Source: Thermoanaerobaculia bacterium | Lineage (GTDB): Bacteria > Acidobacteriota > Thermoanaerobaculia > UBA5066 | NCBI GenBank assembly: GCA_022071945.1 | Contig: JAJVIN010000006.1 | Coordinates: forward strand, 1 to 64,000 | DNA length: 64,000 nucleotides | Reading direction: 5' to 3' | In this document: positions 1 to 64,000 of the stretch, one piece after another | Numbering within the stretch: the stretch's first letter is position 1 | Layout: each line of letters opens with the position of its first letter | The notes under the pieces: generated by a model | Told to the model about the DNA's origin: nothing | The model's database searches: none | The model's input: only the letters and a program-made list of their open reading frames with translations | Translations under genes and position numbers: made by a program

Positions 1-618
1 GCCTTCCCCGGATCGCCACGCCCTCCTCTCGCCGCCCGACCCTCCGCAGGGTCAAGTAGGTGTCAACATCCACCCTCTCATCCTCGCCCCATCGTATCCA
101 CCACCGCTGGAAAAGAGCCACACCCATTCGAGAAGGTGATGTCCTGGCTCGACAGGGAGACGCCCGAGGATGCGGGGTCCTGCTTGATCCACAATGACTT
201 CCGCTTCGACAACATCGTCCTCGACCCGGCCGAACCCACCCGCGTCATCGGCATTCTCGACTGGGAGATGGCGACTGTGGGTGATCCGCTGATGGACCTC
301 GGCAACAGCCTCGCGTACTGGGTCCAGGCGGACGACGACATCGTCATGCGTTCCGTGAGGAGGCAGCCCACCCATCTCCCCGGGATGCTCGCGCGGAAGG
401 AAGTCGTCGACGCCTACTGCAGCCGGATGGGCCTTCGGCCCGCCAACTGGTCCTTCTACGAGGTGTACGGGCTCTTCCGGCTCGCCGTCATCGTCCAGCA
501 GATCTATTACCGGTACCATCACGGGCAGACGCGGAACAGGACCTTCGCGAACTTCTGGCTGATCGCCCACTACCTCGACTGGAGGTGCCGCCGGATCATC
601 AGGAAGGGCCCGGGCTGA
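1..618 (+). CDS. APH-type phosphotransferase family protein, C-terminal part
   Basis: This is the C-terminal half of an aminoglycoside-phosphotransferase/choline-kinase-fold protein. The catalytic loop reads LIHNDFRFDNIVLD (HxDxxxxN) and is followed by the metal-binding ILDWEMATVGDPLMDLG. The variant with 'DWEMATVGDPLMDLG' belongs to the branch often linked to acyl-CoA dehydrogenases; the substrate is unknown and antibiotic resistance is not implied. The frame is open to the left edge, so the gene may continue upstream; a GTG at 136 is the only start-like codon near the conserved part. The roughly 35 residues encoded before about position 100 are Pro/Ser/Arg-rich and do not look like the family, so the gene may be broken or mis-assembled there. 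The C-terminus (residues FANFWLIAHYLDWRC) is typical. Confidence 0.7.
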   Translation, partial: AFPGSPRPPLAARPSAGSSRCQHPPSHPRPIVSTTAGKEPHPFEKVMSWLDRETPEDAGSCLIHNDFRFDNIVLDPAEPTRVIGILDWEMATVGDPLMDLGNSLAYWVQADDDIVMRSVRRQPTHLPGMLARKEVVDAYCSRMGLRPANWSFYEVYGLFRLAVIVQQIYYRYHHGQTRNRTFANFWLIAHYLDWRCRRIIRKGPG

Positions 619-680
619 GGCAGGAGCCGCTTCCTGGATCGGCCCGCCTCCAAAACCGCGGGGGTCCTCGAAAGGAACCG

Positions 681-1427
681 ATGCGCAAGAACATCCTGAT
701 CACCGGAGCGAGCTCGGGTCTGGGCCGCGGCATGGCACGCGAGTTTGCACGGCGCGGCCGGAACCTCGCCCTCTGTGCCCGGCGCACCGAAAGGCTGGAG
801 GAGCTCACCAAGGAGCTCTCGGCCTCTTACCCGGGAATCACTGTCGTCACGAAGCCGCTCGACGTCCGCGACTATGACAAGGTGTTCGAGACGTTTCGCG
901 AGTTCAGAAAGGAGCTCGGGTCGCTCGACCGGGTCATCGTCAACGCGGGACTTGGGAAGGGACAGCCGCTCGGGACCGGCTACTTCTGGGCCAACCGTCA
1001 GACCGCCGAGACCAACTTCGTGGCCGCGCTCGCGCAATGCGAAGCCGCCTGCGAGATCTTTCGCGAGCAGAACAGCGGCCACCTGGTCACGATCTCTTCG
1101 ATGAGCGCCCTCCGCGGGATGCGCCGGAACCTGACGACCTATGCCGCAACGAAGGCAGGCCTGGCCAACCTCTCCGAGGGGATCCGCGCGGACCTCCTGA
1201 GGACCCCCATCAAGGTGAGCACGATCTTCCCCGGGTACATCCGCTCCGAGATCAACGAGAAGGTCAAGAAGACGCCGTTCATGGTGGACACCGAGACGGG
1301 TTGCCGGGCCCTCGTGAGAGCCATCGAACGCGAGCCGGTCAAGGCCTACGTCCCCTGGTGGCCGTGGGCCATCGTCGGGTTCCTGATGAAGCGCGTCCCG
1401 CTCTCCTGGCTTGCCGCCCTGGGTTGA
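681..1427 (+). CDS. SDR-family short-chain dehydrogenase/reductase
   Basis: A 248-residue NAD(P)-dependent oxidoreductase with a Rossmann fold. Visible motifs are TGASSGLG (residues 8-15, cofactor glycine motif), NAG (88-90), the catalytic serine in TISSMS (about 139) and Y154-x3-K158 in YAATK. Cofactor preference leans to NADP(H) from the basic residues after strand beta-2 (CARRTERL). The C-terminal 20 residues (WPWAIVGFLMKRVPLSW) are hydrophobic, as in classical SDRs that associate with membranes, so a lipid-like substrate is possible but not shown. An AAAGGA site precedes the ATG. It lies 62 bp after the phosphotransferase gene on the same strand and is probably cotranscribed with it. Confidence 0.85.
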   Translation: MRKNILITGASSGLGRGMAREFARRGRNLALCARRTERLEELTKELSASYPGITVVTKPLDVRDYDKVFETFREFRKELGSLDRVIVNAGLGKGQPLGTGYFWANRQTAETNFVAALAQCEAACEIFREQNSGHLVTISSMSALRGMRRNLTTYAATKAGLANLSEGIRADLLRTPIKVSTIFPGYIRSEINEKVKKTPFMVDTETGCRALVRAIEREPVKAYVPWWPWAIVGFLMKRVPLSWLAALG

Positions 1428-1463
1428 TCGAGCGGCCCGTCCAAGAGCGCCAGAAGCCCTGCC

Positions 1464-1745
1464 TCAGCCCGGGACGAGGAACCGCAAGAGCAGCATGGAC
1501 GCGGTCCAAACGGCGAAAACCGAGACGATGGCCGTGTAGCGGACGGTTTCAGGGGAGGCGCCCGGTGGGAGGGCTGCCCTCACCGGCCGGGTCAGGGGCG
1601 ACGTGATGATGGCGAAGAAGCCGCGGATCTTGCTCTCGGGTTTCTTGATGATGGCACACACCGCTGCCTCGAGAACGAGGTAGCAGAGAGCCAGGAACGA
1701 GATGAACCTCACGAGAAAGAGGAGCCGCAGGCCGACATCATCCAT
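1464..1745 (-). CDS. YggT-family small membrane protein
   Basis: A 93-residue protein with two hydrophobic helices (about residues 7-30 and 72-92). Between them is SPLTRPVRAALPPG, which resembles the conserved 'DPLLRPIRRxLPP' loop of YggT proteins. YggT members are inner-membrane proteins linked to osmotic shock tolerance or division-site functions in other bacteria; a role here is inference. The ATG at 1745 is chosen because the longer in-frame reading adds 23 residues that run through the hairpin at 1778-1801 and do not look coding. It is convergent with the SDR gene, with 36 bp between the two stops. Confidence 0.6.
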   Translation of the reverse strand: MDDVGLRLLFLVRFISFLALCYLVLEAAVCAIIKKPESKIRGFFAIITSPLTRPVRAALPPGASPETVRYTAIVSVFAVWTASMLLLRFLVPG

Positions 1746-1777
1746 CACCGCGATCGTAGCCTGACCGCCAAGAGAGC

Positions 1778-1801
1778 GGGGGCACCCGCGTGGGTGCCCC
1801 C
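1778..1801 (-). terminator. GC hairpin after the symporter gene
   Basis: A perfect 10-bp stem GGGGGCACCC / GGGTGCCCCC with loop GCGT lies 29 bp beyond the stop of the symporter gene and before the YggT-like start. On the minus strand it is followed by CGCTCTCTTGG, which is only moderately T-rich. It probably ends the symporter transcript. Confidence 0.6.
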
Positions 1802-1829
1802 AGATTCGCCACATGGGAAGTCGAGGAAC

Positions 1830-3743
1830 TCAGCTCTCCGGAGCGAAGGACACGCGAGCCTTGACCGCCTGTCCCGTCTTGGGATAGCGGACGCTCGTGA
1901 CGAGTTCCTGCACCTCCTGGGACGGAGGCGCGGTGAGGAGCGAGATGACGATCGTGACAATGAAGTTGGCCGGCAATCCGAAGACCGCGGATGCGACCGT
2001 CGACGTCCCGAACCAGGAGACTCCGAAGAATCGGCTGGCCAGGAGGTAATAGAGCGTCAATCCGAAGCCGACAACCATCCCGGTGACGGCGCCGGGCCGG
2101 TTGGCGCGCTTCCACCAGATCCCGAGGACGAGGGCCGGGAAGAACGAGGCGCCCGCGAGACTGAACGCCCAGGCCACCATCTCGACGATGATGCCGAGCC
2201 TTTGCGTGGCCACCCAGGCCGCGATGAGGGCCGTGATGACGAGCAGGACCTTGGTGATGACGAGGCGGCGCGTGAGCGTGGCCTTGGGGTTGATGATGTT
2301 GTAGTAGAGGTCGTGCGAGATCGCGTTGGAGATCGTCAGGAGGAGGCCATCGGCCGTGGAGAGAGCGGCGGCGAGGCCGCCCGCCATCACGAGGCCCGTG
2401 ATGACGAACGGGAGCCCGGCGATCTCGGGAGTGGCCAGGACGACGAAGTCCGATGACTTCACGACGAAATCGGCGAACTGGACGAGGCCGTCCCCGAGCT
2501 TGTCCACGACCTCGAACAGACCGGCGGGCTTCCACAGGGTGATCCACGCGGGCAGCTCCGAGACCTTGCTTCCCACGAGGTTCGTGTAGACGGCGTGCCG
2601 CGCGAAGGCGGCGTAGGCCGGTGCGGTGAAGTACAAGAGGAAGATGAAGAAGAGAGACCATCCCACCGAGGTCCGGGCCTCACGAACCGAGGGGGTCGTG
2701 TAGTACCGGGTCAGGATGTGCGGGAGACCGGCGGTCCCCACCATCAGGCAGAAAGTGAGGGCGAGGAAGTTCCACATCTTCACGCCCGTGGGGACCTGCG
2801 TGTAGTTGGAGACCTTCGCGCCCTCCTTGGCGGGAGCGGCGGCCTGGCCGTCGGCGACCTTCTTCTTGGCCGCCAGCTTTTCCTTGTCAGCCTCGGAGAT
2901 GCCGGGCTCCTTCATCTTCGCGGCGAGCTCGTCTGATTCCTGCTTCCAGATCGCGCGTGTCGCCTTCTCCTTCTCGTCAGCCGTGATCTCGAGGGCCTTG
3001 GCGCTGTTTTGCTGCATGACCTTGCCGTACATCAGCTGGGGCAGGGGCACGCTGAAGAGCTTGAAACAGAGATAGACCACCGGAACGAGGTAGCTGAGGA
3101 TCAGGATGATGTACTGCGCGACCTGGGTCCAAGTCACCGACTTCATCCCGCCGAGAACGGAGCAGAACAAGACCCCAACGAGGCCCACGAAGCACCCGAC
3201 TTTGAAGTCGAGGCCGATGAAACGGGAAACGATGAGCCCCACTCCCGTCACCTGGGCCACGAGGTAGGTGAAGGAACATGTGATCGCCGCGAGGACTCCG
3301 ACGATTCGGGCGGCGTTGCCCTCGTACCTCGCACCCAGGAAGTCGGGAATCGTGTAGGCCCCGAACTGACGCAGGTACGGGCCAAGGAGAACGGCGAGGA
3401 GCAGGTAGCCGCCGGTCCAGCCCATGATGTAGGCGAGCCCCTGGAAGCCCTGGACCGACAGAGTACCGGCCATCGAGATGAAGGACGCCGCCGACATCCA
3501 GTCGGAGCCTGTCGCCATCCCGTTATAGATGGCCGGGACGTTGCGGCCCGCCACGTAGTACTGGTCGGCATTGGACGTGCGCGTAATGATGCCGATGAGA
3601 ATGTAGATTCCCAGGGAGAGGCCCATGAAGAGCCAGCCGATCCACTGGTTCGGGAGGCCGAACGCCTTCTCGGCGATACCGATCAGGATGGTGATGCCCA
3701 GGAACCCGATCGTGTAGAGAGTGAAGATCTTTCTGAGGGTCAT
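1830..3743 (-). CDS. Sodium:solute symporter, VC_2705-like large subunit
   Basis: A 637-residue polytopic SSS-family transporter of the acetate/monocarboxylate type. Family marks include YYVAGRNVPAIYNGMATGSDWMSAASF near the N-terminus and, in the C-terminal half, GGLAAALSTADGLLLTISNAISHDLYYN, the core sodium-site helix of the family. It is preceded by the DUF4212 small subunit, the diagnostic pairing of the VC_2705 subfamily; acetate or another short carboxylate is the likely substrate. A charged, Lys/Ala/Glu-rich segment at about residues 240-320 interrupts the membrane helices. By memory the subfamily is usually near 550 residues, so this looks like an insertion. The C-terminus is cytosolic and ends in a short polar tail. 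Confidence 0.88.
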   Translation of the reverse strand: MTLRKIFTLYTIGFLGITILIGIAEKAFGLPNQWIGWLFMGLSLGIYILIGIITRTSNADQYYVAGRNVPAIYNGMATGSDWMSAASFISMAGTLSVQGFQGLAYIMGWTGGYLLLAVLLGPYLRQFGAYTIPDFLGARYEGNAARIVGVLAAITCSFTYLVAQVTGVGLIVSRFIGLDFKVGCFVGLVGVLFCSVLGGMKSVTWTQVAQYIILILSYLVPVVYLCFKLFSVPLPQLMYGKVMQQNSAKALEITADEKEKATRAIWKQESDELAAKMKEPGISEADKEKLAAKKKVADGQAAAPAKEGAKVSNYTQVPTGVKMWNFLALTFCLMVGTAGLPHILTRYYTTPSVREARTSVGWSLFFIFLLYFTAPAYAAFARHAVYTNLVGSKVSELPAWITLWKPAGLFEVVDKLGDGLVQFADFVVKSSDFVVLATPEIAGLPFVITGLVMAGGLAAALSTADGLLLTISNAISHDLYYNIINPKATLTRRLVITKVLLVITALIAAWVATQRLGIIVEMVAWAFSLAGASFFPALVLGIWWKRANRPGAVTGMVVGFGLTLYYLLASRFFGVSWFGTSTVASAVFGLPANFIVTIVISLLTAPPSQEVQELVTSVRYPKTGQAVKARVSFAPES

Positions 3744-3753
3744 CGCTCTCTCC

Positions 3754-4017
3754 CTATTCCCTGATTCCGAACTCGAGATCTCTCTTGTTCATGATCTTGG
3801 CGTACAGGGCGATCTCGATGACGAAGACGATCAGGGACCCCTGGGCGGCCATGTAGTAGCCGAGGGGGAACCCGAAGATCGTCACCTGGTTGAGCGTCCC
3901 GGCGAAAAGCCCGCTTAGGAGGTAGGCCGTGACGAACCAGATTGCCAGGAGCGTCAGGGTCAGTTTGAGGTTGAACTTCCAGTATTCCTGCTTCTGCTGT
4001 TCGGTCAGTTGAGCCAT
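3754..4017 (-). CDS. DUF4212 symporter small subunit
   Basis: An 87-residue protein with two transmembrane helices (about 18-40 and 50-72), matching the DUF4212 (TIGR03647-like) small subunit of sodium/substrate symporters. WKFNLKLTLTLLAIWF and FPLGYYMAAQGSLIVFV fit the family pattern. The stop is 10 bp before the large-subunit start, so the two are cotranscribed and probably form one transporter. The ATG at 4017 follows an AAAGGGAC site; the reading extends upstream to 4080 but that part is Arg-rich and unlikely to be translated. Confidence 0.85.
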   Translation of the reverse strand: MAQLTEQQKQEYWKFNLKLTLTLLAIWFVTAYLLSGLFAGTLNQVTIFGFPLGYYMAAQGSLIVFVIEIALYAKIMNKRDLEFGIRE

Positions 4018-4323
4018 CCAGTCCCTTTCCTCATCTTTCTTGGGAAGTGGTTGTCGTTCCCGCCGTCCGGCGCGCACCACCCGGATGCGGCGGGGGGATT
4101 CGGGTTCGAAGAAGCGGCTTTGTCCGCCATGCCATGAAATCCGGAATACCTCTCGAAGAGGCTTCCGCTACCGGGCTTGAGGGATCGAAGGGTCACAGCC
4201 GGAGCGGGAAGAAGGGAACCCTGACCGATGATGGGCGAAAAGGTTAGCAAGTCGCGGGGTGAAGTCAAGCAATGAGTGAATGAGCCCGCGTCTTACGCGC
4301 CAACGCGTTAACACAATTGATGA
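4018..4323. other. Intergenic region upstream of the symporter operon
   Basis: This 306-bp gap separates the symporter operon from the exonuclease gene, both on the minus strand. No convincing gene is seen in it. Its right third is AT-richer than its surroundings and holds a sigma-70-like promoter (listed separately) and a short ACGCG-CCAA-CGCGT palindrome near 4297-4310. The promoter would give the operon a leader of about 215 nt, long enough for post-transcriptional control, but no known riboswitch was recognised. Confidence 0.5.
4241..4268 (-). promoter_or_regulatory. Candidate sigma-70 promoter for the symporter operon
   Basis: On the minus strand TTGACT (4268-4263) is followed after 16 nt by TAACCT (4246-4241), close to the -35/-10 consensus. 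It faces the DUF4212 and symporter genes. Pattern match only; no experimental support. Confidence 0.5.
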
Positions 4324-4938
4324 TCAGGTGAGCTGAGAGACACGCGTCGCGCCCAGGCGCGACCTCAGAGCGAGAAAGAGCTCGGCGGTGGCAATCGCGT
4401 CCGTGAGGGCGTCGTGAGGGGGATAGAGGGGCAAATGGAACTTCTGTCGCGCCGCGAAGAGATTCAGCTCGGGATCGGTGTTCTGACCGCCCAGGAACCG
4501 CTCCTGGCTCGCGGAGCGGTACAGGAGCCGGACCGTGTCGACCACCAGGGGCTTTTTCCACTCATGCCCGTTCTCCGAGAAGGCGCGGCGCAGAAAACCG
4601 AGATCGATGGGCGCGTGATGAAGGAGCAGGACCCCTTCCTCGATCCGCTCTTTCACCGCGGGCAGGATGCTCGCGAGGTCTGGCGCGTCCGCCGTGTCCG
4701 CCGGCCGGAGGTGGTGGGCCCCGATCGCGCCGTTCTCGACAGTCGGCTGGCCGCTGGGCCTCACGAGTGAGGCGTACGCCTCGGACAGTCTGATCAGGCC
4801 TCGCCTGACGGGAACCATTCCCACGGACAGGATGTGATGGCGCCTGGGATCCAGTCCTTCGGTCTCCAGGTCGAGAGACCAAAAGACCGTGTCTTCCCAC
4901 GCCGGAGAGCGGCGAAAGAAGTGGGACAGTCCCTTCAC
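4324..4938 (-). CDS. DEDDh 3'-5' exonuclease (DnaQ-like)
   Basis: A 204-residue exonuclease of the DNA polymerase III epsilon fold. The four acidic residues and the histidine are all present: D23 and E25 (SLDLETEGLD), D112 (HHAPIDLGFL), H175 and D180 (PHDALTDA). It should hydrolyse DNA or RNA 3' ends with two metal ions. It lacks a clamp-binding tail obvious by eye. Its GTG start overlaps the stop of the cNMP/CBS/DUF294 gene by 4 bp (GTGA), so the two are translationally coupled. This pair is commonly found beside VC_2705-type symporters in other bacteria, where it is suspected to regulate acetate use; the role of the nuclease is not known. Confidence 0.85.
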   Translation of the reverse strand: MKGLSHFFRRSPAWEDTVFWSLDLETEGLDPRRHHILSVGMVPVRRGLIRLSEAYASLVRPSGQPTVENGAIGAHHLRPADTADAPDLASILPAVKERIEEGVLLLHHAPIDLGFLRRAFSENGHEWKKPLVVDTVRLLYRSASQERFLGGQNTDPELNLFAARQKFHLPLYPPHDALTDAIATAELFLALRSRLGATRVSQLT

Positions 4939-6761
4939 GCCGTGGTCACGTGGTAGCGGTGGACGATCTCGCGCTGAGCGTCTCGGATTGCCAGGAAGGC
5001 TTCCTTGAGGTGGCGGCGCTCGGCCTGGGAGAGGGCCTCGATCTTGATGTGATTGCCGAGCTCGCGCTTCTCGGTGAGGGCCTCGAACTGGTTCCTCAGC
5101 CTAAGGTCCAGAAGAAACTCGAACGCCTCGATCAAGTCATCCGCCATCTCTCGGCTGATGAGGCCCGCCGACGCGGCGCCTCGGAGCCGCTCGACCGTGG
5201 ACGTGGCTCTCAGTCCCGCATCCAGGGCGAAGACACGCGCGACCCCTTGCAGGGGTGTGATGCCGCCCTTCTTGACGTCGACGCCCCCGTTCTCGAGCGA
5301 CAGCCGGCGGAAGGCTCCGATCGGAGGGCGAAAGCCCACGGCCGCGCGCGAGAGATGCGACAGGAACGGGGCGTTCTTTCGAGCCTGGCCGATCTCGTCC
5401 CACAGGGAGGAAACGTCCAGGCTGCCGCCCGCCTTCCGAAAGTCGAAGAAGATGGCCGCGGCGAGGACGGCCTCGGCCTGGGGGGCCTGAACCCACCCGC
5501 TGAACCGCTCGATCCACTCCGAAAGCGGGCCCTTCCACTTCGTCGCCATGTACCCGCCGGGACAGGGAGGGAACCCCGCCGCCACGAGGCCCTTCACGAC
5601 GCTTTCCGCGAACGCCGAGAAGTAGGTGGAGGCATCGGCGGAGGAGTCCCGGTAGACGAGGGCGTTGTCCTGATCGGTCAACAGGGTCTGCTCGAGGCGG
5701 CCCTCGGAACCGAAGACGAGGAAGGCGAAGGGACACGGAGGCGGCCCGAGGTCCCTCTCGGCCCACGAGACGAGCTTCTTGAGCAAGGCGTCGTTGAGGT
5801 GAGAGACCAGGCGGGCGATGTGCGAGGCGGGAAGCCCGCTCCCGAGAAGGGTCGAGACCATTCGCGCCAGATCGCCCCCGTAACCCTTGGCGGCAGAGGG
5901 ACCGCGCATCTTCTCGACCTTCTTGAAAGTCAGGAGAGGACCGTGGGACTGGTGGCGCAGGAGATCCGTGGAGGTGACGATTCCCGAGATCTGCCCGCCC
6001 CTCAAGACGGGCAGATGGTGGATCCCGTGTTCCAGCATGAACTGCATGGCTCCGAAGACGGGCGTGGAGTCCGGCAGGCTCCTCAAGGGAGAGCTGGCGA
6101 CGCGGCAGGCCAGGGTGTCCGGACCGAGCGCCTCGGCGAGCACCCTGTTTCTCAGATCGCGGTCCGTGACGATCGCCGGCGGGTCGCACAAGACGATCAC
6201 CGAGCTGACCCGCTCGTCCCTCATCCGGCGCGCGGCGTCGACGACGGTGGCGCCGCACTCGACCGTCACGAGCCTGTGGTCGAGAAGGGATCCGACCGGC
6301 GCGAGAACGTCGGCGGGCAGGAGGGGCATGTTCACCACAGAGGCGCTTCTGAGCCTCTCCGCGAGCCTCTTCGTGAAGAAGCGGGCAAAGAGCTCGTCCG
6401 AGAGGAGTGCCCGGAACACCGTCGAGGGGATCCGGTACTCGAGGAGGTCTTCCTCCACGATCACGTCCGTTTCGACCGTCCCCGTCAGGACCGAGAATCC
6501 AAAGAAGTCACCCTCCTCGAGGACCTGGGTGACCTCTCCCCCCTTCTCGAGTCGCACGAGTCCCTTCCGCACGAGGCGAAGGGCCTCGCTCGGCTTTCCA
6601 GCGGCGGTCAGGAGGCGGGTTCCGGCGGGATGGAATGCGATCTCCATGGCGCCCGCGGCCGTCTCGAAATCCTCGTCTGACAGAACGTCGAAGGGCGGCG
6701 TCTGCCGCAGGAAGGAGCGGGGGTCCATCGGCGGGGCCGCTGGCGGGCCAGTTGAGGACAT
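4935..6761 (-). CDS. cNMP-binding / CBS / DUF294 nucleotidyltransferase-like protein
   Basis: A 608-residue cytosolic protein with, in order, a cyclic-nucleotide-binding fold (about 15-130), two CBS motifs (about 150-275), a DUF294 nucleotidyltransferase-like domain (about 300-440) and the DUF294 C-terminal helical domain (about 470-605). The DUF294 part has GSEGRLEQTLLTDQDNA (G351-R355, D363, D365), the GlnD-type signature with both metal-binding aspartates intact, so it could be an active nucleotidyltransferase. Sensing of nucleotides through cNMP and CBS modules is expected from the families. Neighbours (symporter, exonuclease, acyl-CoA ligase) suggest control of carboxylate uptake and activation. 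No ribosome binding site is visible; a TAGATT hexamer ends 7 nt before the ATG. Confidence 0.85.
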   Translation of the reverse strand: MSSTGPPAAPPMDPRSFLRQTPPFDVLSDEDFETAAGAMEIAFHPAGTRLLTAAGKPSEALRLVRKGLVRLEKGGEVTQVLEEGDFFGFSVLTGTVETDVIVEEDLLEYRIPSTVFRALLSDELFARFFTKRLAERLRSASVVNMPLLPADVLAPVGSLLDHRLVTVECGATVVDAARRMRDERVSSVIVLCDPPAIVTDRDLRNRVLAEALGPDTLACRVASSPLRSLPDSTPVFGAMQFMLEHGIHHLPVLRGGQISGIVTSTDLLRHQSHGPLLTFKKVEKMRGPSAAKGYGGDLARMVSTLLGSGLPASHIARLVSHLNDALLKKLVSWAERDLGPPPCPFAFLVFGSEGRLEQTLLTDQDNALVYRDSSADASTYFSAFAESVVKGLVAAGFPPCPGGYMATKWKGPLSEWIERFSGWVQAPQAEAVLAAAIFFDFRKAGGSLDVSSLWDEIGQARKNAPFLSHLSRAAVGFRPPIGAFRRLSLENGGVDVKKGGITPLQGVARVFALDAGLRATSTVERLRGAASAGLISREMADDLIEAFEFLLDLRLRNQFEALTEKRELGNHIKIEALSQAERRHLKEAFLAIRDAQREIVHRYHVTTA

Positions 6762-6768
6762 GGCGAGG

Positions 6769-6774
6769 AATCTA
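6769..6774 (-). promoter_or_regulatory. Candidate -10 box (TAGATT), leaderless type
   Basis: TAGATT ends 7 nt before the ATG of the cNMP/CBS/DUF294 gene, and no Shine-Dalgarno sequence lies between. If it is a -10 element, transcription would begin at or next to the start codon. No good -35 is seen. The same arrangement recurs before several genes in this window. Confidence 0.35.
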
Positions 6775-6884
6775 TCAGGTTCGCGGGGCCCCCCGCCGCG
6801 GAATCGACGCCGCGGGATGCCGCCTCCGGCGGACCCTGGAACACCGCGTTAACGCTTGGCCATCAGAGGGACCCGAAACGAAAG

Positions 6885-6914
6885 GGCGGCCCCGTCCGGG
6901 AAGACGGGGCCGCC
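6885..6914 (-). terminator. Rho-independent terminator after the acyl-CoA ligase gene
   Basis: A perfect 12-bp GC stem (GGCGGCCCCGTC / GACGGGGCCGCC) with a 6-nt loop lies 20 bp past the ligase stop. On the minus strand it is followed by the T-rich CTTTCGTTTCGG, as expected for an intrinsic terminator. Confidence 0.75.
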
Positions 6915-6934
6915 GCGATCAGGGTGGGGGGAAC

Positions 6935-8770
6935 TCAGACGGATTCGATGCTGAAGGCGTCGCCTTTCTCCTCGATCCCGGCGTACATCGCGTCGATCTC
7001 CTTGGCGTACTTCTGTGTGATGACGCGTCTCTTGAGCTTCAACGTCGGGGTCAACTCGCCGCCGTCGATCGTCAGCTCGTTCGGGAGAAGAGTGAAGGCC
7101 TTGATCCGGCGCTCGGAGGGTTCGTCGCCGTTGACGATGTCGATGGCCTGCTGGTAGAGGGCCTTGACCTTGGGGTTGCGGATGAGTTCTTCCTTCGACT
7201 TGAAGTCGATGCCGTGAGAGCGGGCCCAGCCCTCGAGGGCCTCGAAGTTCGGGGAGAGGAGGGCGGAAAGGAACTTCTTGCGGTCGCCGATCAGAACGGC
7301 CGTGCCGACGTAGCGGATCGTCTTGAGGGCTCCCTCGATGGGGGCCGGCGCGACGTTCTTGCCGTATGCGGTGACGAGGAGTTCCTTCTTGCGGTCGGTG
7401 ATCGTCAGGAATCCGTCGCTGTCGAAGGCGCCGATGTCGCCGGTCATGAACCAGCCGTCCTTCGTGAAGACGCGGTCGGTCTCGTCCTTCTTGCCCCAGT
7501 AGCCCTTCATGATGTTGGGCCCCTTGGCCAGGATCTCGCCGTCCTCGGCGATCTTGATGGAGACGCCGGCGATCGGCTTGCCGACGGTCCCGAGGCGCCA
7601 CGCCTCCGGGGCGTTGGCCGTGAGGACGGGGCTCGTCTCGGTGAGCCCGAATCCCTCGTAGATCTTGATGCCCGCCGCCCAGAAGAACTCGGCGACGTCG
7701 CGAGCGAGCGGCGCGCCGCCGGAGATGGCGAACTGGAAACGGCCGCCGAGGCGGGCCCGGATCTTCCCGAAGACGAGCTTGTCGGCGATCTTGTACTTGA
7801 ACTCGAGCAAGCCCGGGATGGGCTGCTTTTTCTCGAGGAGATTGATCCGCTCCTTCCCGACCTTGGTGCTCCACGCGAAGATCTTCTGGCGGATGGGCGG
7901 GGCGTTCTCGACGGCGGCCTGGATCCGGGCGAGGACCTTCTCGTAGACGCGGGGGACGGCGGCGAAGAAGTGGGGCTTGACCTCGAGGAAGTTCTCGCCG
8001 AGCTTCTCGATCGACTCCGCGTAGGCGACGGTCATGGCGGTCCGGAAGTAGAGGTAGTCGGTGGTCCTCTCGAAGACGTGGGCGAGGGGAAGGAACGAGA
8101 GGGCGACCATGGACGAGTCGAAGCCGTAGGCCTCGCAAGAAGTCTCGATGTTCGTGACGAAATTCTTGTGGGTCAAAACGGCGCCCTTGGGCTCGCCGGT
8201 GGTTCCCGAGGTGTAGATGATGGTGGCGAAGGCGTCGCCGCCGATGCCGGAGATCCGCTCCTCGAAGGCCTGGGAATCGGCGAGGGCGGACTGGGAACCG
8301 CGGTTGAGGAGATCGGAGTAGGCGATGACCCCGGGAGCCGAGGGGACGGGGGAGTCGAGGGCGATGACGTACTGGAGGTCCGGGCAGCGCTGGCGGACCT
8401 CGAGGACCTTCTTCATCTCCGGACCCGCGGCGAAGACGGCCTTGGCGCCGGAATCGCGAAAGACGTGCTCGACCTGGGGGGCGAGGAAGGTCGTGAAGAT
8501 CGGGACGGTGATGGCGGCCTGCGACAGGACCGCGAAGTCCGCGATGGCCCATTCGGGACGGTTGTTCGCGATGATGCAGACCCTGTCGCCGCGGTCGATG
8601 CCGATGGAGGTGAGACCGGCGGCGAGGCTTCGCGTCCGCCGGGCGAATTCATCGGCGGAGACCGGCTTCCACTGCCCGTCCTCCTTGGAGACCATGAGAT
8701 CGGGCTTCTTGCTCCTGGCGGCGTTCTTGAAATAGTCGAGCAACGTCTCGGGCCGGGACGTCTGGGCCAT
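6935..8770 (-). CDS. Long-chain acyl-CoA synthetase (AMP-forming)
   Basis: A 611-residue ANL-superfamily ligase that activates a fatty acid through an acyl-adenylate to the CoA thioester. The P-loop YTSGTTGEPKG is at 186-196; GFGLTETSP is the adenine-binding motif; the hinge region reads WFMTGDIGAFDSDGFL and ITDRKKELLVTAYGKNVAP. The length and the 'GKNVAPAPIE' ending place it with the FadD15/FAA-type long-chain enzymes rather than acetyl-CoA synthetase. The start at 8770 is fixed by a strong AGAGGAGGAATC site. It follows the DUF4442 gene (66 bp) on the same strand. Its product could be bound by the acyl-CoA-binding protein encoded 8 kb away. Confidence 0.92.
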   Translation of the reverse strand: MAQTSRPETLLDYFKNAARSKKPDLMVSKEDGQWKPVSADEFARRTRSLAAGLTSIGIDRGDRVCIIANNRPEWAIADFAVLSQAAITVPIFTTFLAPQVEHVFRDSGAKAVFAAGPEMKKVLEVRQRCPDLQYVIALDSPVPSAPGVIAYSDLLNRGSQSALADSQAFEERISGIGGDAFATIIYTSGTTGEPKGAVLTHKNFVTNIETSCEAYGFDSSMVALSFLPLAHVFERTTDYLYFRTAMTVAYAESIEKLGENFLEVKPHFFAAVPRVYEKVLARIQAAVENAPPIRQKIFAWSTKVGKERINLLEKKQPIPGLLEFKYKIADKLVFGKIRARLGGRFQFAISGGAPLARDVAEFFWAAGIKIYEGFGLTETSPVLTANAPEAWRLGTVGKPIAGVSIKIAEDGEILAKGPNIMKGYWGKKDETDRVFTKDGWFMTGDIGAFDSDGFLTITDRKKELLVTAYGKNVAPAPIEGALKTIRYVGTAVLIGDRKKFLSALLSPNFEALEGWARSHGIDFKSKEELIRNPKVKALYQQAIDIVNGDEPSERRIKAFTLLPNELTIDGGELTPTLKLKRRVITQKYAKEIDAMYAGIEEKGDAFSIESV

Positions 8771-8835
8771 GATTCCTCCTCTTCGAGTTGCGGAGATGAT
8801 AGCGCCGTGGCGGCCGCTCTCCGGCAGGTTCTTCC

Positions 8836-9291
8836 TTACCCGCCCGGCTTCTTCCTCACGTAGAGCGTCTTCTCCACCCGGGCAACCACGACCCCTTCCC
8901 CGTCGACGACATCCACGACGAAGACCGGTTCCACCTTCCGCTTCGCCTCCACCTCCTGGCGGATCTCCTCGATCCGCTCGGGCGGGATGTGGAACGTCGC
9001 CGTGACCGGACCCTTGCCCGGCTTGAGGAACTCTATCGAGGCGGCCTTGTCCCACACGATGTAGTCCTTGCCGAGGTTCTTCACCAGGATGAAGCAGTAG
9101 AACGGATCGCACATCGAGTAGAGCGACCCGCCGAACTGCGTGCCGAAGAGATTCCGGTTGGTGAACGACAGACCGAGCCGCACCTTGAACGTGTGCGAAT
9201 CGCACTCGTTGTGAAGAACCCGGATCCCCGCACCAAGATAGGGCGGGTAGAGGTTGATGATCCGGAACAGGAAATCCTCGCGCGTCATCAT
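8836..9291 (-). CDS. DUF4442 hotdog-fold protein, putative thioesterase
   Basis: A 151-residue protein with the DUF4442 pattern (NLYPPYLGAGIRV; NRNLFGTQFGGSLYSMCDPF; WDKAASIEFLKPGKG). The fold is hotdog, as in PaaI-type thioesterases, with the central helix around FGGSLYSMCD. Family members are suspected acyl-CoA or related thioesterases; no substrate can be read from the sequence. An AAGGA site sits just before the ATG. It is upstream of the acyl-CoA ligase on the same strand, suggesting a shared lipid function, and diverges from the glycosyltransferase with only 14 bp between starts. Confidence 0.75.
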   Translation of the reverse strand: MMTREDFLFRIINLYPPYLGAGIRVLHNECDSHTFKVRLGLSFTNRNLFGTQFGGSLYSMCDPFYCFILVKNLGKDYIVWDKAASIEFLKPGKGPVTATFHIPPERIEEIRQEVEAKRKVEPVFVVDVVDGEGVVVARVEKTLYVRKKPGG

Positions 9292-9292
9292 C

Positions 9293-9298
9293 TATCCT
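9293..9298 (+). promoter_or_regulatory. Candidate -10 box (TATCCT), leaderless type
   Basis: TATCCT ends 7 nt before the GTG start of the glycosyltransferase gene and no ribosome binding site is visible in that short leader. It would produce a leaderless mRNA. The motif sits in the 14-bp gap between two divergent genes, leaving no room for a conventional leader. Confidence 0.4.
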
Positions 9299-9305
9299 TG
9301 CCAGA

Positions 9306-10301
9306 GTGAAGCTCTTGATCCAGATACCGGCCTGGGACGAGGAAGAGCACATCGGCCGCGCCGTTTCCGATCTCCCCCGCTCCGTGCCGGGCTTTGCTTC
9401 CGTCGAGATCCTAGTCATCGATGACGGATCCACCGATGCCACCGCCCGCGCCGCCCGGGAGGCGGGCGCGGATCACATTCTCCGCCTTCCCATCCACCAG
9501 GGACTCGCGGGCGCCTGGAAGGCGGGCCTCGATGCCTGCCTGAGGCTCGGCGCCGACGTCATCGTCTCGACGGACGCGGACTCGCAGTACGACGCCCGGG
9601 CGATCTCTGATCTCGTCGCTCCCATCCTGCGCGGGGAGGCCGAGTACGTCGTCGGTGACCGCGACCCGGGAACAAAAGCCGACTTCTCAACCCTCAAGCG
9701 CCTCACGCAGCGATTCGGATCCTGGGTCGTGAGACGGACCTCGGGCACCGAGGTCCCGGATGCAACCTCCGGGTTCCGCGCTCTCTCCCGCGAGGCCGCG
9801 CTCAAGCTCAACGTCTTTTCCCGGATGACCTACACCATCGAGACGCTGATTCAGGCCGGCAACAAGGAGATGGCGGTCTCGGCCGTCAAGGTCCGCACGA
9901 ACCCGCCCGTCCGTCCCTCTCGCCTGTTCAGGAAAGCCTGGCGCTACGTCCTGATCCAGGGGGCCAACATCCTGCGGATGACGGCTCTCTACAAGCCCCT
10001 GCCGGTCTTCTTCGGCTTCTCGGCCCTCCTCGTCCTGGCGGGCTCGTCTCTCGTCGTCCGATACATCTATTTCGTCATCATCGACCAGAACCCTCGCGGC
10101 CACGTCCAGTCCCTGCTTCTCGCGACAGTCCTCTTCCTTGCCGCCGTCACATCGTTTCTGACCGGCCTCCTCGCGGACCTGATCTCGATCAACCGGACCC
10201 TTCTCGAGGACATCCTCCTCCGACTGAGACGCCAGGAGCTCCGCCCGTCCGGCGAGCCGCTCGAGACGAAGCAGCCGGCCGATTCCGCGGGCACTGACTG
10301 A
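9306..10301 (+). CDS. Family 2 glycosyltransferase, polyprenol-phosphate type
   Basis: A 331-residue membrane-anchored GT-A glycosyltransferase. The N-terminal catalytic domain shows IPAWDEEEHIG, VIDDGSTDAT (37-46) and the metal-binding STDADSQY (DAD at 90-92). It ends in two transmembrane segments (about 228-256 and 267-292) and a basic tail. This architecture matches dolichol/undecaprenol-phosphate mannosyl- or glucosyltransferases (DPM1/GtrB-like), which load a sugar on a lipid carrier at the inner membrane. The start codon is GTG. The next gene is a YbhN-like membrane protein 44 bp downstream; such pairs are frequent in lipid-linked sugar or glycolipid loci. Confidence 0.85.
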   Translation: MKLLIQIPAWDEEEHIGRAVSDLPRSVPGFASVEILVIDDGSTDATARAAREAGADHILRLPIHQGLAGAWKAGLDACLRLGADVIVSTDADSQYDARAISDLVAPILRGEAEYVVGDRDPGTKADFSTLKRLTQRFGSWVVRRTSGTEVPDATSGFRALSREAALKLNVFSRMTYTIETLIQAGNKEMAVSAVKVRTNPPVRPSRLFRKAWRYVLIQGANILRMTALYKPLPVFFGFSALLVLAGSSLVVRYIYFVIIDQNPRGHVQSLLLATVLFLAAVTSFLTGLLADLISINRTLLEDILLRLRRQELRPSGEPLETKQPADSAGTD

Positions 10302-10345
10302 GCCCCGGGTCCCGCGAGGCTCGGAACTCCATTCAGAGAGGGACC

Positions 10346-11320
10346 ATGAGACGCGTGCTGACGAGCCGGCCCTTCCTTCTCGTCTCGGCCGCCCTCGGCT
10401 TTGCCTGTTTCATCGCGGTCCTCGTGCCCCTGTTTCGTTCGCTGCCACGGGAGACCGTCCAGAAACTCTCGGAGGCGGATCTCGGAACGCTCGCGGCCGG
10501 TCTCTTCTTCCTCGGCGTCGCCTTCCTCTTCCGCGCCATCCGGCTGAACCAGCTGCTCGCCAGGGATCACCGGCTCTCGCTTCTCCGGGCCACTGCGGTC
10601 TCCGCGGCCGCCAACGTTCTCTACAACATCGTCCCGTTCCGGCTCGGGGAGCTCGCGGCCCTTGCCCTCTACCGTCGCGCGACCGGCGGCTCCTGGGGCC
10701 GGTCAGCGGGGCTGACCGTCTTGATCAAGGTCGTCGACATATCCACGGCGCTCCTGGCCGGCGTCAGCGGCGCGCTCTGGCTCTTCGTTGCGGAGCGATC
10801 CGCCGCCGCGAGAGCCACTCCCCTTCTTCTCGCCCTCGCCGGGGCCGCCGGACTCGCCCTTCTCCCGTTCGCCGGCCTCTACATCCTGCAACGGATCGCC
10901 CGGAGACTGGGGATCGAGTCGCGCCTTGCCCGCCTGGTCACGGAGCTGATTCAGGGACTCGAGATCGCGAGAGCCGAGCCAAAGGCCTACCTCGCGTCGT
11001 TTGTGGCCGGGGTGTTCTATCTCGGCTGTCACCTCGGCGGAGCGAAGCTCGTCCTGGCCGCTCTCGGTCTTCCCATTCCGATCGCGCTCGTCGCCGCCGC
11101 CACCGTGGCCTCGGTCACCGCCGCCACGGCTGTCCCGTCCCCTGCCGGCACCTTCGGTTCCTCCGAGGCGGGCTTCGCCGCCGCTCTCGCGGTCACCGGA
11201 ATTCCGCTGGCAACGGGGTTTGTTCTGGCGTCGGCCCTCCACGTGGCGATCGTGGGGACATCGGCCCTCGTTGCCCTCCCCATCCTCCCCTGCCTTCTTC
11301 GCAAGAAAGGCGTACAATAG
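10346..11320 (+). CDS. Lysylphosphatidylglycerol synthase TM-region / YbhN-like membrane protein
   Basis: A 324-residue polytopic protein with about eight hydrophobic helices, matching the LPG-synthase transmembrane (UPF0104/YbhN) family. Family-like segments are LFFLGVAFLFRAIRLNQLL, AANVLYNIVPFRLGELAALALYR and AVPSPAGTFGSSEAGFAAAL (the P-x-G-x-x-G-x-x-E motif). There is no catalytic C-terminal domain as in MprF, so it is a membrane unit alone; such proteins are thought to be lipid flippases or partners of lipid-modifying enzymes. An AGAGGGACC site precedes the ATG. It is cotranscribed with the upstream glycosyltransferase. Confidence 0.8.
   Translation: MRRVLTSRPFLLVSAALGFACFIAVLVPLFRSLPRETVQKLSEADLGTLAAGLFFLGVAFLFRAIRLNQLLARDHRLSLLRATAVSAAANVLYNIVPFRLGELAALALYRRATGGSWGRSAGLTVLIKVVDISTALLAGVSGALWLFVAERSAAARATPLLLALAGAAGLALLPFAGLYILQRIARRLGIESRLARLVTELIQGLEIARAEPKAYLASFVAGVFYLGCHLGGAKLVLAALGLPIPIALVAAATVASVTAATAVPSPAGTFGSSEAGFAAALAVTGIPLATGFVLASALHVAIVGTSALVALPILPCLLRKKGVQ
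11313..11318 (+). promoter_or_regulatory. Candidate -10 box (TACAAT) for the phosphatase gene
   Basis: TACAAT, one base from TATAAT, overlaps the last codons of the upstream membrane-protein gene and lies 57 nt before the phosphatase ATG. No strong -35 is visible. It suggests the phosphatase can be expressed independently of the glycosyltransferase operon. Confidence 0.4.
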
Positions 11321-11375
11321 GCGAAACTTTCGGACCCAAAATCCGTACAACCAGCGAACGCACCGGGAGGAGACG

Positions 11376-12383
11376 ATGGCCAAGACTTCCGACTACTTCG
11401 AGACCTACATGTATCCGGAGCTCGTGGAGCGCCGCGAGAAGCTCCAGGACGCGACGAGATCCCGGCCGGCCGACCCGGGGCTCACCCGCCTCCTCGCCGA
11501 GGTCGACGCGGCGCTGTCCCGAATCGAGGAAGGGTCCTTCGGCCGATGCGAGACCTGTCACGACCCGATAGAAGAGGATCGCCTGCGCGCCGATCCCCTC
11601 CTGCGGTTCTGCCTCGACCACCTGTCCCCCTCCCAGCAAAAAGACCTCGAGGAAGACCTCGAGGCCGCGGCGAGAGTCCAGCGCGCGCTCGTCCCGGCCC
11701 CGAAACTCGAGGTGCCCGGCTGGCACTTCGCCTTCCACTACGAGCCCGCCGGCGTCGTGAGCGGGGACTGCTGCGATCTCTTCACGCCCGACGGCCGCAA
11801 GGACGAGATCTTCTTCGTCTTCGGGGACGTCTCCGGAAAGGGCGTTTCCGCCGCCATGCTCATGTCGAACCTCCACGCCACGTTCCGGAGCCTCGCGGCA
11901 GCCGGTCTGCCCCTTCCCACCCTCGTCGAACAGGCGAACCGGATCTTCCGCTCCACGTCCCTTTCCCGCACGTTCGCGACGCTCGTCGTCGGGCGCCTCT
12001 CGACCTGCGGGAAAGCAGAGATCTGCAACGCCGGCCACTGTCCACCGATCCTGGTCCGGGGCAGCGAGGTCGAAACCATCGCCCCGACCGGCCTCCCCAT
12101 CGGGACTTTCTACAGCTGCCACTACGAGGCGACCAGGGTGACCCTGGAACCCGGCGACACACTCCTGCTCTACACGGACGGGATCACCGAGGCAAGGAAC
12201 GCCGAGGGCGAGGAGTTCGGGGCCGGGAGACTCGAGGAAATGGTGGGCCAGCTCGGGGGGTCGCCGGCGCCGGAGTTCGTTTCGAGGGTCCTCGACTCCG
12301 TCAGGGACCACCTCGGACGGATCCCGAAGGCGGATGACCTCTCGCTCTTCGTCCTCCAGAGGCCGGTGGAACCCGCGAACTGA
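11376..12383 (+). CDS. SpoIIE/RsbU-type PP2C phosphatase with DksA-like zinc finger
   Basis: A 335-residue cytosolic protein. The N-terminal 95 residues look like a DksA/TraR protein: helices with KLQDATRS and DAALSRIEEGSFGRC, then a zinc site C58-x2-C61-x17-C79-x2-H82, where the last cysteine is replaced by His. The rest is a PP2C/SpoIIE phosphatase domain: ARVQRALVP linker helix, VSGDCCDLF, FGDVSGKGVSAAMLMS, LLYTDGITEARN and ADDLSLFVL carry the metal-binding aspartates. RsbU-type enzymes dephosphorylate anti-sigma-factor antagonists. The zinc domain may be the sensory input, or link the phosphatase to RNA polymerase; that is inference. A GGGAGGAGACG site fixes the start. Confidence 0.88.
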   Translation: MAKTSDYFETYMYPELVERREKLQDATRSRPADPGLTRLLAEVDAALSRIEEGSFGRCETCHDPIEEDRLRADPLLRFCLDHLSPSQQKDLEEDLEAAARVQRALVPAPKLEVPGWHFAFHYEPAGVVSGDCCDLFTPDGRKDEIFFVFGDVSGKGVSAAMLMSNLHATFRSLAAAGLPLPTLVEQANRIFRSTSLSRTFATLVVGRLSTCGKAEICNAGHCPPILVRGSEVETIAPTGLPIGTFYSCHYEATRVTLEPGDTLLLYTDGITEARNAEGEEFGAGRLEEMVGQLGGSPAPEFVSRVLDSVRDHLGRIPKADDLSLFVLQRPVEPAN

Positions 12384-12393
12384 GTCCGTCCGC

Positions 12394-12427
12394 CAGGACC
12401 GCGGCCCTACATGGAGCTGCGGTCCTG
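12394..12427. terminator. Hairpin between convergent genes
   Basis: CAGGACCGC and GCGGTCCTG form a 9-bp perfect stem around a 16-nt loop, between the phosphatase stop (plus) and the last codons of the radical SAM gene (minus). It could act as a shared terminator, though it lacks a T-run on either side and overlaps the radical SAM stop codon. Confidence 0.35.
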
Positions 12428-14209
12428 CCAGGGCCCGCCCAGAACGTCCGCGGCCGGCGCCGGCGTCAGGATCCCCTTCTTTCTCTGCTTTCTCTGCTCC
12501 TCGACGAAGTGCTTCGTCAGTTCGCGGGAGAAGCTCGAAAAGACCTTCCCGAGAAGCTGCCAGAAGGAGTACTTCATCGGGTAGATCCTCATGCCGAGGA
12601 CGTATCCCCTGACGAGGAAGTACGCCAGGAAGTAGAGGCGAGTCAGCTTCCGGTGGACGAGATGCCTCATCGCGAACTTCCGGAAGCGGGGAAAGACGAG
12701 GAGAAAGACACCCAGAAACGAGAGGTTCAGCTGCTGCCGCTTCTCGTCCTCGGAAAAGCACGTGAAGGGCGACTCGGCCTGGAACGTCTCGTTCAGCTTC
12801 TCGAAATCGCCGTCGAAGGCGCCGATGTCGATCGTGTACTGAGTCAGGGGCGTTCCGGGATACGGGCTCAGCTGCACGAACTCACCGGACGTCACCTTGC
12901 AGTCGATGTTGATGTCGACCGACTCCTTGTCGTAGTCGATCGTGTCGAATCTCAGCCCCAGGGCATGGAACTGACCGGCCAAGTCCTTCCTCTGTGCCAT
13001 CGAGAGCGGCGAACCGTCGCCGAGACCCTTCCTGAGACTCTCCGTCTTGATCCGGAAGTGCTGCTCCAGGTGTGACACCAGATCCGCCGCCTTCTGGTCG
13101 AAGCCGGGCGCGTCCACCTTGGGAATGACGGGCGTCGGGACGGCCAAGATCGTGTTCGAGAACGTCTTGACACCAAGCTGGTGGCACAGGTCGAACGCGA
13201 ACCGGATCTCGGACTCCTCCATGCTGCGCCTGAAGACGTGCTTGCGGATGAAGTCGTTGCCCGACTCGATGGACATCGTGATCGAGTGGAGCCCGGCTCT
13301 CTTCAGAGTCGAGATGATCGAGGGGTCCTTCTTGACGAGGTCGCAGCGCGTCAGGCAGTGAAAGGGCAGTCCGATGACCTTCGGGTACTTGTCGGCGAAC
13401 TCCACGAGCCAGTCATCGGTCCGGAACGTGAAAATGTCGTCGTAGAACTTGATGAATTGCGCCGGGTACGTCCGCTTGATGTCGAGAAGCTCCTCGAGGA
13501 GCCTGTCGACGCTGTAGCGGTTGATCGTCTTGCCCTTGCGCTTGTAGAGCTCGTTGAACTTCGCGTTGAAGCAGTACGTGCACGGATACGGGCAGCCGCG
13601 CTGGGCGATGAAGGTCCGCATCCCGAAGTGCTTGAGCGCGGTCTTCTCATAGACGAGGGCCCGGTCGTGAAACGGGAGGTCGTCGAGGAAGTTCGTCCGC
13701 TCGCGCAGGTTCACCGTCCCGTCTGGACGGCGGTTCGACCTCGTCACGATGCCCGGAATCTCGTCGACAGGTCCGTTCTTCGCCATCGCCTCGAGAAGGT
13801 CCGGCCAGGTCTGGTCCGCCTCGCCCACACACAGCATGTCGAGGGACGTCTCCTCGGGAGGCAGCGGCTTTCCCCCCCGAACGATGGGCTGCCATTTCAA
13901 GTCCTCGCCCAGGAGACGCATTCGGGCGTGATTGAACGTCGGATGAGGTCCCCCCATGATCGAGAGGATCCTCTCGCCGTAGCGCTCCTTCACCTCGCGG
14001 TTGACCTTGAAAAAGACGTTGCTCTCGCCCGTCTTCGCGCTGTAGGCGATCAGGTGCGGCCGGATGGCGTCGATGTCTCTGTGAAGATCCCCGTGCTGGA
14101 GAACATTCAGGAAGGTCTCGTGCCCGCCTTCCTTGGCCAGGGCGGAGAGCAGCTCGATGTTGAGCGGATCGATGTTCTCTTCCTTGGCCATCACGAAAAG
14201 GATCTTCAT
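12407..14209 (-). CDS. B12-binding-type radical SAM protein
   Basis: A 600-residue enzyme with an N-terminal cobalamin-binding-like Rossmann domain (about 1-150: MKILFVMAKEEN, IMGGPHPTF) and a radical SAM core with the cluster motif C206-x3-C210-x2-C213 in QRGCPYPCTYCF. The core continues with FYDDIFTF and SIESGNDFIRKHVFRR. Such proteins (BchE/HpnJ-like group) carry out methylations, cyclisations or rearrangements, often of lipids or cofactors. The C-terminal 100 residues contain a weakly hydrophobic stretch (FLGVFLLVFPRF; LYFLAYFLVRGYVLG), suggesting membrane association. The B12 domain lacks an obvious DxHxxG motif, as is usual in this class. The ATG at 14209 follows an AGGAAGTGAC site. Confidence 0.85.
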   Translation of the reverse strand: MKILFVMAKEENIDPLNIELLSALAKEGGHETFLNVLQHGDLHRDIDAIRPHLIAYSAKTGESNVFFKVNREVKERYGERILSIMGGPHPTFNHARMRLLGEDLKWQPIVRGGKPLPPEETSLDMLCVGEADQTWPDLLEAMAKNGPVDEIPGIVTRSNRRPDGTVNLRERTNFLDDLPFHDRALVYEKTALKHFGMRTFIAQRGCPYPCTYCFNAKFNELYKRKGKTINRYSVDRLLEELLDIKRTYPAQFIKFYDDIFTFRTDDWLVEFADKYPKVIGLPFHCLTRCDLVKKDPSIISTLKRAGLHSITMSIESGNDFIRKHVFRRSMEESEIRFAFDLCHQLGVKTFSNTILAVPTPVIPKVDAPGFDQKAADLVSHLEQHFRIKTESLRKGLGDGSPLSMAQRKDLAGQFHALGLRFDTIDYDKESVDINIDCKVTSGEFVQLSPYPGTPLTQYTIDIGAFDGDFEKLNETFQAESPFTCFSEDEKRQQLNLSFLGVFLLVFPRFRKFAMRHLVHRKLTRLYFLAYFLVRGYVLGMRIYPMKYSFWQLLGKVFSSFSRELTKHFVEEQRKQRKKGILTPAPAADVLGGPWQDRSSM

Positions 14210-14253
14210 GTCACTTCCTGGCGGGCCAGACGGCCCAATGAGAAACGGTCGCA

Positions 14254-14282
14254 AGATTCAGGTGAATCGGGCTCCCTGTCAA
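14254..14282 (-). promoter_or_regulatory. Candidate sigma-70 promoter for the radical SAM gene
   Basis: On the minus strand a perfect -35 TTGACA (14282-14277) is followed after exactly 17 nt by GAATCT (14259-14254), a weak -10. It lies 45 bp upstream of the ATG and in the gap after pyrE. Confidence 0.5.
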
Positions 14283-14308
14283 GCAGTGCCCCGCGGGCCC
14301 CGCCGCTT

Positions 14309-14899
14309 TCACGCGGGCCTGGTGTACCGCGATCCGGGGGCGATGATCGTCCGGCCAGCCTGGCAGAGGGGGCAATCCTCCGGAGACCAGGTGGGAATCT
14401 CGAAGGGCAGGAGGGCCAGGAAGGGGATTCCCCCGACGAGGTGCGTCTTCTTTTCTCCCCGGCGGTCGACGATCGCACCCGCGGCAACCGGCTCCGCCCC
14501 GCTCGAGGTGACGAGTTCGAGGATCTCCTTCGTGGACTTCCCCGTCGTGACGACATCCTCGATCACGACGACCCTCTCTCCCTTTTCCAGGGCGAATCCG
14601 CGTCTGAGGCTGAAGGCTCCGTCCGTCCGTTCGGCGAAAAGGGCCCTGATTCCAAGAGCCCGCCCCGTCTCGTGTCCGATGATGATGCCGCCCATGGCGG
14701 GCGAGATGACGGCCCGGGGCTGGAAGGGCGCGAGGAGCTTGCCAAGCGCCTGGCCCAGGGCGAGGGCGCGTTCCGGCCATTGCAGGACCTTCGCGCACTG
14801 CAGGTAGCGGTCCGAATGGAGCCCGGACGACAGCTTGAAGTGCCCTTGCAAAAGGGCTCCCGTCGCCTCGAAATGTGCCTTCACGTCGGCTTCGTTCAT
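14309..14899 (-). CDS. pyrE: Orotate phosphoribosyltransferase
   Basis: A 196-residue type I phosphoribosyltransferase that makes orotidine 5'-phosphate from orotate and PRPP in pyrimidine synthesis. The PRPP loop VVIEDVVTTGKS is at 111-122; FKLSSGLHSDRYLQC and SPAMGGIIIGHETGRALG fit PyrE rather than Apt or Hpt. The C-terminus carries EDCPLCQAG, a CxxC seen in some PyrE branches. The ATG overlaps the stop of the NtrC-family regulator by 4 bp (ATGA), an unusual operon partner. No other pyr gene is in the window. Confidence 0.92.
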   Translation of the reverse strand: MNEADVKAHFEATGALLQGHFKLSSGLHSDRYLQCAKVLQWPERALALGQALGKLLAPFQPRAVISPAMGGIIIGHETGRALGIRALFAERTDGAFSLRRGFALEKGERVVVIEDVVTTGKSTKEILELVTSSGAEPVAAGAIVDRRGEKKTHLVGGIPFLALLPFEIPTWSPEDCPLCQAGRTIIAPGSRYTRPA

Positions 14900-16455
14900 G
14901 GTTCTTCGCCCCCTGGTTTCCGGCGGTCCTCGGAATCGAGCCGCTCCCTCTTGAGACCGTAACGCTCCATCTTCTTGTACAGATTGGATCTCGGGGTCTC
15001 CACGGCCTCGGCCGTCCGCGTGACGTTCCACCCATTCTCGGCGAGTTTCGCCTCCAGGAACAGTTTCTCGGCTTCGTCCTGGAACTCCTGCAGGGTCCGG
15101 ATGGCCAGAAGCCGGGCCCAATCTCGATCCGGGAGGGCGGCCGGCGACGGGATGTCGGAGGGCATCGAGGGCGGGGGCTCTGAGGACCCCTCGGCCGGAG
15201 CCGGGATGGACCCATCCGGCAGGGCCGTGACGACGCGCCCTCCCCGGACGACGATCTGGGGGGGATCGGTTCCGGGCGGTCTCTCATCTCGAGCCGGGCC
15301 GAGACCCGAGAACAGCGTCTCGATGGCGGGTGCGTCGATGACCTCGCCATCCACCATGATCATGAGGCGCTCGACGGCGTTCTTCAGCTCCCTCACGTTT
15401 CCCGGCCAGGGTCTCTTGGCCATCGCCTCGAGCGCGGCGTCGGTGTAGCGCTTGGGCCGGTAGTTGTTGTTCCGGGCGAAGCTCTCGGAAAACGTCAGGA
15501 CCAGTTCCGGGATGTCCTCGGGGTGCTCGCCCAGGGCGGGCGTCAGGATGGGAAGAACGTTCAGACGATAGTAGAGATCCTCGCGGAACTTCCCCTCCCG
15601 GATCCTCGCCGGCAGGTCCTGATTGGTGGCGGCGATGACGCGCACCTTGACCTTGACGACCCTCGGGCTGCCCACGGGCTCGACCTCGCCTTCTTGCAGA
15701 ACGCGGAGGACCTTTGCCTGGGCGGGGGCCGACATGTCGCCGATCTCGTCGAGGAAGATGGTCCCGCCGTCCGCCTCGACGAACTTTCCCGTCTGCTTGC
15801 GGTCGGCGCCCGTGAAAGACCCGCGCTCGTGCCCGAAGAGCTCGGACTCGATGAGGGAATCGGGGATCGCGGCGCAGTTGACCTGAACGAACGGCCCGTT
15901 CCTGACGAGAGAAGCCTCGTGGATCGAACGGGCGGCGAGTTCCTTGCCACTCCCGCTCGGGCCCAGAAGAAGGACGGTCGCGGGGGTCGGCGCGGCGCGG
16001 GCCACCTCCTGAATGAGTCTCTGCATCCTGCGACTCCCGCCGACCAGGCGGGTGAGGCCGAGCCGTCTCTTCAGTTCCTGGTTTTCCCGCGCCAGCCGCG
16101 AGCTGTCGATGACGCGCCTCAGGGCATTGAGAACGTGCTCGCTTCCGAGGGGCTTTTCCAGGAAGTCATTGGCTCCGCCCCGGATCGCCTGCATCGCGGT
16201 CCTCACGTCGCCGTGTCCGGAGATCATCACGATGGGGGTCGTGATCCCGCGGGAACGGATCTTCTCGAGGGTCTCGAGACCGTCCTGGCCGGGCATCTTG
16301 ATGTCGAGGAGGATCGCGTCGTAGTCGGGGGCCTCGCCCGCAGCGATCGCTCCGGAGCTGACGGCCGTGACCTCGAAACCCTCATCCGACAGGAGCATCC
16401 TGAGCATCTCGCGGATGTCGGCCTCGTCGTCACAAACCAGGATTCGCGCGCCCAT
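14896..16455 (-). CDS. NtrC-family sigma-54-dependent response regulator
   Basis: A 519-residue regulator with a receiver domain (phosphoacceptor D51 in LLDIKMPGQDG, K101), an AAA+ sigma-54 activation domain (Walker A GPSGSGKE 165-172, loop GSFTGA 212-217 in place of the commoner GAFTGA, Walker B GTIFLDEIGD 231-240) and a Fis-type helix-turn-helix at the C-terminus (WNVTRTAEAVETPRSNLYKKM). A Pro/Ser-rich linker of about 80 residues joins the last two. It should activate sigma-54 promoters after phosphorylation. No histidine kinase gene is adjacent, so its partner is elsewhere. The ATG at 16455 follows AGGAG; a TATCCT hexamer lies 8 nt before it. Confidence 0.93.
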   Translation of the reverse strand: MGARILVCDDEADIREMLRMLLSDEGFEVTAVSSGAIAAGEAPDYDAILLDIKMPGQDGLETLEKIRSRGITTPIVMISGHGDVRTAMQAIRGGANDFLEKPLGSEHVLNALRRVIDSSRLARENQELKRRLGLTRLVGGSRRMQRLIQEVARAAPTPATVLLLGPSGSGKELAARSIHEASLVRNGPFVQVNCAAIPDSLIESELFGHERGSFTGADRKQTGKFVEADGGTIFLDEIGDMSAPAQAKVLRVLQEGEVEPVGSPRVVKVKVRVIAATNQDLPARIREGKFREDLYYRLNVLPILTPALGEHPEDIPELVLTFSESFARNNNYRPKRYTDAALEAMAKRPWPGNVRELKNAVERLMIMVDGEVIDAPAIETLFSGLGPARDERPPGTDPPQIVVRGGRVVTALPDGSIPAPAEGSSEPPPSMPSDIPSPAALPDRDWARLLAIRTLQEFQDEAEKLFLEAKLAENGWNVTRTAEAVETPRSNLYKKMERYGLKRERLDSEDRRKPGGEEP

Positions 16456-16463
16456 GACTCCTG

Positions 16464-16469
16464 AGGATA
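16464..16469 (-). promoter_or_regulatory. Candidate -10 box (TATCCT) for the NtrC-family gene
   Basis: TATCCT ends 8 nt before the ATG at 16455. Here an AGGAG also fits in the leader, so a leaderless transcript is less certain than for the other examples. Confidence 0.3.
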
Positions 16470-16510
16470 GCAATCACCTCGCCCGGCGGGTGGGTGGAGG
16501 CGGAGCGGCG

Positions 16511-16538
16511 GCCCGGCCTGCCCCCGGGGAGGCCGGGC
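16511..16538 (-). terminator. GC hairpin after the ACBP gene
   Basis: GCCCGGCCT and AGGCCGGGC form a 9-bp stem with a 10-nt GC-rich loop, 13 bp beyond the acyl-CoA-binding protein stop. There is no T-run after it on the minus strand, so it is a weak terminator candidate. Confidence 0.35.
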
Positions 16539-16551
16539 GCTCCGAGCCGGG

Positions 16552-16815
16552 TCACTTCCTCGACTTCAGCTCCGCGACCAGCTTGATGTAGTCCTGCATG
16601 GCGGCGTCTTTTGCCTTGCCTTTTTCCTTGCCCCAGGCGTCGTACTTGGCCCGGCCCTCGAAATCGAGCATTCCAGGCCGGCTGCCCGAAACGTCTCCGG
16701 AGGTCGCCTGCTTGTAGAGCGCGTAGAGCTTCAGGAGAGAGTCGTTGTCCGGTCTCTTGGAAAGGCCCTTCACGTCCTCCGCGGCTTTCTCGAACTGAGC
16801 TTTCAGGTCGGCCAT
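16552..16815 (-). CDS. Acyl-CoA-binding protein (ACBP)
   Basis: An 87-residue protein that matches eukaryotic-type ACBP across its whole length: FEKAAEDVKGL at the start, LYALYKQATSGDV in helix 2, then RPGMLDFEGRAKYDAWGKEKG and DYIKLVAELK. The tyrosine, lysine and tryptophan residues known to contact the CoA and acyl chain are conserved. It should bind medium- to long-chain acyl-CoA in the cytosol as carrier or buffer. The ATG at 16815 has AAGAGG 8 nt upstream; another in-frame ATG two codons earlier is too close to it. The gene stands alone between the NtrC-family gene and the divergent c-di-GMP protein. ACBP is patchy in bacteria. Confidence 0.9.
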   Translation of the reverse strand: MADLKAQFEKAAEDVKGLSKRPDNDSLLKLYALYKQATSGDVSGSRPGMLDFEGRAKYDAWGKEKGKAKDAAMQDYIKLVAELKSRK

Positions 16816-16914
16816 CGTCATCACCTCTTCTGTGGAGCTTGGGAAAACGCGGCTGACTCTATGGGCCGAGAAGAAGCTCGTCAACAGGCAAGAAGACAAG
16901 GGCGAAAGCAAGAG

Positions 16915-16920
16915 TACGAT
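16915..16920 (+). promoter_or_regulatory. Candidate -10 box (TACGAT), leaderless type
   Basis: TACGAT ends 7 nt before the ATG at 16928; AAGACA lies 16 nt upstream of it as a possible -35 (16893-16898). No ribosome binding site is present, so a leaderless mRNA for the GGDEF/EAL protein is likely if this is the promoter. Confidence 0.4.
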
Positions 16921-16927
16921 ATTCACC

Positions 16928-19900
16928 ATGTGGCCAGCTTCTTTCAGGGCTGCCGCAAGGGACGAGGAAAGCGGACCCCGGCGCAGGGACGAGTCTCTCG
17001 CAGGTCCTTTTCTCGCCGCCCTGATGGTCCTCACCGCTGGCCTTTGCCTCACGTTCGCGCTTTACGGCTGGGAGCGCCGCACCTCGAGCTCGAGCTTCGA
17101 CCAGAACTTCCGTTCGGACGCCTCCGTGCGGGCTCACGTCATCGAGGACGGCTTCGAGAAGCGGCTCATCGAAATGGACGCCACGAGGCGATTCCTGGAT
17201 GGCTCCGAGGAAGTGACTCCCACGGAGTTCCTCGGATTCGTGGCCCCCATGCTGGCGCAGAAGACCGGGATCTCGGCCATCGGGTGGATGGCGCGCCAGC
17301 CGCAGTTGGCGCGGGACCCGTCCGCCGGCAGTCTGAGTATCCGTCTGTTCGAGCCTGCCAACGCCTCGGCCGCAATGGGCGAGCCCATTCGAGACGCGCT
17401 CGAACGCCATCTCCATGGGCACCCGGCCACCGGGACTGGCGGGTTTGCCCTGATCCTCCCGCAGGAGGCCCCTCTGAGCAGGCCCGACGGTCGGCTCGTG
17501 ATCGCGCGGCCGACCCACAGGCATACCGGCCCCGTTCTCGATCACCAGATCTCGGGATACGTCTTCGCGGTCCTCGACGCGCCAGCGCTCCTTCGCTTTT
17601 CGATTGGCCGGACCAGTCCCATCGGGCTCTACTCGTGGGTCCGGGCAAGGCCATCGCCCGGCTCGACCACCCTGCTCGCTTCGTGGGAACCCCGGCTTAC
17701 GGTGCCGGGGAGCCCGTTCCCGGGGACAGACGAGCTCCTCGCGGCGACCTATGAACACTCGTTCTCCCTTCTGGGTCTCAGGATCCTCGTACGGGTCAGC
17801 CCGGCGCCTTCCTATGTCGCGAACCACTGGAAGCGTCTACAGTTCTTCATCTTCCCGGCCGGAGTCCTCTTCACCGGTCTCGTGACTGGCCTCGTCGTCG
17901 TCCTGATCACGCAGAGGAGGAGAGCCGAGAAGCTGGTCGCGGAGCGGACGCACGAACTGAGCGAAAGCGAGCAGAAGCTCCGGACGATCGCGGACTTCAC
18001 GGTGGGCTGGGAGTACTGGGTGAGCGAGACCGGGCAGCTCCTGCACGTGTCTCCCGCGGTGGAGAGAGTGACGGGCTTCACGGCTCAGGAGTTCGAAGCC
18101 GATTCAGACCTGATCTACCGGGTCGTCCATCCCCTCGACCGGAAGAGCTTCGAGGACCACATGGCCGCCTTCCATGGCGGCCCGGAGGCGCGGGTCAAGT
18201 GGGACGAGCTGGAGTTCAGGATCGTGACCGCTTCGGGCGAGGAGAGGTGGATCAGCCATCTTTGCCGTCCCGTGACGGATCGCTCCGGAAGCTACCGCGG
18301 CCGCCGCGTTTCGAACCGGGACGTGACCGCGGCGAAGCTCGCCGAGGCGACGCTGAAGGAGCACGACCGGCTCTACCGGGCCATGTTCGAGTCCAACAAC
18401 GCCGTCAAGCTCCTCGTCGACCCGGAAGACGGAAGAATCGTGGACGCCAATCCCCTGGCGGCGGAGTTCTACGGTCATTCCAAGGAAGTCCTGCGGGAAC
18501 GCTCTATCCTGGACCTGACGGCGCTCCCCGCCTCCCAGGCCAGCGCGTCCCTCGCCGCGGCGCTACGGGGCGAGCGGACCGCGCGCCAGTTCCCTCACCA
18601 CACCGCGTCGGGACAGATCCGAGACGTCGAGATCCACAGCGGCCTGGTCGAGATCAAGGGGCGAAGGCTCCTCTTCTCGATCATCCACGACGTCACGGAC
18701 CGGAACCGGGCCGAGGCGGAGCTCAGGCTCGCCGCGAAGGTCCTCGAGAGCAGCGGCGAGGCCGTTCTCGTAACCGATGCCTCGGCCAACATCATCTCCG
18801 TCAATCGCGCCTTCACGGAGGTCACGGGCTACGGCCCCACGGACGTTCTGGGAAAGAACCCCCGGATCCTCGCGTCGGGCCGGCACGACCGCGACTTCTA
18901 CATGCGGATGTGGACCTCTCTGGGAAAGTCGGGCCGCTTCAGCGGCGAGATCTGGAACCGCCGAAAGAACGGTGAGATCTACCCCGAGTGGCTGAGCATC
19001 AGCACGGTCAAGGACGCGAGCGGAAAGATCACGAACTATGTGGCGATCTTCTCGGATGTTTCGGAACGAAAGGCGGCGGCCGAGAGGATCGAGTTTCTCG
19101 CCCACCACGACCCGCTGACGGGCCTCTTGAATCGCACCCTCCTGGCGGAGCGTCTGGACCAAGCCATGGCCCTGGCGAGAAGAAACGGACGGATCGTGGC
19201 CCTTCTCTTCCTCGATCTCGACCGGTTCAAGAACGTCAACGACTCGCTCGGACACCTGACGGGGGACCGCCTCCTTCAGGAGGTGGCGAGTCGTCTGAAA
19301 GACTGCGTGCGAACCACGGACACGGTTGCCCGTCAAGGCGGCGACGAGTTCCTCGTCATCCTCGCGGATCTCTCCAAGCCCGAGGGGGCGTCCCTCGTCA
19401 CGAGGAAAATCCTGGAGCGCCTCGCCGAGCCCTACGACCTCGAAGGAGCGCGGCTCTCCTCCACGGTGAGTGCCGGAGTCTCGCTCTACCCGGCGGACGG
19501 GCAGGATTTCGAGACGCTTCTCAGAAAAGCCGACACCGCGCTGTACGACGCCAAGGAGAGCGGGAGGAACACGTACCGGTTCTTCTCCGATGCGATGAAC
19601 GCCACGCTCCTCGAGAGGATCGAGCTCGAGACGCTCATGCGCCGGGGCCTGGAGCGGGGTGAGTTCCGCCTCGTGTATCAACCACAGTTCGACATCCGGA
19701 CGGGGAGGGTCACAGGCACCGAGGCCCTTTTGCGCTGGAACTCACCCGAGCTCGGGGCGGTGCCGCCGAGCCGCTTCATTCCGGTGGCCGAGGAGTCCGG
19801 ACTCATCCTCCCCCTTTCGGAGTGGGTCCTCTTCGAGGCCTGCCGGCAGAATCGAGAGTGGCAGCAGGAAGGTATTCTCAGGGCGCCGGTCGCGGTCAAC

Positions 19901-20392
19901 ATCTCGGCCGTCCAGTTCCAGCGCCAGAACTTGATGGAGACCGTCCGGGGAGCCCTCGAGTTCTCGCGGATCGAGGCCTCGATGCTCGAGCTGGAGCTGA
20001 CGGAGTCGATCTTGATCCGGGACGTTCTCGAAGCCGCGGAGACCCTGCGCAACTTGAAGCGGATCGGCGTCCGGCTGGCCATCGATGACTTCGGGACCGG
20101 CTACTCGAGCCTGGGCTACCTGCGGAGATTCCAGGTCGACAAGCTGAAGATCGACCAGTCCTTCATCCGCGAGATGACGACCCACTCCAACGACGCCTCG
20201 ATCGTCCGGGCGATCATCCAGCTCAGCAAGGGGCTGAAGCTGAAGACGATCGCCGAGGGCGTCGAGACGAGCGAGCAGCTGCAGCTCTTGCTCGACGAGG
20301 GGTGCGACGAGGCCCAGGGCTACTTCTTCAGCCGGCCGATCCAACCGGACGAGGTGGCTCTGTTCTTCAGCCGGCCGTCCATGGAGGCGTGA
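16928..20392 (+). CDS. CHASE-PAS-GGDEF-EAL cyclic-di-GMP signalling protein
   Basis: A 1154-residue inner-membrane sensor. A first transmembrane helix (about 30-50: LAALMVLTAGLCLTFALYGW) is followed by a periplasmic CHASE domain (about 65-290) and a second helix (about 300-328). The cytosolic part has three PAS/PAC units (about 350-720), a GGDEF domain with the intact motif RQGGDEF near residue 803 and an EAL domain with intact TEALLRW near 931 plus DDFGTGYSSLGYLRRF. RTTD five residues before GGDEF fits an inhibitory I-site. Both synthesis and breakdown of c-di-GMP are possible. The start at 16928 is preferred because the upstream reading overlaps the ACBP promoter region and a TACGAT box sits 7 nt before this ATG. 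Confidence 0.93.
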   Translation: MWPASFRAAARDEESGPRRRDESLAGPFLAALMVLTAGLCLTFALYGWERRTSSSSFDQNFRSDASVRAHVIEDGFEKRLIEMDATRRFLDGSEEVTPTEFLGFVAPMLAQKTGISAIGWMARQPQLARDPSAGSLSIRLFEPANASAAMGEPIRDALERHLHGHPATGTGGFALILPQEAPLSRPDGRLVIARPTHRHTGPVLDHQISGYVFAVLDAPALLRFSIGRTSPIGLYSWVRARPSPGSTTLLASWEPRLTVPGSPFPGTDELLAATYEHSFSLLGLRILVRVSPAPSYVANHWKRLQFFIFPAGVLFTGLVTGLVVVLITQRRRAEKLVAERTHELSESEQKLRTIADFTVGWEYWVSETGQLLHVSPAVERVTGFTAQEFEADSDLIYRVVHPLDRKSFEDHMAAFHGGPEARVKWDELEFRIVTASGEERWISHLCRPVTDRSGSYRGRRVSNRDVTAAKLAEATLKEHDRLYRAMFESNNAVKLLVDPEDGRIVDANPLAAEFYGHSKEVLRERSILDLTALPASQASASLAAALRGERTARQFPHHTASGQIRDVEIHSGLVEIKGRRLLFSIIHDVTDRNRAEAELRLAAKVLESSGEAVLVTDASANIISVNRAFTEVTGYGPTDVLGKNPRILASGRHDRDFYMRMWTSLGKSGRFSGEIWNRRKNGEIYPEWLSISTVKDASGKITNYVAIFSDVSERKAAAERIEFLAHHDPLTGLLNRTLLAERLDQAMALARRNGRIVALLFLDLDRFKNVNDSLGHLTGDRLLQEVASRLKDCVRTTDTVARQGGDEFLVILADLSKPEGASLVTRKILERLAEPYDLEGARLSSTVSAGVSLYPADGQDFETLLRKADTALYDAKESGRNTYRFFSDAMNATLLERIELETLMRRGLERGEFRLVYQPQFDIRTGRVTGTEALLRWNSPELGAVPPSRFIPVAEESGLILPLSEWVLFEACRQNREWQQEGILRAPVAVNISAVQFQRQNLMETVRGALEFSRIEASMLELELTESILIRDVLEAAETLRNLKRIGVRLAIDDFGTGYSSLGYLRRFQVDKLKIDQSFIREMTTHSNDASIVRAIIQLSKGLKLKTIAEGVETSEQLQLLLDEGCDEAQGYFFSRPIQPDEVALFFSRPSMEA

Positions 20393-20525
20393 GAGCCGCC
20401 GGGTGCGTCCTTGCGCCCCCAGGACAGGAGGGACGCGGGCCAGGGAAAGCCAGGAGGTCCGGCGGCCGGTTCGGCGAGGCGGACCTCTGTGCCATCGGAC
20501 CCTCGCTCACAGCCAAAAGCTGCAT

Positions 20526-20531
20526 TAGGCT
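20526..20531 (+). promoter_or_regulatory. Candidate -10 box (TAGGCT), leaderless type
   Basis: TAGGCT ends 6 nt before the ATG of pepE and the intervening TGAATC has no ribosome binding site. No clear -35 is seen. It matches the pattern at 9293, 16915 and 6769. Confidence 0.35.
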
Positions 20532-20537
20532 TGAATC

Positions 20538-21248
20538 ATGATTGCGCCGGACCTCAGGCTCCTCCTGATCAGCAACTCGACCGTCTTCGGCGGGACCTAC
20601 CTCGGCCACGTCCTGCCCGTGATCAAGACCTTTCTCTCCGGGACGTCCTCGATCCTGTTCGTCCCCTATGCGTTGAAGGACCACGACGGGTACGCGGCCC
20701 GAGCTCGCTCGGCCTTCGAATCGATCGGCGTGGAGCTTTCCTCGATTCACCAGGCCTCCGATCCGGTCGCGGCCGTGGAAGCGGCCGAAGCGCTCTTCGT
20801 CGGAGGCGGCAACACCTGGCGGCTCTTGAAGGCGATCCAGGACCGTTCGCTCATCGAGCCGGTCCGAAGGCGAGTCCGCGGAGGCATGCCCTACATCGGG
20901 TCCAGCGCCGGCTCGAATGTCTCGGCTCCGACGATCAAGACGACGAACGACATGCCCATCGTCATGCCCGCGTCCTTCGAGGCTTTTCACTTGATACCGT
21001 TCCAGATCAACCCCCACTTCCTCGACCCGGACCCGAATTCGCGCCACATGGGCGAGACTCGAGAGGAACGGCTCGTCCAGTATCTCGAGGAGAATGACGT
21101 GCCGGTCGCCGGTCTGAGGGAAGGGGCCTGGATTCGTGTGACGGGCGGGCAGGCATGGCTCGAGGGGACCACGGGAGCCCGGATCTTCCGCCGGGGGTCT
21201 GAACCCTCGGAGCGCGTTCCCCAAGACTCCCTGGCAGACCTCTTCTAA
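20538..21248 (+). CDS. pepE: Peptidase E (alpha-aspartyl dipeptidase)
   Basis: A 236-residue serine peptidase of family S51. The nucleophile is S123 in YIGSSAGSNV (GxSAG), preceded by FVGGGNTWRLL, and followed by NPHFLDPDPNSRHMGETREERL, the strongly conserved segment with the catalytic histidine. PepE cleaves Asp-X dipeptides with no need of metal and works in the cytosol on protein breakdown products; length agrees with the Salmonella enzyme (229). It stands alone between two large signalling genes. Confidence 0.92.
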   Translation: MIAPDLRLLLISNSTVFGGTYLGHVLPVIKTFLSGTSSILFVPYALKDHDGYAARARSAFESIGVELSSIHQASDPVAAVEAAEALFVGGGNTWRLLKAIQDRSLIEPVRRRVRGGMPYIGSSAGSNVSAPTIKTTNDMPIVMPASFEAFHLIPFQINPHFLDPDPNSRHMGETREERLVQYLEENDVPVAGLREGAWIRVTGGQAWLEGTTGARIFRRGSEPSERVPQDSLADLF

Positions 21249-21263
21249 TCGCACGCAGCCCAG

Positions 21264-21292
21264 TGTGAAAACCCGCGCGAGCGCGCTAATCT
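21264..21292 (+). promoter_or_regulatory. Candidate promoter of the propeller-kinase gene
   Basis: TAATCT (21287-21292) is a good -10; TGTGAA (21264-21269) is a weak -35 with 17-nt spacing. Transcription would begin near 21299-21300, exactly at an in-frame CTG that opens a signal-peptide-like sequence. The GGAGGGA between them would be too near the transcript start to serve as a binding site. Confidence 0.4.
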
Positions 21293-21299
21293 GGAGGGA

Positions 21300-24200
21300 C
21301 TGACAACCATCGGGCCTCATCGCTCCGGTGGGGCGCGGCTCAGGGTCCTCTTCTGTGCCCTGATGATCGGGACGCTTTCACCGGGACAGGAGGCGCTCGC
21401 GCAGCGCCTGGCACTCGCGCGCTACGACGAGCGGGATGGGCTTCCCCAGAGCCAAGTGCAGGCGCTGGCGTTCGATCCGGCCGGATTCCTCTGGGTGGGC
21501 ACACGAAACGGGGGCCTGGCGCGGTTCGACGGGAGCACGTTCCGCCTCGCATCGGGCCTGGAGGGACTTTCCGAGCGACGGATCGATGATCTCCTCACGG
21601 ATAAGACGGGGCGTCTGTGGGTGGCGGCGCGCCTTTTGTACGTCGCGCACGAGGGGCGATTCGTCCCTGTCTTTCGCGAGACATTCCACCGGCTCGCGCT
21701 GGCTCCTGACGGGACGGTGTGGGCGGCCGGAGAATCGGGCCTCGTCTCGTTCCGCCCGCAAGGGAAGGACCTCCGGGCCCGCCGCGTCGTCGCGGATCCG
21801 GTCACGGCCATCGCGGCGGATTCAGACACCGTCTGGGTCGGGCGGGTCGACCGTCTCGAGCGGACCGACCTTCGGACGGGGCGGCTCGGCCTCGTCTTCA
21901 GGGGCGCGGGTGGCGTCAACAGCATCCTCCCCGAGGGTTCCGACTCGGTTCTCTGCGGCACCAACGATGGAGTCTGGCGGGCCTACCGCAACGGCGGAGC
22001 CGTGCAGCTGAGCGTGAAGCTCCCGCACTCGCGGGTCGACGCGCTGTTGAGGGACGAAAAAGGCAGGGTGTGGGTTTCAACGCACGCCGGCACGGTGAGG
22101 CTCTCGGCCCGGCAGGACGCGGCGGACCTCTCGCCCCAGAGCGGGCTGCCGGGCTCGAGGATCGTCACGCTGCTCGCCGGACCCGGCGGCGAGATCTGGC
22201 TCGGAGGGGACGGAGCCGGGCTCTTCCGGTTTGCTCCGAGCCGGTTCGCCGTCGTCGGGCCGGAGGCCGGTCTCGCGGAGCTGATCCCCCTCTCCATTGC
22301 CGAAGACCGGCAAGGCAGGCTCTGGATTTCGACACCTCGGGGTCAGATCGCCTGTCTGACAGAAGGCCGGTTCCGGGTCTGGGATGCTTCCTCGGGACTC
22401 CCGAAGACGGACCGGTTTCGCGATCTGTCGGTTTCCCGCTCCGGGCGGCTCGACGCCACATGGGCCCGCGGGCTCGTCACGAGGGAACCCAACTCGGAGG
22501 TCTTCCGAGTCTTGCCGGCCGAGCCCGGCATGACGGTGAACGGAGGAATCGCCCACTCAGGTGACGAAACGTGGCTTGCAACCTCCAGGGGTTTGAAGGC
22601 GCTACGTGGGGACCGGTTCGTCTCGGTCCTGCCGCCGCCTCTCGGTGATCGTCCCGTCGATGCGATCGGGCAGGACGGGCCGGAACGCGTTCTGGCCTCA
22701 ATCGAGAACACGGTCTATTCCATCGACTGCCGTTCCCTGGCGTTGACGCTGGTGGCGGGTCCCGATCGCCCCCTCGCGGACGACCCGCCCTGGCACCTGG
22801 TGAGAGACGCCTCCAACAGCGTCTGGATCGCGTCGATGAAGGGGGCGGTCAGAGTCCGTGCGGGGCAGCCGGCGCAGGTTTTCTCGAGCAAGACCGGGCT
22901 CCCCGACGATTCCGTGGATGCTGTCGTCGCGGATGTCACCGGCGCGGTCTGGATCACGACCGACAAGGGGATCGTCCACATCGACCAGGCAGGCCGGATT
23001 CTGAGGGTCTACAGCTTTTCCGACGGGCTCCCCGCGCGGGAAGGAGTCGTGAGGAGCGTCCTGAGGGACTCCGCGGGCCGGCTCTGGTTCGGCCTCGTCG
23101 GAGCCCTCGTCCGCTACGACCCGCACGCAGATCAGGGGATCCGGCCTCCCCCATCGCTCGCGGTCGAGAGTGTCACGGTGGCGGACCGGGCCCGGGGCCA
23201 GAAGGAAACGGTCGTCGACGTGTCCGTGATCGATTTTGCGGATCCCAGGGGCACCTCGATCAGCTGGATTCTCGGACCTCATGAAACGGCGTTCTCGCAG
23301 CCGAGGAACACCCGCTTCGTGCGCTGGCTCGGGCTCCCGCCCGGCGACTACGACTTGACGATCCGGGCCGTTGACCGCGGCGGCCGGCCCGGACCGCCGG
23401 CCCGGGTGAGCTTCGCGGTTCCGGCACTCTGGTACGAGACAAGGACCGCGAGGATCTTCCTCGCCATCGCGGCCCTGGCTCTCGGAGCCGTCCTGCCCGC
23501 GGCGCTGAGTGCCAGCGCGCGGATCACGACGACCCTGCAGGCCCATCTGCGCTTTCGCCTCCGGGAACTCCTGTCCCCCCGGTACACCGAAATCCTGGAC
23601 GATCCGTTTCTGCCGGGCTCTCCGGTCGTCGTTCCTTCACATGAAGAGGCAATCGAGGAGATCCTGGGAACGATCCGGCGAGCCTGGAATCAGAATGCCA
23701 TCCTCTGCCTGCTCGGACCTCCAGGCATCGGGAAGTCGACGGTCGTCCAGAGTCTCGAGGCCGGTGCGGGGAGTCCCGGAATCCTGGCGCTGCCCATCCC
23801 GCCAGCCCGGCCGGAGAACGCCGAGCAGCGCGGACGTTTCCTGGAGGATGTCGCCCGGGTTCTCGTCCAGCGGCAGCTGGTGGGTGCGGAGCAGGCCGCC
23901 CGGATCACGGGTGGAGGGGGAACGGGCCTCTCGCTCACGAGGGGCGTGGCGGAGCTGTCGAGTCTCCTCCTCGAGGGGAAAACCACGGTGCTTCTCGTGG
24001 AGGACGACCCAGGCGAGCTCGAGGCTGAAGCCGTCCGAGCGCGAAAGAAGCTGGCGAGTCTGATCCTGACGGCGGGCCCGCACATTTCGCTCCTGGCCGT
24101 TCGAGACGTCGAGCCTTCGCTCCTGGCGGCCGAGGAACCCGACCTGGCGAGAGTCGCGAACCTGATTCGCCTGCAGCCCGTTCCGGTCGAGAGAGCCGCC

Positions 24201-25541
24201 CACTGGCTGGAAGTCACGGCCGCGACGCGAGCACGCTTTGCCCCGGGAGTGGCTCTTTCGGCGGTGAAGGCGACCGGTACGGAGCCGGATCGGCTTCGGG
24301 CGCTCGGGACGGCGATTCTGGGGGTTTGCAGGGCCGAGAAGACCAACCGCGTGACGACGGTCGTCGTGAAGCAGGTCCTGGAATCGTGGGATGAAAGCCC
24401 GCCGGCGTTTCTCGGAGGCATCTGGGCACGGCTCTCGACCGCGGAACGGGCCGTTGCCGCTGCCCTGGGACACGTGGACCGAGGGGAGCACATGGCTCGT
24501 CCCGTGGGCGAGGTGATCACGGCGCTTCGAGAGGCGGGATTTCCCCTCGGTCCGATCGAAGCGGGCGCCATCATTCCGAGGCTCGTGGAAGCGGGAATCC
24601 TGGTCAGATGCGAGGACCGGATCATCTTCCGGAGCCGGGTCGTCGCGCGCTTCGTGGCGTTGCACAGGCCTCTCTCGGAGGAACGCTCCGCGGGGACCGA
24701 AGTGATCGGCCCCTACGAATTGCTGGATCAGATTGGAACGGGGGGAATGGGTGTCGTTCACCGGGCACGCCGTCTGGACAACCGGATGCTCGTGGCCCTG
24801 AAGGTGATCCACCAACACCTCCTCGCAACGCCCGACATGAAGCGCCGCTTTCTCAGGGAGGGTGAGATCGGGGTGCGCGTCAACCATCCGGGGGTGGTGA
24901 AGGTCATCGAGCGTGGTGTTGCCAATGGCCGGGCGTACATCGCGATGGAGTTCGTACCCGGTTCGACGATCCGGGCTCTGGTGGCCAGGCACGGTCCCTT
25001 TCCGGTCCACACGGCTGCCCGGATCGTCAGCGAGCTCTCCGGGGCGGTGGCCGCGCTCCACGCGGCGGGCATCGTGCATCGAGACATCAAGAGCGAGAAC
25101 GTGATCGTGTCCGGAGATGGAACGGCGAAGATCCTGGACTTCGGCCTGGCCCGGACGACCGAGACGACGCGGCACACCGAGGAAGGTCACGTTCTCGGCA
25201 CACCGGACGCGATGTCGCCGGAACAGGTTCGCGGCCTGACGCCGGGACCGCAAGCAGATGTGTGGGCGCTGGGAGTCGTGCTGTACGAGATGCTGACGGG
25301 CGTTTCCCCGTTCCTGCGGGAGACGACGGTGGCGACGATGACGGCGATCCTGGAGGAAGAGCCCGAACCGCTGTGGATTCACGGAGCGACATTTCCGGAA
25401 GCACTGGACTCGATCTTGGCCCGCGCTCTCGAGAAGGACGTCGCGAAGCGATGGCAATCGGCCTTCGAGCTTCAGAAGGCACTCGAGGGCCTGGCGCGAA
25501 CCGTCGCGCGGGCCGAAACCACGACCCAGAAGGCCCAGTAA
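21300..25541 (+). CDS. Propeller-TM-ATPase-Ser/Thr kinase sensor protein
   Basis: About 1,400 residues. The first 600 or so hold some eleven two-component-regulator propeller repeats (LWVGTRNGGLARFDG, VWVSTHAGTVRL, IWLGGDGAGLFRF, LWFGLVGALVRYD). A Y_Y_Y-like beta domain follows (WLGLPPGDYDLTIRAVD), then one transmembrane helix near 700 (ARIFLAIAALALGAVLPAAL), a STAND/AAA-like ATPase with Walker A LLGPPGIGKST near 785, and a C-terminal Hanks kinase (IGTGGMGVVHRA, HRDIKSEN near 1240, DFGLA, GTPDAMSPEQ). The propeller would be periplasmic and the kinase cytosolic. The first ATG is at 21363, but in-frame codons from 21300 encode a convincing signal peptide (RLRVLFCALMIGTLSPGQEALAQ without its first residue), so the real start is probably upstream at a non-ATG codon, CTG 21300 or ATC 21309. 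Confidence 0.85.
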   Translation: MTTIGPHRSGGARLRVLFCALMIGTLSPGQEALAQRLALARYDERDGLPQSQVQALAFDPAGFLWVGTRNGGLARFDGSTFRLASGLEGLSERRIDDLLTDKTGRLWVAARLLYVAHEGRFVPVFRETFHRLALAPDGTVWAAGESGLVSFRPQGKDLRARRVVADPVTAIAADSDTVWVGRVDRLERTDLRTGRLGLVFRGAGGVNSILPEGSDSVLCGTNDGVWRAYRNGGAVQLSVKLPHSRVDALLRDEKGRVWVSTHAGTVRLSARQDAADLSPQSGLPGSRIVTLLAGPGGEIWLGGDGAGLFRFAPSRFAVVGPEAGLAELIPLSIAEDRQGRLWISTPRGQIACLTEGRFRVWDASSGLPKTDRFRDLSVSRSGRLDATWARGLVTREPNSEVFRVLPAEPGMTVNGGIAHSGDETWLATSRGLKALRGDRFVSVLPPPLGDRPVDAIGQDGPERVLASIENTVYSIDCRSLALTLVAGPDRPLADDPPWHLVRDASNSVWIASMKGAVRVRAGQPAQVFSSKTGLPDDSVDAVVADVTGAVWITTDKGIVHIDQAGRILRVYSFSDGLPAREGVVRSVLRDSAGRLWFGLVGALVRYDPHADQGIRPPPSLAVESVTVADRARGQKETVVDVSVIDFADPRGTSISWILGPHETAFSQPRNTRFVRWLGLPPGDYDLTIRAVDRGGRPGPPARVSFAVPALWYETRTARIFLAIAALALGAVLPAALSASARITTTLQAHLRFRLRELLSPRYTEILDDPFLPGSPVVVPSHEEAIEEILGTIRRAWNQNAILCLLGPPGIGKSTVVQSLEAGAGSPGILALPIPPARPENAEQRGRFLEDVARVLVQRQLVGAEQAARITGGGGTGLSLTRGVAELSSLLLEGKTTVLLVEDDPGELEAEAVRARKKLASLILTAGPHISLLAVRDVEPSLLAAEEPDLARVANLIRLQPVPVERAAHWLEVTAATRARFAPGVALSAVKATGTEPDRLRALGTAILGVCRAEKTNRVTTVVVKQVLESWDESPPAFLGGIWARLSTAERAVAAALGHVDRGEHMARPVGEVITALREAGFPLGPIEAGAIIPRLVEAGILVRCEDRIIFRSRVVARFVALHRPLSEERSAGTEVIGPYELLDQIGTGGMGVVHRARRLDNRMLVALKVIHQHLLATPDMKRRFLREGEIGVRVNHPGVVKVIERGVANGRAYIAMEFVPGSTIRALVARHGPFPVHTAARIVSELSGAVAALHAAGIVHRDIKSENVIVSGDGTAKILDFGLARTTETTRHTEEGHVLGTPDAMSPEQVRGLTPGPQADVWALGVVLYEMLTGVSPFLRETTVATMTAILEEEPEPLWIHGATFPEALDSILARALEKDVAKRWQSAFELQKALEGLARTVARAETTTQKAQ

Positions 25542-25573
25542 CGGACAGGTCTTTCAAGATCTGGCCCAGAACG

Positions 25574-27601
25574 TCATAGCCGCTCCCTCGCCAGTGTCAG
25601 TCTGAGAGCGGCTTCGAGAAACGCTCCCGCGGCCCTCTCCTCGCCTTCGGACCCATCCCCCGTCCGGAGCCTTCCGACCGACATCGCCAGATCGCCGACC
25701 AGCCTTCCGCACTCCCTCAGCCCCGTCTCTTCGAGCCAGGCGGCGGATTCCGAGAGCCGTTCGACAAACGAAGCTGGGAGTTGCCGCATCCCCAGCTGGA
25801 CCACCTCTTCCAGAAGCGCCCAGCCCTGCTGGATCGCGCCCTCGACCGGTGACCGGCCCGAAGGGCCCGCCACGCCGCCCGTCACGGCGGAGGCTGCATC
25901 GCCCGTCTCGAAGTCCGGGACGACCAGCCTGTCCGCGACCACGGCGAGCGGCTCCAGGACCAGTCCTAGATGTGCGCGACGAAAGGCACCCGCGACGAAT
26001 CGAACCGCCCCGTGCGCGCCACCCAGCGCGGCCGCGAGGTGGTCCGTCGACAGCGGCACCACCGACCGGAACGGCTTCGCCAGGAGGCACTGCTCGCCCT
26101 CGAGATCGGTCAGGACCGCCTCTAGCTGCTGGGCGCCTGGCGAGAAGTACGCTCCCTGAGCGTCCCGGACGGGCAAGACGTGAACGTCCTCGGCAAGGAC
26201 CCTCGGGCGCAGGACCTTCGGAGGACGGCTCTTGAACAACTCCTCCAGGTGCGAGAGCGAACGGAGAAGCAAGGGCTCGGGCAAGCTCCCCCACTCGCCT
26301 TTCTGCGGCGTCACGGAAGTCATGCCACCCCGCGACTCGCCAAACACGAGACTCCTGTTCGCACGACGCTTCGCGACCCTCGTGACAACCAGCCCCTTCG
26401 CCAGCGAGCCTATCGAGACACCCGTCATCGCACGCTTGCCGCCGATCGCCGCGCCCTCGGGCAGGATCTCCTCCGGCTTGAAGTTCCACTCCTTCCGGAA
26501 GACGAGGACGGCACCTGAATCAGGGTCCGCGAAGAAGACCTCCACTTCACGACTCCGGCCGCTGCCGTCCACGTGCCCGCCGAGTCCGATGAGCTTGAGC
26601 TGGTCGAGCTTCGTCTCCAGCGCTTCTCCGGTCCCGAGGACGTGCCGTGAGGGCAAGGCCCCTCCGCCGCTGCCGCGCTGCCGCGCGACAAGTTCCGCTC
26701 CAAGCTCGACGATCGTTCCCGCCCGGTAACGGCTACTCCGCGTGCGATAGGCCTCGAGAGTCTCCTCGAGATCCTCGAGGGCCACATGGGGCCACGTGTA
26801 GCCGGCCTTCTCGAGATCCTCCCGGGCCATCGCGAACTTCTGCGCGAGGGCTCCGTGATAGCCAGAAACGCCATCGAGGAGGACGGCCCGCATCACGGAC
26901 AAGGCGCTTTCGAACGGGCCCAGCTCGACCTCGGCGTCATCACTGACGTGGACGTCCACGACGAGGCGCGCCGCATCGCGGTCGACCGTGTCGGCCTTGC
27001 GAAACGCCCAGACCGACAGCGCCACGTGCTCGCAGTCCGTTCGCCTCGCACAGTCACACTTGGCGTACGCGAGATCGTTCGGAACCAGGAACCGGACCGT
27101 ACACGCCGGAAGCATCGCGACAGGCGGCTGCCCATCGGCATTCCGCTGAACTTCAACCGTCGCTCCCCGGCGCGCAAGCTGGCGGGCGATTTCGATCATC
27201 TTCTTCCCGAGCCGCTCGATCAGCACCTCGTCGGTCAGATCGCCCGGACTCCACCGGACCGGCGCGACGGGGGACGGGCCTTCCGTCGCCGGGACGTCCT
27301 CCAGGAGGGACCCGGCCCGCGGCGCGGCCATCGCCCACTTCTGATAGGCGAGCACCGAGGCGACCCGGTGCCGGCACGCGCCGGAAGCGCCGCAGGAACA
27401 CTGCGCCTCCCTCAGAGCGACGCCAGGTGGGAGCTTGACCGTCACCCCGTCCTCGAAGACCGCGGTGACGACGGAGCCTGCGTCCTCCTCGATGGCGGGA
27501 CCTTTTCCCTGCTCGAGTTCGCGCTGCGCCCGCTTGACGAGGCCGAGGTTTGCCAGAGCGGCGATCGCCTCGGGGGTGAGCGCGAGGAGATCGGCCCTCA
27601 T
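25574..27601 (-). CDS. yehQ: SWIM zinc-finger protein, YehQ-like
   Basis: A 675-residue protein with two SWIM-type zinc motifs: C68-x-C70-x5-C76-x-H78 and C182-x-C184-x5-C190-x-H192. SWIM domains bind DNA or proteins. The remaining 470 residues have no recognised motif; they include a beta-rich stretch around 340-410 and helices at the end. E. coli YehQ is a SWIM protein of similar size (661 by memory) at the end of the same gene series. The ATG lies in the last unit of the 13-bp repeat and overlaps the stop of the last mini-ORF (ATGA). Last gene of the cassette and convergent with the propeller-kinase gene. Confidence 0.8.
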   Translation of the reverse strand: MRADLLALTPEAIAALANLGLVKRAQRELEQGKGPAIEEDAGSVVTAVFEDGVTVKLPPGVALREAQCSCGASGACRHRVASVLAYQKWAMAAPRAGSLLEDVPATEGPSPVAPVRWSPGDLTDEVLIERLGKKMIEIARQLARRGATVEVQRNADGQPPVAMLPACTVRFLVPNDLAYAKCDCARRTDCEHVALSVWAFRKADTVDRDAARLVVDVHVSDDAEVELGPFESALSVMRAVLLDGVSGYHGALAQKFAMAREDLEKAGYTWPHVALEDLEETLEAYRTRSSRYRAGTIVELGAELVARQRGSGGGALPSRHVLGTGEALETKLDQLKLIGLGGHVDGSGRSREVEVFFADPDSGAVLVFRKEWNFKPEEILPEGAAIGGKRAMTGVSIGSLAKGLVVTRVAKRRANRSLVFGESRGGMTSVTPQKGEWGSLPEPLLLRSLSHLEELFKSRPPKVLRPRVLAEDVHVLPVRDAQGAYFSPGAQQLEAVLTDLEGEQCLLAKPFRSVVPLSTDHLAAALGGAHGAVRFVAGAFRRAHLGLVLEPLAVVADRLVVPDFETGDAASAVTGGVAGPSGRSPVEGAIQQGWALLEEVVQLGMRQLPASFVERLSESAAWLEETGLRECGRLVGDLAMSVGRLRTGDGSEGEERAAGAFLEAALRLTLARERL

Positions 27602-27713
27602 CCGCGAACCTCATTCGCGGACCTCATCCGCGGACCTCATTCGCGGACCTCATCCGCGGACCTCATTCGCGGACCTCATCCGCGGACCTCATTCGCGGAC
27701 CTCATCCGCGAAC
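27597..27713 (-). repeat. Nine tandem 13-bp units forming a mini-ORF ladder
   Basis: Nine uninterrupted 13-bp units, read on the minus strand as alternating GTCCGCGGATGAG and GTCCGCGAATGAG (the outer two begin GTTCG), fill the whole space between yehP and yehQ. The TGA that ends yehP lies in the first unit and the ATG of yehQ in the last. In between, from each GGATGAG an ATG opens the nine-codon frame MRSANEVRG and ends at the TGA of the next such unit, where the following ATG overlaps it as ATGA. Four identical mini-ORFs thus link the two genes. There are no spacers, so it is not a CRISPR array. Confidence 0.95.
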
Positions 27714-28835
27714 CTTCTCCGCGATCCAGGCGGCGAGCTGCCCGGGCGTCATTGCCGCCACGCTGGCGCCAACGTTGACGAGCCGTCCGGCCATCTCGCG
27801 GTCGTAACTGGGGTTTGCCTCCTCGTCGAGCGCCGCCAACCCCAGGACCTTCGTCCCCTGCTCGCAGAGTGACTTCACGCGTTTGACGAGGAGTTCCGGT
27901 GAGGACCCTTCGTAGAAATCCGTGATCAGGACGACGATCGACCGGCGGGGGGCCTCGAGGAGATCCGTCGCATAGGCCACCGCCTTGCCGATATCCGTCC
28001 CGCCTCCGAGTTGTACCTTCATCAACAGTTCCACCGGGTCGGTCACATCCCGCGTGAGGTCGACGACCGCGGTGTCGAAGGCCACGAGGTGAGTCCGGAT
28101 GCCGGGCAGCCCCCACAGGCACGCCGCCGTCACGGCCGAGTGGATCACCGAGTTCACCATGCTGCCGCTCTGGTCCACGAGCAGAACCACTTGCCACTGC
28201 TCGGTGAAGCGCCGAGTGCGCGAGAAGAAGAAGGCCTTCTCGAGATAGAGCTTTCTCTCACCAGGAGACCAGTGAGCGAGATTCGACTTCAGAGTCTTGC
28301 GGAAATCGAGGTTCTTGGCGGCCTTCAGCGGCGATCGCCGCCGGCGGTCCAGCACACCGGAGAAGGTCTGCCTCACCTCGGTCGCGAGCTTCTCCATCAG
28401 CTCTCGGACGACTTCCGCCACGAGCTTTCGCGCCATTGCCAGGACGTCCGGGTTCATCAGGTGCTTCGTCCGCAGCACCGCCCCGAGAAGGACCTCGTTC
28501 GGCTTGATCCTCTCCAGAACTTGCGGGTTCGTCACGACCTCGTGAATGGCGTAACGCTCGACGGCGTCTTGCTCCAGCCGCTCGATCGTCTCCTTCGGGA
28601 AGAGCCTGTGGATCTGGTCGATCCAGTCGGGCACGGTGAGGGCGGATGGCCCGATGCCTCCGTGCCGGCCGCCGCGAATGTCCCGCCCCTGCAGTTCCTC
28701 GTCCCGGTCGTAGAGCCAGGAGAGCGCGGCGTCCATGGCGAGCGCATCGCCGTCCAGGCCGCAGCACGAGAGCGCCGACGCGGACGGGTTTCCCAGAACG
28801 AGCCTCCAGCGAGCAAGAGGCGGAAGATCCGTCAC
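27702..28835 (-). CDS. yehP: vWA-domain protein, YehP-like
   Basis: A 377-residue cytosolic protein with a C-terminal von Willebrand A domain carrying a complete MIDAS: D221-x-S223-x-S225 (DQSGSM), T280 (GGGTDIG) and D306 (ITDFYEG). The N-terminal 200 residues are helical. E. coli YehP has nearly the same length (378 by memory). MoxR ATPases typically act with vWA proteins as chaperones or metal-insertion machines, and the MoxR gene is two genes upstream. The GTG start overlaps the yehM stop (GTGA). The C-terminus, WIAEKVRG, ends on the same residues (VRG) as the mini-ORF peptide that follows, suggesting the repeat arose from this junction. Confidence 0.85.
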   Translation of the reverse strand: MTDLPPLARWRLVLGNPSASALSCCGLDGDALAMDAALSWLYDRDEELQGRDIRGGRHGGIGPSALTVPDWIDQIHRLFPKETIERLEQDAVERYAIHEVVTNPQVLERIKPNEVLLGAVLRTKHLMNPDVLAMARKLVAEVVRELMEKLATEVRQTFSGVLDRRRRSPLKAAKNLDFRKTLKSNLAHWSPGERKLYLEKAFFFSRTRRFTEQWQVVLLVDQSGSMVNSVIHSAVTAACLWGLPGIRTHLVAFDTAVVDLTRDVTDPVELLMKVQLGGGTDIGKAVAYATDLLEAPRRSIVVLITDFYEGSSPELLVKRVKSLCEQGTKVLGLAALDEEANPSYDREMAGRLVNVGASVAAMTPGQLAAWIAEKVRG

Positions 28836-31150
28836 GCTTTCACCGCCTCGAGGCCGTACTGCTTCATCAGCTTGTCGATCGAAAGCTCCAGCGCGGCGCC
28901 CTCCGCCACGACCTCGACGGGGACCTGCGTCCGGAGGAAGGCCCGAGCCTCGGAATCCGTCGCGGTGCCCTGGTGCATCTCGAGCACGGTCCGCGCGATC
29001 CCCTCGCGCTCCAGGGGCGGAAAGAAGGCGAACGCCATCCGGAGCGACGGGAGCGCGACCAGGAAGTCGTCGGGCCCCATCTCCGAGAGCGTGCCGTCAA
29101 TGGACTCGAGTAGCGAATTCGACCGGACCACCTCGTCGCGGGCCAGAATGAAGAGCCCGGACAGAAAGTCGCCGAGCGACGAAAAGCGGGCGACGCCCCG
29201 GAAGCCACCGAGGGCGTGGACCTCGGCCGCGCCGGTCGATTCGTATCCTCCCGTGCTCCAGAGGAAACCGATCGCGGCTCCCCTGATCGCCGGCGGCGCC
29301 TCGGCATCGACCGCCCGCCGCAGCATCACTCCGAATGCTCGCTCGGCCGGAGTGTCGATCCGCCCCTGACCGTACCGCACGAGATCACGGAGACTGGCAA
29401 CCGCCCGGATTTCGCCTTCCACCGCCGGGGCGGCCGGGCCCTGGAGCCCTTCCAGGAGCCACAACCCGCGCTCGAACGACCGCTCGAGGACGGCTCCGAT
29501 CATCGCGGAGCCCGTCATCTCGTAGAGATCACCGTGGCGCCAGAGGGAGAGCAGAGTCGATGAGGCCGAACCGAGATCGGCGAGAGACGTCTCTTTCTCG
29601 ACGCTCGCCACGACGAGATCCATGACCCGTGCGGAGAGGGCCTGGATTCCGGCGAACGCCGCCCGGCCCAAGATCTCCGCCAGAAGTGACGACTTCCCTT
29701 CCGCGGCGAGCAGGAGTTCCTCGAGCCGCGCGCGCGCGGCTTGCTCCAGCGTGGCGCCCCAGGAGGCAGCCTCGATCAGGGCCATCTCGGTCTCGAAGGT
29801 CCTCCTCAGGCTCCAGGTCTCCTTCAACTCGACGCCCGTCGCCGATTCGGAGCCCTTGGCCCGCTGCACCCCCGGGATCTCGAGGATCCTCAGCCGGTGG
29901 AGCACCCGGCTCTTCTCGCGCCCGAGCGGCTCCGTCAAATCCAGCGCGACCGCCCCTGGCTCGGAGGAGAGGGTGACGCCGCAACGCTCCAGTTCCGTCT
30001 CGACATCCGCCAGGAGTGGCGGACGCGGCGTGCCCGCCGCCAGACGGCCGTACTTCTCCCCGCTGAAAGCCGCCATGATCTCGACGAGCATCGGATCCGT
30101 CCGGGGCCGGAGGACCCCTCTGTACGTCCACGGGAGGGCGGCTTCCAGACCGTCCTTCACGAGTCCCGCGGCGAGACCGTCCAGCAGGTCCGAGCGGAGC
30201 ATGCAGGCGTGTCCACGGAGACGGACAAGGGCGCTCGCCAGAGAGAAGCAGGCGATCAGATCCGCCGCCGAGACGGGCTGCTTTCTCTCGCGGAGGCGCT
30301 TGACGGCTGTCTCGAAGAGCTTCTCGGGCGCGGCCTCTGGACCATGCGTCCAGACAGCGTCGTAGAACGCCGGTGAGGGCATTCCGGACTCGTACCCGGT
30401 GAAGCTGTCGAGCCGCTTCCAGGAATACGGGACGAGGTAGCTCCCGTGGCGAGCGCCGGCCTCCGGGCGAGGAGGGTCCGGAAAGGACGGCAAGGCAGGA
30501 TCCGGACGGGAGTTTCGCGAGAGGAAGGGCGCGTGGAATCCGCCACAGATGGCGACGACGTCGCCCCCGGACCGCTCCGCTTCCGCGAGCGCCCACGAGA
30601 GGCACCTCACCATGTAGTCCTCGCGGGGCTGGTCTCTCTCCGAGGCCTCCGCCTCTCCCCGCAGTGCCTCGAAGTAAGACTCGAGCCTGAGGGCGAGTTC
30701 TTCCAGGTCCATCGGCTGCTCGAAGAGGTGGTCCCAGAGCGAGTCGACGTCGGCGACTCCGAACTTCTGGCAGAGGAGACCGTCCAGGTCGCGCTTCTCA
30801 TCCCTGCGGTCGTGATAGCGGTTGCGAACGCCCTCGAAGGACTTCGTCCAGGCCGGAAGGTCCATGAACCTCACGTCCGCGCCACAGGCAACCCCCTCGT
30901 TCAATCCGACCCACTCGGGTGAGTAGCCGCACAGAGGCGTCCAGGATGCGTGCGAGTGGTCCTCGAACTGGTGGAACGTGAAGACGGCCAGCGGAGGTTC
31001 GTGTCCGAGCAGGAGTTCGTCGAGCCGGCCGTTCATATCGGACGGGCCCTCTATCAGGATGAAGCGCGGCTTCATCTGGCGGATCGTCTCCTTCACGAGC
31101 CGGGCGCACGCCGGACTGTGATGCCTCACCCCGATGACCTTCAGCGCCAA
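28832..31150 (-). CDS. yehM: DUF5682 protein, YehM-like
   Basis: A 772-residue cytosolic protein of DUF5682. The first 60 residues (VIGVRHHSPACARLVKETI and FILIEGPSDMN) recall the TraB/PrgY-ChaN type fold with its H-H-S and E-G-P motifs; WALAEAERSGGDVVAICGGFHAPFL is another conserved block. The C-terminal half is helical. Biochemical function is unknown. E. coli YehM is the counterpart (759 by memory). The start is TTG at 31150 with GAGG 8 nt upstream; it is 10 bp after the yehL stop. It overlaps yehP by 4 bp. Confidence 0.82.
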   Translation of the reverse strand: MALKVIGVRHHSPACARLVKETIRQMKPRFILIEGPSDMNGRLDELLLGHEPPLAVFTFHQFEDHSHASWTPLCGYSPEWVGLNEGVACGADVRFMDLPAWTKSFEGVRNRYHDRRDEKRDLDGLLCQKFGVADVDSLWDHLFEQPMDLEELALRLESYFEALRGEAEASERDQPREDYMVRCLSWALAEAERSGGDVVAICGGFHAPFLSRNSRPDPALPSFPDPPRPEAGARHGSYLVPYSWKRLDSFTGYESGMPSPAFYDAVWTHGPEAAPEKLFETAVKRLRERKQPVSAADLIACFSLASALVRLRGHACMLRSDLLDGLAAGLVKDGLEAALPWTYRGVLRPRTDPMLVEIMAAFSGEKYGRLAAGTPRPPLLADVETELERCGVTLSSEPGAVALDLTEPLGREKSRVLHRLRILEIPGVQRAKGSESATGVELKETWSLRRTFETEMALIEAASWGATLEQAARARLEELLLAAEGKSSLLAEILGRAAFAGIQALSARVMDLVVASVEKETSLADLGSASSTLLSLWRHGDLYEMTGSAMIGAVLERSFERGLWLLEGLQGPAAPAVEGEIRAVASLRDLVRYGQGRIDTPAERAFGVMLRRAVDAEAPPAIRGAAIGFLWSTGGYESTGAAEVHALGGFRGVARFSSLGDFLSGLFILARDEVVRSNSLLESIDGTLSEMGPDDFLVALPSLRMAFAFFPPLEREGIARTVLEMHQGTATDSEARAFLRTQVPVEVVAEGAALELSIDKLMKQYGLEAVKA

Positions 31151-31160
31151 CGGACGTCCC

Positions 31161-32279
31161 TCAGCCGGGCAGGAGGTGGCGGGCCTCGTAGTAGCGGCGC
31201 CAGTGGTCCTCTTTGCGCTTCGAGACCCGCTGCTCGAAGTAGCGCCTCAGTTTCTTCATGTCCTCCGCGCTGTCCTTGGCGGCGGTGCCCGCCAGGCACT
31301 CCACGATGTCCTCGGGTGTGCCCGGCTCACCCCGCATGAAATATCCACGGACCCCGACCGCATGAGAGACCGAGACCGCCTCGGCCGTCGACATGACGGC
31401 CGACAGTCGTTCCATGGCCTGGCCCTCGTGCGTCTCTCCGCTCCGCAACTCGCGGAAGGTCGTGACGAGGATCTCGAGGACCCTCGGATCGGGCGTCATG
31501 GGAACGCCCGAGCGGCTGAGAAGCCTCTCCGTCTCTTCCTTGACGAGGTCGAGTTCCACGCGGAAGTCGGGAATCGGGAAGATCGTCTCGAAGTTGAAGC
31601 GGCGTTTCAGCGCACTCGACATCTCGTTCACGCCGCGATCGCGAGTGTTGGCGGTCGCGATCACATTGAAGCCGTCCCGCGCGAAGAGCATGCCGAACTC
31701 GCCCTCGAGTTCGGGGACGGCCAGGACCCGGTCGGAAAGAACCGAGAGGAGAGAGTCCTGCACCTCCAGCGGGCACCGGGTGATCTCCTCGAAGCGGACG
31801 AGCTGGCCGAGACGCAGCCCCTGGTAGAGGGGAGCGGGCACGAGCGCACGGGGGGACGGCCCCTCCGCGACGAGGAGCGCATAGTTCCACGAGTACTTGA
31901 TCTGATCTTCCGTCGTCGACGCGCCGCCCTGGATCGTCAGCGTGGAGCATCCCGAGATCGCGGCGCAGAGCAACTCCGACAGCAAGGACTTCGCCGTCCC
32001 TGGCTCGCCGACGAGCATGAGGCCCCGGTTCGTCGCCAGAGTCACCATCGCGCGGTCCACGAGCGCCGGGTTGCCGACGAACTTCTTGCGGACACCCAGT
32101 CCCGGATCTCCCAGGATGAACGTCCGGACGCCTCCGAGGGTGAGCTTCCAGCCCGGCGGCCTCGGCCCCGAGTCGGCCTCCGTGAGGCGGGCGAGTTCCT
32201 CCGCGTAGAGGACCTCTGCGGGCGGACGCTGGACCGACGCGGGCTGCGACGGGGGAACGGGGGATTTCGCTTTCGCCAT
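31161..32279 (-). CDS. yehL: MoxR-family AAA+ ATPase, YehL-like
   Basis: A 372-residue AAA+ protein. Walker A is GEPGTAKS (91-98), the form seen in this branch with Ala for Gly before Lys; Walker B is LVRFEE (160-165); sensor 1 is VIATANTRDRG and the arginine finger region is EMSSALKRRFNFE. It has no transmembrane or vWA part. MoxR ATPases assemble as hexamers and remodel partner proteins, usually through a vWA protein, here YehP. Size agrees with E. coli YehL (384 by memory). A strong AAGGAG site precedes the ATG; the gap to yehI is 10 bp. Confidence 0.88.
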   Translation of the reverse strand: MAKAKSPVPPSQPASVQRPPAEVLYAEELARLTEADSGPRPPGWKLTLGGVRTFILGDPGLGVRKKFVGNPALVDRAMVTLATNRGLMLVGEPGTAKSLLSELLCAAISGCSTLTIQGGASTTEDQIKYSWNYALLVAEGPSPRALVPAPLYQGLRLGQLVRFEEITRCPLEVQDSLLSVLSDRVLAVPELEGEFGMLFARDGFNVIATANTRDRGVNEMSSALKRRFNFETIFPIPDFRVELDLVKEETERLLSRSGVPMTPDPRVLEILVTTFRELRSGETHEGQAMERLSAVMSTAEAVSVSHAVGVRGYFMRGEPGTPEDIVECLAGTAAKDSAEDMKKLRRYFEQRVSKRKEDHWRRYYEARHLLPG

Positions 32280-32289
32280 GAGATCTCCT

Positions 32290-35200
32290 TTACGACGTCA
32301 GGGCGTTGAGGTCGCGAACGAGTTCCGAGAAGCTGACGCGGTCGATGGCGCCCAGCTCGGTGCACTTGTCGTCCCCCCATCCACCGTGGCCGGACGGCCG
32401 GACAGTCACCTTCCCGAGCTTCTGTTCGGGCTCCATCATGACGTCGCCCGCGATGATCCCCGGTTCCAGCTCCAGGATCGCCTCGAGGGCCCCGCCACCG
32501 AGCGGCTTCTCGTACCACCAGCTGCTGCCGCCATCCTGAGGGGCGCCTCGACGCCACCCTCGGTGATCGAGCGCCAGCACTCTGCCGGTCGACACCTTCG
32601 TTCCCTCGAATCGCACGAGCGCCTTCGCCTTCCGCTCCTCCTCGGTGACGAGGTAGGTCTCCCGTCCCAGCTGCTTGAACGGCTGGAGGATCTCGTAGTC
32701 CCCGAAGACCTGACCCCACGCGGCGCTCAGATCGTCCGGGAGATCGAGTGCGTGGACCACGCCGATCGATGAACCCGTGGCGAGGCTCCACTCGGAGTCC
32801 CCGGAGTCAGCGAAGGAGTTGTCTTCCGCCACACGGAACGTCGAGACGAGCGTGTCACCGTCGTCGAACACGCCCCAGACGATCCGTCTGACGAGGTGCT
32901 GAACGAGAGGGTGCTCGACGAAGAACGTCCGGAAGACGTCGTCTTTCCAGCGGCGGCCGGAGCACATGGCGATCTCGAACTTCAGGATCTGCTGGGCCGA
33001 GAGGGTCTTGACGTCCTTCTTGAGCGCCTTCCAGGCGTCGGTCGCCAGCTGGGCCTTCTCGCCGTCGTCCGTCTTCACCGCCCTTGGCAGTTCGGGCAGC
33101 TTCTTGCCCTGGGCATCGCGAACGAACGGACGGAGGTGCTCGTCGAACCCGACCTTGAACGCTCGGGGACCGAAGTCGAGCGTCAGGGAACCATCGTCGT
33201 CGAGCCCGAGGTCGGGCACGAGCCGGTCGGCGAGGTCTTCGGGAGACAGACCCCGGCGCTCGGCGATCACCTCGATCTTCTCCTTCGCCTTCTCCTGAAG
33301 ACCCTTGAATCTGACCTTCTGGGCAATGCCGTTGAGGAACATTAGGGCGACGTCGGTCCCGATCGCGGCCAGGACGTCCAACCCCGCCACGGCGCGTGCG
33401 TTTGCGGCCTGGCCCGGCCAGTCCCGGATCATCGGAGTCAGCTTCCGCGCGCAGGCGTCGTCGCCGAAGTGACCGAGCGCGTTGAAGGCCCAGTTCTCCT
33501 TTCCGGGCGCCCCCGCGACGAGCCAGGCGGAGAAGAGATCCCAGGAGAATGCGGCGAGAGAGGCTTCGTCGCACAGCTCCTTGACTCTGGCGATTCCGGC
33601 GTAGGGCTCGTCGAGACGGGAAAAGGCCAGCATGGTGCCGAGGTGCTGGACGGCGTCCAGAGGAAGGACGACGGCCTCACCCTTCAGCGCGGGGCGCGTA
33701 AACGCGCCCGGTTGCCAGAACCCCGGGAGCTTGGGCACCTTGGCCGGGACGATCCGGAGCGGATCGAAGTCGAGGACCTCCCGGACCCCTTCGCGCGCCT
33801 CCGTCCCATATCGTTCGGCCACGCCGAGAACGAGCGCTTCCTTCCCGTTGGCGGCAAGGAAGCGAAGCGCATTGCCGGCGGCGACCCGTTCCGCCCCTTC
33901 CTTCCCCAGAGCCACGGGGACGAGCCCCACCGCGGCGGCCTCGGCGTGGTTGAAGATCCAGCGCTGCGCCTCCGCCCGGGCCTTCTTCTTCTCGCAGGCC
34001 AGGGCAGCCGGGAGAGCGAGTTCCGCCGCATCGAACGGCTGCAGCAGTTCGACGACCCCGGTGATGTTGTGATTCGCGATCCGGACGAGCCCAGGGAGCG
34101 CCCGGAGTTCCCACTGTGCCAGGAGCCGGACCGGCTTGTAGTAGGAAGACAGCGCCGCCGGAGAGAGTTCCTCCCACAAGAGAAGCCCGAGCCGCTCTGT
34201 CGCGTACAGGAAGGAGTTGGGGTTGACCCACGTCGCCTCCTTGCTGTTCTCCGCGATCCACTTCCGGGCGTCACCGTCGCTCATGGCCGCGAGCTTGGCC
34301 GCCTCCTTGGGAAGGCGAGCCTGGCCCAGGACCTCGTCCGCCCACTTCTCCTTCGGGAGCCGGCTGAAATAGTGGGAGTCCCAGCCATACTCGTTCAGCC
34401 ACTGTTCCCTCAGTCCAGCCGGCCAGATGACCCGCGGCGTGTGTGGCAGTGGCTCGAGTTCGAGGATTCTCGTCTCCTGCCGCTTCTCCTTCTTCAGCCA
34501 GGGCGGATGGACGAGAAACTCCGGAAGGGCGGCCAGCCGGGCCTCCTCGCGCGGGGGCCTCACCTTGGCGCGGATCCCGTCCAGGGTCTTTCTCTGTGCC
34601 CCCGAGAGCGTGTTTCCGACCCGCTCCGCGAGAGCCGGATCGTTGCGAACCAGGAGCGTCAGAATGGAGTCCGCCATCTGTCCGGCCTGGCCCTTCCCCG
34701 CGACCTTCGAGAGCACCCGCATGGCGCGCGCTGGCGAGGCGGCGAAGACTTCGTTGGCGATCGCGACGGCCTCCTTCACGTCGAGACGCGAGGCGAGAGC
34801 CTCGAAGGCCTCGTCGGTCCTGAGCACGGAGACCGCGGTCAGGACCTCCTTGCGAAAGCTCGCGTAGTCCGACTTGTCGAGGCACGCGACAAGTGCGGGG
34901 AGAGCGGCTGGTCCCGCCCCCTCCACCATCGACAGACAGATTTCGAGAACGTCCGGCTCCCAGCCCTGCGTCGAGGGGAAGATTCCCCAGACTCCCTGGA
35001 TCCCTCCGGTGATCAGCTTCCTCATCACCTCGCCATCCGACAGGCACGTCAGGAGCGAGCCCGCCCAGCGCTGAACGACTCCTGATGCCAGGATGTCCGA
35101 GGCGTCCTTCTCGGCCCACGCGGCGATGTCAGGGAAGAGATACGCGAGCGAGGCTCGCGTGACGAGATCCGGCGTCACCCGCAGCGACTCAGCCGCGGCA

Positions 35201-36216
35201 CGGGCCTCCTCCCACTCGTCATCCCGCGCCTCCGCCAGGAGACTCCGCAGCTCGAGCCACTGTCCGATCTTCCCTGTCTGGAACGAGACGAGGTGGAAGT
35301 GCTGCGTGTTGGCCGTCGTCCGCTGGATCGTGGCCGGGCCCGCGACACCCGCCGTGCAGTACTCCATCGACGCCGTGAGAGCCCGGAGGGCAAACGCGAG
35401 CCCCTTCGTTCCGGCCCAGTACGCCACACAGTGATCCACGGCTGGACTGTCCGACCAGTCCTTTCGGTGTGACAGGACCGCCGGCAGGAACTGCTCGATA
35501 TCGGGAGTGGCGGGCTCCGGAATCTCGCCATCCTTGCGTCCCCTCACCAGCCTCTTGTTGAGCTCCCGCAAGGCGGGACCAAACTCATCCCCCTTGAAGG
35601 ACTCCGAGTTCTGCCACAGGCCTGCAATCCTCTGGTAGTACTTCGTCATCTCGTCGAAGGCTCCCCCGGCGTCGGCCTTGAACCCTTTCGCCTGGAGGTT
35701 CCGCCGCGGGTGGAGCTTCCGTCTCAAGGCAGGCGTCCACGCCACAACGGGTTCGGCGGCAGCCTGAGGGCCGGGCACGGGCTCCGTGCTCGACGGCTCT
35801 TCCGGCGCCAGCACCGTGACTCCATCTCTGGCGGCAGGGGAAGTGTCAGGCAAGGTCCCGGGCGGTACCACGGGGGGCGATAGGGGTTCCGCGCTCGCCG
35901 GAGAAGGCTCCGGAGCCTGGGAGTCGCCGGCCGCTGCTGCACCCTCGGCCTTCTTCGCGGCGGCTGCCGGGGCGGGCGGCGGTGCCTTCGCAACCGAGGG
36001 GGTAGCCGCGCTTCCGGCCTCCTTGTACCCCTTCGAGGTCTTCTCGCGGATCAACGAGTCGTACTCGGCTCGCGCCTTCGCCTCGGAGGCGAAGGTCTTC
36101 GTTCTCTCCTGACCGGCCGTGCCGATCCGGCCCCACCTCGTCGTGACGTCGTTTCCGGATTGATCGATCTCCCAGAACTTGCTGGACGTCCCTTCCTGGA
36201 ACTCGAACCGGCGCAT
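32290..36216 (-). CDS. yehI: WGR / DUF4132 protein, YehI (MolR)-like
   Basis: A 1308-residue protein. Residues 1-75 form a WGR domain (KFWEIDQSGNDVTTRWGRIG), a module known from PARP enzymes and from E. coli YehI/MolR that can bind nucleic acid ends. A Pro/Ala-rich linker (about 80-150) leads to a very long helical region and a C-terminal DUF4132 block (WALATGSSIGVVHALDLPDD; ALVRFEGTKVSTGRVLALDHRGWRRG). E. coli YehI is about 1210 residues and also opens this gene series. No catalytic motif is visible. First gene of the cassette. Confidence 0.82.
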   Translation of the reverse strand: MRRFEFQEGTSSKFWEIDQSGNDVTTRWGRIGTAGQERTKTFASEAKARAEYDSLIREKTSKGYKEAGSAATPSVAKAPPPAPAAAAKKAEGAAAAGDSQAPEPSPASAEPLSPPVVPPGTLPDTSPAARDGVTVLAPEEPSSTEPVPGPQAAAEPVVAWTPALRRKLHPRRNLQAKGFKADAGGAFDEMTKYYQRIAGLWQNSESFKGDEFGPALRELNKRLVRGRKDGEIPEPATPDIEQFLPAVLSHRKDWSDSPAVDHCVAYWAGTKGLAFALRALTASMEYCTAGVAGPATIQRTTANTQHFHLVSFQTGKIGQWLELRSLLAEARDDEWEEARAAAESLRVTPDLVTRASLAYLFPDIAAWAEKDASDILASGVVQRWAGSLLTCLSDGEVMRKLITGGIQGVWGIFPSTQGWEPDVLEICLSMVEGAGPAALPALVACLDKSDYASFRKEVLTAVSVLRTDEAFEALASRLDVKEAVAIANEVFAASPARAMRVLSKVAGKGQAGQMADSILTLLVRNDPALAERVGNTLSGAQRKTLDGIRAKVRPPREEARLAALPEFLVHPPWLKKEKRQETRILELEPLPHTPRVIWPAGLREQWLNEYGWDSHYFSRLPKEKWADEVLGQARLPKEAAKLAAMSDGDARKWIAENSKEATWVNPNSFLYATERLGLLLWEELSPAALSSYYKPVRLLAQWELRALPGLVRIANHNITGVVELLQPFDAAELALPAALACEKKKARAEAQRWIFNHAEAAAVGLVPVALGKEGAERVAAGNALRFLAANGKEALVLGVAERYGTEAREGVREVLDFDPLRIVPAKVPKLPGFWQPGAFTRPALKGEAVVLPLDAVQHLGTMLAFSRLDEPYAGIARVKELCDEASLAAFSWDLFSAWLVAGAPGKENWAFNALGHFGDDACARKLTPMIRDWPGQAANARAVAGLDVLAAIGTDVALMFLNGIAQKVRFKGLQEKAKEKIEVIAERRGLSPEDLADRLVPDLGLDDDGSLTLDFGPRAFKVGFDEHLRPFVRDAQGKKLPELPRAVKTDDGEKAQLATDAWKALKKDVKTLSAQQILKFEIAMCSGRRWKDDVFRTFFVEHPLVQHLVRRIVWGVFDDGDTLVSTFRVAEDNSFADSGDSEWSLATGSSIGVVHALDLPDDLSAAWGQVFGDYEILQPFKQLGRETYLVTEEERKAKALVRFEGTKVSTGRVLALDHRGWRRGAPQDGGSSWWYEKPLGGGALEAILELEPGIIAGDVMMEPEQKLGKVTVRPSGHGGWGDDKCTELGAIDRVSFSELVRDLNALTS

Positions 36217-36266
36217 GAATCCCCCGAAGCCTCGCGGGCGCTCTGTTTGTCTGTGAGGACCCGCGT

Positions 36267-36295
36267 ATTCTCATTCCCGCGAGGGGGCACGTAAA
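36267..36295 (-). promoter_or_regulatory. Candidate promoter of the yehI-L-M-P-Q cassette
   Basis: On the minus strand TTTACG (36295-36290) and GAGAAT (36272-36267) are separated by 17 nt, each with four of six consensus bases. Transcription would start about 45 nt before the yehI ATG. It is the only such pair in the 146-bp gap. Confidence 0.4.
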
Positions 36296-36297
36296 CA

Positions 36298-36322
36298 GAA
36301 ACGCGCCCTTCGCGTGCGTTTC
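36298..36322 (-). terminator. Hairpin after the ABC exporter operon
   Basis: GAAACGC and GCGTTTC form a 7-bp stem, 40 bp past the permease stop; on the minus strand it is followed by TGTTTACG. It could insulate the ABC operon from the yeh cassette promoter immediately downstream. Confidence 0.45.
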
Positions 36323-36362
36323 CTCACGCCCGCGTCCCGGACCTTGCCGAGTCCCTCTCTCT

Positions 36363-38915
36363 TCACTCGTACTCGATGGCCTCGGTCACCTTCGTCCGGA
36401 CCGCCTGGCGGGCGGGGACCCACGCCGCCAACGCCGAGACGGCCGGAAGGGCCACGAGAAGCTGCCCCAGAAGCTCCCACGGGTACCGATGCGGCATGCG
36501 CCAGCCGGCAAAGGTCTCGGCCACGGACGTCTCCATGAACCGGGCCAGAAGATCGCCCAGCGGAAGGGCGAGAAGGAGCCCCGTAAAGGCGAGGAGCAGC
36601 GCCTCGAGGACGATGCTGTGCCGGATCTGCTTCCCGAGCGCTCCGAGGGCCTTGAGAATCCCGATCTCCCGCGTTCGCTCGACGACCGAGATCAGGAGGG
36701 CCGTCACGATCCCGAGGAACGCCACGACGAGAGCGAGAAAGACCGTGATCCGGATGAGGGCGTAGAAGCTGTCGATGGCCCGGGCGATCTCGGCCTTGAA
36801 CTCCTTGCGGGTCGAGATGAGGGCGGGCAGACGCCCGCTGAGCTTCTGGCGGATCCGGTCACGAACGGCCCCGGCATCGGCACCGGGATGCAGATTCACA
36901 TCGTAGGTGTCGACGCGGTCGTCCTTCCAGTACTTCAGGAAGGTCGAGCGGTCCATGAAGACGGTTCCGCGATCAGCGGTGAAGTCCCGGAAGGCGGCGG
37001 CCACCTCAAACCTCACCTCACCCGAGGGGGTGCTCAGGACGAGGATGTCTCCCTTGTGGATGCCGAGCTTTCTCGCGAGGTTGTCAGAAACAGCGCACTT
37101 GCCCTCGCGCGCGACACCCTGGAGCATCTCCTCGTTCGTCCCCTCGAGGTACTCGTGCCGCGTCCTCTCCATCATCTGGGCGAACTCGATCGAGGCGATC
37201 TGGATCTGCTCTCCGCGGTATTCGAGCTGCGCGGACCTGTAGCTTTCGACCGCGCGAACGCCGGGGATCGACTCGAGCTCTGCCTTCAGCTCCGCGGGAA
37301 AGCGGAAATCGGGCCTCACGAGGCTCGCCGAGGCCCGGACGTAGAGGTCCGACGTGAGGATGTCGTCCATCCAGCGGACCATCACTGCCTTGGTGGCCCC
37401 CATGTAGCCCCCGAGTCCCAGAACGAACGAGAGCGAGATCGTCATGGCCAGGATCGAGCCGGATGTCCGGCGGGGATTGCTCAGGAGCGAATCCGACGCC
37501 AGCTGGCCCGCGACAGGCGAGACGCGAGAGAGGAACGGGGCGATCTTCCGCATGGAGGCTCTGGCGAGAGGGCCGATGAGCACGATGCACCCGGCCGCGG
37601 ACAGGATCAGCACCGGGAAGACGAGAGCATTCCGCGTCAGCCATCCGGCCGAGGGCAGGAGGATCGCGCTGAGAAGAAGAAAGGCGCCTGAAGCCAGCCG
37701 GAGAGGGCTCGCATCCTCGAGCCGGGCCTGGTGCGCCCCCTTGGCGAACACCTCGGTGGGCGGGATCTTCGAGGCCACGCGCGCGGGGCCCCAGGCAGCC
37801 GCCAGAGACGCAACGAGACCCAGGACAACCGAGAGGAGAATGGTCTCGAGGGGCATCTGTGCTCGTGACGCGTCAGAGACGCCGAAGATCGTCTCCGTCG
37901 TTTGCCCCATCATGTCGAGCATCGACTGTGTCAGACCCCTGCCGGCGAACACGCCGAGGATCGAGCCGAGGAGGCCGATGACGGCCGCCTCGAGGAGAAA
38001 GAGCGCCTGCACCTGGCGCGGCGTGGCTCCCAGGGACCGCAGTGTCCCGATGTCGCGCCTCCGCCGGTTCACGGCGACCGTGAAGGCGTTGAAGATCAGG
38101 AAGGTCCCGATGCCGAGCGCGAATCCGCTCGAGATGTTGAATCCGACGACGAAGTTGTAGATGAGCTTCTCGAGCTGGGACCCGCGCCGGGCCGGTGTCT
38201 CGACCTTGGTGCCCGGCCCGAGAAGAGCCTGCAGAGAGGCTTCCCCTTCCGCCAGAGTCATCTCCTCCGGCAGTCGAATCTCGATGCGGTCGAAGCGCCG
38301 GCCCCGGCCGAAGAGCGTCTGTGCCGCATAGACGTCCATGACGGCGAGGTTCCCGCCGAAAGCCTCGGCGAATCCCCTGGGAGTCAGGAGCCCCCGGACC
38401 GTGACCGGCCTTTCACCCGCGGGAAGCTTCAGGACGAGAGTGTCTCCGGCCTTCAGGCCGGCCTTTTCCGCGAGCGAGCGAGAGATCGCGACGGAATCGG
38501 GCTGCGCGAGGAACAGGAGCGGATCGTCGATGTCGGCGTCGTCACCCTCGAAGCCGTAGTCCCGCATCTCCCTGTCCCCCAGGAGATCGACCCCCATCAC
38601 GAGGAGGCTCCCCAGCTCTCCCCTCTTGGGGACGACGATCTGTTCGATCACCGGAGACTGGGCCTTCACCTCGGGCCGTTCTCGAAGCGTTTCCAGAAGC
38701 TCCTCCGGAACTCCGCCTTCCGCCGAGATCTGGAGCTGTGCCTTGCCCGCCATTCGGTCCACGGTCGATCGAATGCCCGAAACGAGCGTCGTCTGAGCTC
38801 CGCGAATCGAGCTGAAGGTCGCGACACCGACGATCACGCCAAGGAGCGTGAGTAGGGTCTTGGCGACGTGATGCCGGGCATACGAGAAGGAGAGCGTCCG
38901 CAAGAGGAACTTCAA
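36363..38915 (-). CDS. FtsX/MacB-type ABC transporter permease
   Basis: An 850-residue inner-membrane protein with the duplicated FtsX layout: an N-terminal helix and MacB-like periplasmic domain (about 15-240), three helices around 255-385, then a second helix, periplasmic domain and three C-terminal helices (from about 730). KTLLTLLGVIVGVATFSSIRG and DIGTLRSLGATPRQV / EIGILKALGALGKQI are the classic coupling-loop motifs in both halves. Such permeases use ATP to extract lipoproteins, lipids or peptides from the inner membrane. The TTG at 38915 is chosen: GAGGA lies just before it and translation then starts with KFLLRTL. A GTG at 38954 would add 13 residues and overlap the ATPase gene. Confidence 0.85.
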   Translation of the reverse strand: MKFLLRTLSFSYARHHVAKTLLTLLGVIVGVATFSSIRGAQTTLVSGIRSTVDRMAGKAQLQISAEGGVPEELLETLRERPEVKAQSPVIEQIVVPKRGELGSLLVMGVDLLGDREMRDYGFEGDDADIDDPLLFLAQPDSVAISRSLAEKAGLKAGDTLVLKLPAGERPVTVRGLLTPRGFAEAFGGNLAVMDVYAAQTLFGRGRRFDRIEIRLPEEMTLAEGEASLQALLGPGTKVETPARRGSQLEKLIYNFVVGFNISSGFALGIGTFLIFNAFTVAVNRRRRDIGTLRSLGATPRQVQALFLLEAAVIGLLGSILGVFAGRGLTQSMLDMMGQTTETIFGVSDASRAQMPLETILLSVVLGLVASLAAAWGPARVASKIPPTEVFAKGAHQARLEDASPLRLASGAFLLLSAILLPSAGWLTRNALVFPVLILSAAGCIVLIGPLARASMRKIAPFLSRVSPVAGQLASDSLLSNPRRTSGSILAMTISLSFVLGLGGYMGATKAVMVRWMDDILTSDLYVRASASLVRPDFRFPAELKAELESIPGVRAVESYRSAQLEYRGEQIQIASIEFAQMMERTRHEYLEGTNEEMLQGVAREGKCAVSDNLARKLGIHKGDILVLSTPSGEVRFEVAAAFRDFTADRGTVFMDRSTFLKYWKDDRVDTYDVNLHPGADAGAVRDRIRQKLSGRLPALISTRKEFKAEIARAIDSFYALIRITVFLALVVAFLGIVTALLISVVERTREIGILKALGALGKQIRHSIVLEALLLAFTGLLLALPLGDLLARFMETSVAETFAGWRMPHRYPWELLGQLLVALPAVSALAAWVPARQAVRTKVTEAIEYE

Positions 38916-38922
38916 ACCGTCC

Positions 38923-39594
38923 TCACAACCCGTCGCTTTCCAGGCGCCCGTCACGAATCTGGATGATCCGTGAGCAGGCCGCGGCCGCCCGGGAATCGTG
39001 TGTCACCATGGCGATCGTCGTGCCGCCCTCGGAGTGGATCCTCTGGAGCAGGTGGAGGATCTCCTCGCCCCGCACCGAATCGAGGTTTCCGGTTGGTTCG
39101 TCAGCGAGAAGAAGCGGAGCCCCCGTCACCAGGGCCCGGGCGATGGCGACCCGCTGACGTTCCCCGCCCGAGAGTTCGTCCGGCAGGTGGGACGCCCGAG
39201 GGGAAAGACCCACGCTCGAGAGGGCCGCTTCGACTCGAGATTCGATCTCCTTTCGCGAGTGGCCGGCCAGATGAAGGGGAAGGGCCACGTTCTGAGCGGC
39301 CGTGAGGGTGGGCATCAGGTGGTAGGCCTGAAAGATGTAGGACACCTTCTCGCGGCGGAAGAGGGACCGGTCTTCCTCGCTCATCCGGGAAAGATCGCGG
39401 CCCGCCACCAGCACCTCTCCCGCGGACGGAATGTCCAGACCGCCCATGAGGTTGAGGAGAGTCGACTTGCCCGAGCCCGAAGGCCCCATGATCGCCACCA
39501 TCTCGCCCGCTTCGACACGGAGAGAGACGCTGGAAAGGGCGGTCACGGTCGACTTGCCATCGTAGGTCTTGGTGACAGAGCGAAGTTCGAGCAC
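38923..39594 (-). CDS. ABC transporter ATP-binding protein, LolD/MacB type
   Basis: A 223-residue ATPase. Walker A GPSGSGKST (37-45), Q-loop FQAYHL (Q89), signature LSGGERQR (141-148), Walker B LLLADEPTGNLD (161-172) and the H-loop VTHD are all intact. Its closest kind is LolD/MacB/FtsE. It works with the downstream FtsX-type permease, 7 bp away, as a type VII (mechanotransmission) ABC system. The GTG start at 39594 follows GGAGG with 8-nt spacing; the in-frame part upstream lacks family likeness. A TTGACA box lies 30 bp upstream. Confidence 0.9.
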   Translation of the reverse strand: MLELRSVTKTYDGKSTVTALSSVSLRVEAGEMVAIMGPSGSGKSTLLNLMGGLDIPSAGEVLVAGRDLSRMSEEDRSLFRREKVSYIFQAYHLMPTLTAAQNVALPLHLAGHSRKEIESRVEAALSSVGLSPRASHLPDELSGGERQRVAIARALVTGAPLLLADEPTGNLDSVRGEEILHLLQRIHSEGGTTIAMVTHDSRAAAACSRIIQIRDGRLESDGL

Positions 39595-39600
39595 GGCAAG

Positions 39601-39629
39601 ATCCTCCGCGCCGTAAGGGGATGTGTCAA
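39601..39629 (-). promoter_or_regulatory. Candidate promoter of the ABC exporter operon
   Basis: A perfect -35 TTGACA (39629-39624, minus strand) is followed after 17 nt by GAGGAT (39606-39601). The second hexamer is also part of the ribosome binding site, so either role is possible. Divergent from tryptophanase. Confidence 0.35.
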
Positions 39630-39740
39630 CGACGGACCCGGGCGACCGAATCCGCTCGCCGGCGGGCGCCACCCGCGCGAAAATCACCTGCACGGGTGTC
39701 TCAAAGCGAGTAGATTGCCCCCTGGCGAGGAGGTTCCTCC

Positions 39741-41138
39741 ATGAATTTCAAAACCATCATCGAGCCCTTCAGAATCAAGTCGGTCGAGTCCGTCAAGTTC
39801 ACGACTCGCAAGGAGCGAAAGGACCGTCTGGCCGAGGCGGGCTACAACGTCTTCCTCCTCCATGGCGAGGACGTCCTGATCGACCTTCTGACCGACTCGG
39901 GAACAGGGGCGATGTCGGCCGCGCAGTGGGGGGCCCTGATGCAGGGCGACGAGACCTATGCCGGGAGCAAGTCGTACTACCGCTTCCGCGACGTCGTGCA
40001 GGACCTCACGGGGTTCAAACACATCATTCCCACGCACCAGGGGCGGGCGGCCGAGAGGATCCTCTTCCACACCGTGCTCCGGCCCGGCCAGATCGTCCCC
40101 AACAACACGCACTTCGACACCACGCGCGCCAACGTCGAGGTGGAAGAAGCGGCGGCGGTCGATCTCGTGATCAACGAGGGCCGGATCCCCTCGCTGATTC
40201 ACCCCTTCAAGGGGAACGTCGACATCGAGAAGCTCGAACGGCTCCTCGCGGAGAAGGGAGACCGGGTCCCGCTCGTGATGGTGACCGTCACCAACAACTC
40301 GGGCGGCGGACAGCCGGTGTCGCTCGCAAACCTGCGCGAGGTTCGCCGCGTCTGCGACAAGTACCGGAAGCCATTCTTCCTCGATGCCTGCCGCTTCGCC
40401 GAGAACGCCTACTTCATCAAGCTCAGGGAAGAAGGCCAGAGCCACCGCTCGCCCAAGGAGATCGCGCAGGAGATGTTCCGCCTCGCGGACGGCTGCACGA
40501 TGTCGGCCAAGAAGGATGGTCTCGCCAACATCGGCGGGTTCCTCGCCCTGAACGACGACGAGGAGGCGCAAAAGGCCCGCAACCTCCTCATCCTCACGGA
40601 AGGATTCCCGACCTACGGCGGTCTTGCCGGATACGACCTCGAGGCGATCGCCCGCGGCCTGGAGGAGGTTGTCGAGGAGCCCTACCTTCGCTACCGGATC
40701 CGGTCCGTGGAGTACCTGGGGGAGAAGCTGACAGAAGCGGGAGTCCCCATCATCCAGCCGACCGGGGGCCACGCGGTGTACATCGACGCCCGGGCCACTC
40801 TCCCCCACATCCCGCCGCTGCAATACCCCGGCGTGTCGCTCATCAACGCCCTCTACGTGGAGGCGGGAGTGCGCGCCGTCGAGATCGGGACCCTGATGTT
40901 CGGGCTCCATCCCGATGGGACAGAATCACCCGGGGCCATGGATCTCGTGCGGCTGGCCATTCCCAGACGCGTCTACACCCAGTCTCACATCGACTTCGTC
41001 GCGGAGGCCGTCCTGGAGGTCTTCCGCCACCGCGAGGAGTTCGGCGGGTACCGGATCCTCGAGGCGCCGAAGATGCTTCGGCACTTCACGGCCCGCCTTG
41101 CGCCCTTGCCCGTCGCCGTCGAGTCCGGCCGGGCGTAA
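39741..41138 (+). CDS. tnaA: Tryptophanase (PLP-dependent beta-eliminating lyase)
   Basis: A 465-residue PLP enzyme of the tryptophanase/tyrosine phenol-lyase family. Conserved blocks are EPFRIKSVE, IDLLTDSGTGAMS, IPTHQGRAAE, QPVSLANLREV, DACRFAENAYFIK and MSAKKDG, where the second lysine (about 258) should bind PLP. Two residues separate the activities in known enzymes. Tyrosine phenol-lyase has Arg in 'SMERG' and Phe in 'RFFTA'; here the sites read AVEIG and RHFTA, the tryptophanase forms. The enzyme should split tryptophan to indole, pyruvate and ammonia. GGAGG precedes the ATG. A HEAT-repeat gene follows 14 bp downstream. No tryptophan permease or leader peptide is seen. Confidence 0.85.
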   Translation: MNFKTIIEPFRIKSVESVKFTTRKERKDRLAEAGYNVFLLHGEDVLIDLLTDSGTGAMSAAQWGALMQGDETYAGSKSYYRFRDVVQDLTGFKHIIPTHQGRAAERILFHTVLRPGQIVPNNTHFDTTRANVEVEEAAAVDLVINEGRIPSLIHPFKGNVDIEKLERLLAEKGDRVPLVMVTVTNNSGGGQPVSLANLREVRRVCDKYRKPFFLDACRFAENAYFIKLREEGQSHRSPKEIAQEMFRLADGCTMSAKKDGLANIGGFLALNDDEEAQKARNLLILTEGFPTYGGLAGYDLEAIARGLEEVVEEPYLRYRIRSVEYLGEKLTEAGVPIIQPTGGHAVYIDARATLPHIPPLQYPGVSLINALYVEAGVRAVEIGTLMFGLHPDGTESPGAMDLVRLAIPRRVYTQSHIDFVAEAVLEVFRHREEFGGYRILEAPKMLRHFTARLAPLPVAVESGRA

Positions 41139-41152
41139 ACGAGGAGGCGAAG

Positions 41153-41953
41153 ATGACTGGCCGCAAGAAGGTTGAAGAGCTCTTCACCCGGGCCCTCGAG
41201 GAGGGCGGCATCGAGAACCAGGATCCCCAGAACGCCGTCATCGCCGAGCTCCAGGCAAACCTGGACTCCCACGTCTTCGAGCGTTGCTCGCGCCTCTGCG
41301 GATCCCCCTCGCTCGACGACAGGATCATCGGCGTGTGGGTTCTGGGACAGAACAACTGCGAGGAAAAGACGATGGCCAGGGAGGCCACGACCCGCCTCCT
41401 CGAGGTTCTCTCGCAGGAGACGGAGAGCCTCGTCCTCGCCTCGCTCGCCCTGGCGCTCGGACACCTCGGGGACCGCCGCTCGGTCGGCCCCCTGACCTCT
41501 CTCGCAACTCACGAGGACGATGACGTTCGCGAGGCCGTCGCGTACGCCCTGGCCGAGCTGGCGGATCCGTCCACGGTTCCGGTCCTCATCGAGCTCTCGA
41601 GGGATGTCTACGAGGGCGCGCGGAGCTACGCGACGCTGGGGCTCGGAACGGCCCTCGACCTCGACACCCCCGAGATCCGGCGGGCTCTCTTCGACCGCAT
41701 CGACGACCTCGACGACGAAACCCGGGGCGAGGCCCTGGTGGGGCTCTCGCGCCGAAAGGACCCGCGCGTCCTCGCGCCCCTGCGCGAGGAACTCGAGAGC
41801 GAGGATGTCGGGCCGCTCGCCATCGAGGCCGCCATGCAGCTCGGAGACCCTTCGCTTCTCGAGCCGCTCGAAGCGCTAAAGGCCTGGTGGGACGAGGACG
41901 AGGCTCTCCTCGCGGCAGCCGTCAAGGCCTGCAAAAAGGCCCATCGGCCTTAG
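41153..41953 (+). CDS. HEAT-repeat protein
   Basis: A 266-residue protein of PBS-lyase-type HEAT repeats. Helical pairs recur with patterns such as LALALGHLGDRRSVGPLTSL, AVAYALAELADPSTVPVLIEL and EALVGLSRRKDPRVLAPL. Such proteins are scaffolds or act on tetrapyrrole or other cofactor proteins; nothing here shows enzymatic activity. It lies 14 bp after tnaA with a GAGGAGG site, so cotranscription is likely and a protein-protein role with tryptophanase is possible. It converges with the isochorismatase-fold gene. Confidence 0.8.
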   Translation: MTGRKKVEELFTRALEEGGIENQDPQNAVIAELQANLDSHVFERCSRLCGSPSLDDRIIGVWVLGQNNCEEKTMAREATTRLLEVLSQETESLVLASLALALGHLGDRRSVGPLTSLATHEDDDVREAVAYALAELADPSTVPVLIELSRDVYEGARSYATLGLGTALDLDTPEIRRALFDRIDDLDDETRGEALVGLSRRKDPRVLAPLREELESEDVGPLAIEAAMQLGDPSLLEPLEALKAWWDEDEALLAAAVKACKKAHRP

Positions 41954-41980
41954 GCCTGGATCTTTCGCGCGAAGGGCGCA

Positions 41981-43051
41981 TCAGGACAGGTCGAGCCCGG
42001 GCCAGGTCCCAAGGGGATCGGTAGAGGTCACAAGGTGCATGCCCGCGGCCTCGAACCGCCGCAGGGATTCCTCCGCCTCGGGAGTGAAGTCGGCCAGGAA
42101 ACCCTGCCCCGTGCCGTCGGGAATGGCGACTGCGGACATGCAGTCCTTGAGGATGTAGACCTTCTCCGCAAGACGCTCGTCACGAGACTGGATCTCGGCC
42201 AGAAGATCGTCGATCGAACTCCTGACACAGTGGCTCGCCGCCTGCCCCGCGATGATCAGATAGTCCTCTTTCAGGAGCCGCTCGATGAGCTCCCTGTTTC
42301 TCTCGGCCAGATGCCCCCCGTCATGGCGCGTGAGGACTTCTGGAGACAGAACCGAGTAGTTCTCGGTCAGAGGGTTGCCCCCCTTGACCTCGATCGCGCC
42401 CCTGGCAGACCGGACAAAAGAGTGGAAGAGACGCGCCTCCTGGATGACGCCGCTCAGGACGTGCCCTTCTCCGCCGAGGAGGCAGTGGGGCGGCCAGAGA
42501 TAGAGCCTGTACTTCCCCGCTCTCTCCAGCTCGGCCGAGTAGTGATCGACCTGCCGGAGAAGCCACCCGTAGTCGCCCCCACAGAGCCACTCCGCAACGG
42601 CCGGATTGGGACGGACTTTTCCCCCGCGAATCTCCGATGTCGTGATCTCTCGGTGGGGCGAGAGCGGCTCACCCAGCGAGTCGAGCCAGAAGGAGGGAAA
42701 GAAGATCTGGTGCGGGAAGTGGGTGTCCATCGTCGAGGTCGTCTCGGTGAGGAGCGCCAGGTTTCCGTAGATGAACCTCGCGATCCGTTCATTGTCCGCA
42801 ATCGCGCCACGGCCGCTTCGCCCCCCCACGAATAGCGACCCCTCAGGAAAGCAGAAGTCCTTCTGCACGTCGATCAGGAGCAGGTGAACCCTCTTTCTGT
42901 CGGATCCGGCAGGCCGCAAGCCATGCTCCCTGCGAAACCTCACAGCCTCCGCCAAGAGGGCCATCTCGTTCGGTCTGAAGCCCCACTGTGCCGCGTGAGC
43001 CGGGTCGAAAAAGCCAGGTACGGGAAGGACATCATCCGTTCTCGCCGCCAT
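41981..43051 (-). CDS. Isochorismatase-fold hydrolase, nicotinamidase-like
   Basis: A 356-residue cysteine hydrolase. The catalytic triad is D61 (LLLIDVQKDF), K223 (EVKGGNP) and C275 (GQAASHCVRSS). Nicotinamidase-type metal-site elements are present: STMDTHFPHQ (D109, H111, H114) and the 'WPPHCLLGG' block (186-194). The family is normally 180-220 residues; the excess comes from an N-terminal extension of about 50 and a C-terminal tail with FTPEAEESLRRFEAAG. It probably hydrolyses nicotinamide or a related amide, but the extension makes this uncertain. AAGGAGGAGG in front of the ATG is a perfect ribosome binding site. It stands 99 bp from the upstream fusion gene stop. Confidence 0.8.
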   Translation of the reverse strand: MAARTDDVLPVPGFFDPAHAAQWGFRPNEMALLAEAVRFRREHGLRPAGSDRKRVHLLLIDVQKDFCFPEGSLFVGGRSGRGAIADNERIARFIYGNLALLTETTSTMDTHFPHQIFFPSFWLDSLGEPLSPHREITTSEIRGGKVRPNPAVAEWLCGGDYGWLLRQVDHYSAELERAGKYRLYLWPPHCLLGGEGHVLSGVIQEARLFHSFVRSARGAIEVKGGNPLTENYSVLSPEVLTRHDGGHLAERNRELIERLLKEDYLIIAGQAASHCVRSSIDDLLAEIQSRDERLAEKVYILKDCMSAVAIPDGTGQGFLADFTPEAEESLRRFEAAGMHLVTSTDPLGTWPGLDLS

Positions 43052-43150
43052 GTCGGGCCTCCTCCTTCGTGTTTACTCAACACTAAGCTAGTCCGCCGCC
43101 CCTCCCTTGTCAAGGGAGCGGCGCCGGCGACAGCCTCATCCCCCAGAGGC

Positions 43151-44899
43151 TCAGCGGAGCCTCCGGGCCAGCGAAACGGTGAAGATTCCCCACTCGTCGA
43201 TTCGCTCCTCGAGCTTCTCGAATCCGGCCTCGGCCACGAGCTCGTCCATCTCCCGCTGGGTGCGGCGCCTCATGACCCACCGCTTGCCGTCCCTGTGGCT
43301 CGTCAGGACGCGGGCGATCAGCTCGAGCTGCGGATGCCAGGGCTGGTTGGTGTAGAGAAGGTAGCCGTCCGGTTCGATGGCCGAGGCGAGGCCCTGCAAG
43401 GACTCGAGAACGGGCTTGTTCTCGGGAAAGAGTTCGTAGAGTCCCGAGACGATCGCGAGAGTCGGCTTCGGGTCCAGAGACGAGAGGGAAGCGCGGTCGA
43501 AGGCGTCGCCTCTCTCGAAGCGCGCCGTCTTCCCGAGACCCTTTTCCTCGATGAGGCGCCGTCCGGCCTCGACGTTGACCTCGCTGAAGTCTCGCAACAG
43601 AAGCGATTCGGGCGAAAGACCCGCGCGGGTGACGGCCTCGACGACGTAGCGGCCGTGGCCGGCCGCGATGTCGACGATTCGAAGGGGCTTGAGCTCTTCC
43701 TTCAGGCGGGCGGCGGCCGAGGCAATGAGCTCTTCGAGATGCAGCTTTCGCTGGCGGATCCCCCTCCACCCGATGCTGTCGAGGTAGACGCGGTCGATGA
43801 GGGTGCCGATGGGGGTCACGCCGCCGGCCCGGTTCCGATAGACGTAGTCGAGGGTGCTGCCCGAGTCAAAGCCCATCCGCCATCCGAGCCGGATCCCCTC
43901 GGACAGCTTGCCGATTGTTTGCATCTGGAGCCGGGTCGCTGCCCAGAAGAGGCCCCGGGGAGAGAGGGGCGAAAGGGGCTCGGAGAGGCGGTCATGCTCT
44001 TCCCGAGTGGGTCCAGACTCGTCCGCGGTGAGGAGGGTCCGCTCCTCGGGAGGTTCGGAGAACGCGAGTTCCAGAAAGCCCCGAACCTTCTCCACCGCCG
44101 CCCTGCGGTCCTTTTCCCCCAGGGTGTCGTGGAAAAAGCCCGGGAACTCGTGGAGTTCCTTCACCGGGCTTCCCAGCCGCTCAAAGAAGCGCCGCTGGGG
44201 CTCCTTGCGGACGACCCAGTCGGAACCGGAGACGAGCACCTGCGTCGGGACCCTGATCGCGGCGGCATCCGAAACGACCCTGTCGGCCGTCTCGTGGAGC
44301 CCGAGGAGGACATTGACGGCAATCGGCCGGACGATGAGGGGGTCCGACTCATAGGTTCGGATCCTCTCGGGGTCGTGCGTGAGGAACTTCGCCTTGACGT
44401 ACGAGGTCACGAAGGGGCGCCGTGCGACCCTCGCGAGAAGGCGGAGTCCCGCTTTCGCGAAGGGAACATAGAGCTTGATATCGAAGGCCGGTGCCGCCAG
44501 CACCATGGCCCGAAGCCGGGGGGCGTAGTCATGCACCCAGGCGGCCGCGATGACGCTTCCGACGCTCTGCCCCACGACCGCGATGTCCTCTTCACGCAGA
44601 TTGAACTTCTGACAGATGTGCCGGACGAACTCGTCCGCGTCCTTCACGAGGCGCGAGAAGCTCTCCGCGTATCCCCGGTCTCCCCCTGACTTCCCGAGAC
44701 CTCTTGCGTCCCAGGCGAAGAAGTCCCGTGCCGGGAGATCCAGCTCGTCGACGAGGTGGGCCATCCTCCCGCCATGTTCGTGTCCGCGGTGAAACAGGAC
44801 GATGGCCCTCTCCGGCCACGGGTTCTCCGTCGGCCAGTGGCGGAAGTGGATCTCGCACCCATCGCTCGTTTGGAACGAATACTCGCGGACGACTCTCAT
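43151..44899 (-). CDS. Alpha/beta hydrolase-SAM methyltransferase fusion protein
   Basis: A 582-residue bifunctional protein. The N-terminal domain (about 1-300) is an alpha/beta hydrolase of the monoacylglycerol lipase/lysophospholipase type: oxyanion region VLFHRGHEHGGR, WDARGLGKSGG and nucleophile S112 in VVGQSVGS; the acid and histidine follow near VSGSDWVV and FPGFFHDT. The C-terminal domain (about 370-582) is a class I methyltransferase with the SAM motif VDIAAGHGRY near 410. The two activities suggest remodelling of a lipid or ester intermediate. Related fusions are known in phospholipid-like gene neighbourhoods in other bacteria, but here no lipid gene is adjacent. The ATG at 44899 has GGAGG 9 nt upstream; a longer reading lacks support. 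Confidence 0.85.
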   Translation of the reverse strand: MRVVREYSFQTSDGCEIHFRHWPTENPWPERAIVLFHRGHEHGGRMAHLVDELDLPARDFFAWDARGLGKSGGDRGYAESFSRLVKDADEFVRHICQKFNLREEDIAVVGQSVGSVIAAAWVHDYAPRLRAMVLAAPAFDIKLYVPFAKAGLRLLARVARRPFVTSYVKAKFLTHDPERIRTYESDPLIVRPIAVNVLLGLHETADRVVSDAAAIRVPTQVLVSGSDWVVRKEPQRRFFERLGSPVKELHEFPGFFHDTLGEKDRRAAVEKVRGFLELAFSEPPEERTLLTADESGPTREEHDRLSEPLSPLSPRGLFWAATRLQMQTIGKLSEGIRLGWRMGFDSGSTLDYVYRNRAGGVTPIGTLIDRVYLDSIGWRGIRQRKLHLEELIASAAARLKEELKPLRIVDIAAGHGRYVVEAVTRAGLSPESLLLRDFSEVNVEAGRRLIEEKGLGKTARFERGDAFDRASLSSLDPKPTLAIVSGLYELFPENKPVLESLQGLASAIEPDGYLLYTNQPWHPQLELIARVLTSHRDGKRWVMRRRTQREMDELVAEAGFEKLEERIDEWGIFTVSLARRLR

Positions 44900-45180
44900 C
44901 AGGGCTTCCCTCCAGCTCGAGGCGGCGCTCGGATTCTGCCATCGGAACGTCCCCCGGCACCTTCCAGAGCGGGTCTCTACTTGACCCATGGATCAGAAAA
45001 GGGACCGCTCCCGCCCTCCGGATTCCGAGTCAAAGCCCCTCTGCTGGAGCCAGATAGCGAGCGTTTACGCGCGGTTCCGCGCTGCTTCAACGCGGGGAGG
45101 CCGGACGCCGCCATGCTGGACTCGTGAATCCCAACTTGCGCATGCGTCTTGCTTGAAGAGCCGTCGATCGGGGGGTTCAC

Positions 45181-46836
45181 ATGAGAAAGATGTTGCTGAG
45201 TCTGCTGCTGGCCGGGGTCGTCCTTCCGCTGGGTGCGGGCCGCACGCCGAGAGAGCAGGAGATGGAAGTCCTCAGGGAGCACGAGCCCGCGGCGGACATC
45301 CATGAGCACGCGAACGGGCCCGCCCCCGGGCTCGATCCGGCGGATGCCCGGGTGAAGCTCTCCGAGCTGTTCCAGGAAGCAGCGATTCAGTACGACGTCC
45401 CGGTGGAGGTTCTTCTGACGATTTCCTACGCGGAAAACCGCTGGAACGACCACGGGGGCCGGCCCTCCATCGACAACGGCTACGGGCTCATGCACCTCGT
45501 GGAGAACCCCCAGGCCCAGACGCTCACTCTGGCCGCGGAACTCACCGGAGCGTCACCCGAGAGGCTCCGCCGGAACCGGGCGGCGAACATTCGCGGCGGC
45601 GCGGCGATCCTGCGGGCGTGGGCGGACGAAGCCGGGATGACGGCCTCCGAGAGGGGCGACGTGAACGCGTGGTACCCGGTCGTGGCGCGCTACAGCAACG
45701 CCCGCGACCGCTCTGTCGCCGCAGACTACGCCGATCAGGTCTTCGGCTTTCTGGCTGGCGGTCTCTCGTCCGAGGCGGTGACGGGAGAGGTCATCGAAGT
45801 GCTCGCGAGAGAAGTCGAGCCGAACCGGAGAGGATTCGAGGGCCTCGTGAGGAGCCCGGCGCCCGACTTCGATGGAGTTCCTCCTGCGATTCGCGCGGAG
45901 GGTGCCGGAGCCCCCTCCGGTGCCGGCACGCTCTCCACGGACTACGGTCCGGCCTATTGGGTGGCCGCCTCGACCTCGAACTACCGCGTCGCGAACCGGC
46001 CCAGCGACTACGCCATCGATCGCGTCGTCATCCACGACACGGAAGGAAGCTACTCCGGCACGATCAACTGGTTCAAGAACCCCTCAGCGAGGGTCTCCGC
46101 CCACTACGTGCTCCGTTCGAGCGACGGCCAGATCACGCAGATGGTGAGAGAGAAGGACGTCGCGTGGCACGTCGCCTGCTGGAACAACAGGTCGATCGGC
46201 CTCGAACACGAGGGTTACGCCTCCCAGCCGGGCTGGTACACCGACCCGATGTACCGCGCCTCCGCGGCCCTCGTTCGCAACATCTGCAACAAGTACGGGA
46301 TCCCGAAGGACCGCACTCACATCGTCAGCCACAAGGACGTCTCGGACCAGACCGGTTGCACCGATCACACCGACCCCGGGAACTACTGGGACTGGACCTA
46401 CTTCATGAACCTCGTGAACGGGTCCACGTACTCGACGATCGTCGACAACGCGACGTCGGGGCGTTTCACCGCGAGTGGCAACTGGGGACTGTCGAGCTAT
46501 TCGTCCGGCCGTTACGGGGCGGACTACCGCTACGCCAATCCTCAGGCCGTCAGCGATGCCGCCTGGTTCAAGGTGAACATCCCCTCGACCGGGAGTTACG
46601 AGGTCTTCGCCTGGTGGCCCGCCAACAGCGGATACAGCTCCTCGGTTCCCTTCGTCGTGATGACGACGACCGGAGCTCAGTACATCTATCGCGACCAGCG
46701 GGTCAATGGCGGCAAGTGGAACAGCCTGGGGGTCTTCTCCCTCGCCGCGGGAGACACGAACATCGTGGGTGTCTCTCGCTGGACCTCGGCGTCCGGCTAT
46801 GTGATCGCCGACGCCGTCAAGGTCGTGAGGAAGTAG
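45181..46836 (+). CDS. Secreted N-acetylmuramoyl-L-alanine amidase, three-domain
   Basis: A 551-residue exported protein. A signal peptide (1-19) is followed by a lytic-transglycosylase-like domain (about 50-195) with a candidate catalytic Glu in ISYAENRW and GYGLMHL. Next is an Amidase_2/PGRP domain (about 255-415) with zinc ligands in VVIHDTEG, HIVSHKDV and DHTDPGN. The C-terminus (about 420-551) is a beta-sandwich of the golvesin-C type (ASGNWGLSSYSSGRYGADYRYA; ADAVKVVRK), probably for carbohydrate or wall binding. It likely cuts peptidoglycan in the periplasm or outside the cell. GGGGGG stands before the ATG. The 281 bp upstream show no other gene. Confidence 0.88.
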   Translation: MRKMLLSLLLAGVVLPLGAGRTPREQEMEVLREHEPAADIHEHANGPAPGLDPADARVKLSELFQEAAIQYDVPVEVLLTISYAENRWNDHGGRPSIDNGYGLMHLVENPQAQTLTLAAELTGASPERLRRNRAANIRGGAAILRAWADEAGMTASERGDVNAWYPVVARYSNARDRSVAADYADQVFGFLAGGLSSEAVTGEVIEVLAREVEPNRRGFEGLVRSPAPDFDGVPPAIRAEGAGAPSGAGTLSTDYGPAYWVAASTSNYRVANRPSDYAIDRVVIHDTEGSYSGTINWFKNPSARVSAHYVLRSSDGQITQMVREKDVAWHVACWNNRSIGLEHEGYASQPGWYTDPMYRASAALVRNICNKYGIPKDRTHIVSHKDVSDQTGCTDHTDPGNYWDWTYFMNLVNGSTYSTIVDNATSGRFTASGNWGLSSYSSGRYGADYRYANPQAVSDAAWFKVNIPSTGSYEVFAWWPANSGYSSSVPFVVMTTTGAQYIYRDQRVNGGKWNSLGVFSLAAGDTNIVGVSRWTSASGYVIADAVKVVRK

Positions 46837-46926
46837 CGGGTCGAGAAGCCGGTTTCCTCAAACCGCGATCCCGGCTCGGACCACGATTTCGAGAAACAGC
46901 TGCTTCGTTCCGTAGAGGCCTGAAAA

Positions 46927-47074
46927 GGCCCTCACCCGCCCCCCGGGCACCCTCTCGCGCGATGTGCGGGAGAGGGAACCAGGAGCCTCCGCCTCGACCG
47001 GGAGAGCCGCCCCGTCTGTTCCCTCGCCCCGCCTCGGCGGGGAGAGGGTGGGCCGGAGGCCCGGGTGAGGGGCC
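46927..47074. repeat. Nested inverted-repeat intergenic element
   Basis: The 276-bp gap between the amidase and the VIT/vWA gene holds an element bounded by GGCCCTCACCCG (46927) and CGGGTGAGGGGCC (to 47074), near-perfect inverted copies. Inside are further hairpins, including one around GCCCCGCCTCGGCGGGG near 47025-47045. Elements of this CCCTCACCC...GGGTGAGGG form are common as dispersed intergenic repeats in GC-rich genomes. It may also stop transcription from both sides, since the flanking genes converge. Confidence 0.6.
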
Positions 47075-47112
47075 TCCTCGGAAGATGTCTGTTCTCCGGC
47101 TCTTCCCGGCGG

Positions 47113-50100
47113 CTACTCCGTGATCGGAACCGGCTTCTTCCCCTTCACATCGACGGACGTGATCCGCCGGATCGGCCCTCCGCCCGACACGAGACGGAAC
47201 GGAATGATCTGCAACTCGGGCTCGGCGCCAGACTCTCTCTCGAGGAGCACCACGACGATTCCACGGCTGGCCCCCATCGGACCCGAGCTGAAGTACTTGA
47301 CACCGACCGTGTACGTCCCGGACCTGGGAGCGGCAGCCCGGATGACCTCAGGTCCGAAGCCTCGTGTGACGTCCTCGTAGAGCTCCAGACCAGAAGGGAC
47401 GGACTTGCGTCCATAGAAACACTCGGCCCCGTTGGGGTCGGCAACGTGGAGATCCACGTCATTGGCGTCCGTTTCCCAGGCCAGGGTGATCCGGACGCGA
47501 TCCGTCCTCTCGAGGGAGACTCCCGCCTCTCTGGCCCGGGCTTCGATTTCGAGCCGCTTTTCGGGGGCCCTCGAGCGCCAGGAACGCAGGACGTAGCCGA
47601 GCTCCTCCGAGAGGACCCTCCGGCGGCTGGAAGCCGACCAGCCCGGAAAATCCGTCCGAAGCGCCGTCTCGAGCACGCGCGCGGCTTCCTCCAGCTTCCC
47701 GGAGCGCCAGAGGACGAGGGCCAGGTGCCGATGGGCGTTGAGCCGGTCCGGCCTCATCTCCAGGGCCGCCCTCAGCACCTTCTCGCCCAGGCGGGACTGG
47801 CCACACCTGAAGAGCAGGAGCCCCGCCCGCTGCACCAGCTCGGGCTTGGCGGCCGCGACCTCGACGAGCGAGCCATAGGCGCGAGCCGCGTCCTCTTTCC
47901 GGCCGAGCGCCATCAGGGAGTCGCCGAGCGTCTCGTAGGGCTGGGGATTCTCGGGATCGGCCTCCAGCCACGAAAGCGAGAGCTCCCGGAGCTTCTTCCA
48001 CTCGGCACGGCCGGCAAGTCCTTCCGCGAGCTGGCTGTAGGGTTCGCGATTCAGGGGGTTCGCCTTGATCTGGGCCTCGAGAGACCGGACGGCCTCGTCG
48101 TCCATGCGGACCAGCACCGTCCAGGGAGGCTGCGCGGATCGACGCTGGTCCTCTCCCCCGGTGACTTGCCGGGCTTGCGGCTCGGTGGTCACCCGGCCGG
48201 CCGTGGGAGCGGGCATCGAGCTCTGCGTCCGCTCTCTCTCGGCGGGGCGAGGAGGGGGCGGAGGAGCGGCGGGAGCGGGCTGCCGGGTGCCGGCCTTTGC
48301 CTCGTCTCTCGACGTGTGGTCCGCCGCGACGGCCGGTGCCTCGGCCAGGACGGGCGCGGGTTCTCCCAGAGCTTCCGAGCTGGCAACGGTGCCCAGGGCA
48401 TCTCGATCAGCGCCCGCGCCCGTTCCGTCGGCGCCACCACCCGGCGCGCCGCCGTTTCGGCCCTTCTCCTTCTTGGCTCCGGCCGGTCCCCGCTCTCCGT
48501 TCGCTCTCGTGTCCGACCGGTCCCGCGCATCGCGCGCGCTCGGAGCATCGGTGACGGGCTTCGGCTCAAAGACGCCGGTTTCGTTCGTGACGAAGGCGGG
48601 CTGGGTCCTGTCGAGGCGGGCGATTCCGCGGAGTCCGATCGTGAGGATCGAGGACAGGGCCCGGCGGTCGAGACCGAAGCGGCGATAGTCCTCTTCGGTC
48701 TCGAGGACGAGCAACGTCGTCTCCGGGATGAGGATCCTGTTCTCGATACTGACCCGGACCTTCTCAGTCTCGAGCGCCTTCTGCAGCGCCCGGTCACCCT
48801 CGGTCGCGAGCCGCGCCGAGAGGTGCGCGAGGTAGGCCCGGTAGGCCTCTCTTTCGAGAAGCGGAGAGAAGTCCGGCGGCAGGCTCATCTGGTGAAGGGG
48901 CGCTACCGGGGCGGGTGTCTTTCCGATCTTCAGCGCGGGGTGAGGGGCTTCTCCGGCACGCAGGCGAGCGAAGCAGAGGATCTCCTGGCCCGGCTGCACA
49001 TCGCCGACCGTCCGGGGGTAGAACCACTCGGCGGCCGGGTCGTTCACCGAGAGCTCCGCCCCGAGCGGGAGGCGGAGTTGGCGAGTGGCCTCGACTGCCT
49101 TCTTCTCGAGGTTCTCGGTGAAGGGAATCTCGGCGATTCTGCCGCGGCCCCGGGTGACGTTCTCGAGGGTGGTCCGGTCCTGCCTCGGGCCCATGACGAG
49201 GGCATGCAAGAGGGTGCCTTTCGGCCAACCGTCGAGGGGTCTGACGAGGTCGGCGAGCTTGTTGGGTCCGAGCGTCGCCGCGCCATCCGAGACGAGAACG
49301 AAGGTCACCGCCGGGATCCTCGCGGCGGCCGAGGCGGCCGCCGTGAGCGCCCCGGCAAGGTCCGTGGCACCCAGATAGGCACGGCCCGTCAGGGCGGACC
49401 CGATCTCGCGCGCCCACTCCGCCGCCGGCTTGACTCCGGCCGGCACGACCGTCTGATCGAAGAACGTGATTTCGACCCTGTCTCCGGAAGGAAGCGTGCG
49501 AAGGACCGTCTCGAGGGCCCGGGCGCGGAATCGAGCCCCCTCGGCTCCCGAGGCCGAGGTGTCGACGAAGAAGTGCCAGCTCCTTCCACCGTTCGGCACG
49601 GCCTGCCGGGGCAGCTCCGGGCGGAACGCGTAGAGAGCGAACTCCCCCGCCTGGAGAATCTCCAGCTTCGCGCGGGTGGGATCGGCCTTCCAGGAGAACT
49701 CGATGTCCGCATCCGGGACGAAGTCCCGCTCCTCGAGCTCGAGGGTTTGTACGCTGGCGAGCCGGGCGCTCTTGGATGCCTGAATCTGGGTCTCTCTGGT
49801 CTCGTTGAGCGTCTCCCCCTTGAGGGGTGCCAGGAGAGCCGTGAAGTGGAAGTGCCCCATCCGGGGGAGTCCGCGCAGCGGGAACCTGTACGTCCGCCGC
49901 CCGTCCTCGCCGGAAACCAGGAGTGAGTAAGAGAGGACGAGCCTCACTTCGGCCCGGGGCTCGATCGGGAAGATCCTGGCCGAGAAGCGGTTGCCCTGCT
50001 CTTGCTCGAGGAGGGCCGGGTCTCGCATCTGGTGGAGGATCTCGTCGTAGATCCGGTTCGCGCGCAGGCGTTCGACGACCTCCCCTTCCATCAGCTTTCC

Positions 50101-50466
50101 GTTCACCTCCTTGGCGAAGCGGCTGATGGCGGCGCCGGCCGGGAGGACCATCTGGAATCTCCCTTCCATCCTCTTGTTCAGGGGATTCCGGAAGCGGAAC
50201 TCCATCTCGGTCAAGGAGAGCATCCCGTGGACGGCGGCGCGGACCGAGAGGTCCTCGAGAACGAGGGCTTGCCCGTCCGGATCAGAGAAGCTGACCGTTG
50301 CCGGGATATCGCCGCCCGTCGTCTGGACGGGCTTCGGCCCGGTCGTCACGCGGGCGGTCCCGGCCGGCCGTGGAGCAGCCGCCAGGAGGGCCGTGGAGAC
50401 GAGGAGGGAAAGGATCGCCAGGACGGGAACGGTCCGGCGAGGGGGGACCTCTTTTCGATTCGACAT
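47113..50466 (-). CDS. VIT-vWA-TPR-DUF2135 envelope protein
   Basis: A 1117-residue exported protein. A signal peptide ends near residue 32 (LAILSLLVSTALLAAAP). A VIT (inter-alpha-trypsin-inhibitor-like) domain lies at about 60-200 (MEFRFRNPLNKRMEGRFQ; NRIYDEIL), a vWA domain at about 290-470 (FFVDTSASG, DxSxS), then a Pro/Ala/Gly-rich linker (about 640-770), TPR-like helices (about 800-990) and a YfaP-like DUF2135 beta domain (DRVRITLAWETDANDVDLHVADP). VIT/vWA proteins such as MarR-neighbour or YfbK relatives are thought to act in stress or envelope functions; none is proven. A GGAG site precedes the ATG. It lies downstream of the TerB-like gene across a terminator. Confidence 0.8.
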   Translation of the reverse strand: MSNRKEVPPRRTVPVLAILSLLVSTALLAAAPRPAGTARVTTGPKPVQTTGGDIPATVSFSDPDGQALVLEDLSVRAAVHGMLSLTEMEFRFRNPLNKRMEGRFQMVLPAGAAISRFAKEVNGKLMEGEVVERLRANRIYDEILHQMRDPALLEQEQGNRFSARIFPIEPRAEVRLVLSYSLLVSGEDGRRTYRFPLRGLPRMGHFHFTALLAPLKGETLNETRETQIQASKSARLASVQTLELEERDFVPDADIEFSWKADPTRAKLEILQAGEFALYAFRPELPRQAVPNGGRSWHFFVDTSASGAEGARFRARALETVLRTLPSGDRVEITFFDQTVVPAGVKPAAEWAREIGSALTGRAYLGATDLAGALTAAASAAARIPAVTFVLVSDGAATLGPNKLADLVRPLDGWPKGTLLHALVMGPRQDRTTLENVTRGRGRIAEIPFTENLEKKAVEATRQLRLPLGAELSVNDPAAEWFYPRTVGDVQPGQEILCFARLRAGEAPHPALKIGKTPAPVAPLHQMSLPPDFSPLLEREAYRAYLAHLSARLATEGDRALQKALETEKVRVSIENRILIPETTLLVLETEEDYRRFGLDRRALSSILTIGLRGIARLDRTQPAFVTNETGVFEPKPVTDAPSARDARDRSDTRANGERGPAGAKKEKGRNGGAPGGGADGTGAGADRDALGTVASSEALGEPAPVLAEAPAVAADHTSRDEAKAGTRQPAPAAPPPPPRPAERERTQSSMPAPTAGRVTTEPQARQVTGGEDQRRSAQPPWTVLVRMDDEAVRSLEAQIKANPLNREPYSQLAEGLAGRAEWKKLRELSLSWLEADPENPQPYETLGDSLMALGRKEDAARAYGSLVEVAAAKPELVQRAGLLLFRCGQSRLGEKVLRAALEMRPDRLNAHRHLALVLWRSGKLEEAARVLETALRTDFPGWSASSRRRVLSEELGYVLRSWRSRAPEKRLEIEARAREAGVSLERTDRVRITLAWETDANDVDLHVADPNGAECFYGRKSVPSGLELYEDVTRGFGPEVIRAAAPRSGTYTVGVKYFSSGPMGASRGIVVVLLERESGAEPELQIIPFRLVSGGGPIRRITSVDVKGKKPVPITE

Positions 50467-50533
50467 ATCCGACTCCACGTTGAAAGACCTCTCGGATCCG
50501 GATTCGGTTCCCGGGGAGGCCTGCAAACAAGAA

Positions 50534-50563
50534 GGCCCCTCTCTCCCTCGGGAGAAAGGGGCC
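50534..50563 (-). terminator. Intrinsic terminator after the TerB-like gene
   Basis: GGCCCCTCTCTCC and GGAGAAAGGGGCC form a 13-position stem with one mismatch and a 4-nt loop, 23 bp past the stop. On the minus strand it is followed by TTCTTGTTTG. Good terminator candidate. Confidence 0.65.
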
Positions 50564-50586
50564 GAGTGACCGGATCGAATCAGGGG

Positions 50587-50961
50587 TCAGAAATCGACGT
50601 CTTCCGCTTCCATCGTGATCTTCCAGGCGGTTGCGAGCCAGCCCAGGAGGTCGGCCTCGGACTTGTTCACTCCATCGAAGCCGGCCTCCATCAAGACCAA
50701 GCCGTAGATCATCTCCCGCGACTCCTGGTTTTCTATGGTGCCGAGAAAGCTCTGCAGCTCCTCTTCACTCGTGAAGCGGGCCGCGGCCTCGTCCATCAGG
50801 GCCGCGTACGTGTCGTGTCCGATCGCCTCGGAGATTTCCGCGAGGCTCGTCGCCTCCTGGTCGGTCACCTCGCCTCCCGCCAGGACAACCCGGCGAAGGA
50901 GAGCCGCCAGAGCGAGCTGCTCGTCGTGAGCCAGGTCTCGAACGCTTCTCTCGGTCGTCAT
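50587..50961 (-). CDS. Small TerB-like helical protein
   Basis: A 124-residue acidic, all-helical protein. The repeats of LAALLRRVVLAGGEVTDQE and EMIYGLVLMEAGFDGVNKSEADLLGWLA resemble the TerB fold, in which 'DG-x-x-xx-E' turns bind divalent metal. No partner gene of a tellurite-resistance set is nearby, so the likeness is structural only. It has no signal peptide or membrane segment. The leader has only a weak GGTGG site. It is encoded 116 bp upstream of the VIT/vWA gene start with a terminator in between. Confidence 0.55.
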   Translation of the reverse strand: MTTERSVRDLAHDEQLALAALLRRVVLAGGEVTDQEATSLAEISEAIGHDTYAALMDEAAARFTSEEELQSFLGTIENQESREMIYGLVLMEAGFDGVNKSEADLLGWLATAWKITMEAEDVDF

Positions 50962-51080
50962 GTCACCACCCCCAGGGGCCGGATCTTATGCGCTTTTCCC
51001 CCCGTGTTCACACGATGGCCACGCCGCCGCCAGGGCCGCGGGGACCGGGTGGCCCCCACGGCCCAGGACGATCTGGCCCG

Positions 51081-53309
51081 CTAGAAGGATCCTCCGAGGG
51101 TGAGCACGAAACCGCGCCCGGGAGCCACGACATTGTTCTCGTCGGCCGAGTCGGCGTAGACCTTGTCGAACACGTTCCTGACGGCCAGCGAGGCCGAAAA
51201 GAGGGGGGAGAGTCTGTAGCCGGCCGAGAGGTCGAGCCTCCCGTATCCCGCGATGGGGACCTCGGCGGCACCGGGCCGGTCATCCCTCGCCATCATGAGG
51301 AACCGGCCTCTCCAGAAGACCTTCTCAAAGGGCTCGTGATCGATGATGAGCTGGGCGTTCGGGGGGAGGATGTCGGGCGCCCAGGTGCCGTCGTCGAGGA
51401 TCTTCCCCTGGGAAAGGGCACCGAGGAACCGGACGATGAAGCGGTCCGTCACCTTGTAGTCGGCCTCGAGCTCGACACCCGCGATCTCGGCCTCGCCGCG
51501 GTTGCGGAAGAGGAAGTTGTCTCCGACTCTGTAGCGTTCGATGAGGTCCTGGATCCGGTAGACATAGCCGGAAAGCCCGATCGTGAAGGGTCCGGTCCGT
51601 CCCCTGACCGACAGGTCGAACTGATTCGAGGTTTCCGCCTCGAGATCCGGGTTGCCGATCACGAAACCGCGGCCGGAGACGCCGCGGAAGTAGCGGTCGG
51701 AGAGGGTCGGATCCCTGAACCCGCGCGCGTACTGACCCGAGATCGTCCAGTCGCGGGCCACGGTGTACGACAGGGTCGCGAACCCCGAGAGGGCACTGTC
51801 GGAGGTCGAACGGTCCCCGAAGTACCCGCCGGTGTTGCCGGTCGTCACGTAGTCCCCGCGGAGTCCGGCCGTCAACATCAGCCGCTCGGGAACGATCGGG
51901 ATGTCTCCCTCGACGAAGGCTCCCCAGTCCGTCCGGTGAGCATCCTCGATGGCCACCTCGACTGTTCTCGTGGTCGGATCACCGGCGGAGTTGTAGTTCT
52001 GGACGATGTTCAAGGCTTCCAGATCGAACCGCCCGTTGACGTCCACGCCGGCGCGGATCCCAACCGCGCCGAGAGAGCTCCGGCCGAGGAGTCTGAGGGA
52101 GTAGTCATCCGAATCGACGTCGGAAAGCGCGTCTCTCATGGTCGTCGTCGCGCTCGGCCTTCTCTGCCGGTTCGTGACCACGGCGTAGTTCCCCAGGAAA
52201 GCCCTCAGCTCGAGCGAGGAGAGACCGAGGACACCGGGAATGTCGAGTCCGAGGGTGAACCGGCTGGAGTCCTCCGAGGGGTAGAAAGTGCGCGTCGCCG
52301 GCAAGTCCGCCTGCGGCTTGCCCATGTCCCTCACCTCGTCGAGCTGGAACCCCGCCCAGAGGCGTGCCTCACCGATCGGAACGAGTCCCCGGATGGAAAA
52401 ACCGCGGTCTCTGACGGCGGAGTTGTCCTGCGTCCCGAGCGGGGATTCATAGTCTCGCTGCGCGCGCTGGTAGAGATTGAGGGTGAAGGCGGCCGGACCA
52501 GCCGGAATGTTGACTCCGAGCCCTCCAGACGTTTCGGGAGTCCCTCCCGAACCCGCGACCATCTGGTACCGGCCGGTGAACACGCCGGGGACCGGCATCG
52601 GCGTCTTGCCATGAACGACCCCGCCAAGGGCGTCGGAGCCGTAGGCGACCGATCCGGGTCCCCGGACGACCTCGACGTTCTCGAGGGCGAACGGATTGAG
52701 ATACGACGCCGACGCCCCGGCGCGCCGCTCGGCGGTGACACGCCCATCATCGAGCATCACCAGGGTCCTGCCGCGCGCGAGACCCCGGATGACGGGAACC
52801 GCGCTCGTGCTCTCGTCTGATTTCGAGACACCTGGAAGAACCTCGATGGTCTCGGTCAGCCGGTTGGGCCGCCTCTCCTCGAGCTCGCGGCGAGAGACGA
52901 TCGAGACTGGATTGGCGGGCGGGGCCAGGAGGGACGCGGTCGTCGAGGCCGATACCAAGACCTCCGCGGTCCGAGCCTCGGGCAGGACGAGATCGAGGGG
53001 TTCCTGTCCCGAGGGAAGGCGTTCCACGCGGACGATCCCGAGCCAGGCCCCGCTCGGGGAGAAGATCCCGAGCTCGAACGGAACCGGCGGCTCGGCCTCG
53101 AGAGTCAGTTCCCCCTTGTTGTCCGCGGCGACGGAACCCGCGCGAGCGAGAATCGAAACCCGGGCTGCCGCGACCGGCTTGCCGGCGGCATCGACGACCC
53201 GGTACCGGGCCGCCTCGAGGGTGGACGGAACGAGGAGAACCAAGAGCAGCAAGGAGAGACCGGGCAGTCGGGGCGCGGCCCACGACTCCCGGGGAGCGCG
53301 AAGAGTCAT
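51081..53309 (-). CDS. TonB-dependent outer-membrane receptor
   Basis: A 742-residue outer-membrane protein. A signal peptide (about 1-33, LSLLLLVLLVPSTLEA) precedes a short Ig-like/carboxypeptidase-like domain (about 35-115) and a plug (about 120-245: RRPNRLTETIEVLPGVSKSDE, VPVIRGLARGRTLVMLDDGR, VEVVRGPGSVAYGSDALGG). The rest is a 22-stranded barrel, with the aromatic C-terminus VLTLGGSF. TonB receptors take up iron chelates, vitamins or glycans; the ligand here is unknown and no ExbB/TonB gene is near. The extra N-terminal domain recalls SusC-type receptors but no SusD follows. An AAAGGAC site precedes the ATG. Confidence 0.88.
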   Translation of the reverse strand: MTLRAPRESWAAPRLPGLSLLLLVLLVPSTLEAARYRVVDAAGKPVAAARVSILARAGSVAADNKGELTLEAEPPVPFELGIFSPSGAWLGIVRVERLPSGQEPLDLVLPEARTAEVLVSASTTASLLAPPANPVSIVSRRELEERRPNRLTETIEVLPGVSKSDESTSAVPVIRGLARGRTLVMLDDGRVTAERRAGASASYLNPFALENVEVVRGPGSVAYGSDALGGVVHGKTPMPVPGVFTGRYQMVAGSGGTPETSGGLGVNIPAGPAAFTLNLYQRAQRDYESPLGTQDNSAVRDRGFSIRGLVPIGEARLWAGFQLDEVRDMGKPQADLPATRTFYPSEDSSRFTLGLDIPGVLGLSSLELRAFLGNYAVVTNRQRRPSATTTMRDALSDVDSDDYSLRLLGRSSLGAVGIRAGVDVNGRFDLEALNIVQNYNSAGDPTTRTVEVAIEDAHRTDWGAFVEGDIPIVPERLMLTAGLRGDYVTTGNTGGYFGDRSTSDSALSGFATLSYTVARDWTISGQYARGFRDPTLSDRYFRGVSGRGFVIGNPDLEAETSNQFDLSVRGRTGPFTIGLSGYVYRIQDLIERYRVGDNFLFRNRGEAEIAGVELEADYKVTDRFIVRFLGALSQGKILDDGTWAPDILPPNAQLIIDHEPFEKVFWRGRFLMMARDDRPGAAEVPIAGYGRLDLSAGYRLSPLFSASLAVRNVFDKVYADSADENNVVAPGRGFVLTLGGSF

Positions 53310-53427
53310 CCAGTCTGTCCTTTCTTGTGTGTGCGGTCGTGCGGAACTGAAGGAGAGCGCGCCGCGGCAACGCAGCGTGAGCCGGAAGAGAGTCAGCCGG
53401 CTCGAATCGGACGGGCCCGTCCGCCTC

Positions 53428-54090
53428 TCAGTTCCTCAGCGGAGTCGCCGCGCCCGCGAAGGCAGAGGTCACGTCCGGAAGGACTGGCATCTGCCACTTC
53501 TCCTCGCCACCCTTCGCGTCGTCGGGGCATTCACAGCCGGGACGACGGAGCTCGGGGCGCGTCGAGGGGAGGATGGACCCGCCGAAACCGGGAAGACCTG
53601 GCTCCATGGTTCCTCGATGGTCGAGACCCGTGGCGGGCCCCTCGAGCGGCCGGCCGGACGGATCGGCCCACCACTCCATCGCAAGGCCCGGTTCGGGCCG
53701 GGTGGCCGCGGCCTTGACGGGGATGGAACCAGAACGGGCGGGACGAAGGGCGAAGGCGTTCGATCCGCCTATGTCCTGCTCAGGCAGCCCCGGATCCGCT
53801 CCGTTGGCCTTCCGACCCGCCCGGACGACGAAGCGCGCCTTCCCCTGAAGGGCCGGCAAGACGACCGTTACCCGGGGATTCCTCTCGGAAAGCTCTCTGG
53901 TCAGCCGAACTCGCGGGCCACCCTCGACGGCGAGGAGGAGCTCACTCTCGTCAAATATCTCGGGCACGGTCCAGGAAACGGTCTGGGAGGTGATCCCCTC
54001 GCGCATTTCTTCCTCGAAGACAACATCCGTGCCCGCGGCCGCCAGGGAAGCCGAGGCCAAGAAGACGAGGAGTGCCGGGAGGAGACGCAC
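53428..54090 (-). CDS. Secreted protein of unknown function
   Basis: A 220-residue exported protein with a signal peptide (MRLLPALLVFLASASLAAA, 1-19). The central part is beta-rich (VSWTVPEIFDESELLLAVEG) and includes GSNAFALRPARSGS, a motif shared loosely with the next upstream gene. The C-terminal half is Pro/Gly-rich and contains a lone CEC. No family is recognised. The start is GTG. A perfect hairpin lies only 19 bp upstream, between it and the preceding gene on the same strand. Confidence 0.5.
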   Translation of the reverse strand: MRLLPALLVFLASASLAAAGTDVVFEEEMREGITSQTVSWTVPEIFDESELLLAVEGGPRVRLTRELSERNPRVTVVLPALQGKARFVVRAGRKANGADPGLPEQDIGGSNAFALRPARSGSIPVKAAATRPEPGLAMEWWADPSGRPLEGPATGLDHRGTMEPGLPGFGGSILPSTRPELRRPGCECPDDAKGGEEKWQMPVLPDVTSAFAGAATPLRN

Positions 54091-54108
54091 GCCCCTCGAG
54101 GATAACGC

Positions 54109-54137
54109 AGAGCGCGGGTCCCTCCGGCCCGCGCTCT
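54109..54137 (-). terminator. Perfect hairpin between two secreted-protein genes
   Basis: AGAGCGCGGG and CCCGCGCTCT form a 10-bp stem with a 9-nt loop, 14 bp after the stop of the upstream gene and 19 bp before the next GTG. On the minus strand it is followed by GCGTTATCC, not a T-run. It may attenuate rather than end transcription. Confidence 0.5.
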
Positions 54138-54151
54138 TTCGGAACCCGAGG

Positions 54152-55222
54152 TCAGAAGCTCAGATCGTTGTTGTTCGCATAGCCCGAGAGACTGCCCGAC
54201 TGCTTCTCCCAGACGAGGGTTTCTCCGCGGGAATTCTTGAACGTGATCTTGTACCAGAAGTCGGTGACTCCCCCCACGAGGATGATGGCCTTGCCCGACC
54301 CGAAGTCGAGGCACTTCACGAAGACCTCGGGGTTGTTCGGATCCGAGAAGTAGAGGTAGCCGAACTCGTCCTTCTGCGGCAGGGCGAAGGCGTTGCCCGA
54401 CTGCCCGTTGTACTGGCTCCTCCACTCGATTGTGGCGCGAATGCGGCCCTTGGAAAGGACGAGCTCTCGCGAGGCGATCGGCTCGGAGTAGATGAAGTCG
54501 TCGAGGGCGACCGCATCCGAGGAGGAGGAGAAGCAGCGGGAATCCAGGGGCGCGTTGCCGGAGACGAGCCTGACGCGGGCGACGGGCTCATCGGTCACGA
54601 CTCCCACGAAGCTGACTCCGAGGGCGGCGACACCGGCGGCCGGAACGGGGACGCTCGAGATCTTCCTTCCCAGGGGATCGTAGAGCTCCATCCAGGAGGA
54701 GTCCGAAAGGTCGACATCGGAAAAGACGGCCCCGAACGCCGTCACGTTCGCGGGCTGGGCGGTCCCGGGGACGAAGAAAGTGATGTCCGTCGCATTGCTC
54801 CCCATGGGGGCAAAGAGCTTCTGGGGGCTGAAGGTCCCCAGCTCCGTGGGTCCCCACCCCTGGTCCGTGACGTCTGCGAACCTGAAGGAAGCGGTTCCCT
54901 GATCGCCGCTAACCTTGAAACGCGAGCCGGTGGTGGACATGACCAGGCCACGCGTGGAGTTCTTGTTGAAGAAATCGGGCGGGAGCGGGTCGAGGAACTG
55001 GGCCGGCACTCCATCCCAGTTGATCTCGCGCCGTCCTGACGCCGCCGGGGCTCCGGCCGCGTTGTTCGTCCCGAGCACAGACCGGAACTGGTCGACCGTG
55101 CCCTGAATGGCCGCGGCATCATTCCCGGCCGCGCTGAACGTCTGGGTGACGCCGGCCTGGGCGGTCAGACCAGCTGCGAAAAGAAACGAAAACAGAGTCG
55201 CCTTTGCCAGGTGGAATCTCAT
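54152..55222 (-). CDS. Secreted protein with GNAFAL/YFSD C-terminal domain
   Basis: A 356-residue exported protein with a signal peptide (MRFHLAKATLFSFLFAAGLTAQA, about 1-23). The body (about 30-250) looks like a lectin-like or jelly-roll beta domain (TASFRFADVTDQGWG; SSDAVALDDFIYSEP). The C-terminal 95 residues (SGNAFALPQKDEFGYLYFSD, then KCLDFGSGKAIILVGGV) match a module that I associate with secreted proteins of Acidobacteriota. Function is unknown; surface carbohydrate binding is one possibility. The ATG at 55222 has GGGAGG 5 nt upstream. Confidence 0.65.
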   Translation of the reverse strand: MRFHLAKATLFSFLFAAGLTAQAGVTQTFSAAGNDAAAIQGTVDQFRSVLGTNNAAGAPAASGRREINWDGVPAQFLDPLPPDFFNKNSTRGLVMSTTGSRFKVSGDQGTASFRFADVTDQGWGPTELGTFSPQKLFAPMGSNATDITFFVPGTAQPANVTAFGAVFSDVDLSDSSWMELYDPLGRKISSVPVPAAGVAALGVSFVGVVTDEPVARVRLVSGNAPLDSRCFSSSSDAVALDDFIYSEPIASRELVLSKGRIRATIEWRSQYNGQSGNAFALPQKDEFGYLYFSDPNNPEVFVKCLDFGSGKAIILVGGVTDFWYKITFKNSRGETLVWEKQSGSLSGYANNNDLSF

Positions 55223-55326
55223 GGTTGCCTCCCGTCCCAACTGTGCTGGGACTCGGTCTCTTCTTGAGTGTTCAGGGCGGATGACGCGTGACCGAAGTGA
55301 CTTCTCGCTGACCGCGGGCCGGGAGA

Positions 55327-55354
55327 GGCCGGCGCGGAGCGATCCGCGCCGGCC
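55327..55354 (-). terminator. Perfect 12-bp hairpin with GNRA loop
   Basis: GGCCGGCGCGGA and TCCGCGCCGGCC form a perfect 12-bp stem closed by the tetraloop GCGA. It lies 61 bp after the stop of the downstream-facing coiled-coil gene and is not followed by a T-run. It could be a rho-assisted terminator or an RNA-stabilising element. Confidence 0.45.
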
Positions 55355-55415
55355 GGCTTGCCGTCAGGGCGGGCCCGCCCGCGTCAGAAGCGGCGGGCCG
55401 TGGGGAGACCGGGTC

Positions 55416-56021
55416 TTACTTCTTGCACTCCTGCTCGGCCTTCTTCTTGGCGGCAACGAGCTCCGTGTTCTTGGCGGCGAGGTCATCGGTGGCTTTCTTG
55501 AGATCAGCCTCGAGCTTCTTCTTTTGCGCGTCGAGAGTCGCGACGGCGGCCTCGATCGTTTTCACCGCGGCGTTGGCCTTGGCGCACTCCTTGCTGGCCT
55601 CGATGCACTCCTTCTTCGCGGCCGCGGCGGCGTCCTGAGTGGGCTTGACCCTGGCCTTACAGAAGTCCTCCTGGGCCTTGATCACGTCCGCGACGCACTG
55701 GTCCAGTGTCTTGGAACCGCAGAAGGTCGCGAGGTCGGTGTTCGAGAGCTTGTTGAACTTCTCGACCGGGCTTCCAGCGGGCGCGGTCGACTCCTCGACG
55801 CAGGCCTTGTAGTCCGCGTTCGCCTTGGCCCTGAGGTCCTGGAACTTCTTGCAGGAAGCCAGGGAGGCGTCGTCGTCGACGACGACCTTGGGGACGCTTC
55901 CGATCTTGCCCTTCAGGTTCGACTTCGCGGCGTTGATGTCGAACTTCGGCGCCTGAGCCACGAGCGGCATCGAGACGGCGAGGAGGGCGGTGAACGCGAG
56001 TGTGGTGATTCTGGGCTTCAT
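55416..56021 (-). CDS. Exported coiled-coil protein
   Basis: A 201-residue exported protein. A signal peptide (MKPRITTLAFTALLAVSMPLVAQA, 1-24) precedes a domain with several cysteines (ASLASCKK, KACVEES, ATFCGSKTLDQCV) and a long Lys/Ala/Glu coiled coil (about 105-201, ending AEQECKK). The even spread of cysteines suggests disulfides in the periplasm. No family is recognised. AAGGAG 7 nt before the ATG supports the start; the longer reading adds only Lys-rich residues. Confidence 0.6.
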   Translation of the reverse strand: MKPRITTLAFTALLAVSMPLVAQAPKFDINAAKSNLKGKIGSVPKVVVDDDASLASCKKFQDLRAKANADYKACVEESTAPAGSPVEKFNKLSNTDLATFCGSKTLDQCVADVIKAQEDFCKARVKPTQDAAAAAKKECIEASKECAKANAAVKTIEAAVATLDAQKKKLEADLKKATDDLAAKNTELVAAKKKAEQECKK

Positions 56022-56125
56022 TCTTTTCTCCTTTTTAGGTTTGACCTGTCCAGCCATGCTGGCGAGTGAAGGTGAAGGTTGAGGGGATCAATGATTTTCG
56101 AAACCCGGCGAACTGGCGTGTTCCC

Positions 56126-57445
56126 TCATCCCGCCGGGGCGGGCGAGGGTGAAGGTGAAGGTGAGGGTTGCTCCTGCGGGGTGACGATCTTCAGGGTTCG
56201 GGAATCGGTCGCGCCGGTCGGCTCTCCGTCGGAGTTGAGGATCCGGACGCGCCAGGAAACCGAGCCGTCCTTGGCCTTCTCTGGAAGCCACGAGGGGGCG
56301 CGGTAGCTCTGCACGCCCTCTCCCAGAGTGGCCGTCAGGATCTCGGCTCCCGACTCATCGCGGACCTCGAGCCGGTAGAAGGAGGCGCCCGGGACGGGAG
56401 ACCAGACGAAGACGATCGGCTCGCCCGCCTTCACCTCGGCTCCGGCTGCCGGCAGGAGCAGTCCGAGAGCCTCGCGAGCTCCCTCGGAGGGTGCGCTGCC
56501 GACGAAGTACTTCAGGACCGGCATGGGGAACCCGGCGACACCCCCGGCCGGGATGATGCCGCCGAGACCGCCCGCCTCGACCGCGTTGGAGTCCGCCTCC
56601 CTTTCGGAAGTCGCCTCGACGCGGAGAAGGATCTGATAGAGGCCCACGCCTTCCGTGGGGAACCTGGAAGGATCCGGCCCCTTCAGCCGGAGGGGTCCCG
56701 CTCCGGGAGCCAGGAACACGCTGAAGCGATCGACGAGCGTGTAGCGCCGCTGAGTCCCCCGCAGGGAGGGAGGCAGGGTGGCTTCGGTGAGGAGGTCCTG
56801 GCTCGTCGGAGGGTCCTCTCCGGGCCGCACGATCTCCCAACGGCCGCGCAGCTGGCCGGTCCCGTTGTAGGTGATCTTCGCCTCGACGAGCGGAAGCTGG
56901 CTGCCCGGCTGAACGGTTCCGACGGGCTGCTCGGAGAGAAAGCGCATCTGGACGTCCAGGAGCGAGAGCGGCACCCGCGCCGTCCCGCCTGCCAGGCGGC
57001 ACGTCACCGCGACGAACTCCTCCGGGCCGCCCTTCAGGCTCCGGAATCTCCGGACGTAGAAGAACGTGCCGTTCTCACCGGTTTCGGCAAGCTGGAACGC
57101 CTTTCTGGAGACCGAAGGGGGAATGGACATGACGTCATAAAAGACGCCGCCCTGCAGCTGCGACTGGTCGTACCTGAGCGGGAGTTGACCCAGGATCGTC
57201 GCCGGGTCGCACTTCTGCCCGACCGCCGGCGCGGCCGGCACGAGGCGGGTGCACCAGATCGCCTCGATGGGTTCCTGGTCCTTCAATCCGCCGAAGGTGA
57301 TGAAGACCGTCGTGGCTCCCTGGGAGTTCACGTTCGTGCCGGTGGGGTTGCGCCAGATGGCCGGCTCGGCGTCGAGCGCCGCCAGACTGAGGGCGAATGC
57401 CGCCCAGAAGGAAGGCCGGAAGAGAAAAGACGAAGGGAATCTCAT
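56126..57445 (-). CDS. Secreted beta-rich protein with Pro-Ser tail
   Basis: A 439-residue exported protein with a signal peptide (about 1-27, FWAAFALSLAALDA). It holds several beta-sandwich-like segments; the one at about 330-420 (EPIVFVWSPVPGASFYRLEVRD; SVSWRVRILNSDG) resembles fibronectin/Ig folds. It ends in a (PS)n-PAPAG tail, encoded by a GGTGAA/GGTGAG repeat at about 56130-56172. It is 10 bp downstream of the barrel-protein gene on the same strand with a GAGGAGG site, so the two are probably one operon and may work together at the surface. Confidence 0.6.
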   Translation of the reverse strand: MRFPSSFLFRPSFWAAFALSLAALDAEPAIWRNPTGTNVNSQGATTVFITFGGLKDQEPIEAIWCTRLVPAAPAVGQKCDPATILGQLPLRYDQSQLQGGVFYDVMSIPPSVSRKAFQLAETGENGTFFYVRRFRSLKGGPEEFVAVTCRLAGGTARVPLSLLDVQMRFLSEQPVGTVQPGSQLPLVEAKITYNGTGQLRGRWEIVRPGEDPPTSQDLLTEATLPPSLRGTQRRYTLVDRFSVFLAPGAGPLRLKGPDPSRFPTEGVGLYQILLRVEATSEREADSNAVEAGGLGGIIPAGGVAGFPMPVLKYFVGSAPSEGAREALGLLLPAAGAEVKAGEPIVFVWSPVPGASFYRLEVRDESGAEILTATLGEGVQSYRAPSWLPEKAKDGSVSWRVRILNSDGEPTGATDSRTLKIVTPQEQPSPSPSPSPAPAG

Positions 57446-57454
57446 GGTGCCTCC

Positions 57455-59563
57455 TCAGAACAGGCTCAGGGTCACGCTCGAAGAGACGGCCCACGCATGC
57501 GACGACGTCGCGGTGTTGAAGACCCTGTCCAGGCTCTCGGAATCCTGGTAGGCGTAGCGCAGGAGGATCTGGAGGGCCAGGGTGCGCAGCGTCGAGAGCT
57601 TCTTCTCGATCCGGAAGGTGCCCGCGATGTCGAAGAGATTGGCCTCGGATTCGCTCGTGTTGGCCTCATCCTCCGCGCGCGTGTTGGAGAAGGTCGAGGC
57701 GAACGTCAGGGGTTTCGCCGCCCGCCACGTGAGGCCGAGCCCGTACTTCTTGGTCCGGTCGATCCGGTTCTGCTCGCCGTTTGCCGACCGGTCGATGCTC
57801 CCGTCGAGAAGAACGTCCACTGCGGTTCCGAGATTCAGCGCGAGGTTGAGGGCATTGGACGTGTTGAGGGAGTCGGCATTCTCGCGGCCCTGTTGCCGGT
57901 TGTCGGTGTCGGCGAACGACAGCCTGTAGGCGGTCCGCCACTTGTTCCCCGCGAACTCGATCCCGGCCGTGTGGTTGATCGACACCTGGTTCGGGACGAA
58001 GCTGACCGGAAAGAGTCCGGCCGGGTCCGACCCTGTCTGGTGCACGCGCTGCACGCTCCAGGAAAGAGCCGGCACGAAGGGACTCTGGTTTCCATCCTTG
58101 GTCGTGAAGAAGGAATTGAACGGAAGCGAGAGAGCCCCGGTTGTCCTGTTGGTCTTGTTCTTCATGACCGAGGAGAGGTCCTTGAGGTTGTCTTCCGAGA
58201 ATCCCTGGGCGAACTGCAGACCGAACACGCCGAGCTGGGTGGCGAGCTCGAATGACTCCTGGGAGAGGTCGGCCTGCGGGGTGGCCACGACCGTTCGAAA
58301 CAGGGGGTCGACACGCTCGTGCTTGACCCCGACCGTCACGGTGAGCGGCAGCTTCTCGGAGACCTTCAACTCCTTCAGAACGTCATAGGCCGCCTCCACG
58401 AAACGGGCGTCACGCGTCGTTTCCGTGACCGCGACGGTCGCGGCTTCTTGGTCCAGCAGTGGATCCTCGGGGTTGGTGAACCTGCTCCGGGTGTAGCCCC
58501 CCTCGACGCGCAACCTCTGATTGGCCGTCGTGCCGGAAAGCCGGCCCGCGATCGCGCTGTTTTCCTCGCGGTCGTTGATCTGCCCGGAGTTGAACCCGGA
58601 GCTCGGGAGCCGCTTGGCGTCCATCACGACTCCCTCGACGCGCAGCGCCCCGGGCCGGGAGGGGAAGAACTCGAAGGCGAGCTGTCCGGCGAAGAGGCGG
58701 TTGTCGGCGGTGGCGATGCCCGTGATGTTGTCCCAGCCGACTATGGAGGTACTGCTCAGCGCGGCACCAGAGATCTCGACGGGGCCGATCGGTATCGTGG
58801 CCATCAAGCCTCGGCTCGAGAACGATTGAATCAGGTGACGGTGCGAGCCGAAGCTGACGTGTCCCACTTGAAACTTCATCGGACCCGTCGTGAAGTCGAT
58901 GAGGTACCTCGACAGGTCCACCTTCTGGGCGTTCTCGCCCTTTTCCGAGAACCGGAGAGCCTCGGGCCGGTGGCTCACGCCGACGACGTTCAGCCCGGCC
59001 GAGAGGGCGCTCTTTTCCCACGTCACCGCTCCACTCAGATCGAGCTGGCCCGTGAAATCCTGGAACGTCGTCCGTTCCGTCCCCGGTTCTGGTTCGGGTT
59101 CCTTGTTCTCCGCGAGGACTCCCTTGATGCCCAGGTCGATCCTGGGAGTCACCTCGACCTTCTCGAACCCGCCCGGGTACTTCACCTTGAGCGGAAAGCG
59201 GCCCAGCTCCTTCCACTCCCCCGAAGGCTCTACGAGATAGACGGCGATTTCCCGTTCCCCGGACGGGAGAGGCATCTGGTGTCCGGCATAGCGCAGGCCG
59301 GTCGTCGTGGGAATCATCAGATCCGTCCGGTCTTCCGTGCCCACGAGAACGGCGAGCCGTCCCTCGTCAGCCTTGAGCGGGCGGGAGAGAACGACGTCGA
59401 AGGAGCCCCGCCGGTCGATCGAGGTCTTGCCCCCGGTCTCCAGGGTCACCGTCACATCGTCCGCACGGGCCACACCCGAAACCGCGGCGCAGTAAACGGC
59501 AAGAAGGAGCCACAGACCAGCACGCCGCCTTGGCCCCGCGGGCCTTTCCTTTCCGTTGATCAA
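57455..59563 (-). CDS. Outer-membrane beta-barrel protein
   Basis: A 702-residue outer-membrane protein. A signal peptide (about 1-35, ending VARADD) precedes an Ig-like domain (about 36-135: TVTLETGGKTSIDRRGSFDVV) and a long barrel of alternating strands (from about 160), ending in the aromatic-terminated strand SSVTLSLF. No plug domain is seen, so it is not a TonB receptor. It might be a porin, an adhesion platform or an export channel. The TTG start has GAGGAGG 7 nt upstream. A sigma-54-like promoter lies about 150 bp upstream. It leads an operon with the secreted protein at 56126-57445. Confidence 0.65.
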   Translation of the reverse strand: MINGKERPAGPRRRAGLWLLLAVYCAAVSGVARADDVTVTLETGGKTSIDRRGSFDVVLSRPLKADEGRLAVLVGTEDRTDLMIPTTTGLRYAGHQMPLPSGEREIAVYLVEPSGEWKELGRFPLKVKYPGGFEKVEVTPRIDLGIKGVLAENKEPEPEPGTERTTFQDFTGQLDLSGAVTWEKSALSAGLNVVGVSHRPEALRFSEKGENAQKVDLSRYLIDFTTGPMKFQVGHVSFGSHRHLIQSFSSRGLMATIPIGPVEISGAALSSTSIVGWDNITGIATADNRLFAGQLAFEFFPSRPGALRVEGVVMDAKRLPSSGFNSGQINDREENSAIAGRLSGTTANQRLRVEGGYTRSRFTNPEDPLLDQEAATVAVTETTRDARFVEAAYDVLKELKVSEKLPLTVTVGVKHERVDPLFRTVVATPQADLSQESFELATQLGVFGLQFAQGFSEDNLKDLSSVMKNKTNRTTGALSLPFNSFFTTKDGNQSPFVPALSWSVQRVHQTGSDPAGLFPVSFVPNQVSINHTAGIEFAGNKWRTAYRLSFADTDNRQQGRENADSLNTSNALNLALNLGTAVDVLLDGSIDRSANGEQNRIDRTKKYGLGLTWRAAKPLTFASTFSNTRAEDEANTSESEANLFDIAGTFRIEKKLSTLRTLALQILLRYAYQDSESLDRVFNTATSSHAWAVSSSVTLSLF

Positions 59564-60005
59564 GGGCTGACCTCCTCGTCACGCACAGATTCGAGATGGA
59601 GACCGGACCACCGGTCGAAAGGGACTCGAGAAACTAGATCAAAACTAATCAGTTTATCAGCGAATCGCCGCCCTGCTACCGTCCAGGACCTTTTTCCGTA
59701 ACATTCTTCCAAACGCAATCGCCGTACCAGAGAACGCGTCTCGATCCGGAATCCCCCCGAGACCGTGTTCCGCATCACCATTCCGGTTCCGCAACCCTCG
59801 GGGAAGTGCCGCCGGTCACCCCTTCCAGCTGATTTGGATCCCCAATCAATTGATCAGAGGCGGGAGACTCCTCGCGAGGCGCTGAACCGTGAAGCCGCGA
59901 TACCCCAAGCCGCGAAAACACCTGCACGAAAACGTCGAACTTCAACGGAACAGCGCCAGGAGACGCCGGCCTCCGACGGGAGGCGCCGGAATGGGCCTGC
60001 CGGAT
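59564..60005. other. Intergenic regulatory region (442 bp)
   Basis: The largest gap in the window, between the stop of the Ser/Thr kinase gene and the barrel-protein start, both on the minus strand. It has no plausible gene. It contains a sigma-54-like promoter (59714-59729), an AT-rich patch at about 59632-59662 that is unlike its surroundings, and a palindrome ATCAATTGAT at 59845-59854 that could be an operator. The left end has the ribosome binding site of the barrel gene. Confidence 0.6.
59714..59729 (-). promoter_or_regulatory. Candidate sigma-54 (-24/-12) promoter for the barrel-protein operon
   Basis: On the minus strand TGGTACGGCGATTGCG matches the sigma-54 consensus TGGYRCR-N4-TTGCW except for the last base, with the correct GG-to-GC spacing. 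Start of transcription would be near 59703, giving a leader of about 140 nt before the TTG. An NtrC-family activator with an intact GSFTGA loop is encoded in the same window. Confidence 0.5.
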
Positions 60006-63000
60006 TCAGCGCCCGATGAGGCGCGCCAGGTGAGGCAGCTTCTTCAGGACCAGGGGATTCATCTCCAGGCTCTCGCCGGCAAGGCCGCGGGCCCGGGCGG
60101 CGGCCCTCTCGCTCTCACTGGAATTCGAGGCGCGGCCACCGGTCTGGGCCAAGACAGCCTGAAGAAGCACGAGATCCGCGGACCTGGGATTCAGCCTCAG
60201 GGCTTCCCGGACATCCGACTCCCCCATCCTCAGAAGCGCCCGGTCCGGCGGATTGCGGGCCGATAGGGCCGCCAAGAGCAGCGCCTCCGCGCGTCCACCC
60301 AAATCGGTCGCGGAGTTCCGGACGGCTCCGAGAGCGGCGTCGAATTCCCTTCGAGCCGCCGCCGCGCTCTTTAGGGCGATTCTCCCGTTCTCCAGGAGCC
60401 ACCACGCCTCGCTCAGCGCGCAGAATCCCCGAACCGATGCCGCCGGGCCAGGTTCTCTGGCCTCCGCCCGCGCGGCGGCCTGCCGGGCCTTTTCGAGATC
60501 GGGTGCCGGGTCTCTTCCCGAGCGAGCCGTCAGATGCGCCTTGAAGAGGTGGAGCCTGGCCTCGACGAGGGTGGCCGGCGTGCTGTTCGGATTGATCCGC
60601 ATCGAGCGCAAGAGCGCGGACTCCGCGAGTTCCAGATCGGCCCGCGGGTCCCGGCCGGTGAGCAGCGCATGGTGCGCCTTCACGAGAAGGGCGTCGGCCA
60701 TGGAGTCGTGGGCGTGCGAGTAGCTCGGATCGGCGTCGAGGGCTTTCCTGGCGTTCTCGACGGCCCACGCGACCATCGCCGATGGATCCCGGCCCTTGTC
60801 GAACTCCAGCCGGGCCAGGTCGACACCCAGTACGGCGCTTGCGTTATAGGCGACCCGATAGTGAGGATCGGCGGCCAGACTGTCCTTCAGGGACCGCTGC
60901 GCCTCCCACAGGCACCCTTCGGGGTCTTCCCCTCGCTCGGTGAGGTATTCGGACCAGTAGAGGGCCGCCACGCCGATCCAGGCGTGCGCGGAGGCGAGCT
61001 TCGGATCCCGCCTGATGGCGTCGTGCCCCAAGTCCATGGCCCTCTGATACGACGGCCTTGGATCCAGGCCTGCCGAGGCCTCGAAGTACTTTCCCCACTT
61101 CCAGGACTTCAAGGCACGGATCGAGTAGGGCAAGGCCGCGTCCGGGTCGGCCTGGCTTGCGCGGCCGCACCAATCGTCTATCTGACGCGAACACTCTTCG
61201 GCGTCCTGTCCCGGCGGAACCGGATCGAGCTCGCCGGTGACGGCGATCTCGAAGAGGTGTATCCAGACTCCGCACGCCTGTTGCTGAACGAGCGGGGCAC
61301 TGCGGGCGGTCCCGGCGGCCGCCTCGTAGCTCCGCAGAGCCTCGATGTACTCGCCGGAGGCGCCCTCGTAGTCGCCCTTGACGTGTCTGTCGAAGCCGAC
61401 GGCCTGGTGTGCCTGTCCCTCGAGGACGAGCGCCTCGAAGAACCAGGGATCCGACTCGAGAGCCTTCCGGGCGTGAGCCATGGCCTCGGCGTGCTTCTCC
61501 TCGTAGAAGGCGATGAGGCCCTTGACGTAGAGGGGCGACGCGGTGGCAAGACGCTCACTCTTCAACAGGAACTCGATGGCGGGCTCTCGATACTCCCTGC
61601 GGATCTCCGCGAGTCTCGCCTCCCTCTTTTCCTTGTTCGCGATGCGGCGCGTCTCCGCCTTCTCTTTGTGGTACCGGTAGCCAAGGACCTGTCCGAGGGC
61701 GTAAGCAGCCTCCGGCTCCTGAAAGCCTGCGTTCCACGCGGCCTTCAGAGCCTTCTCGGCCTCCACGTCCTCTCGAAGCGCCAGGTAGCCCCGGCCCACG
61801 GCATACAGGCCGGGACCCCGCGCCGCCGCCCCCAGTCTCGCCATCTGCTCCCGAATCTCCTGGATCCGTTGATGGACGCGTTCTCTTTCCGGCCGGATGT
61901 CGTGAAGGGGCAAGAGGGAGGAGAGCCGGGTCGCGCCCACCATCCGCTCGACCTCCTGCCCGAAAGACTGAGAGAGCCGCTCTCTCTCCCTGGCCCGCGT
62001 CGCCGTCCCGATCGCGGTGCCGATCGAGACCACGGCCACGAGGGCCGCCAGCCCGAGCAGAGCCGATGTCACGGGATGCTTCTTCGCCTTCCTTCTGAGC
62101 CTGTCGAGAACGCTCGACCGCTGCGCCGCGAGGGGCTCACCCGCAAGAAACCGGTCCAGATCCGCCGCGAGCGCCCGGGCGGACTCGTACCGCGCCTCGG
62201 GGTTTTTCTCGAGGCACTTCATCACGATCGTCTCGAGATCGGCGGGAACGCCCGGCTGCAGCCTTCTGACAGGCACGGGATCCTCGTTGACGACCTTCGT
62301 CATCACCTCGAACGAGCTCGTTCCCGAAAACGGGGGGACGAGGGTCAGCATCTCGTACAAGGTCGCGCCAAGGCCGTAGACATCCGTCCTGCGGTCCATG
62401 CGGGTCGAGTCCCCCTCGGCTTGCTCCGGAGCCATGTAGGCCGGGCTCCCGAGCGCCTCGCCCATCCGTGTCAGTCCCGGCTCCTCCATGTCGCGAGCCA
62501 GGCCGAAGTCCGTGATGAAGGGCTGCAGCGACCCGTCCTCCGCCTCGGCGACGAGGATGTTCCCGGGCTTGATGTCGCGGTGGATGAGCCCCGCGGTGTG
62601 GGCGGCCTGCAGGGCCAGAGCGACGTCCTTGCAGAGGCGTGCCTTCTGTTCGACAGTCAGCTTGCGGCCCGCTTCCCGGCACGTCGGGCCGTCGATGAAC
62701 TGCATCGAGATGTAGGGACCGGCGTCGAGCTCGCCCGCCTCGTGAACTTCGCAAATGTTCGGGTGTCTGACACGCGCCTGGGCCCGCGCCTCGCGCAGGA
62801 ACCGCTGCGCGTCGCCGGGGGCGACGCCTCCGCGCAGGAATTTCAGCGCGACGTTCCGGTTCAGCTGCGTGTCGAAGGCGCGGTAGACGACACCCATTCC
62901 GCCTTCGCCGATGAGGCGATCGAGGCGGTAGCGTGCCGACGGGAACCTGGGGAACTCCTCGACGGGCTCCGCCTCGTCAGAGGCTCCTGGCTTGCTCGGG

Positions 63001-63131
63001 AACCGGAAGGTCTCCCCCGAGTCAGGCCGGGAAGCCGGACCCCGCCGCGGCGTTCTTTCGGCCGACGCGATCGTCTTCTCGACATCGCCGTTCGCAACGC
63101 CCGGTTTCTCGTCGTCTGACGTCATCGACAT
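60006..63131 (-). CDS. Membrane Ser/Thr protein kinase with TPR-like C-terminal region
   Basis: A 1041-residue Hanks-type kinase. An acidic N-terminal tail (1-66) precedes the kinase domain (about 68-330): IGEGGMGVVYRA (74-85), K97 in VALKFLR, HRDIKPGN (184-191), DFGLA (208-212) and GSPAYMAPEQAEG. All catalytic residues are present. A single transmembrane helix (about 342-365, SALLGLAALVAVVSIG) leads to an outer region of about 670 residues made of helical TPR-like repeats (EAAYALGQVLGYRYH; ARKALESDPWFFEALVLEGQ). The layout is PknB-like with a sensor or scaffold outside. It is cotranscribed, if at all, with nothing downstream; the barrel gene starts 442 bp beyond its stop. Confidence 0.9.
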   Translation of the reverse strand: MSMTSDDEKPGVANGDVEKTIASAERTPRRGPASRPDSGETFRFPSKPGASDEAEPVEEFPRFPSARYRLDRLIGEGGMGVVYRAFDTQLNRNVALKFLRGGVAPGDAQRFLREARAQARVRHPNICEVHEAGELDAGPYISMQFIDGPTCREAGRKLTVEQKARLCKDVALALQAAHTAGLIHRDIKPGNILVAEAEDGSLQPFITDFGLARDMEEPGLTRMGEALGSPAYMAPEQAEGDSTRMDRRTDVYGLGATLYEMLTLVPPFSGTSSFEVMTKVVNEDPVPVRRLQPGVPADLETIVMKCLEKNPEARYESARALAADLDRFLAGEPLAAQRSSVLDRLRRKAKKHPVTSALLGLAALVAVVSIGTAIGTATRARERERLSQSFGQEVERMVGATRLSSLLPLHDIRPERERVHQRIQEIREQMARLGAAARGPGLYAVGRGYLALREDVEAEKALKAAWNAGFQEPEAAYALGQVLGYRYHKEKAETRRIANKEKREARLAEIRREYREPAIEFLLKSERLATASPLYVKGLIAFYEEKHAEAMAHARKALESDPWFFEALVLEGQAHQAVGFDRHVKGDYEGASGEYIEALRSYEAAAGTARSAPLVQQQACGVWIHLFEIAVTGELDPVPPGQDAEECSRQIDDWCGRASQADPDAALPYSIRALKSWKWGKYFEASAGLDPRPSYQRAMDLGHDAIRRDPKLASAHAWIGVAALYWSEYLTERGEDPEGCLWEAQRSLKDSLAADPHYRVAYNASAVLGVDLARLEFDKGRDPSAMVAWAVENARKALDADPSYSHAHDSMADALLVKAHHALLTGRDPRADLELAESALLRSMRINPNSTPATLVEARLHLFKAHLTARSGRDPAPDLEKARQAAARAEAREPGPAASVRGFCALSEAWWLLENGRIALKSAAAARREFDAALGAVRNSATDLGGRAEALLLAALSARNPPDRALLRMGESDVREALRLNPRSADLVLLQAVLAQTGGRASNSSESERAAARARGLAGESLEMNPLVLKKLPHLARLIGR

Positions 63132-63212
63132 CCGGCGTGCGTCAGAAGAAGCTCGATGGACTCCCCGGCCCCGCCACGTCCGTCATGCCTGGACAACCCC
63201 GGACTGCCCGCC

Positions 63213-63563
63213 CTACTTGGCCTGCTTGGCGATCACCTTGTCCGCGATCTTCTTGTACACGTTCTCGGGCAGGATCTTCTTCTTCGTCAGATCGGTCTTC
63301 GCCTTGTAGGGGCGCCCCTCGATGATCTTCTTGGAATAGGCCTCGCCGATCCCCTCGAGGGTCATCAGCTGCTCTTTCGTGGCCGTGTTCAGATCGAGGA
63401 GCTCGGCCGGTGCTTCCTTCTTGGCGGCGGCAGCCGGCTCCGCTTTTTTCTCGGGAACCGTGGACTTCTGGGCATCCGCCGCCAGGAGCGGTCCGGCCGC
63501 CAGGGAGAGCGTGAGGAGGCTGGCCGAGGCCAACACGAAAAGACGCCTTGCAAACAGGTTCAT
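63213..63563 (-). CDS. ComEA-like helix-hairpin-helix protein
   Basis: A 116-residue exported protein. A signal peptide (about 1-29, ending GPLLAADA) is followed by an Ala/Lys/Glu-rich spacer and a HhH motif ([26 protein letters not shown]) of the ComEA type. The HhH may bind DNA non-specifically. ComEA proteins catch DNA at the cell surface in natural transformation; without other com genes nearby, DNA uptake is only a possibility. GGGAGG lies 6 nt before the ATG. It is 81 bp upstream of the kinase gene. Confidence 0.75.
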
Positions 63564-63614
63564 TCCTGACCTCCCAACTGGAGTTTTGTGAACTCTAGCA
63601 CTCCAGCCGGACCG

Positions 63615-64000
63615 TCAGTCGAACGTAATGGTCCTGTTCCGGTGCAAGAACACACGCTCCGAAAGAACCAGCCTGAGCGCCTTTGCCAGGACGAGCTTCT
63701 CGACGTCGCGCCCCGCCTGCGCCATGTCCGCCGCCGTGAACGTGTGATCCACCGGCAGGACCCCCTGGGAGATGATCGGCCCCTCGTCGAGCTCTTCCGT
63801 CACGAAGTGGGCGGTCGCCCCGATGATCTTGACGCCCCGATCGAAGGCCTGCCGGTAGGGATTCGCCCCCGCGAAGGCCGGGAGGAACGAGTGGTGGATG
63901 TTCAAGAGCCGGCTCGGCCATTCCCGGATGAACTCGGGCGAGAGGATCCGCATGTACTTGGCCAGAACCACGTATTCGGGCGCGTAGGAAGCCAGAACGC
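63615..64000 (-). CDS. purU: Formyltetrahydrofolate deformylase, C-terminal part
   Basis: The last 128 or so residues of PurU, which splits 10-formyl-tetrahydrofolate into formate and tetrahydrofolate to balance one-carbon units for purine and glycine synthesis. IHHSFLPAFAGANPYRQAFDRG and GATAHFVTEELDEGPIISQ are typical of the catalytic formyl-transferase fold; the E. coli enzyme has the near-identical 'HHSFLPAF' and 'LDEGPIIMQ'. The reading frame is open through the right edge (VVLAKYMRIL). The N-terminal ACT domain lies outside the window. An inverted repeat (CTGGAGT...ACTCCAG, 63578-63606) lies just past the stop. Confidence 0.92.
   Translation of the reverse strand, partial: VLASYAPEYVVLAKYMRILSPEFIREWPSRLLNIHHSFLPAFAGANPYRQAFDRGVKIIGATAHFVTEELDEGPIISQGVLPVDHTFTAADMAQAGRDVEKLVLAKALRLVLSERVFLHRNRTITFD

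Follow-up and report, generated by a model that had tools for sequence, protein, structure and literature searches.

Bacillus subtilis RsbU is a PPM phosphatase built from an N-terminal domain (residues 1-81), a linker (82-112) and a catalytic PPM domain (121-335). According to the available part of a report on this protein, the N-terminal domain holds the dimer together, and the linker helices remain flexible until they are ordered by the partner protein RsbT, whereupon the phosphatase domains dimerise and become active (PMC12143880). The same part of that report suggests, from predicted structures, that this linker mechanism also operates in PPM phosphatases that bear receiver, GAF or HAMP N-termini (PMC12143880).

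DksA and TraR are built on a different plan. As set out in the accessible portion of one study, the elements of TraR comprise a DxxDxA motif at the active site of RNA polymerase, arginines of the globular domain at the rim of the channel, and a C-terminal helix; R48 of TraR is important for binding the rim helices, and in DksA the counterpart Asp residues of the motif sit at the tip (PMC9239242). In that portion of the study, a C4 finger is neither always required for DksA-like function nor proof of it, and DksA-like proteins missing DxxDxA among other features did not act as DksA does (PMC9239242). DksA2, as far as the accessible part of a second report describes it, has two Cys and no zinc (PMC9213440).

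Here we describe a protein in which a single helix joins a DksA/TraR-type finger to a SpoIIE/RsbU-type PPM phosphatase. It is encoded in a 64-kb window, the whole stretch of DNA that was analysed, by a 335-aa open reading frame on the + strand that begins with an ATG at 11376, directly downstream of a ribosome-binding-like GGGAGGAG, and ends at 12383; the assignment of the whole gene draws on the open reading frame, Pfam and homologues. The fusion of a DksA-type finger to an RsbU-type phosphatase, read from the letters alone in the original prediction, was borne out by both Pfam profiles, which score above their cut-offs: zf-dskA_traR (PF01258) matches residues 53-81 with 33.8 bits against a cut-off of 24.9 (E 3.3e-8), and SpoIIE matches residues 143-329 with 157.1 bits against a cut-off of 25. 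Pfam finds no classical sensor domain in the protein. The scores for the NCBIfam DksA equivalogs lie below their cut-offs (TIGR02420, 35.5 against 115.5 bits; NF033459, 40.1 against 105), and NCBIfam returns below-cut-off matches only, to DksA/YteA/TraR and RssB/SiaA/SpoIIE models. The protein shares with B. subtilis RsbU a similar length and plan, an N-terminal helical domain followed by an alpha-helical linker and a C-terminal PPM domain, and the catalytic Asp residues are kept. In contrast to RsbU, its N-terminus is a DksA-type hairpin with a putative metal finger rather than an RsbU-N domain, and no rsb gene lies among the six neighbouring genes of the window that were scanned.

A search for this architecture, proposed as a check on the original prediction, found it to recur. 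The front part (residues 1-108) has matches with E no higher than 1e-10 in 55 of 396 genomes sampled evenly across Acidobacteriota (37 of 210 genera, source genome included) and in 14 of 395 genomes of the Melioribacter phylum (query genome included). All 44 of the 55 Acidobacteriota matches that were read as proteins extend at least into the phosphatase domain. Judged by these matches, the finger-phosphatase is a recurrent family and a real combination of two known domains. Named relatives come from a Thermoanaerobaculaceae MAG and a Paludibaculum MAG, both of Acidobacteriota, and from a Melioribacter MAG. The distribution of the gene is patchy, since within the family group of the source a match better than 1e-30 occurs in just 2 of 13 other genomes. 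The 14 matches from the Melioribacter phylum consist of that of Melioribacter itself, seven near the main family (L121-L127) and six that are diverged (L128-L133); in all six of the latter the stretch leading up to the third Cys differs, reading E-x-D-[FY]-[TS] by eye, and the fourth ligand is His. Two further members are irregular: the frame of L079 stops after 154 aa, within the phosphatase, and the family match at G079:C121:7382-7594 contains two internal stops. These copies may be decayed genes or assembly errors.

Among mobile elements, viral contigs gave no relative by profile, with none of 48 pattern matches confirmed, and phage records gave two weak partial matches, over the finger. 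Plasmid records gave 332 matches to the whole protein, all below 60% identity, 57 of which cover 80% of the query; among the 10 listed matches, three of those that reach into the front part were scanned by profile, two of them over the matched stretch alone, and showed SpoIIE together with PAS, SpoIIE by itself, and SpoIIE together with GAF, in each case with no zf-dskA_traR. The front part as query gave 99 plasmid matches, none covering 80% of it, and the names among the 12 listed are DksA, YteA, DnaK-type or none. In the literature searched, which comprised titles and the starts of abstracts and left subscription papers mostly outside its coverage, no description of a fusion between a DksA finger and a PPM phosphatase was found. 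As far as these searches show, the combination is undescribed, while both domains are known.

The alignment of the family was assembled in two steps. Its first 48 rows hold 44 of the 55 Acidobacteriota matches together with G009 and L013-L015, and 13 rows were later added from the Melioribacter phylum to give 61, the source protein included. Ten matches (G209, G069, G178, G303, G199, G169, G227, G241, G256 and G264) were omitted only for want of fetched flanks, and the frame-broken G079 was omitted as well; two rows, L038 and L079, are short. The rows were picked by similarity of the front part, and the scope of the alignment thus excludes fusions with more diverged fingers.

The finger occupies residues 53-83 (11532 to 11624, + strand), as delimited by Pfam, conservation and ligand changes. 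The spacing C58-x2-C61-x17-C79-x2-H82, noticed at the outset as that of DksA/TraR, can be read directly off the translation. E. coli DksA (1tjl) has the same spacing, C114-x2-C117-x17-C135-x2-C138 as counted on the alignment, with Cys as the fourth ligand. C58, C61 and C79 are invariant in all 61 aligned members, and position 82 is occupied by His in 41, Cys in 12, Asp in seven and Glu in one. The pattern is therefore not a product of chance, since three Cys are invariant and the fourth position is restricted to H, C, D or E among 61 homologues. The exchange of the last Cys for His, noted in the original prediction, is real, and with His in 41 of the 61 it is common in the family rather than odd. 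Cys stands at all four ligand positions in 12 members; the finger of the source protein, being C-C-C-H, is classed within the Pfam domain as a C3H variant rather than a C4 finger.

The state of position 82 requires at least 13 changes on the best maximum-likelihood tree, computed with the finger columns excluded; this tree is unrooted and partly resolved, with 25 of 58 inner branches open, and its well-supported branches by themselves require 4 to 5 changes for each state. The states are clustered on the tree, 13 changes against a shuffled mean of 18.6, as expected of inherited states. Sister pairs on starred branches nevertheless differ at this position: L058 (C) and L066 (H), L063 (H) and L082 (D), and L084 (D) and L087 (C). 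Because repeated exchange stays within zinc-binding residues, position 82 behaves as a metal ligand would. The four finger positions together show ligand-like behaviour in the alignment, the mark of a metal ligand, the metal itself being putative; Glu at position 82 in row L095 is the weakest case for this reading.

Ligand sets of the C3H and C3D type are known in Fe-S proteins, and CXXCH is the haem-c string. On these grounds the site could hold iron, as an Fe-S cluster or as a mononuclear centre, or the CETCH string formed by C58-x-x-C61-H62, which fits CXXCH, could be a haem-c site. Against iron in either form, the predicted fold and the spacing are those of DksA, a zinc finger. Against haem c in particular, residue 62 is His in only 43 of the 61 members while C79 is kept in all 61, and haem-c attachment is extracytoplasmic whereas no signal peptide is evident by eye in the sequence. 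We consider an iron or haem-c site highly improbable.

Ahead of the finger, the models place an N-terminal alpha-helical hairpin (11379 to 11531, + strand; helices at residues 2-29 and 34-52), a short DksA-like coiled coil without a DxxDxA tip that was assigned from the models, the matches to DksA structures and a motif count. The AlphaFold2 prediction of the whole protein (mean pLDDT 85.6) consists of these two helices, the finger, a helix at residues 85-105 and then the PPM domain. The front part alone was predicted with a mean pLDDT of 84.7 in the best model and of 73.0 to 60.4 in the other four; these predictions are of monomers only and used shallow input alignments of 4 natural sequences. 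In Foldseek, DksA-family structures fill rows 1-8 for the front part with E of 2.7e-4 to 3e-2, below 0.001 for the first of them only, and the next row has an E of 1.5. In VIA-align, six DksA-family entries lead with Z of 10.3 to 8.2, ahead of a next row at 6.7. Since helical models can readily give Z values below about 13, the call of a DksA fold rests on the finger, the gap to the next row and the agreement with the sequence profiles. A shortened hairpin is indicated by the VIA-align superposition, in which the 90 aligned residues are spread over 122 residues of 1tjl. The front part is thus predicted to fold like DksA, as a finger with an antiparallel coiled coil, but with a hairpin shorter than that of DksA.

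The likeness of the pre-finger helix to DksA, also part of the original prediction, holds in the models, in Foldseek and VIA-align, and in the alignment to 1tjl; both a coiled coil and a finger appear in the predicted structure, and DksA occupies Foldseek rows 1-8 and VIA-align rows 1-6. This helix and the predicted fold are shared with E. coli DksA (1tjl) and P. aeruginosa DksA2 (4ijj). The finger-phosphatase differs from DksA in its short hairpin, in the absence of a DxxDxA tip, in a fourth ligand that is often His or Asp, and in a C-terminal helix that continues as the linker to the phosphatase. The source genome encodes one other zf-dskA_traR protein at E up to 0.001, on contig G000:C4 (L120, 3945-4328). 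This stand-alone DksA-like protein of 127 aa shares the Pfam domain with the finger-phosphatase but has a four-Cys finger and no phosphatase.

The further proposal that the front part is a secondary-channel binder of RNA polymerase is not supported by comparison across the family. Such a protein would dock at the rim of the secondary channel like DksA/TraR and bring its phosphatase to RNA polymerase, and both the DksA-like predicted fold (Foldseek, VIA-align) and R69 speak for this; counted from the second Cys, R69 aligns with DksA R125 and TraR R48, and this rim-contact position is Arg in 46 of the 61 members. The conserved Arg may, however, be structural, and no DxxDxA-like string stands at the hairpin tip in any of the 61 rows, the source protein among them. 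The strings of the form D..[DE].A that precede the finger in 5 of the 61 rows are off-tip: each starts 17 residues ahead of the first Cys, in the second hairpin helix, which adjoins the finger. The hairpin is also shorter than that of DksA, the C-terminal helix has been turned into the phosphatase linker, and, in the part of the study available, the DksA-like proteins devoid of DxxDxA failed to act as DksA does (PMC9239242). Docking in the manner of DksA/TraR is improbable on this balance. Because the tip DxxDxA is missing and the C-terminal helix forms the phosphatase linker, the finger-phosphatase is not filed as a DksA/TraR regulator, a placement that its sequence does not support. The kept rim Arg leaves docking without entry into the active site possible, though it makes no strong argument. 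In an extended form of this idea, to which we give marginally less credence still, the module would dock on RNA polymerase through the finger without active-site entry, and the phosphatase would be carried on the polymerase, releasing sigma control at the very site to which the freed sigma has to bind, and the variable fourth ligand would tune sensitivity to metal or redox state. It is more likely that the finger holds and regulates the phosphatase than that it binds RNA polymerase.

The phosphatase domain extends over about residues 110-329 (11703 to 12362, + strand), as judged from Pfam, fold and Asp counts. The whole model matches PPM phosphatases, with a Foldseek E of 1.3e-16 to a PPM structure, and the closest solved PPM folds are those of the P. 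aeruginosa RssB C-domain, Rv1364c, SiaA and SpoIIE. D131 and D151 are present in all 61 members and D268, D320 and D321 in 59, the remaining two rows being gaps. We take D131, D151, D268 and D320/D321 to be the metal-binding Asp residues of the PPM fold, and on this alignment the catalytic Asp set is intact. The matches to RssB of P. aeruginosa, SiaA, Mycobacterium Rv1364c and SpoIIE, close as their PPM folds are, start after the finger; the input parts of these proteins are receiver, sensor or other domains, with no DksA finger.

Between finger and phosphatase lies the linker helix, residues 85-105 (11628 to 11690, + strand), which enters the phosphatase and was assigned from the models and from a hydrophobic stripe. 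The stripe is formed by L91, L95, A98, V101 and L105 and contains a polar position 94 (Asp in 60 and Glu in one of the 61 members). It is comparable, polar D94 included, to the linker model described in the available part of the RsbU report (PMC12143880), and the pattern may be general to such phosphatases. In the model the helix starts three residues after the fourth ligand, H82. Since the fourth ligand sits so close ahead of the helix, the metal would pin the linker-helix start.

We favour, with a probability of about 0.6, an RsbU-like partner-switching phosphatase in which an N-terminal, metal-pinned DksA hairpin feeds the linker helix. The protein would be a cytoplasmic RsbU-type serine/threonine phosphatase of PPM fold in which a DksA-derived module, a short helical hairpin with a one-metal C-C-C-(H/C/D) finger, replaces the PAS, GAF, receiver or RsbU-N domain. 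The metal, presumably zinc, would fix the start of the linker helix through the fourth ligand three residues ahead of it. The hairpin and finger may dimerise the protein or receive a partner, and would set the order of the linker helix, as in B. subtilis RsbU, thereby switching the phosphatase; the finger would anchor the linker, whose order would shift in response to a partner or to an altered metal site. The substrate would be a phosphorylated RsbV-like STAS protein, and partner switching would make an RsbW-like kinase release its client, whether a sigma factor or another. A metal-finger module of this kind would add to the set of exchangeable N-termini on RsbU-type phosphatases, and the protein hints at recruitment of the DksA fold for a role other than RNA polymerase regulation.

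Within that probability falls a special case in which the signal is named. Redox or zinc sensing by the finger, raised in the original prediction, is possible: the finger would act as a thiol switch in which oxidation, nitrosation or loss of zinc releases the beginning of the linker helix, switching the phosphatase on or off. Henard in 2014 and Crawford in 2016 are said to have reported DksA fingers as thiol switches, and the three invariant Cys and the fourth ligand adjoining the linker helix are consistent with such a role. Sequence, however, does not tell such a switch from a structural zinc site; 49 of the 61 members have His, Asp or Glu in place of the fourth Cys, leaving no conserved four-Cys switch; and even the commonest neighbour accompanies the gene at only 6 of 48 loci. 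We consider this special case unlikely. Some of the same observations bear on another view, that the finger is a structural cap stabilising a constitutive phosphatase that is regulated by expression alone. The lack of a classical sensor domain in Pfam and of a common neighbour would fit a cap, as would ligand swaps that preserve the site and not thiol chemistry, but polar residues away from the metal site are strongly kept, namely R19 (55 of 61), R20 (52), D44 (58) and D94 (60), and suggest more than a cap. A purely structural role is in our judgement a doubtful though not far-fetched reading. Family members that naturally carry His, Cys or Asp at position 82 offer a ready panel for distinguishing a structural site from a switch.

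The genomic context of the partner-switching phosphatase that we favour gives few leads to its partners. Upstream lie genes for a family-2 glycosyltransferase and an LPG-synthase-TM protein, and downstream a convergent radical-SAM gene. Neighbourhoods were compared over 48 loci by blastp clustering of mechanically called open reading frames, up to about 6 kb on each side, with several loci clipped by contig ends and some frames spurious, and in this comparison no common neighbour was found: the largest non-family cluster touches 6 of the 48 loci and the next ones 4 and 3. That largest cluster, by eye a histidine-kinase-like protein, occurs at varying offsets and on both strands. The stretch from 9000 to 12600 contains no promoter-like site and a single terminator-like one, inside the gene and on the opposite strand; shuffled sequence gave a mean of 2.0.

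Elsewhere in the source genome, a whole-protein search returned 19 matches, of which 18, the query itself included, cover the phosphatase and one covers the finger only; among the 18 phosphatases the finger is present only in the protein encoded at 11376-12383. HATPase_c_2 has 26 matches in the genome; two strong matches, on contigs C35 and C28, correspond to short RsbW-like frames that stand alone, each adjoining one of nine STAS matches. The C35 pair (G000:C35; L118, 4494-5331, minus strand) places an RsbV-like STAS protein of 113 aa side by side with an RsbW-like kinase of 156 aa. None of the genome's whole-protein matches to the phosphatase lies on C35, so an unlinked phosphatase may serve this pair if it works by partner switching, and the finger-phosphatase is one candidate among several for that role. 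Because there is no rsb gene among its six neighbours and no neighbour in more than 6 of 48 loci, its substrate and partner are guesses among the nine STAS matches and 18 phosphatases. That the finger-phosphatase is linked to general-stress sigma control is plausible from its family.

At G000:C2:198676-199692, SpoIIE-type and HATPase_c_2 matches lie close together on one strand, both within a 548-residue open frame that probably encodes a fusion of phosphatase and RsbW-like kinase. Two further genes of the window, both on the minus strand, encode a response regulator with sigma-54 activator and Fis-type domains (14896-16473) and an acyl-CoA-binding protein whose ACBP domain scores 103.5 bits (16552-17052).

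Follow-up and report, generated by a model that had tools for sequence, protein, structure and literature searches.

A yehP-like and a yehQ-like gene in an acidobacterial genome are separated by nine tandem 13-bp units, whose stop and start codons interlock into a ladder of four identical small ORFs leading from the stop of the first gene to the start of the second. The array lies in a 64-kb stretch of DNA (the window). With moderate confidence, we favor the reading that the native ATGA junction of the two genes was amplified locally, that ribosomes cross the enlarged spacer as in a relay, and that expansions interrupting this route are purged, leaving the ladder as a tolerated form of coupling.

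Coordinates throughout are positions within the window, and the features described lie on its minus strand. The operon encodes, in this order, a WGR/DUF4132 protein, a MoxR-type AAA ATPase, a DUF5682 protein, a VWA_CoxE protein, and a SWIM protein (Pfam domains). Judged from gene order and domains, the E. coli yehI/L/M/P/Q group is its counterpart. The yehP-like gene (27702..28835) codes for a VWA_CoxE-domain protein of 377 aa (PF05762, E 1e-60) with the C-terminus EKVRG and closes with a TGA stop; its GTG start and the DUF5682 stop share a 4-nt overlap, GTGA. The yehQ-like gene (25574..27601) codes for a SWIM zinc-finger protein of 675 aa (PF04434, 6e-5) beginning with MRADLLALTPE.

Tandem Repeats Finder places the array at 27592-27715, covering the yehP stop and the yehQ start, with a period of 26, 4.8 copies, 96% match, and a score of 227; at period 13, it comprises 10.2 copies (88%), with the copy number read from one 69-contig assembly and possibly in error by one unit. 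It is the strongest tandem array in the 64 kb by a wide margin and is itself no chance product. The original prediction had described nine 13-bp units of two alternating forms, and both the array and the alternation are real: the nine ATGAs are embedded strictly in turn in GGATGAG (five) and GAATGAG (four), and a 26-bp unit is the best description. Its claim that four ATGA-linked ORFs connect the yehP stop with the yehQ ATG proved exact. Their ATGs at 27705, 27679, 27653, and 27627 each open MRSANEVRG followed by a stop (27676..27705, 27650..27679, 27624..27653, and 27598..27627); the first overlaps the yehP stop in an ATGA, the second and third are linked in the same way, and the TGA of the fourth overlaps the yehQ ATG at 27601, the terminus of the chain. 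Every rung is a -4 overlap, one of the two stop/start arrangements (-4 or -1) by which a termination-reinitiation pair is recognized. A threefold concatenate of MRSANEVRG yielded no Pfam match, an outcome that carries no information for a 9-aa peptide.

The GAATGAG units build a second ladder, overlooked by the original prediction, that runs 13 bp out of step with the first. It consists of three MRSADEVRE ORFs (27611..27692; ATGs at 27692, 27666, and 27640), and its last ATG at 27614 opens an out-of-frame ORF of 153 aa (27153..27614, MRFADEGRSPR...) in the wrong frame of yehQ, which is probably a dead end and no gene. Two tracks thus run side by side through the array, and only the first of them is productive. 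A GAGG motif stands 6 nt ahead of the ATG at each rung after the first, where AAGG is found instead; the Shine-Dalgarno (SD)-like duplex amounts to -6.3 kcal/mol ahead of each ATG after the first and to -6.6 kcal/mol ahead of the first. The outermost units retain TTCGC, and the inner ones carry TCCGC.

The layout of the junction points to slippage as the origin of the array. If a duplication of length n spans an ATGA, a remainder of 0 on division by 3 leads to an in-frame extension, a remainder of 2 to a chain, and a remainder of 1 to a chain only with an even number of added units. The ladder is therefore the mechanical outcome of duplicating an ATGA junction by 13 or 26 bp, and since 26 = 3x9-1, every further copy contributes a single stop-start step and shifts to the next frame. 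The original prediction required an even number of 13-bp steps between the genes; this arithmetic holds, but it is weak evidence, because the strict alternation shows amplification to have proceeded in units of 26 bp, so that the chain is kept at any copy number. In the presumed ancestral, collapsed junction (AAGGTTCGCGGATGAGGG), two AGG triplets are spaced by exactly 13 bp, and a single slippage event would therefore suffice to create the unit. Slippage at this AGG microhomology would have joined the 3' end of yehP, with its AAGG SD-like motif, to the yehQ start in a 13-bp unit; a G-to-A change in one copy and amplification of the pair as a 26-bp unit may then have followed. The array would accordingly represent a tandem amplification of the native ATGA junction that took place locally and fairly recently, and a duplication spanning the stop-start overlap would spare both proteins. 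The TTCGC of the outermost units is as expected if these are the halves of the original junction, which would have come to flank the later 26-bp growth. A myxococcal junction (L016) is nearly identical to the collapsed form (AAGGTGCGCGGATGAGGG).

Slippage is common in this lineage, since a sample of 464 kb from the same genome (twenty 20-kb stretches) contains other fresh arrays with units of 14-15 bp in coding and non-coding DNA. One of them (L121, contig C9, 9734-9888) is a 15/30-bp array of 5.2 copies with 100% identity and the same two-form doubling; it encodes SSLEGSSLEA repeats close to the N-terminus of an 827-aa ORF. Another (L126, contig C15, 17516-17612) is a 14-bp array of 6.9 copies (93%) in an apparently intergenic stretch. 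Arrays of 13-bp units with ATGA also occur at ordinary intergenic sites in other genomes of the phylum. In L143 (G390:C50:543609, around 1488-1545), 4.5 copies of a 13-bp unit (ATGACCCGACCTG) lie 3' of a TetR-like ORF and form TGATG-linked 8-codon ORFs that end short of the next gene. An apparent enrichment of such arrays over a reversed control (7 loci vs matches in one genome) was discarded, as the TA step, which is rare, is present in the reversed control.

Since a ladder seen in a single genome is weak evidence, yehP-yehQ loci were surveyed. From 209 loci, three duplicated genomes were dropped, and 188 rows with both genes were retained, among which 181 sequences are distinct, a few records being present under two locus ids. 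Direct overlap is the rule (148 of 188), in agreement with the original prediction that the two genes would be coupled by one ATGA once the repeat is collapsed. Eighteen rows show a chain that is unbroken through one or more small ORFs, seven a broken chain, and 15 have no overlapping start; in most of the latter, yehP ends in TAG, a G-rich SD-like stretch is present, and yehQ starts at about +8 to +10. Eight Micromonosporaceae loci display this arrangement (L074, L075, L186, L189, L198, L201, L205, and L212) and apparently switched from overlap coupling to spaced initiation. At five further loci (L231, L234, L216, L079, and L162), in-frame repeats or long inserts lengthen the YehQ N-terminus by 18-45 residues.

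Of the 25 junctions that are not direct but have an overlapping start, 18 are connected, vs 12.4 expected under a null of one- or two-base insertions (p ~0.009) and 9.7 expected when the inserts are shuffled (p 0.0004); these statistics were devised with the first chains already in view, and the rows are mostly, not wholly, independent. The degree of independence follows from a tree of the yehQ N-terminal region (FastTree), in which the chain state changes 15 times for 18 rows, with 11 changes forced by well-supported branches. Within one clade (L235, L242, L245, L246, L250, L254, and L258), whose members mostly carry a GGAG motif ahead of a GTG start, three chains stand beside four broken ones, and the chain state looks random there. 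The junction 5' of yehP, used as a control, shows direct overlap in 73 of 81 loci and one chain (L092). In that case, a 14-codon ORF links the ATGA of the preceding gene to yehP, so relay ORFs are not exclusive to the yehP-yehQ junction.

The array itself was found in none of the close relatives. Genomes of the same family mostly lack yehP, and the sole one that has it shows a direct GTGA junction; no further genome of the same genus was present among the relatives searched, and plasmids searched with the junction DNA gave no match. In the closest relative of the same class (L020, Thermoanaerobaculia bacterium Co_bin.310, with an identical junction in L099 of G390), yehQ starts with GTG at +1 and does not overlap.

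Several of the chains are independent tandem-duplication ladders with units of 23, 24, 47, and 56 bp. L262 repeats the design of the window: its 23-bp unit combines the start of yehQ with the end of yehP and gives two ATGA-joined ORFs, MRAGRVGR. L203 and L217 carry two 16-codon ORFs each, built from 47-bp units, L224 has a 56-bp duplication at the junction, and in L035 (Dactylosporangium siamense), 8.7 copies of a 24-bp unit form one 70-codon ORF that closes in an ATGA at yehQ. As to whether relatives break the chain, the check named in the original prediction, the outcome is mostly favorable, with the 18 connected expansions, several of them independent ladders, set against the seven broken ones. 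The junction of a Micromonosporaceae genome (L202, G927:C1 near 72005-72162) contains a tandem 77-bp element with a 26-codon ORF. About 50 relatives of this unit (85-95% identity), often in tandem 77-bp steps, are dispersed in the same genome. This is therefore an element resembling the mycobacterial interspersed repetitive units (MIRUs) that inserted into the same junction, and its family is a dispersed one found outside mycobacteria. Ten weaker matches are present in a second genome (G943), one of them at its own yehP-yehQ junction.

With the array, the spacer measures 104 nt and, were there no relay, should uncouple the genes, since a spacing of about 20 nt almost abolishes coupling in published reporter work (PMC10666635). 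The fold of the minus-strand RNA has an energy of -80 kcal/mol (z -4.5), and the cost of opening the region around the yehQ start rises from 15.9 kcal/mol in the collapsed form to 23.0 kcal/mol when the array is present; arriving ribosomes should therefore matter for yehQ. In the majority of the E. coli pairs assayed in another study, reinitiation drops once the SD motif is removed (PMC6728339). Ribosomes terminating at yehP would most likely traverse the spacer, which is structured and about 104 nt long, by serial termination-reinitiation at GAGG-N6-AUGA modules, which would be their simplest route to yehQ, and yehQ would thereby remain at least partly coupled. Some loss of ribosomes at each rung and into the second ladder is to be expected, which makes a lower YehQ:YehP ratio plausible. 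We infer both the relay and the selection that purges its interruption, with a precedent for the former in mycobacterial MIRUs. Selection probably removes expansions in which the route is interrupted, and the ladder would accordingly be a variant of ordinary coupling that is tolerated, or that has a mild tuning effect, and no separate regulatory device. Overall, the interpretation given in the original prediction is partly supported. Against the relay, an SD-like motif precedes every ATG of the ladder, and yehQ could be started de novo; part of the ribosomes would be lost to the second ladder; the closest relative of the class lacks an overlap; and seven expanded junctions have a broken chain, with the chain state looking random in the clade of three chains and four broken ones. 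That coupled junctions in general grow by duplication or element insertion, with selection retaining only expansions with an unbroken relay of micro-ORFs, is a tentative generalization, somewhat short of an even chance. If it is true, relay ladders would form a general type of operon spacer that has arisen repeatedly, and the yehP-yehQ junction would offer a series of natural experiments on serial reinitiation.

The alternative that survives best, though it seems rather unlikely, is slippage without any function: the array would be harmless to both proteins, the ladder arithmetic a by-product, and yehQ translated from its own SD-like site, the GAGG 6 nt ahead of its ATG. By frame alone, random duplication of the junction would be expected to give a connected route in about 5/6 of cases, and the other fresh arrays of the same genome, both inside and outside coding sequence, fit this view, as do the 13-bp ATGA arrays at ordinary intergenic sites in the phylum. 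However, expanded junctions in relatives are connected more often than their frame-shifted or shuffled versions, the array raises the structure over the yehQ start, and published pairs are uncoupled at a far shorter distance. Much less probable is a copy-number rheostat, in which slippage alters the number of stop-start steps and thereby tunes or phase-varies the YehQ:YehP ratio. Near-identical short units are slippage-prone, and each added step should lose ribosomes if reinitiation is below 100%, but a 26-bp step keeps the chain at any number, and as the array occurs in no relative, nothing indicates that it is maintained. A role of the repeat as RNA structure or DNA (attenuator-like hairpins or an array of binding sites), with incidental ORFs, is more improbable still: the stable fold and a palindrome inside the unit (TCCGCGGA) fit it, but strong folding is trivial for self-complementary repeats, no terminator or promoter-like site was found within the array, the unit is absent elsewhere in the genome, and the expansions of relatives share the stop-start chain while their sequences differ. 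A dispersed element of the own genome is ruled out, as the 13-bp unit is confined to this one locus in the 6.17-Mb assembly.

A local amplification crossed by a relay would bear on a debated question, namely how far and how often ribosomes terminate and restart, with reinitiation at overlaps, scanning, and unfolding as competing views. Five serial ATGA steps and many independently built chains at one junction make the per-step efficiency of reinitiation directly measurable, and the array shows a route by which an operon spacer can be lengthened without loss of coupling. Each rung resembles known ATGA termination-reinitiation coupling in its 4-nt overlap and upstream SD-like motif (PMC6728339, PMC10666635), but five overlaps in series, not one, lie between the two genes. 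Like the leader ORFs of bicistronic designs in synthetic biology, a short ORF brings ribosomes to a start region that is structured (PMC12548453), whereas the present case is natural, serial, and located 3' of a full gene. The closest likeness is to mycobacterial MIRUs. The ORF in a MIRU unit couples to the adjoining gene by a -4 nt overlap (PMC12548453), and senX3-regX3 contains three 77-bp units in H37Rv and two of 77 bp plus one of 53 bp in CDC1551 (PMC4213456); the relay principle is therefore already known. Compared by layout, both systems place tandem units between two operon genes, with a small ORF overlapping the neighboring stop and start, and the lengths of 77, 53, and 26 bp all leave the remainder of 2 on division by 3 that a chain needs. 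MIRUs are dispersed and apparently mobile, in contrast to the unit of the window, which is only 13/26 bp long, belongs to an acidobacterial genome, and resides at one locus, made from the ends of its own flanking genes. What sets the array apart from MIRUs is its origin by local duplication of the genes' own junction, the very small size of its unit, its two interleaved tracks, and the fact that chains recur at the same gene pair in different phyla.
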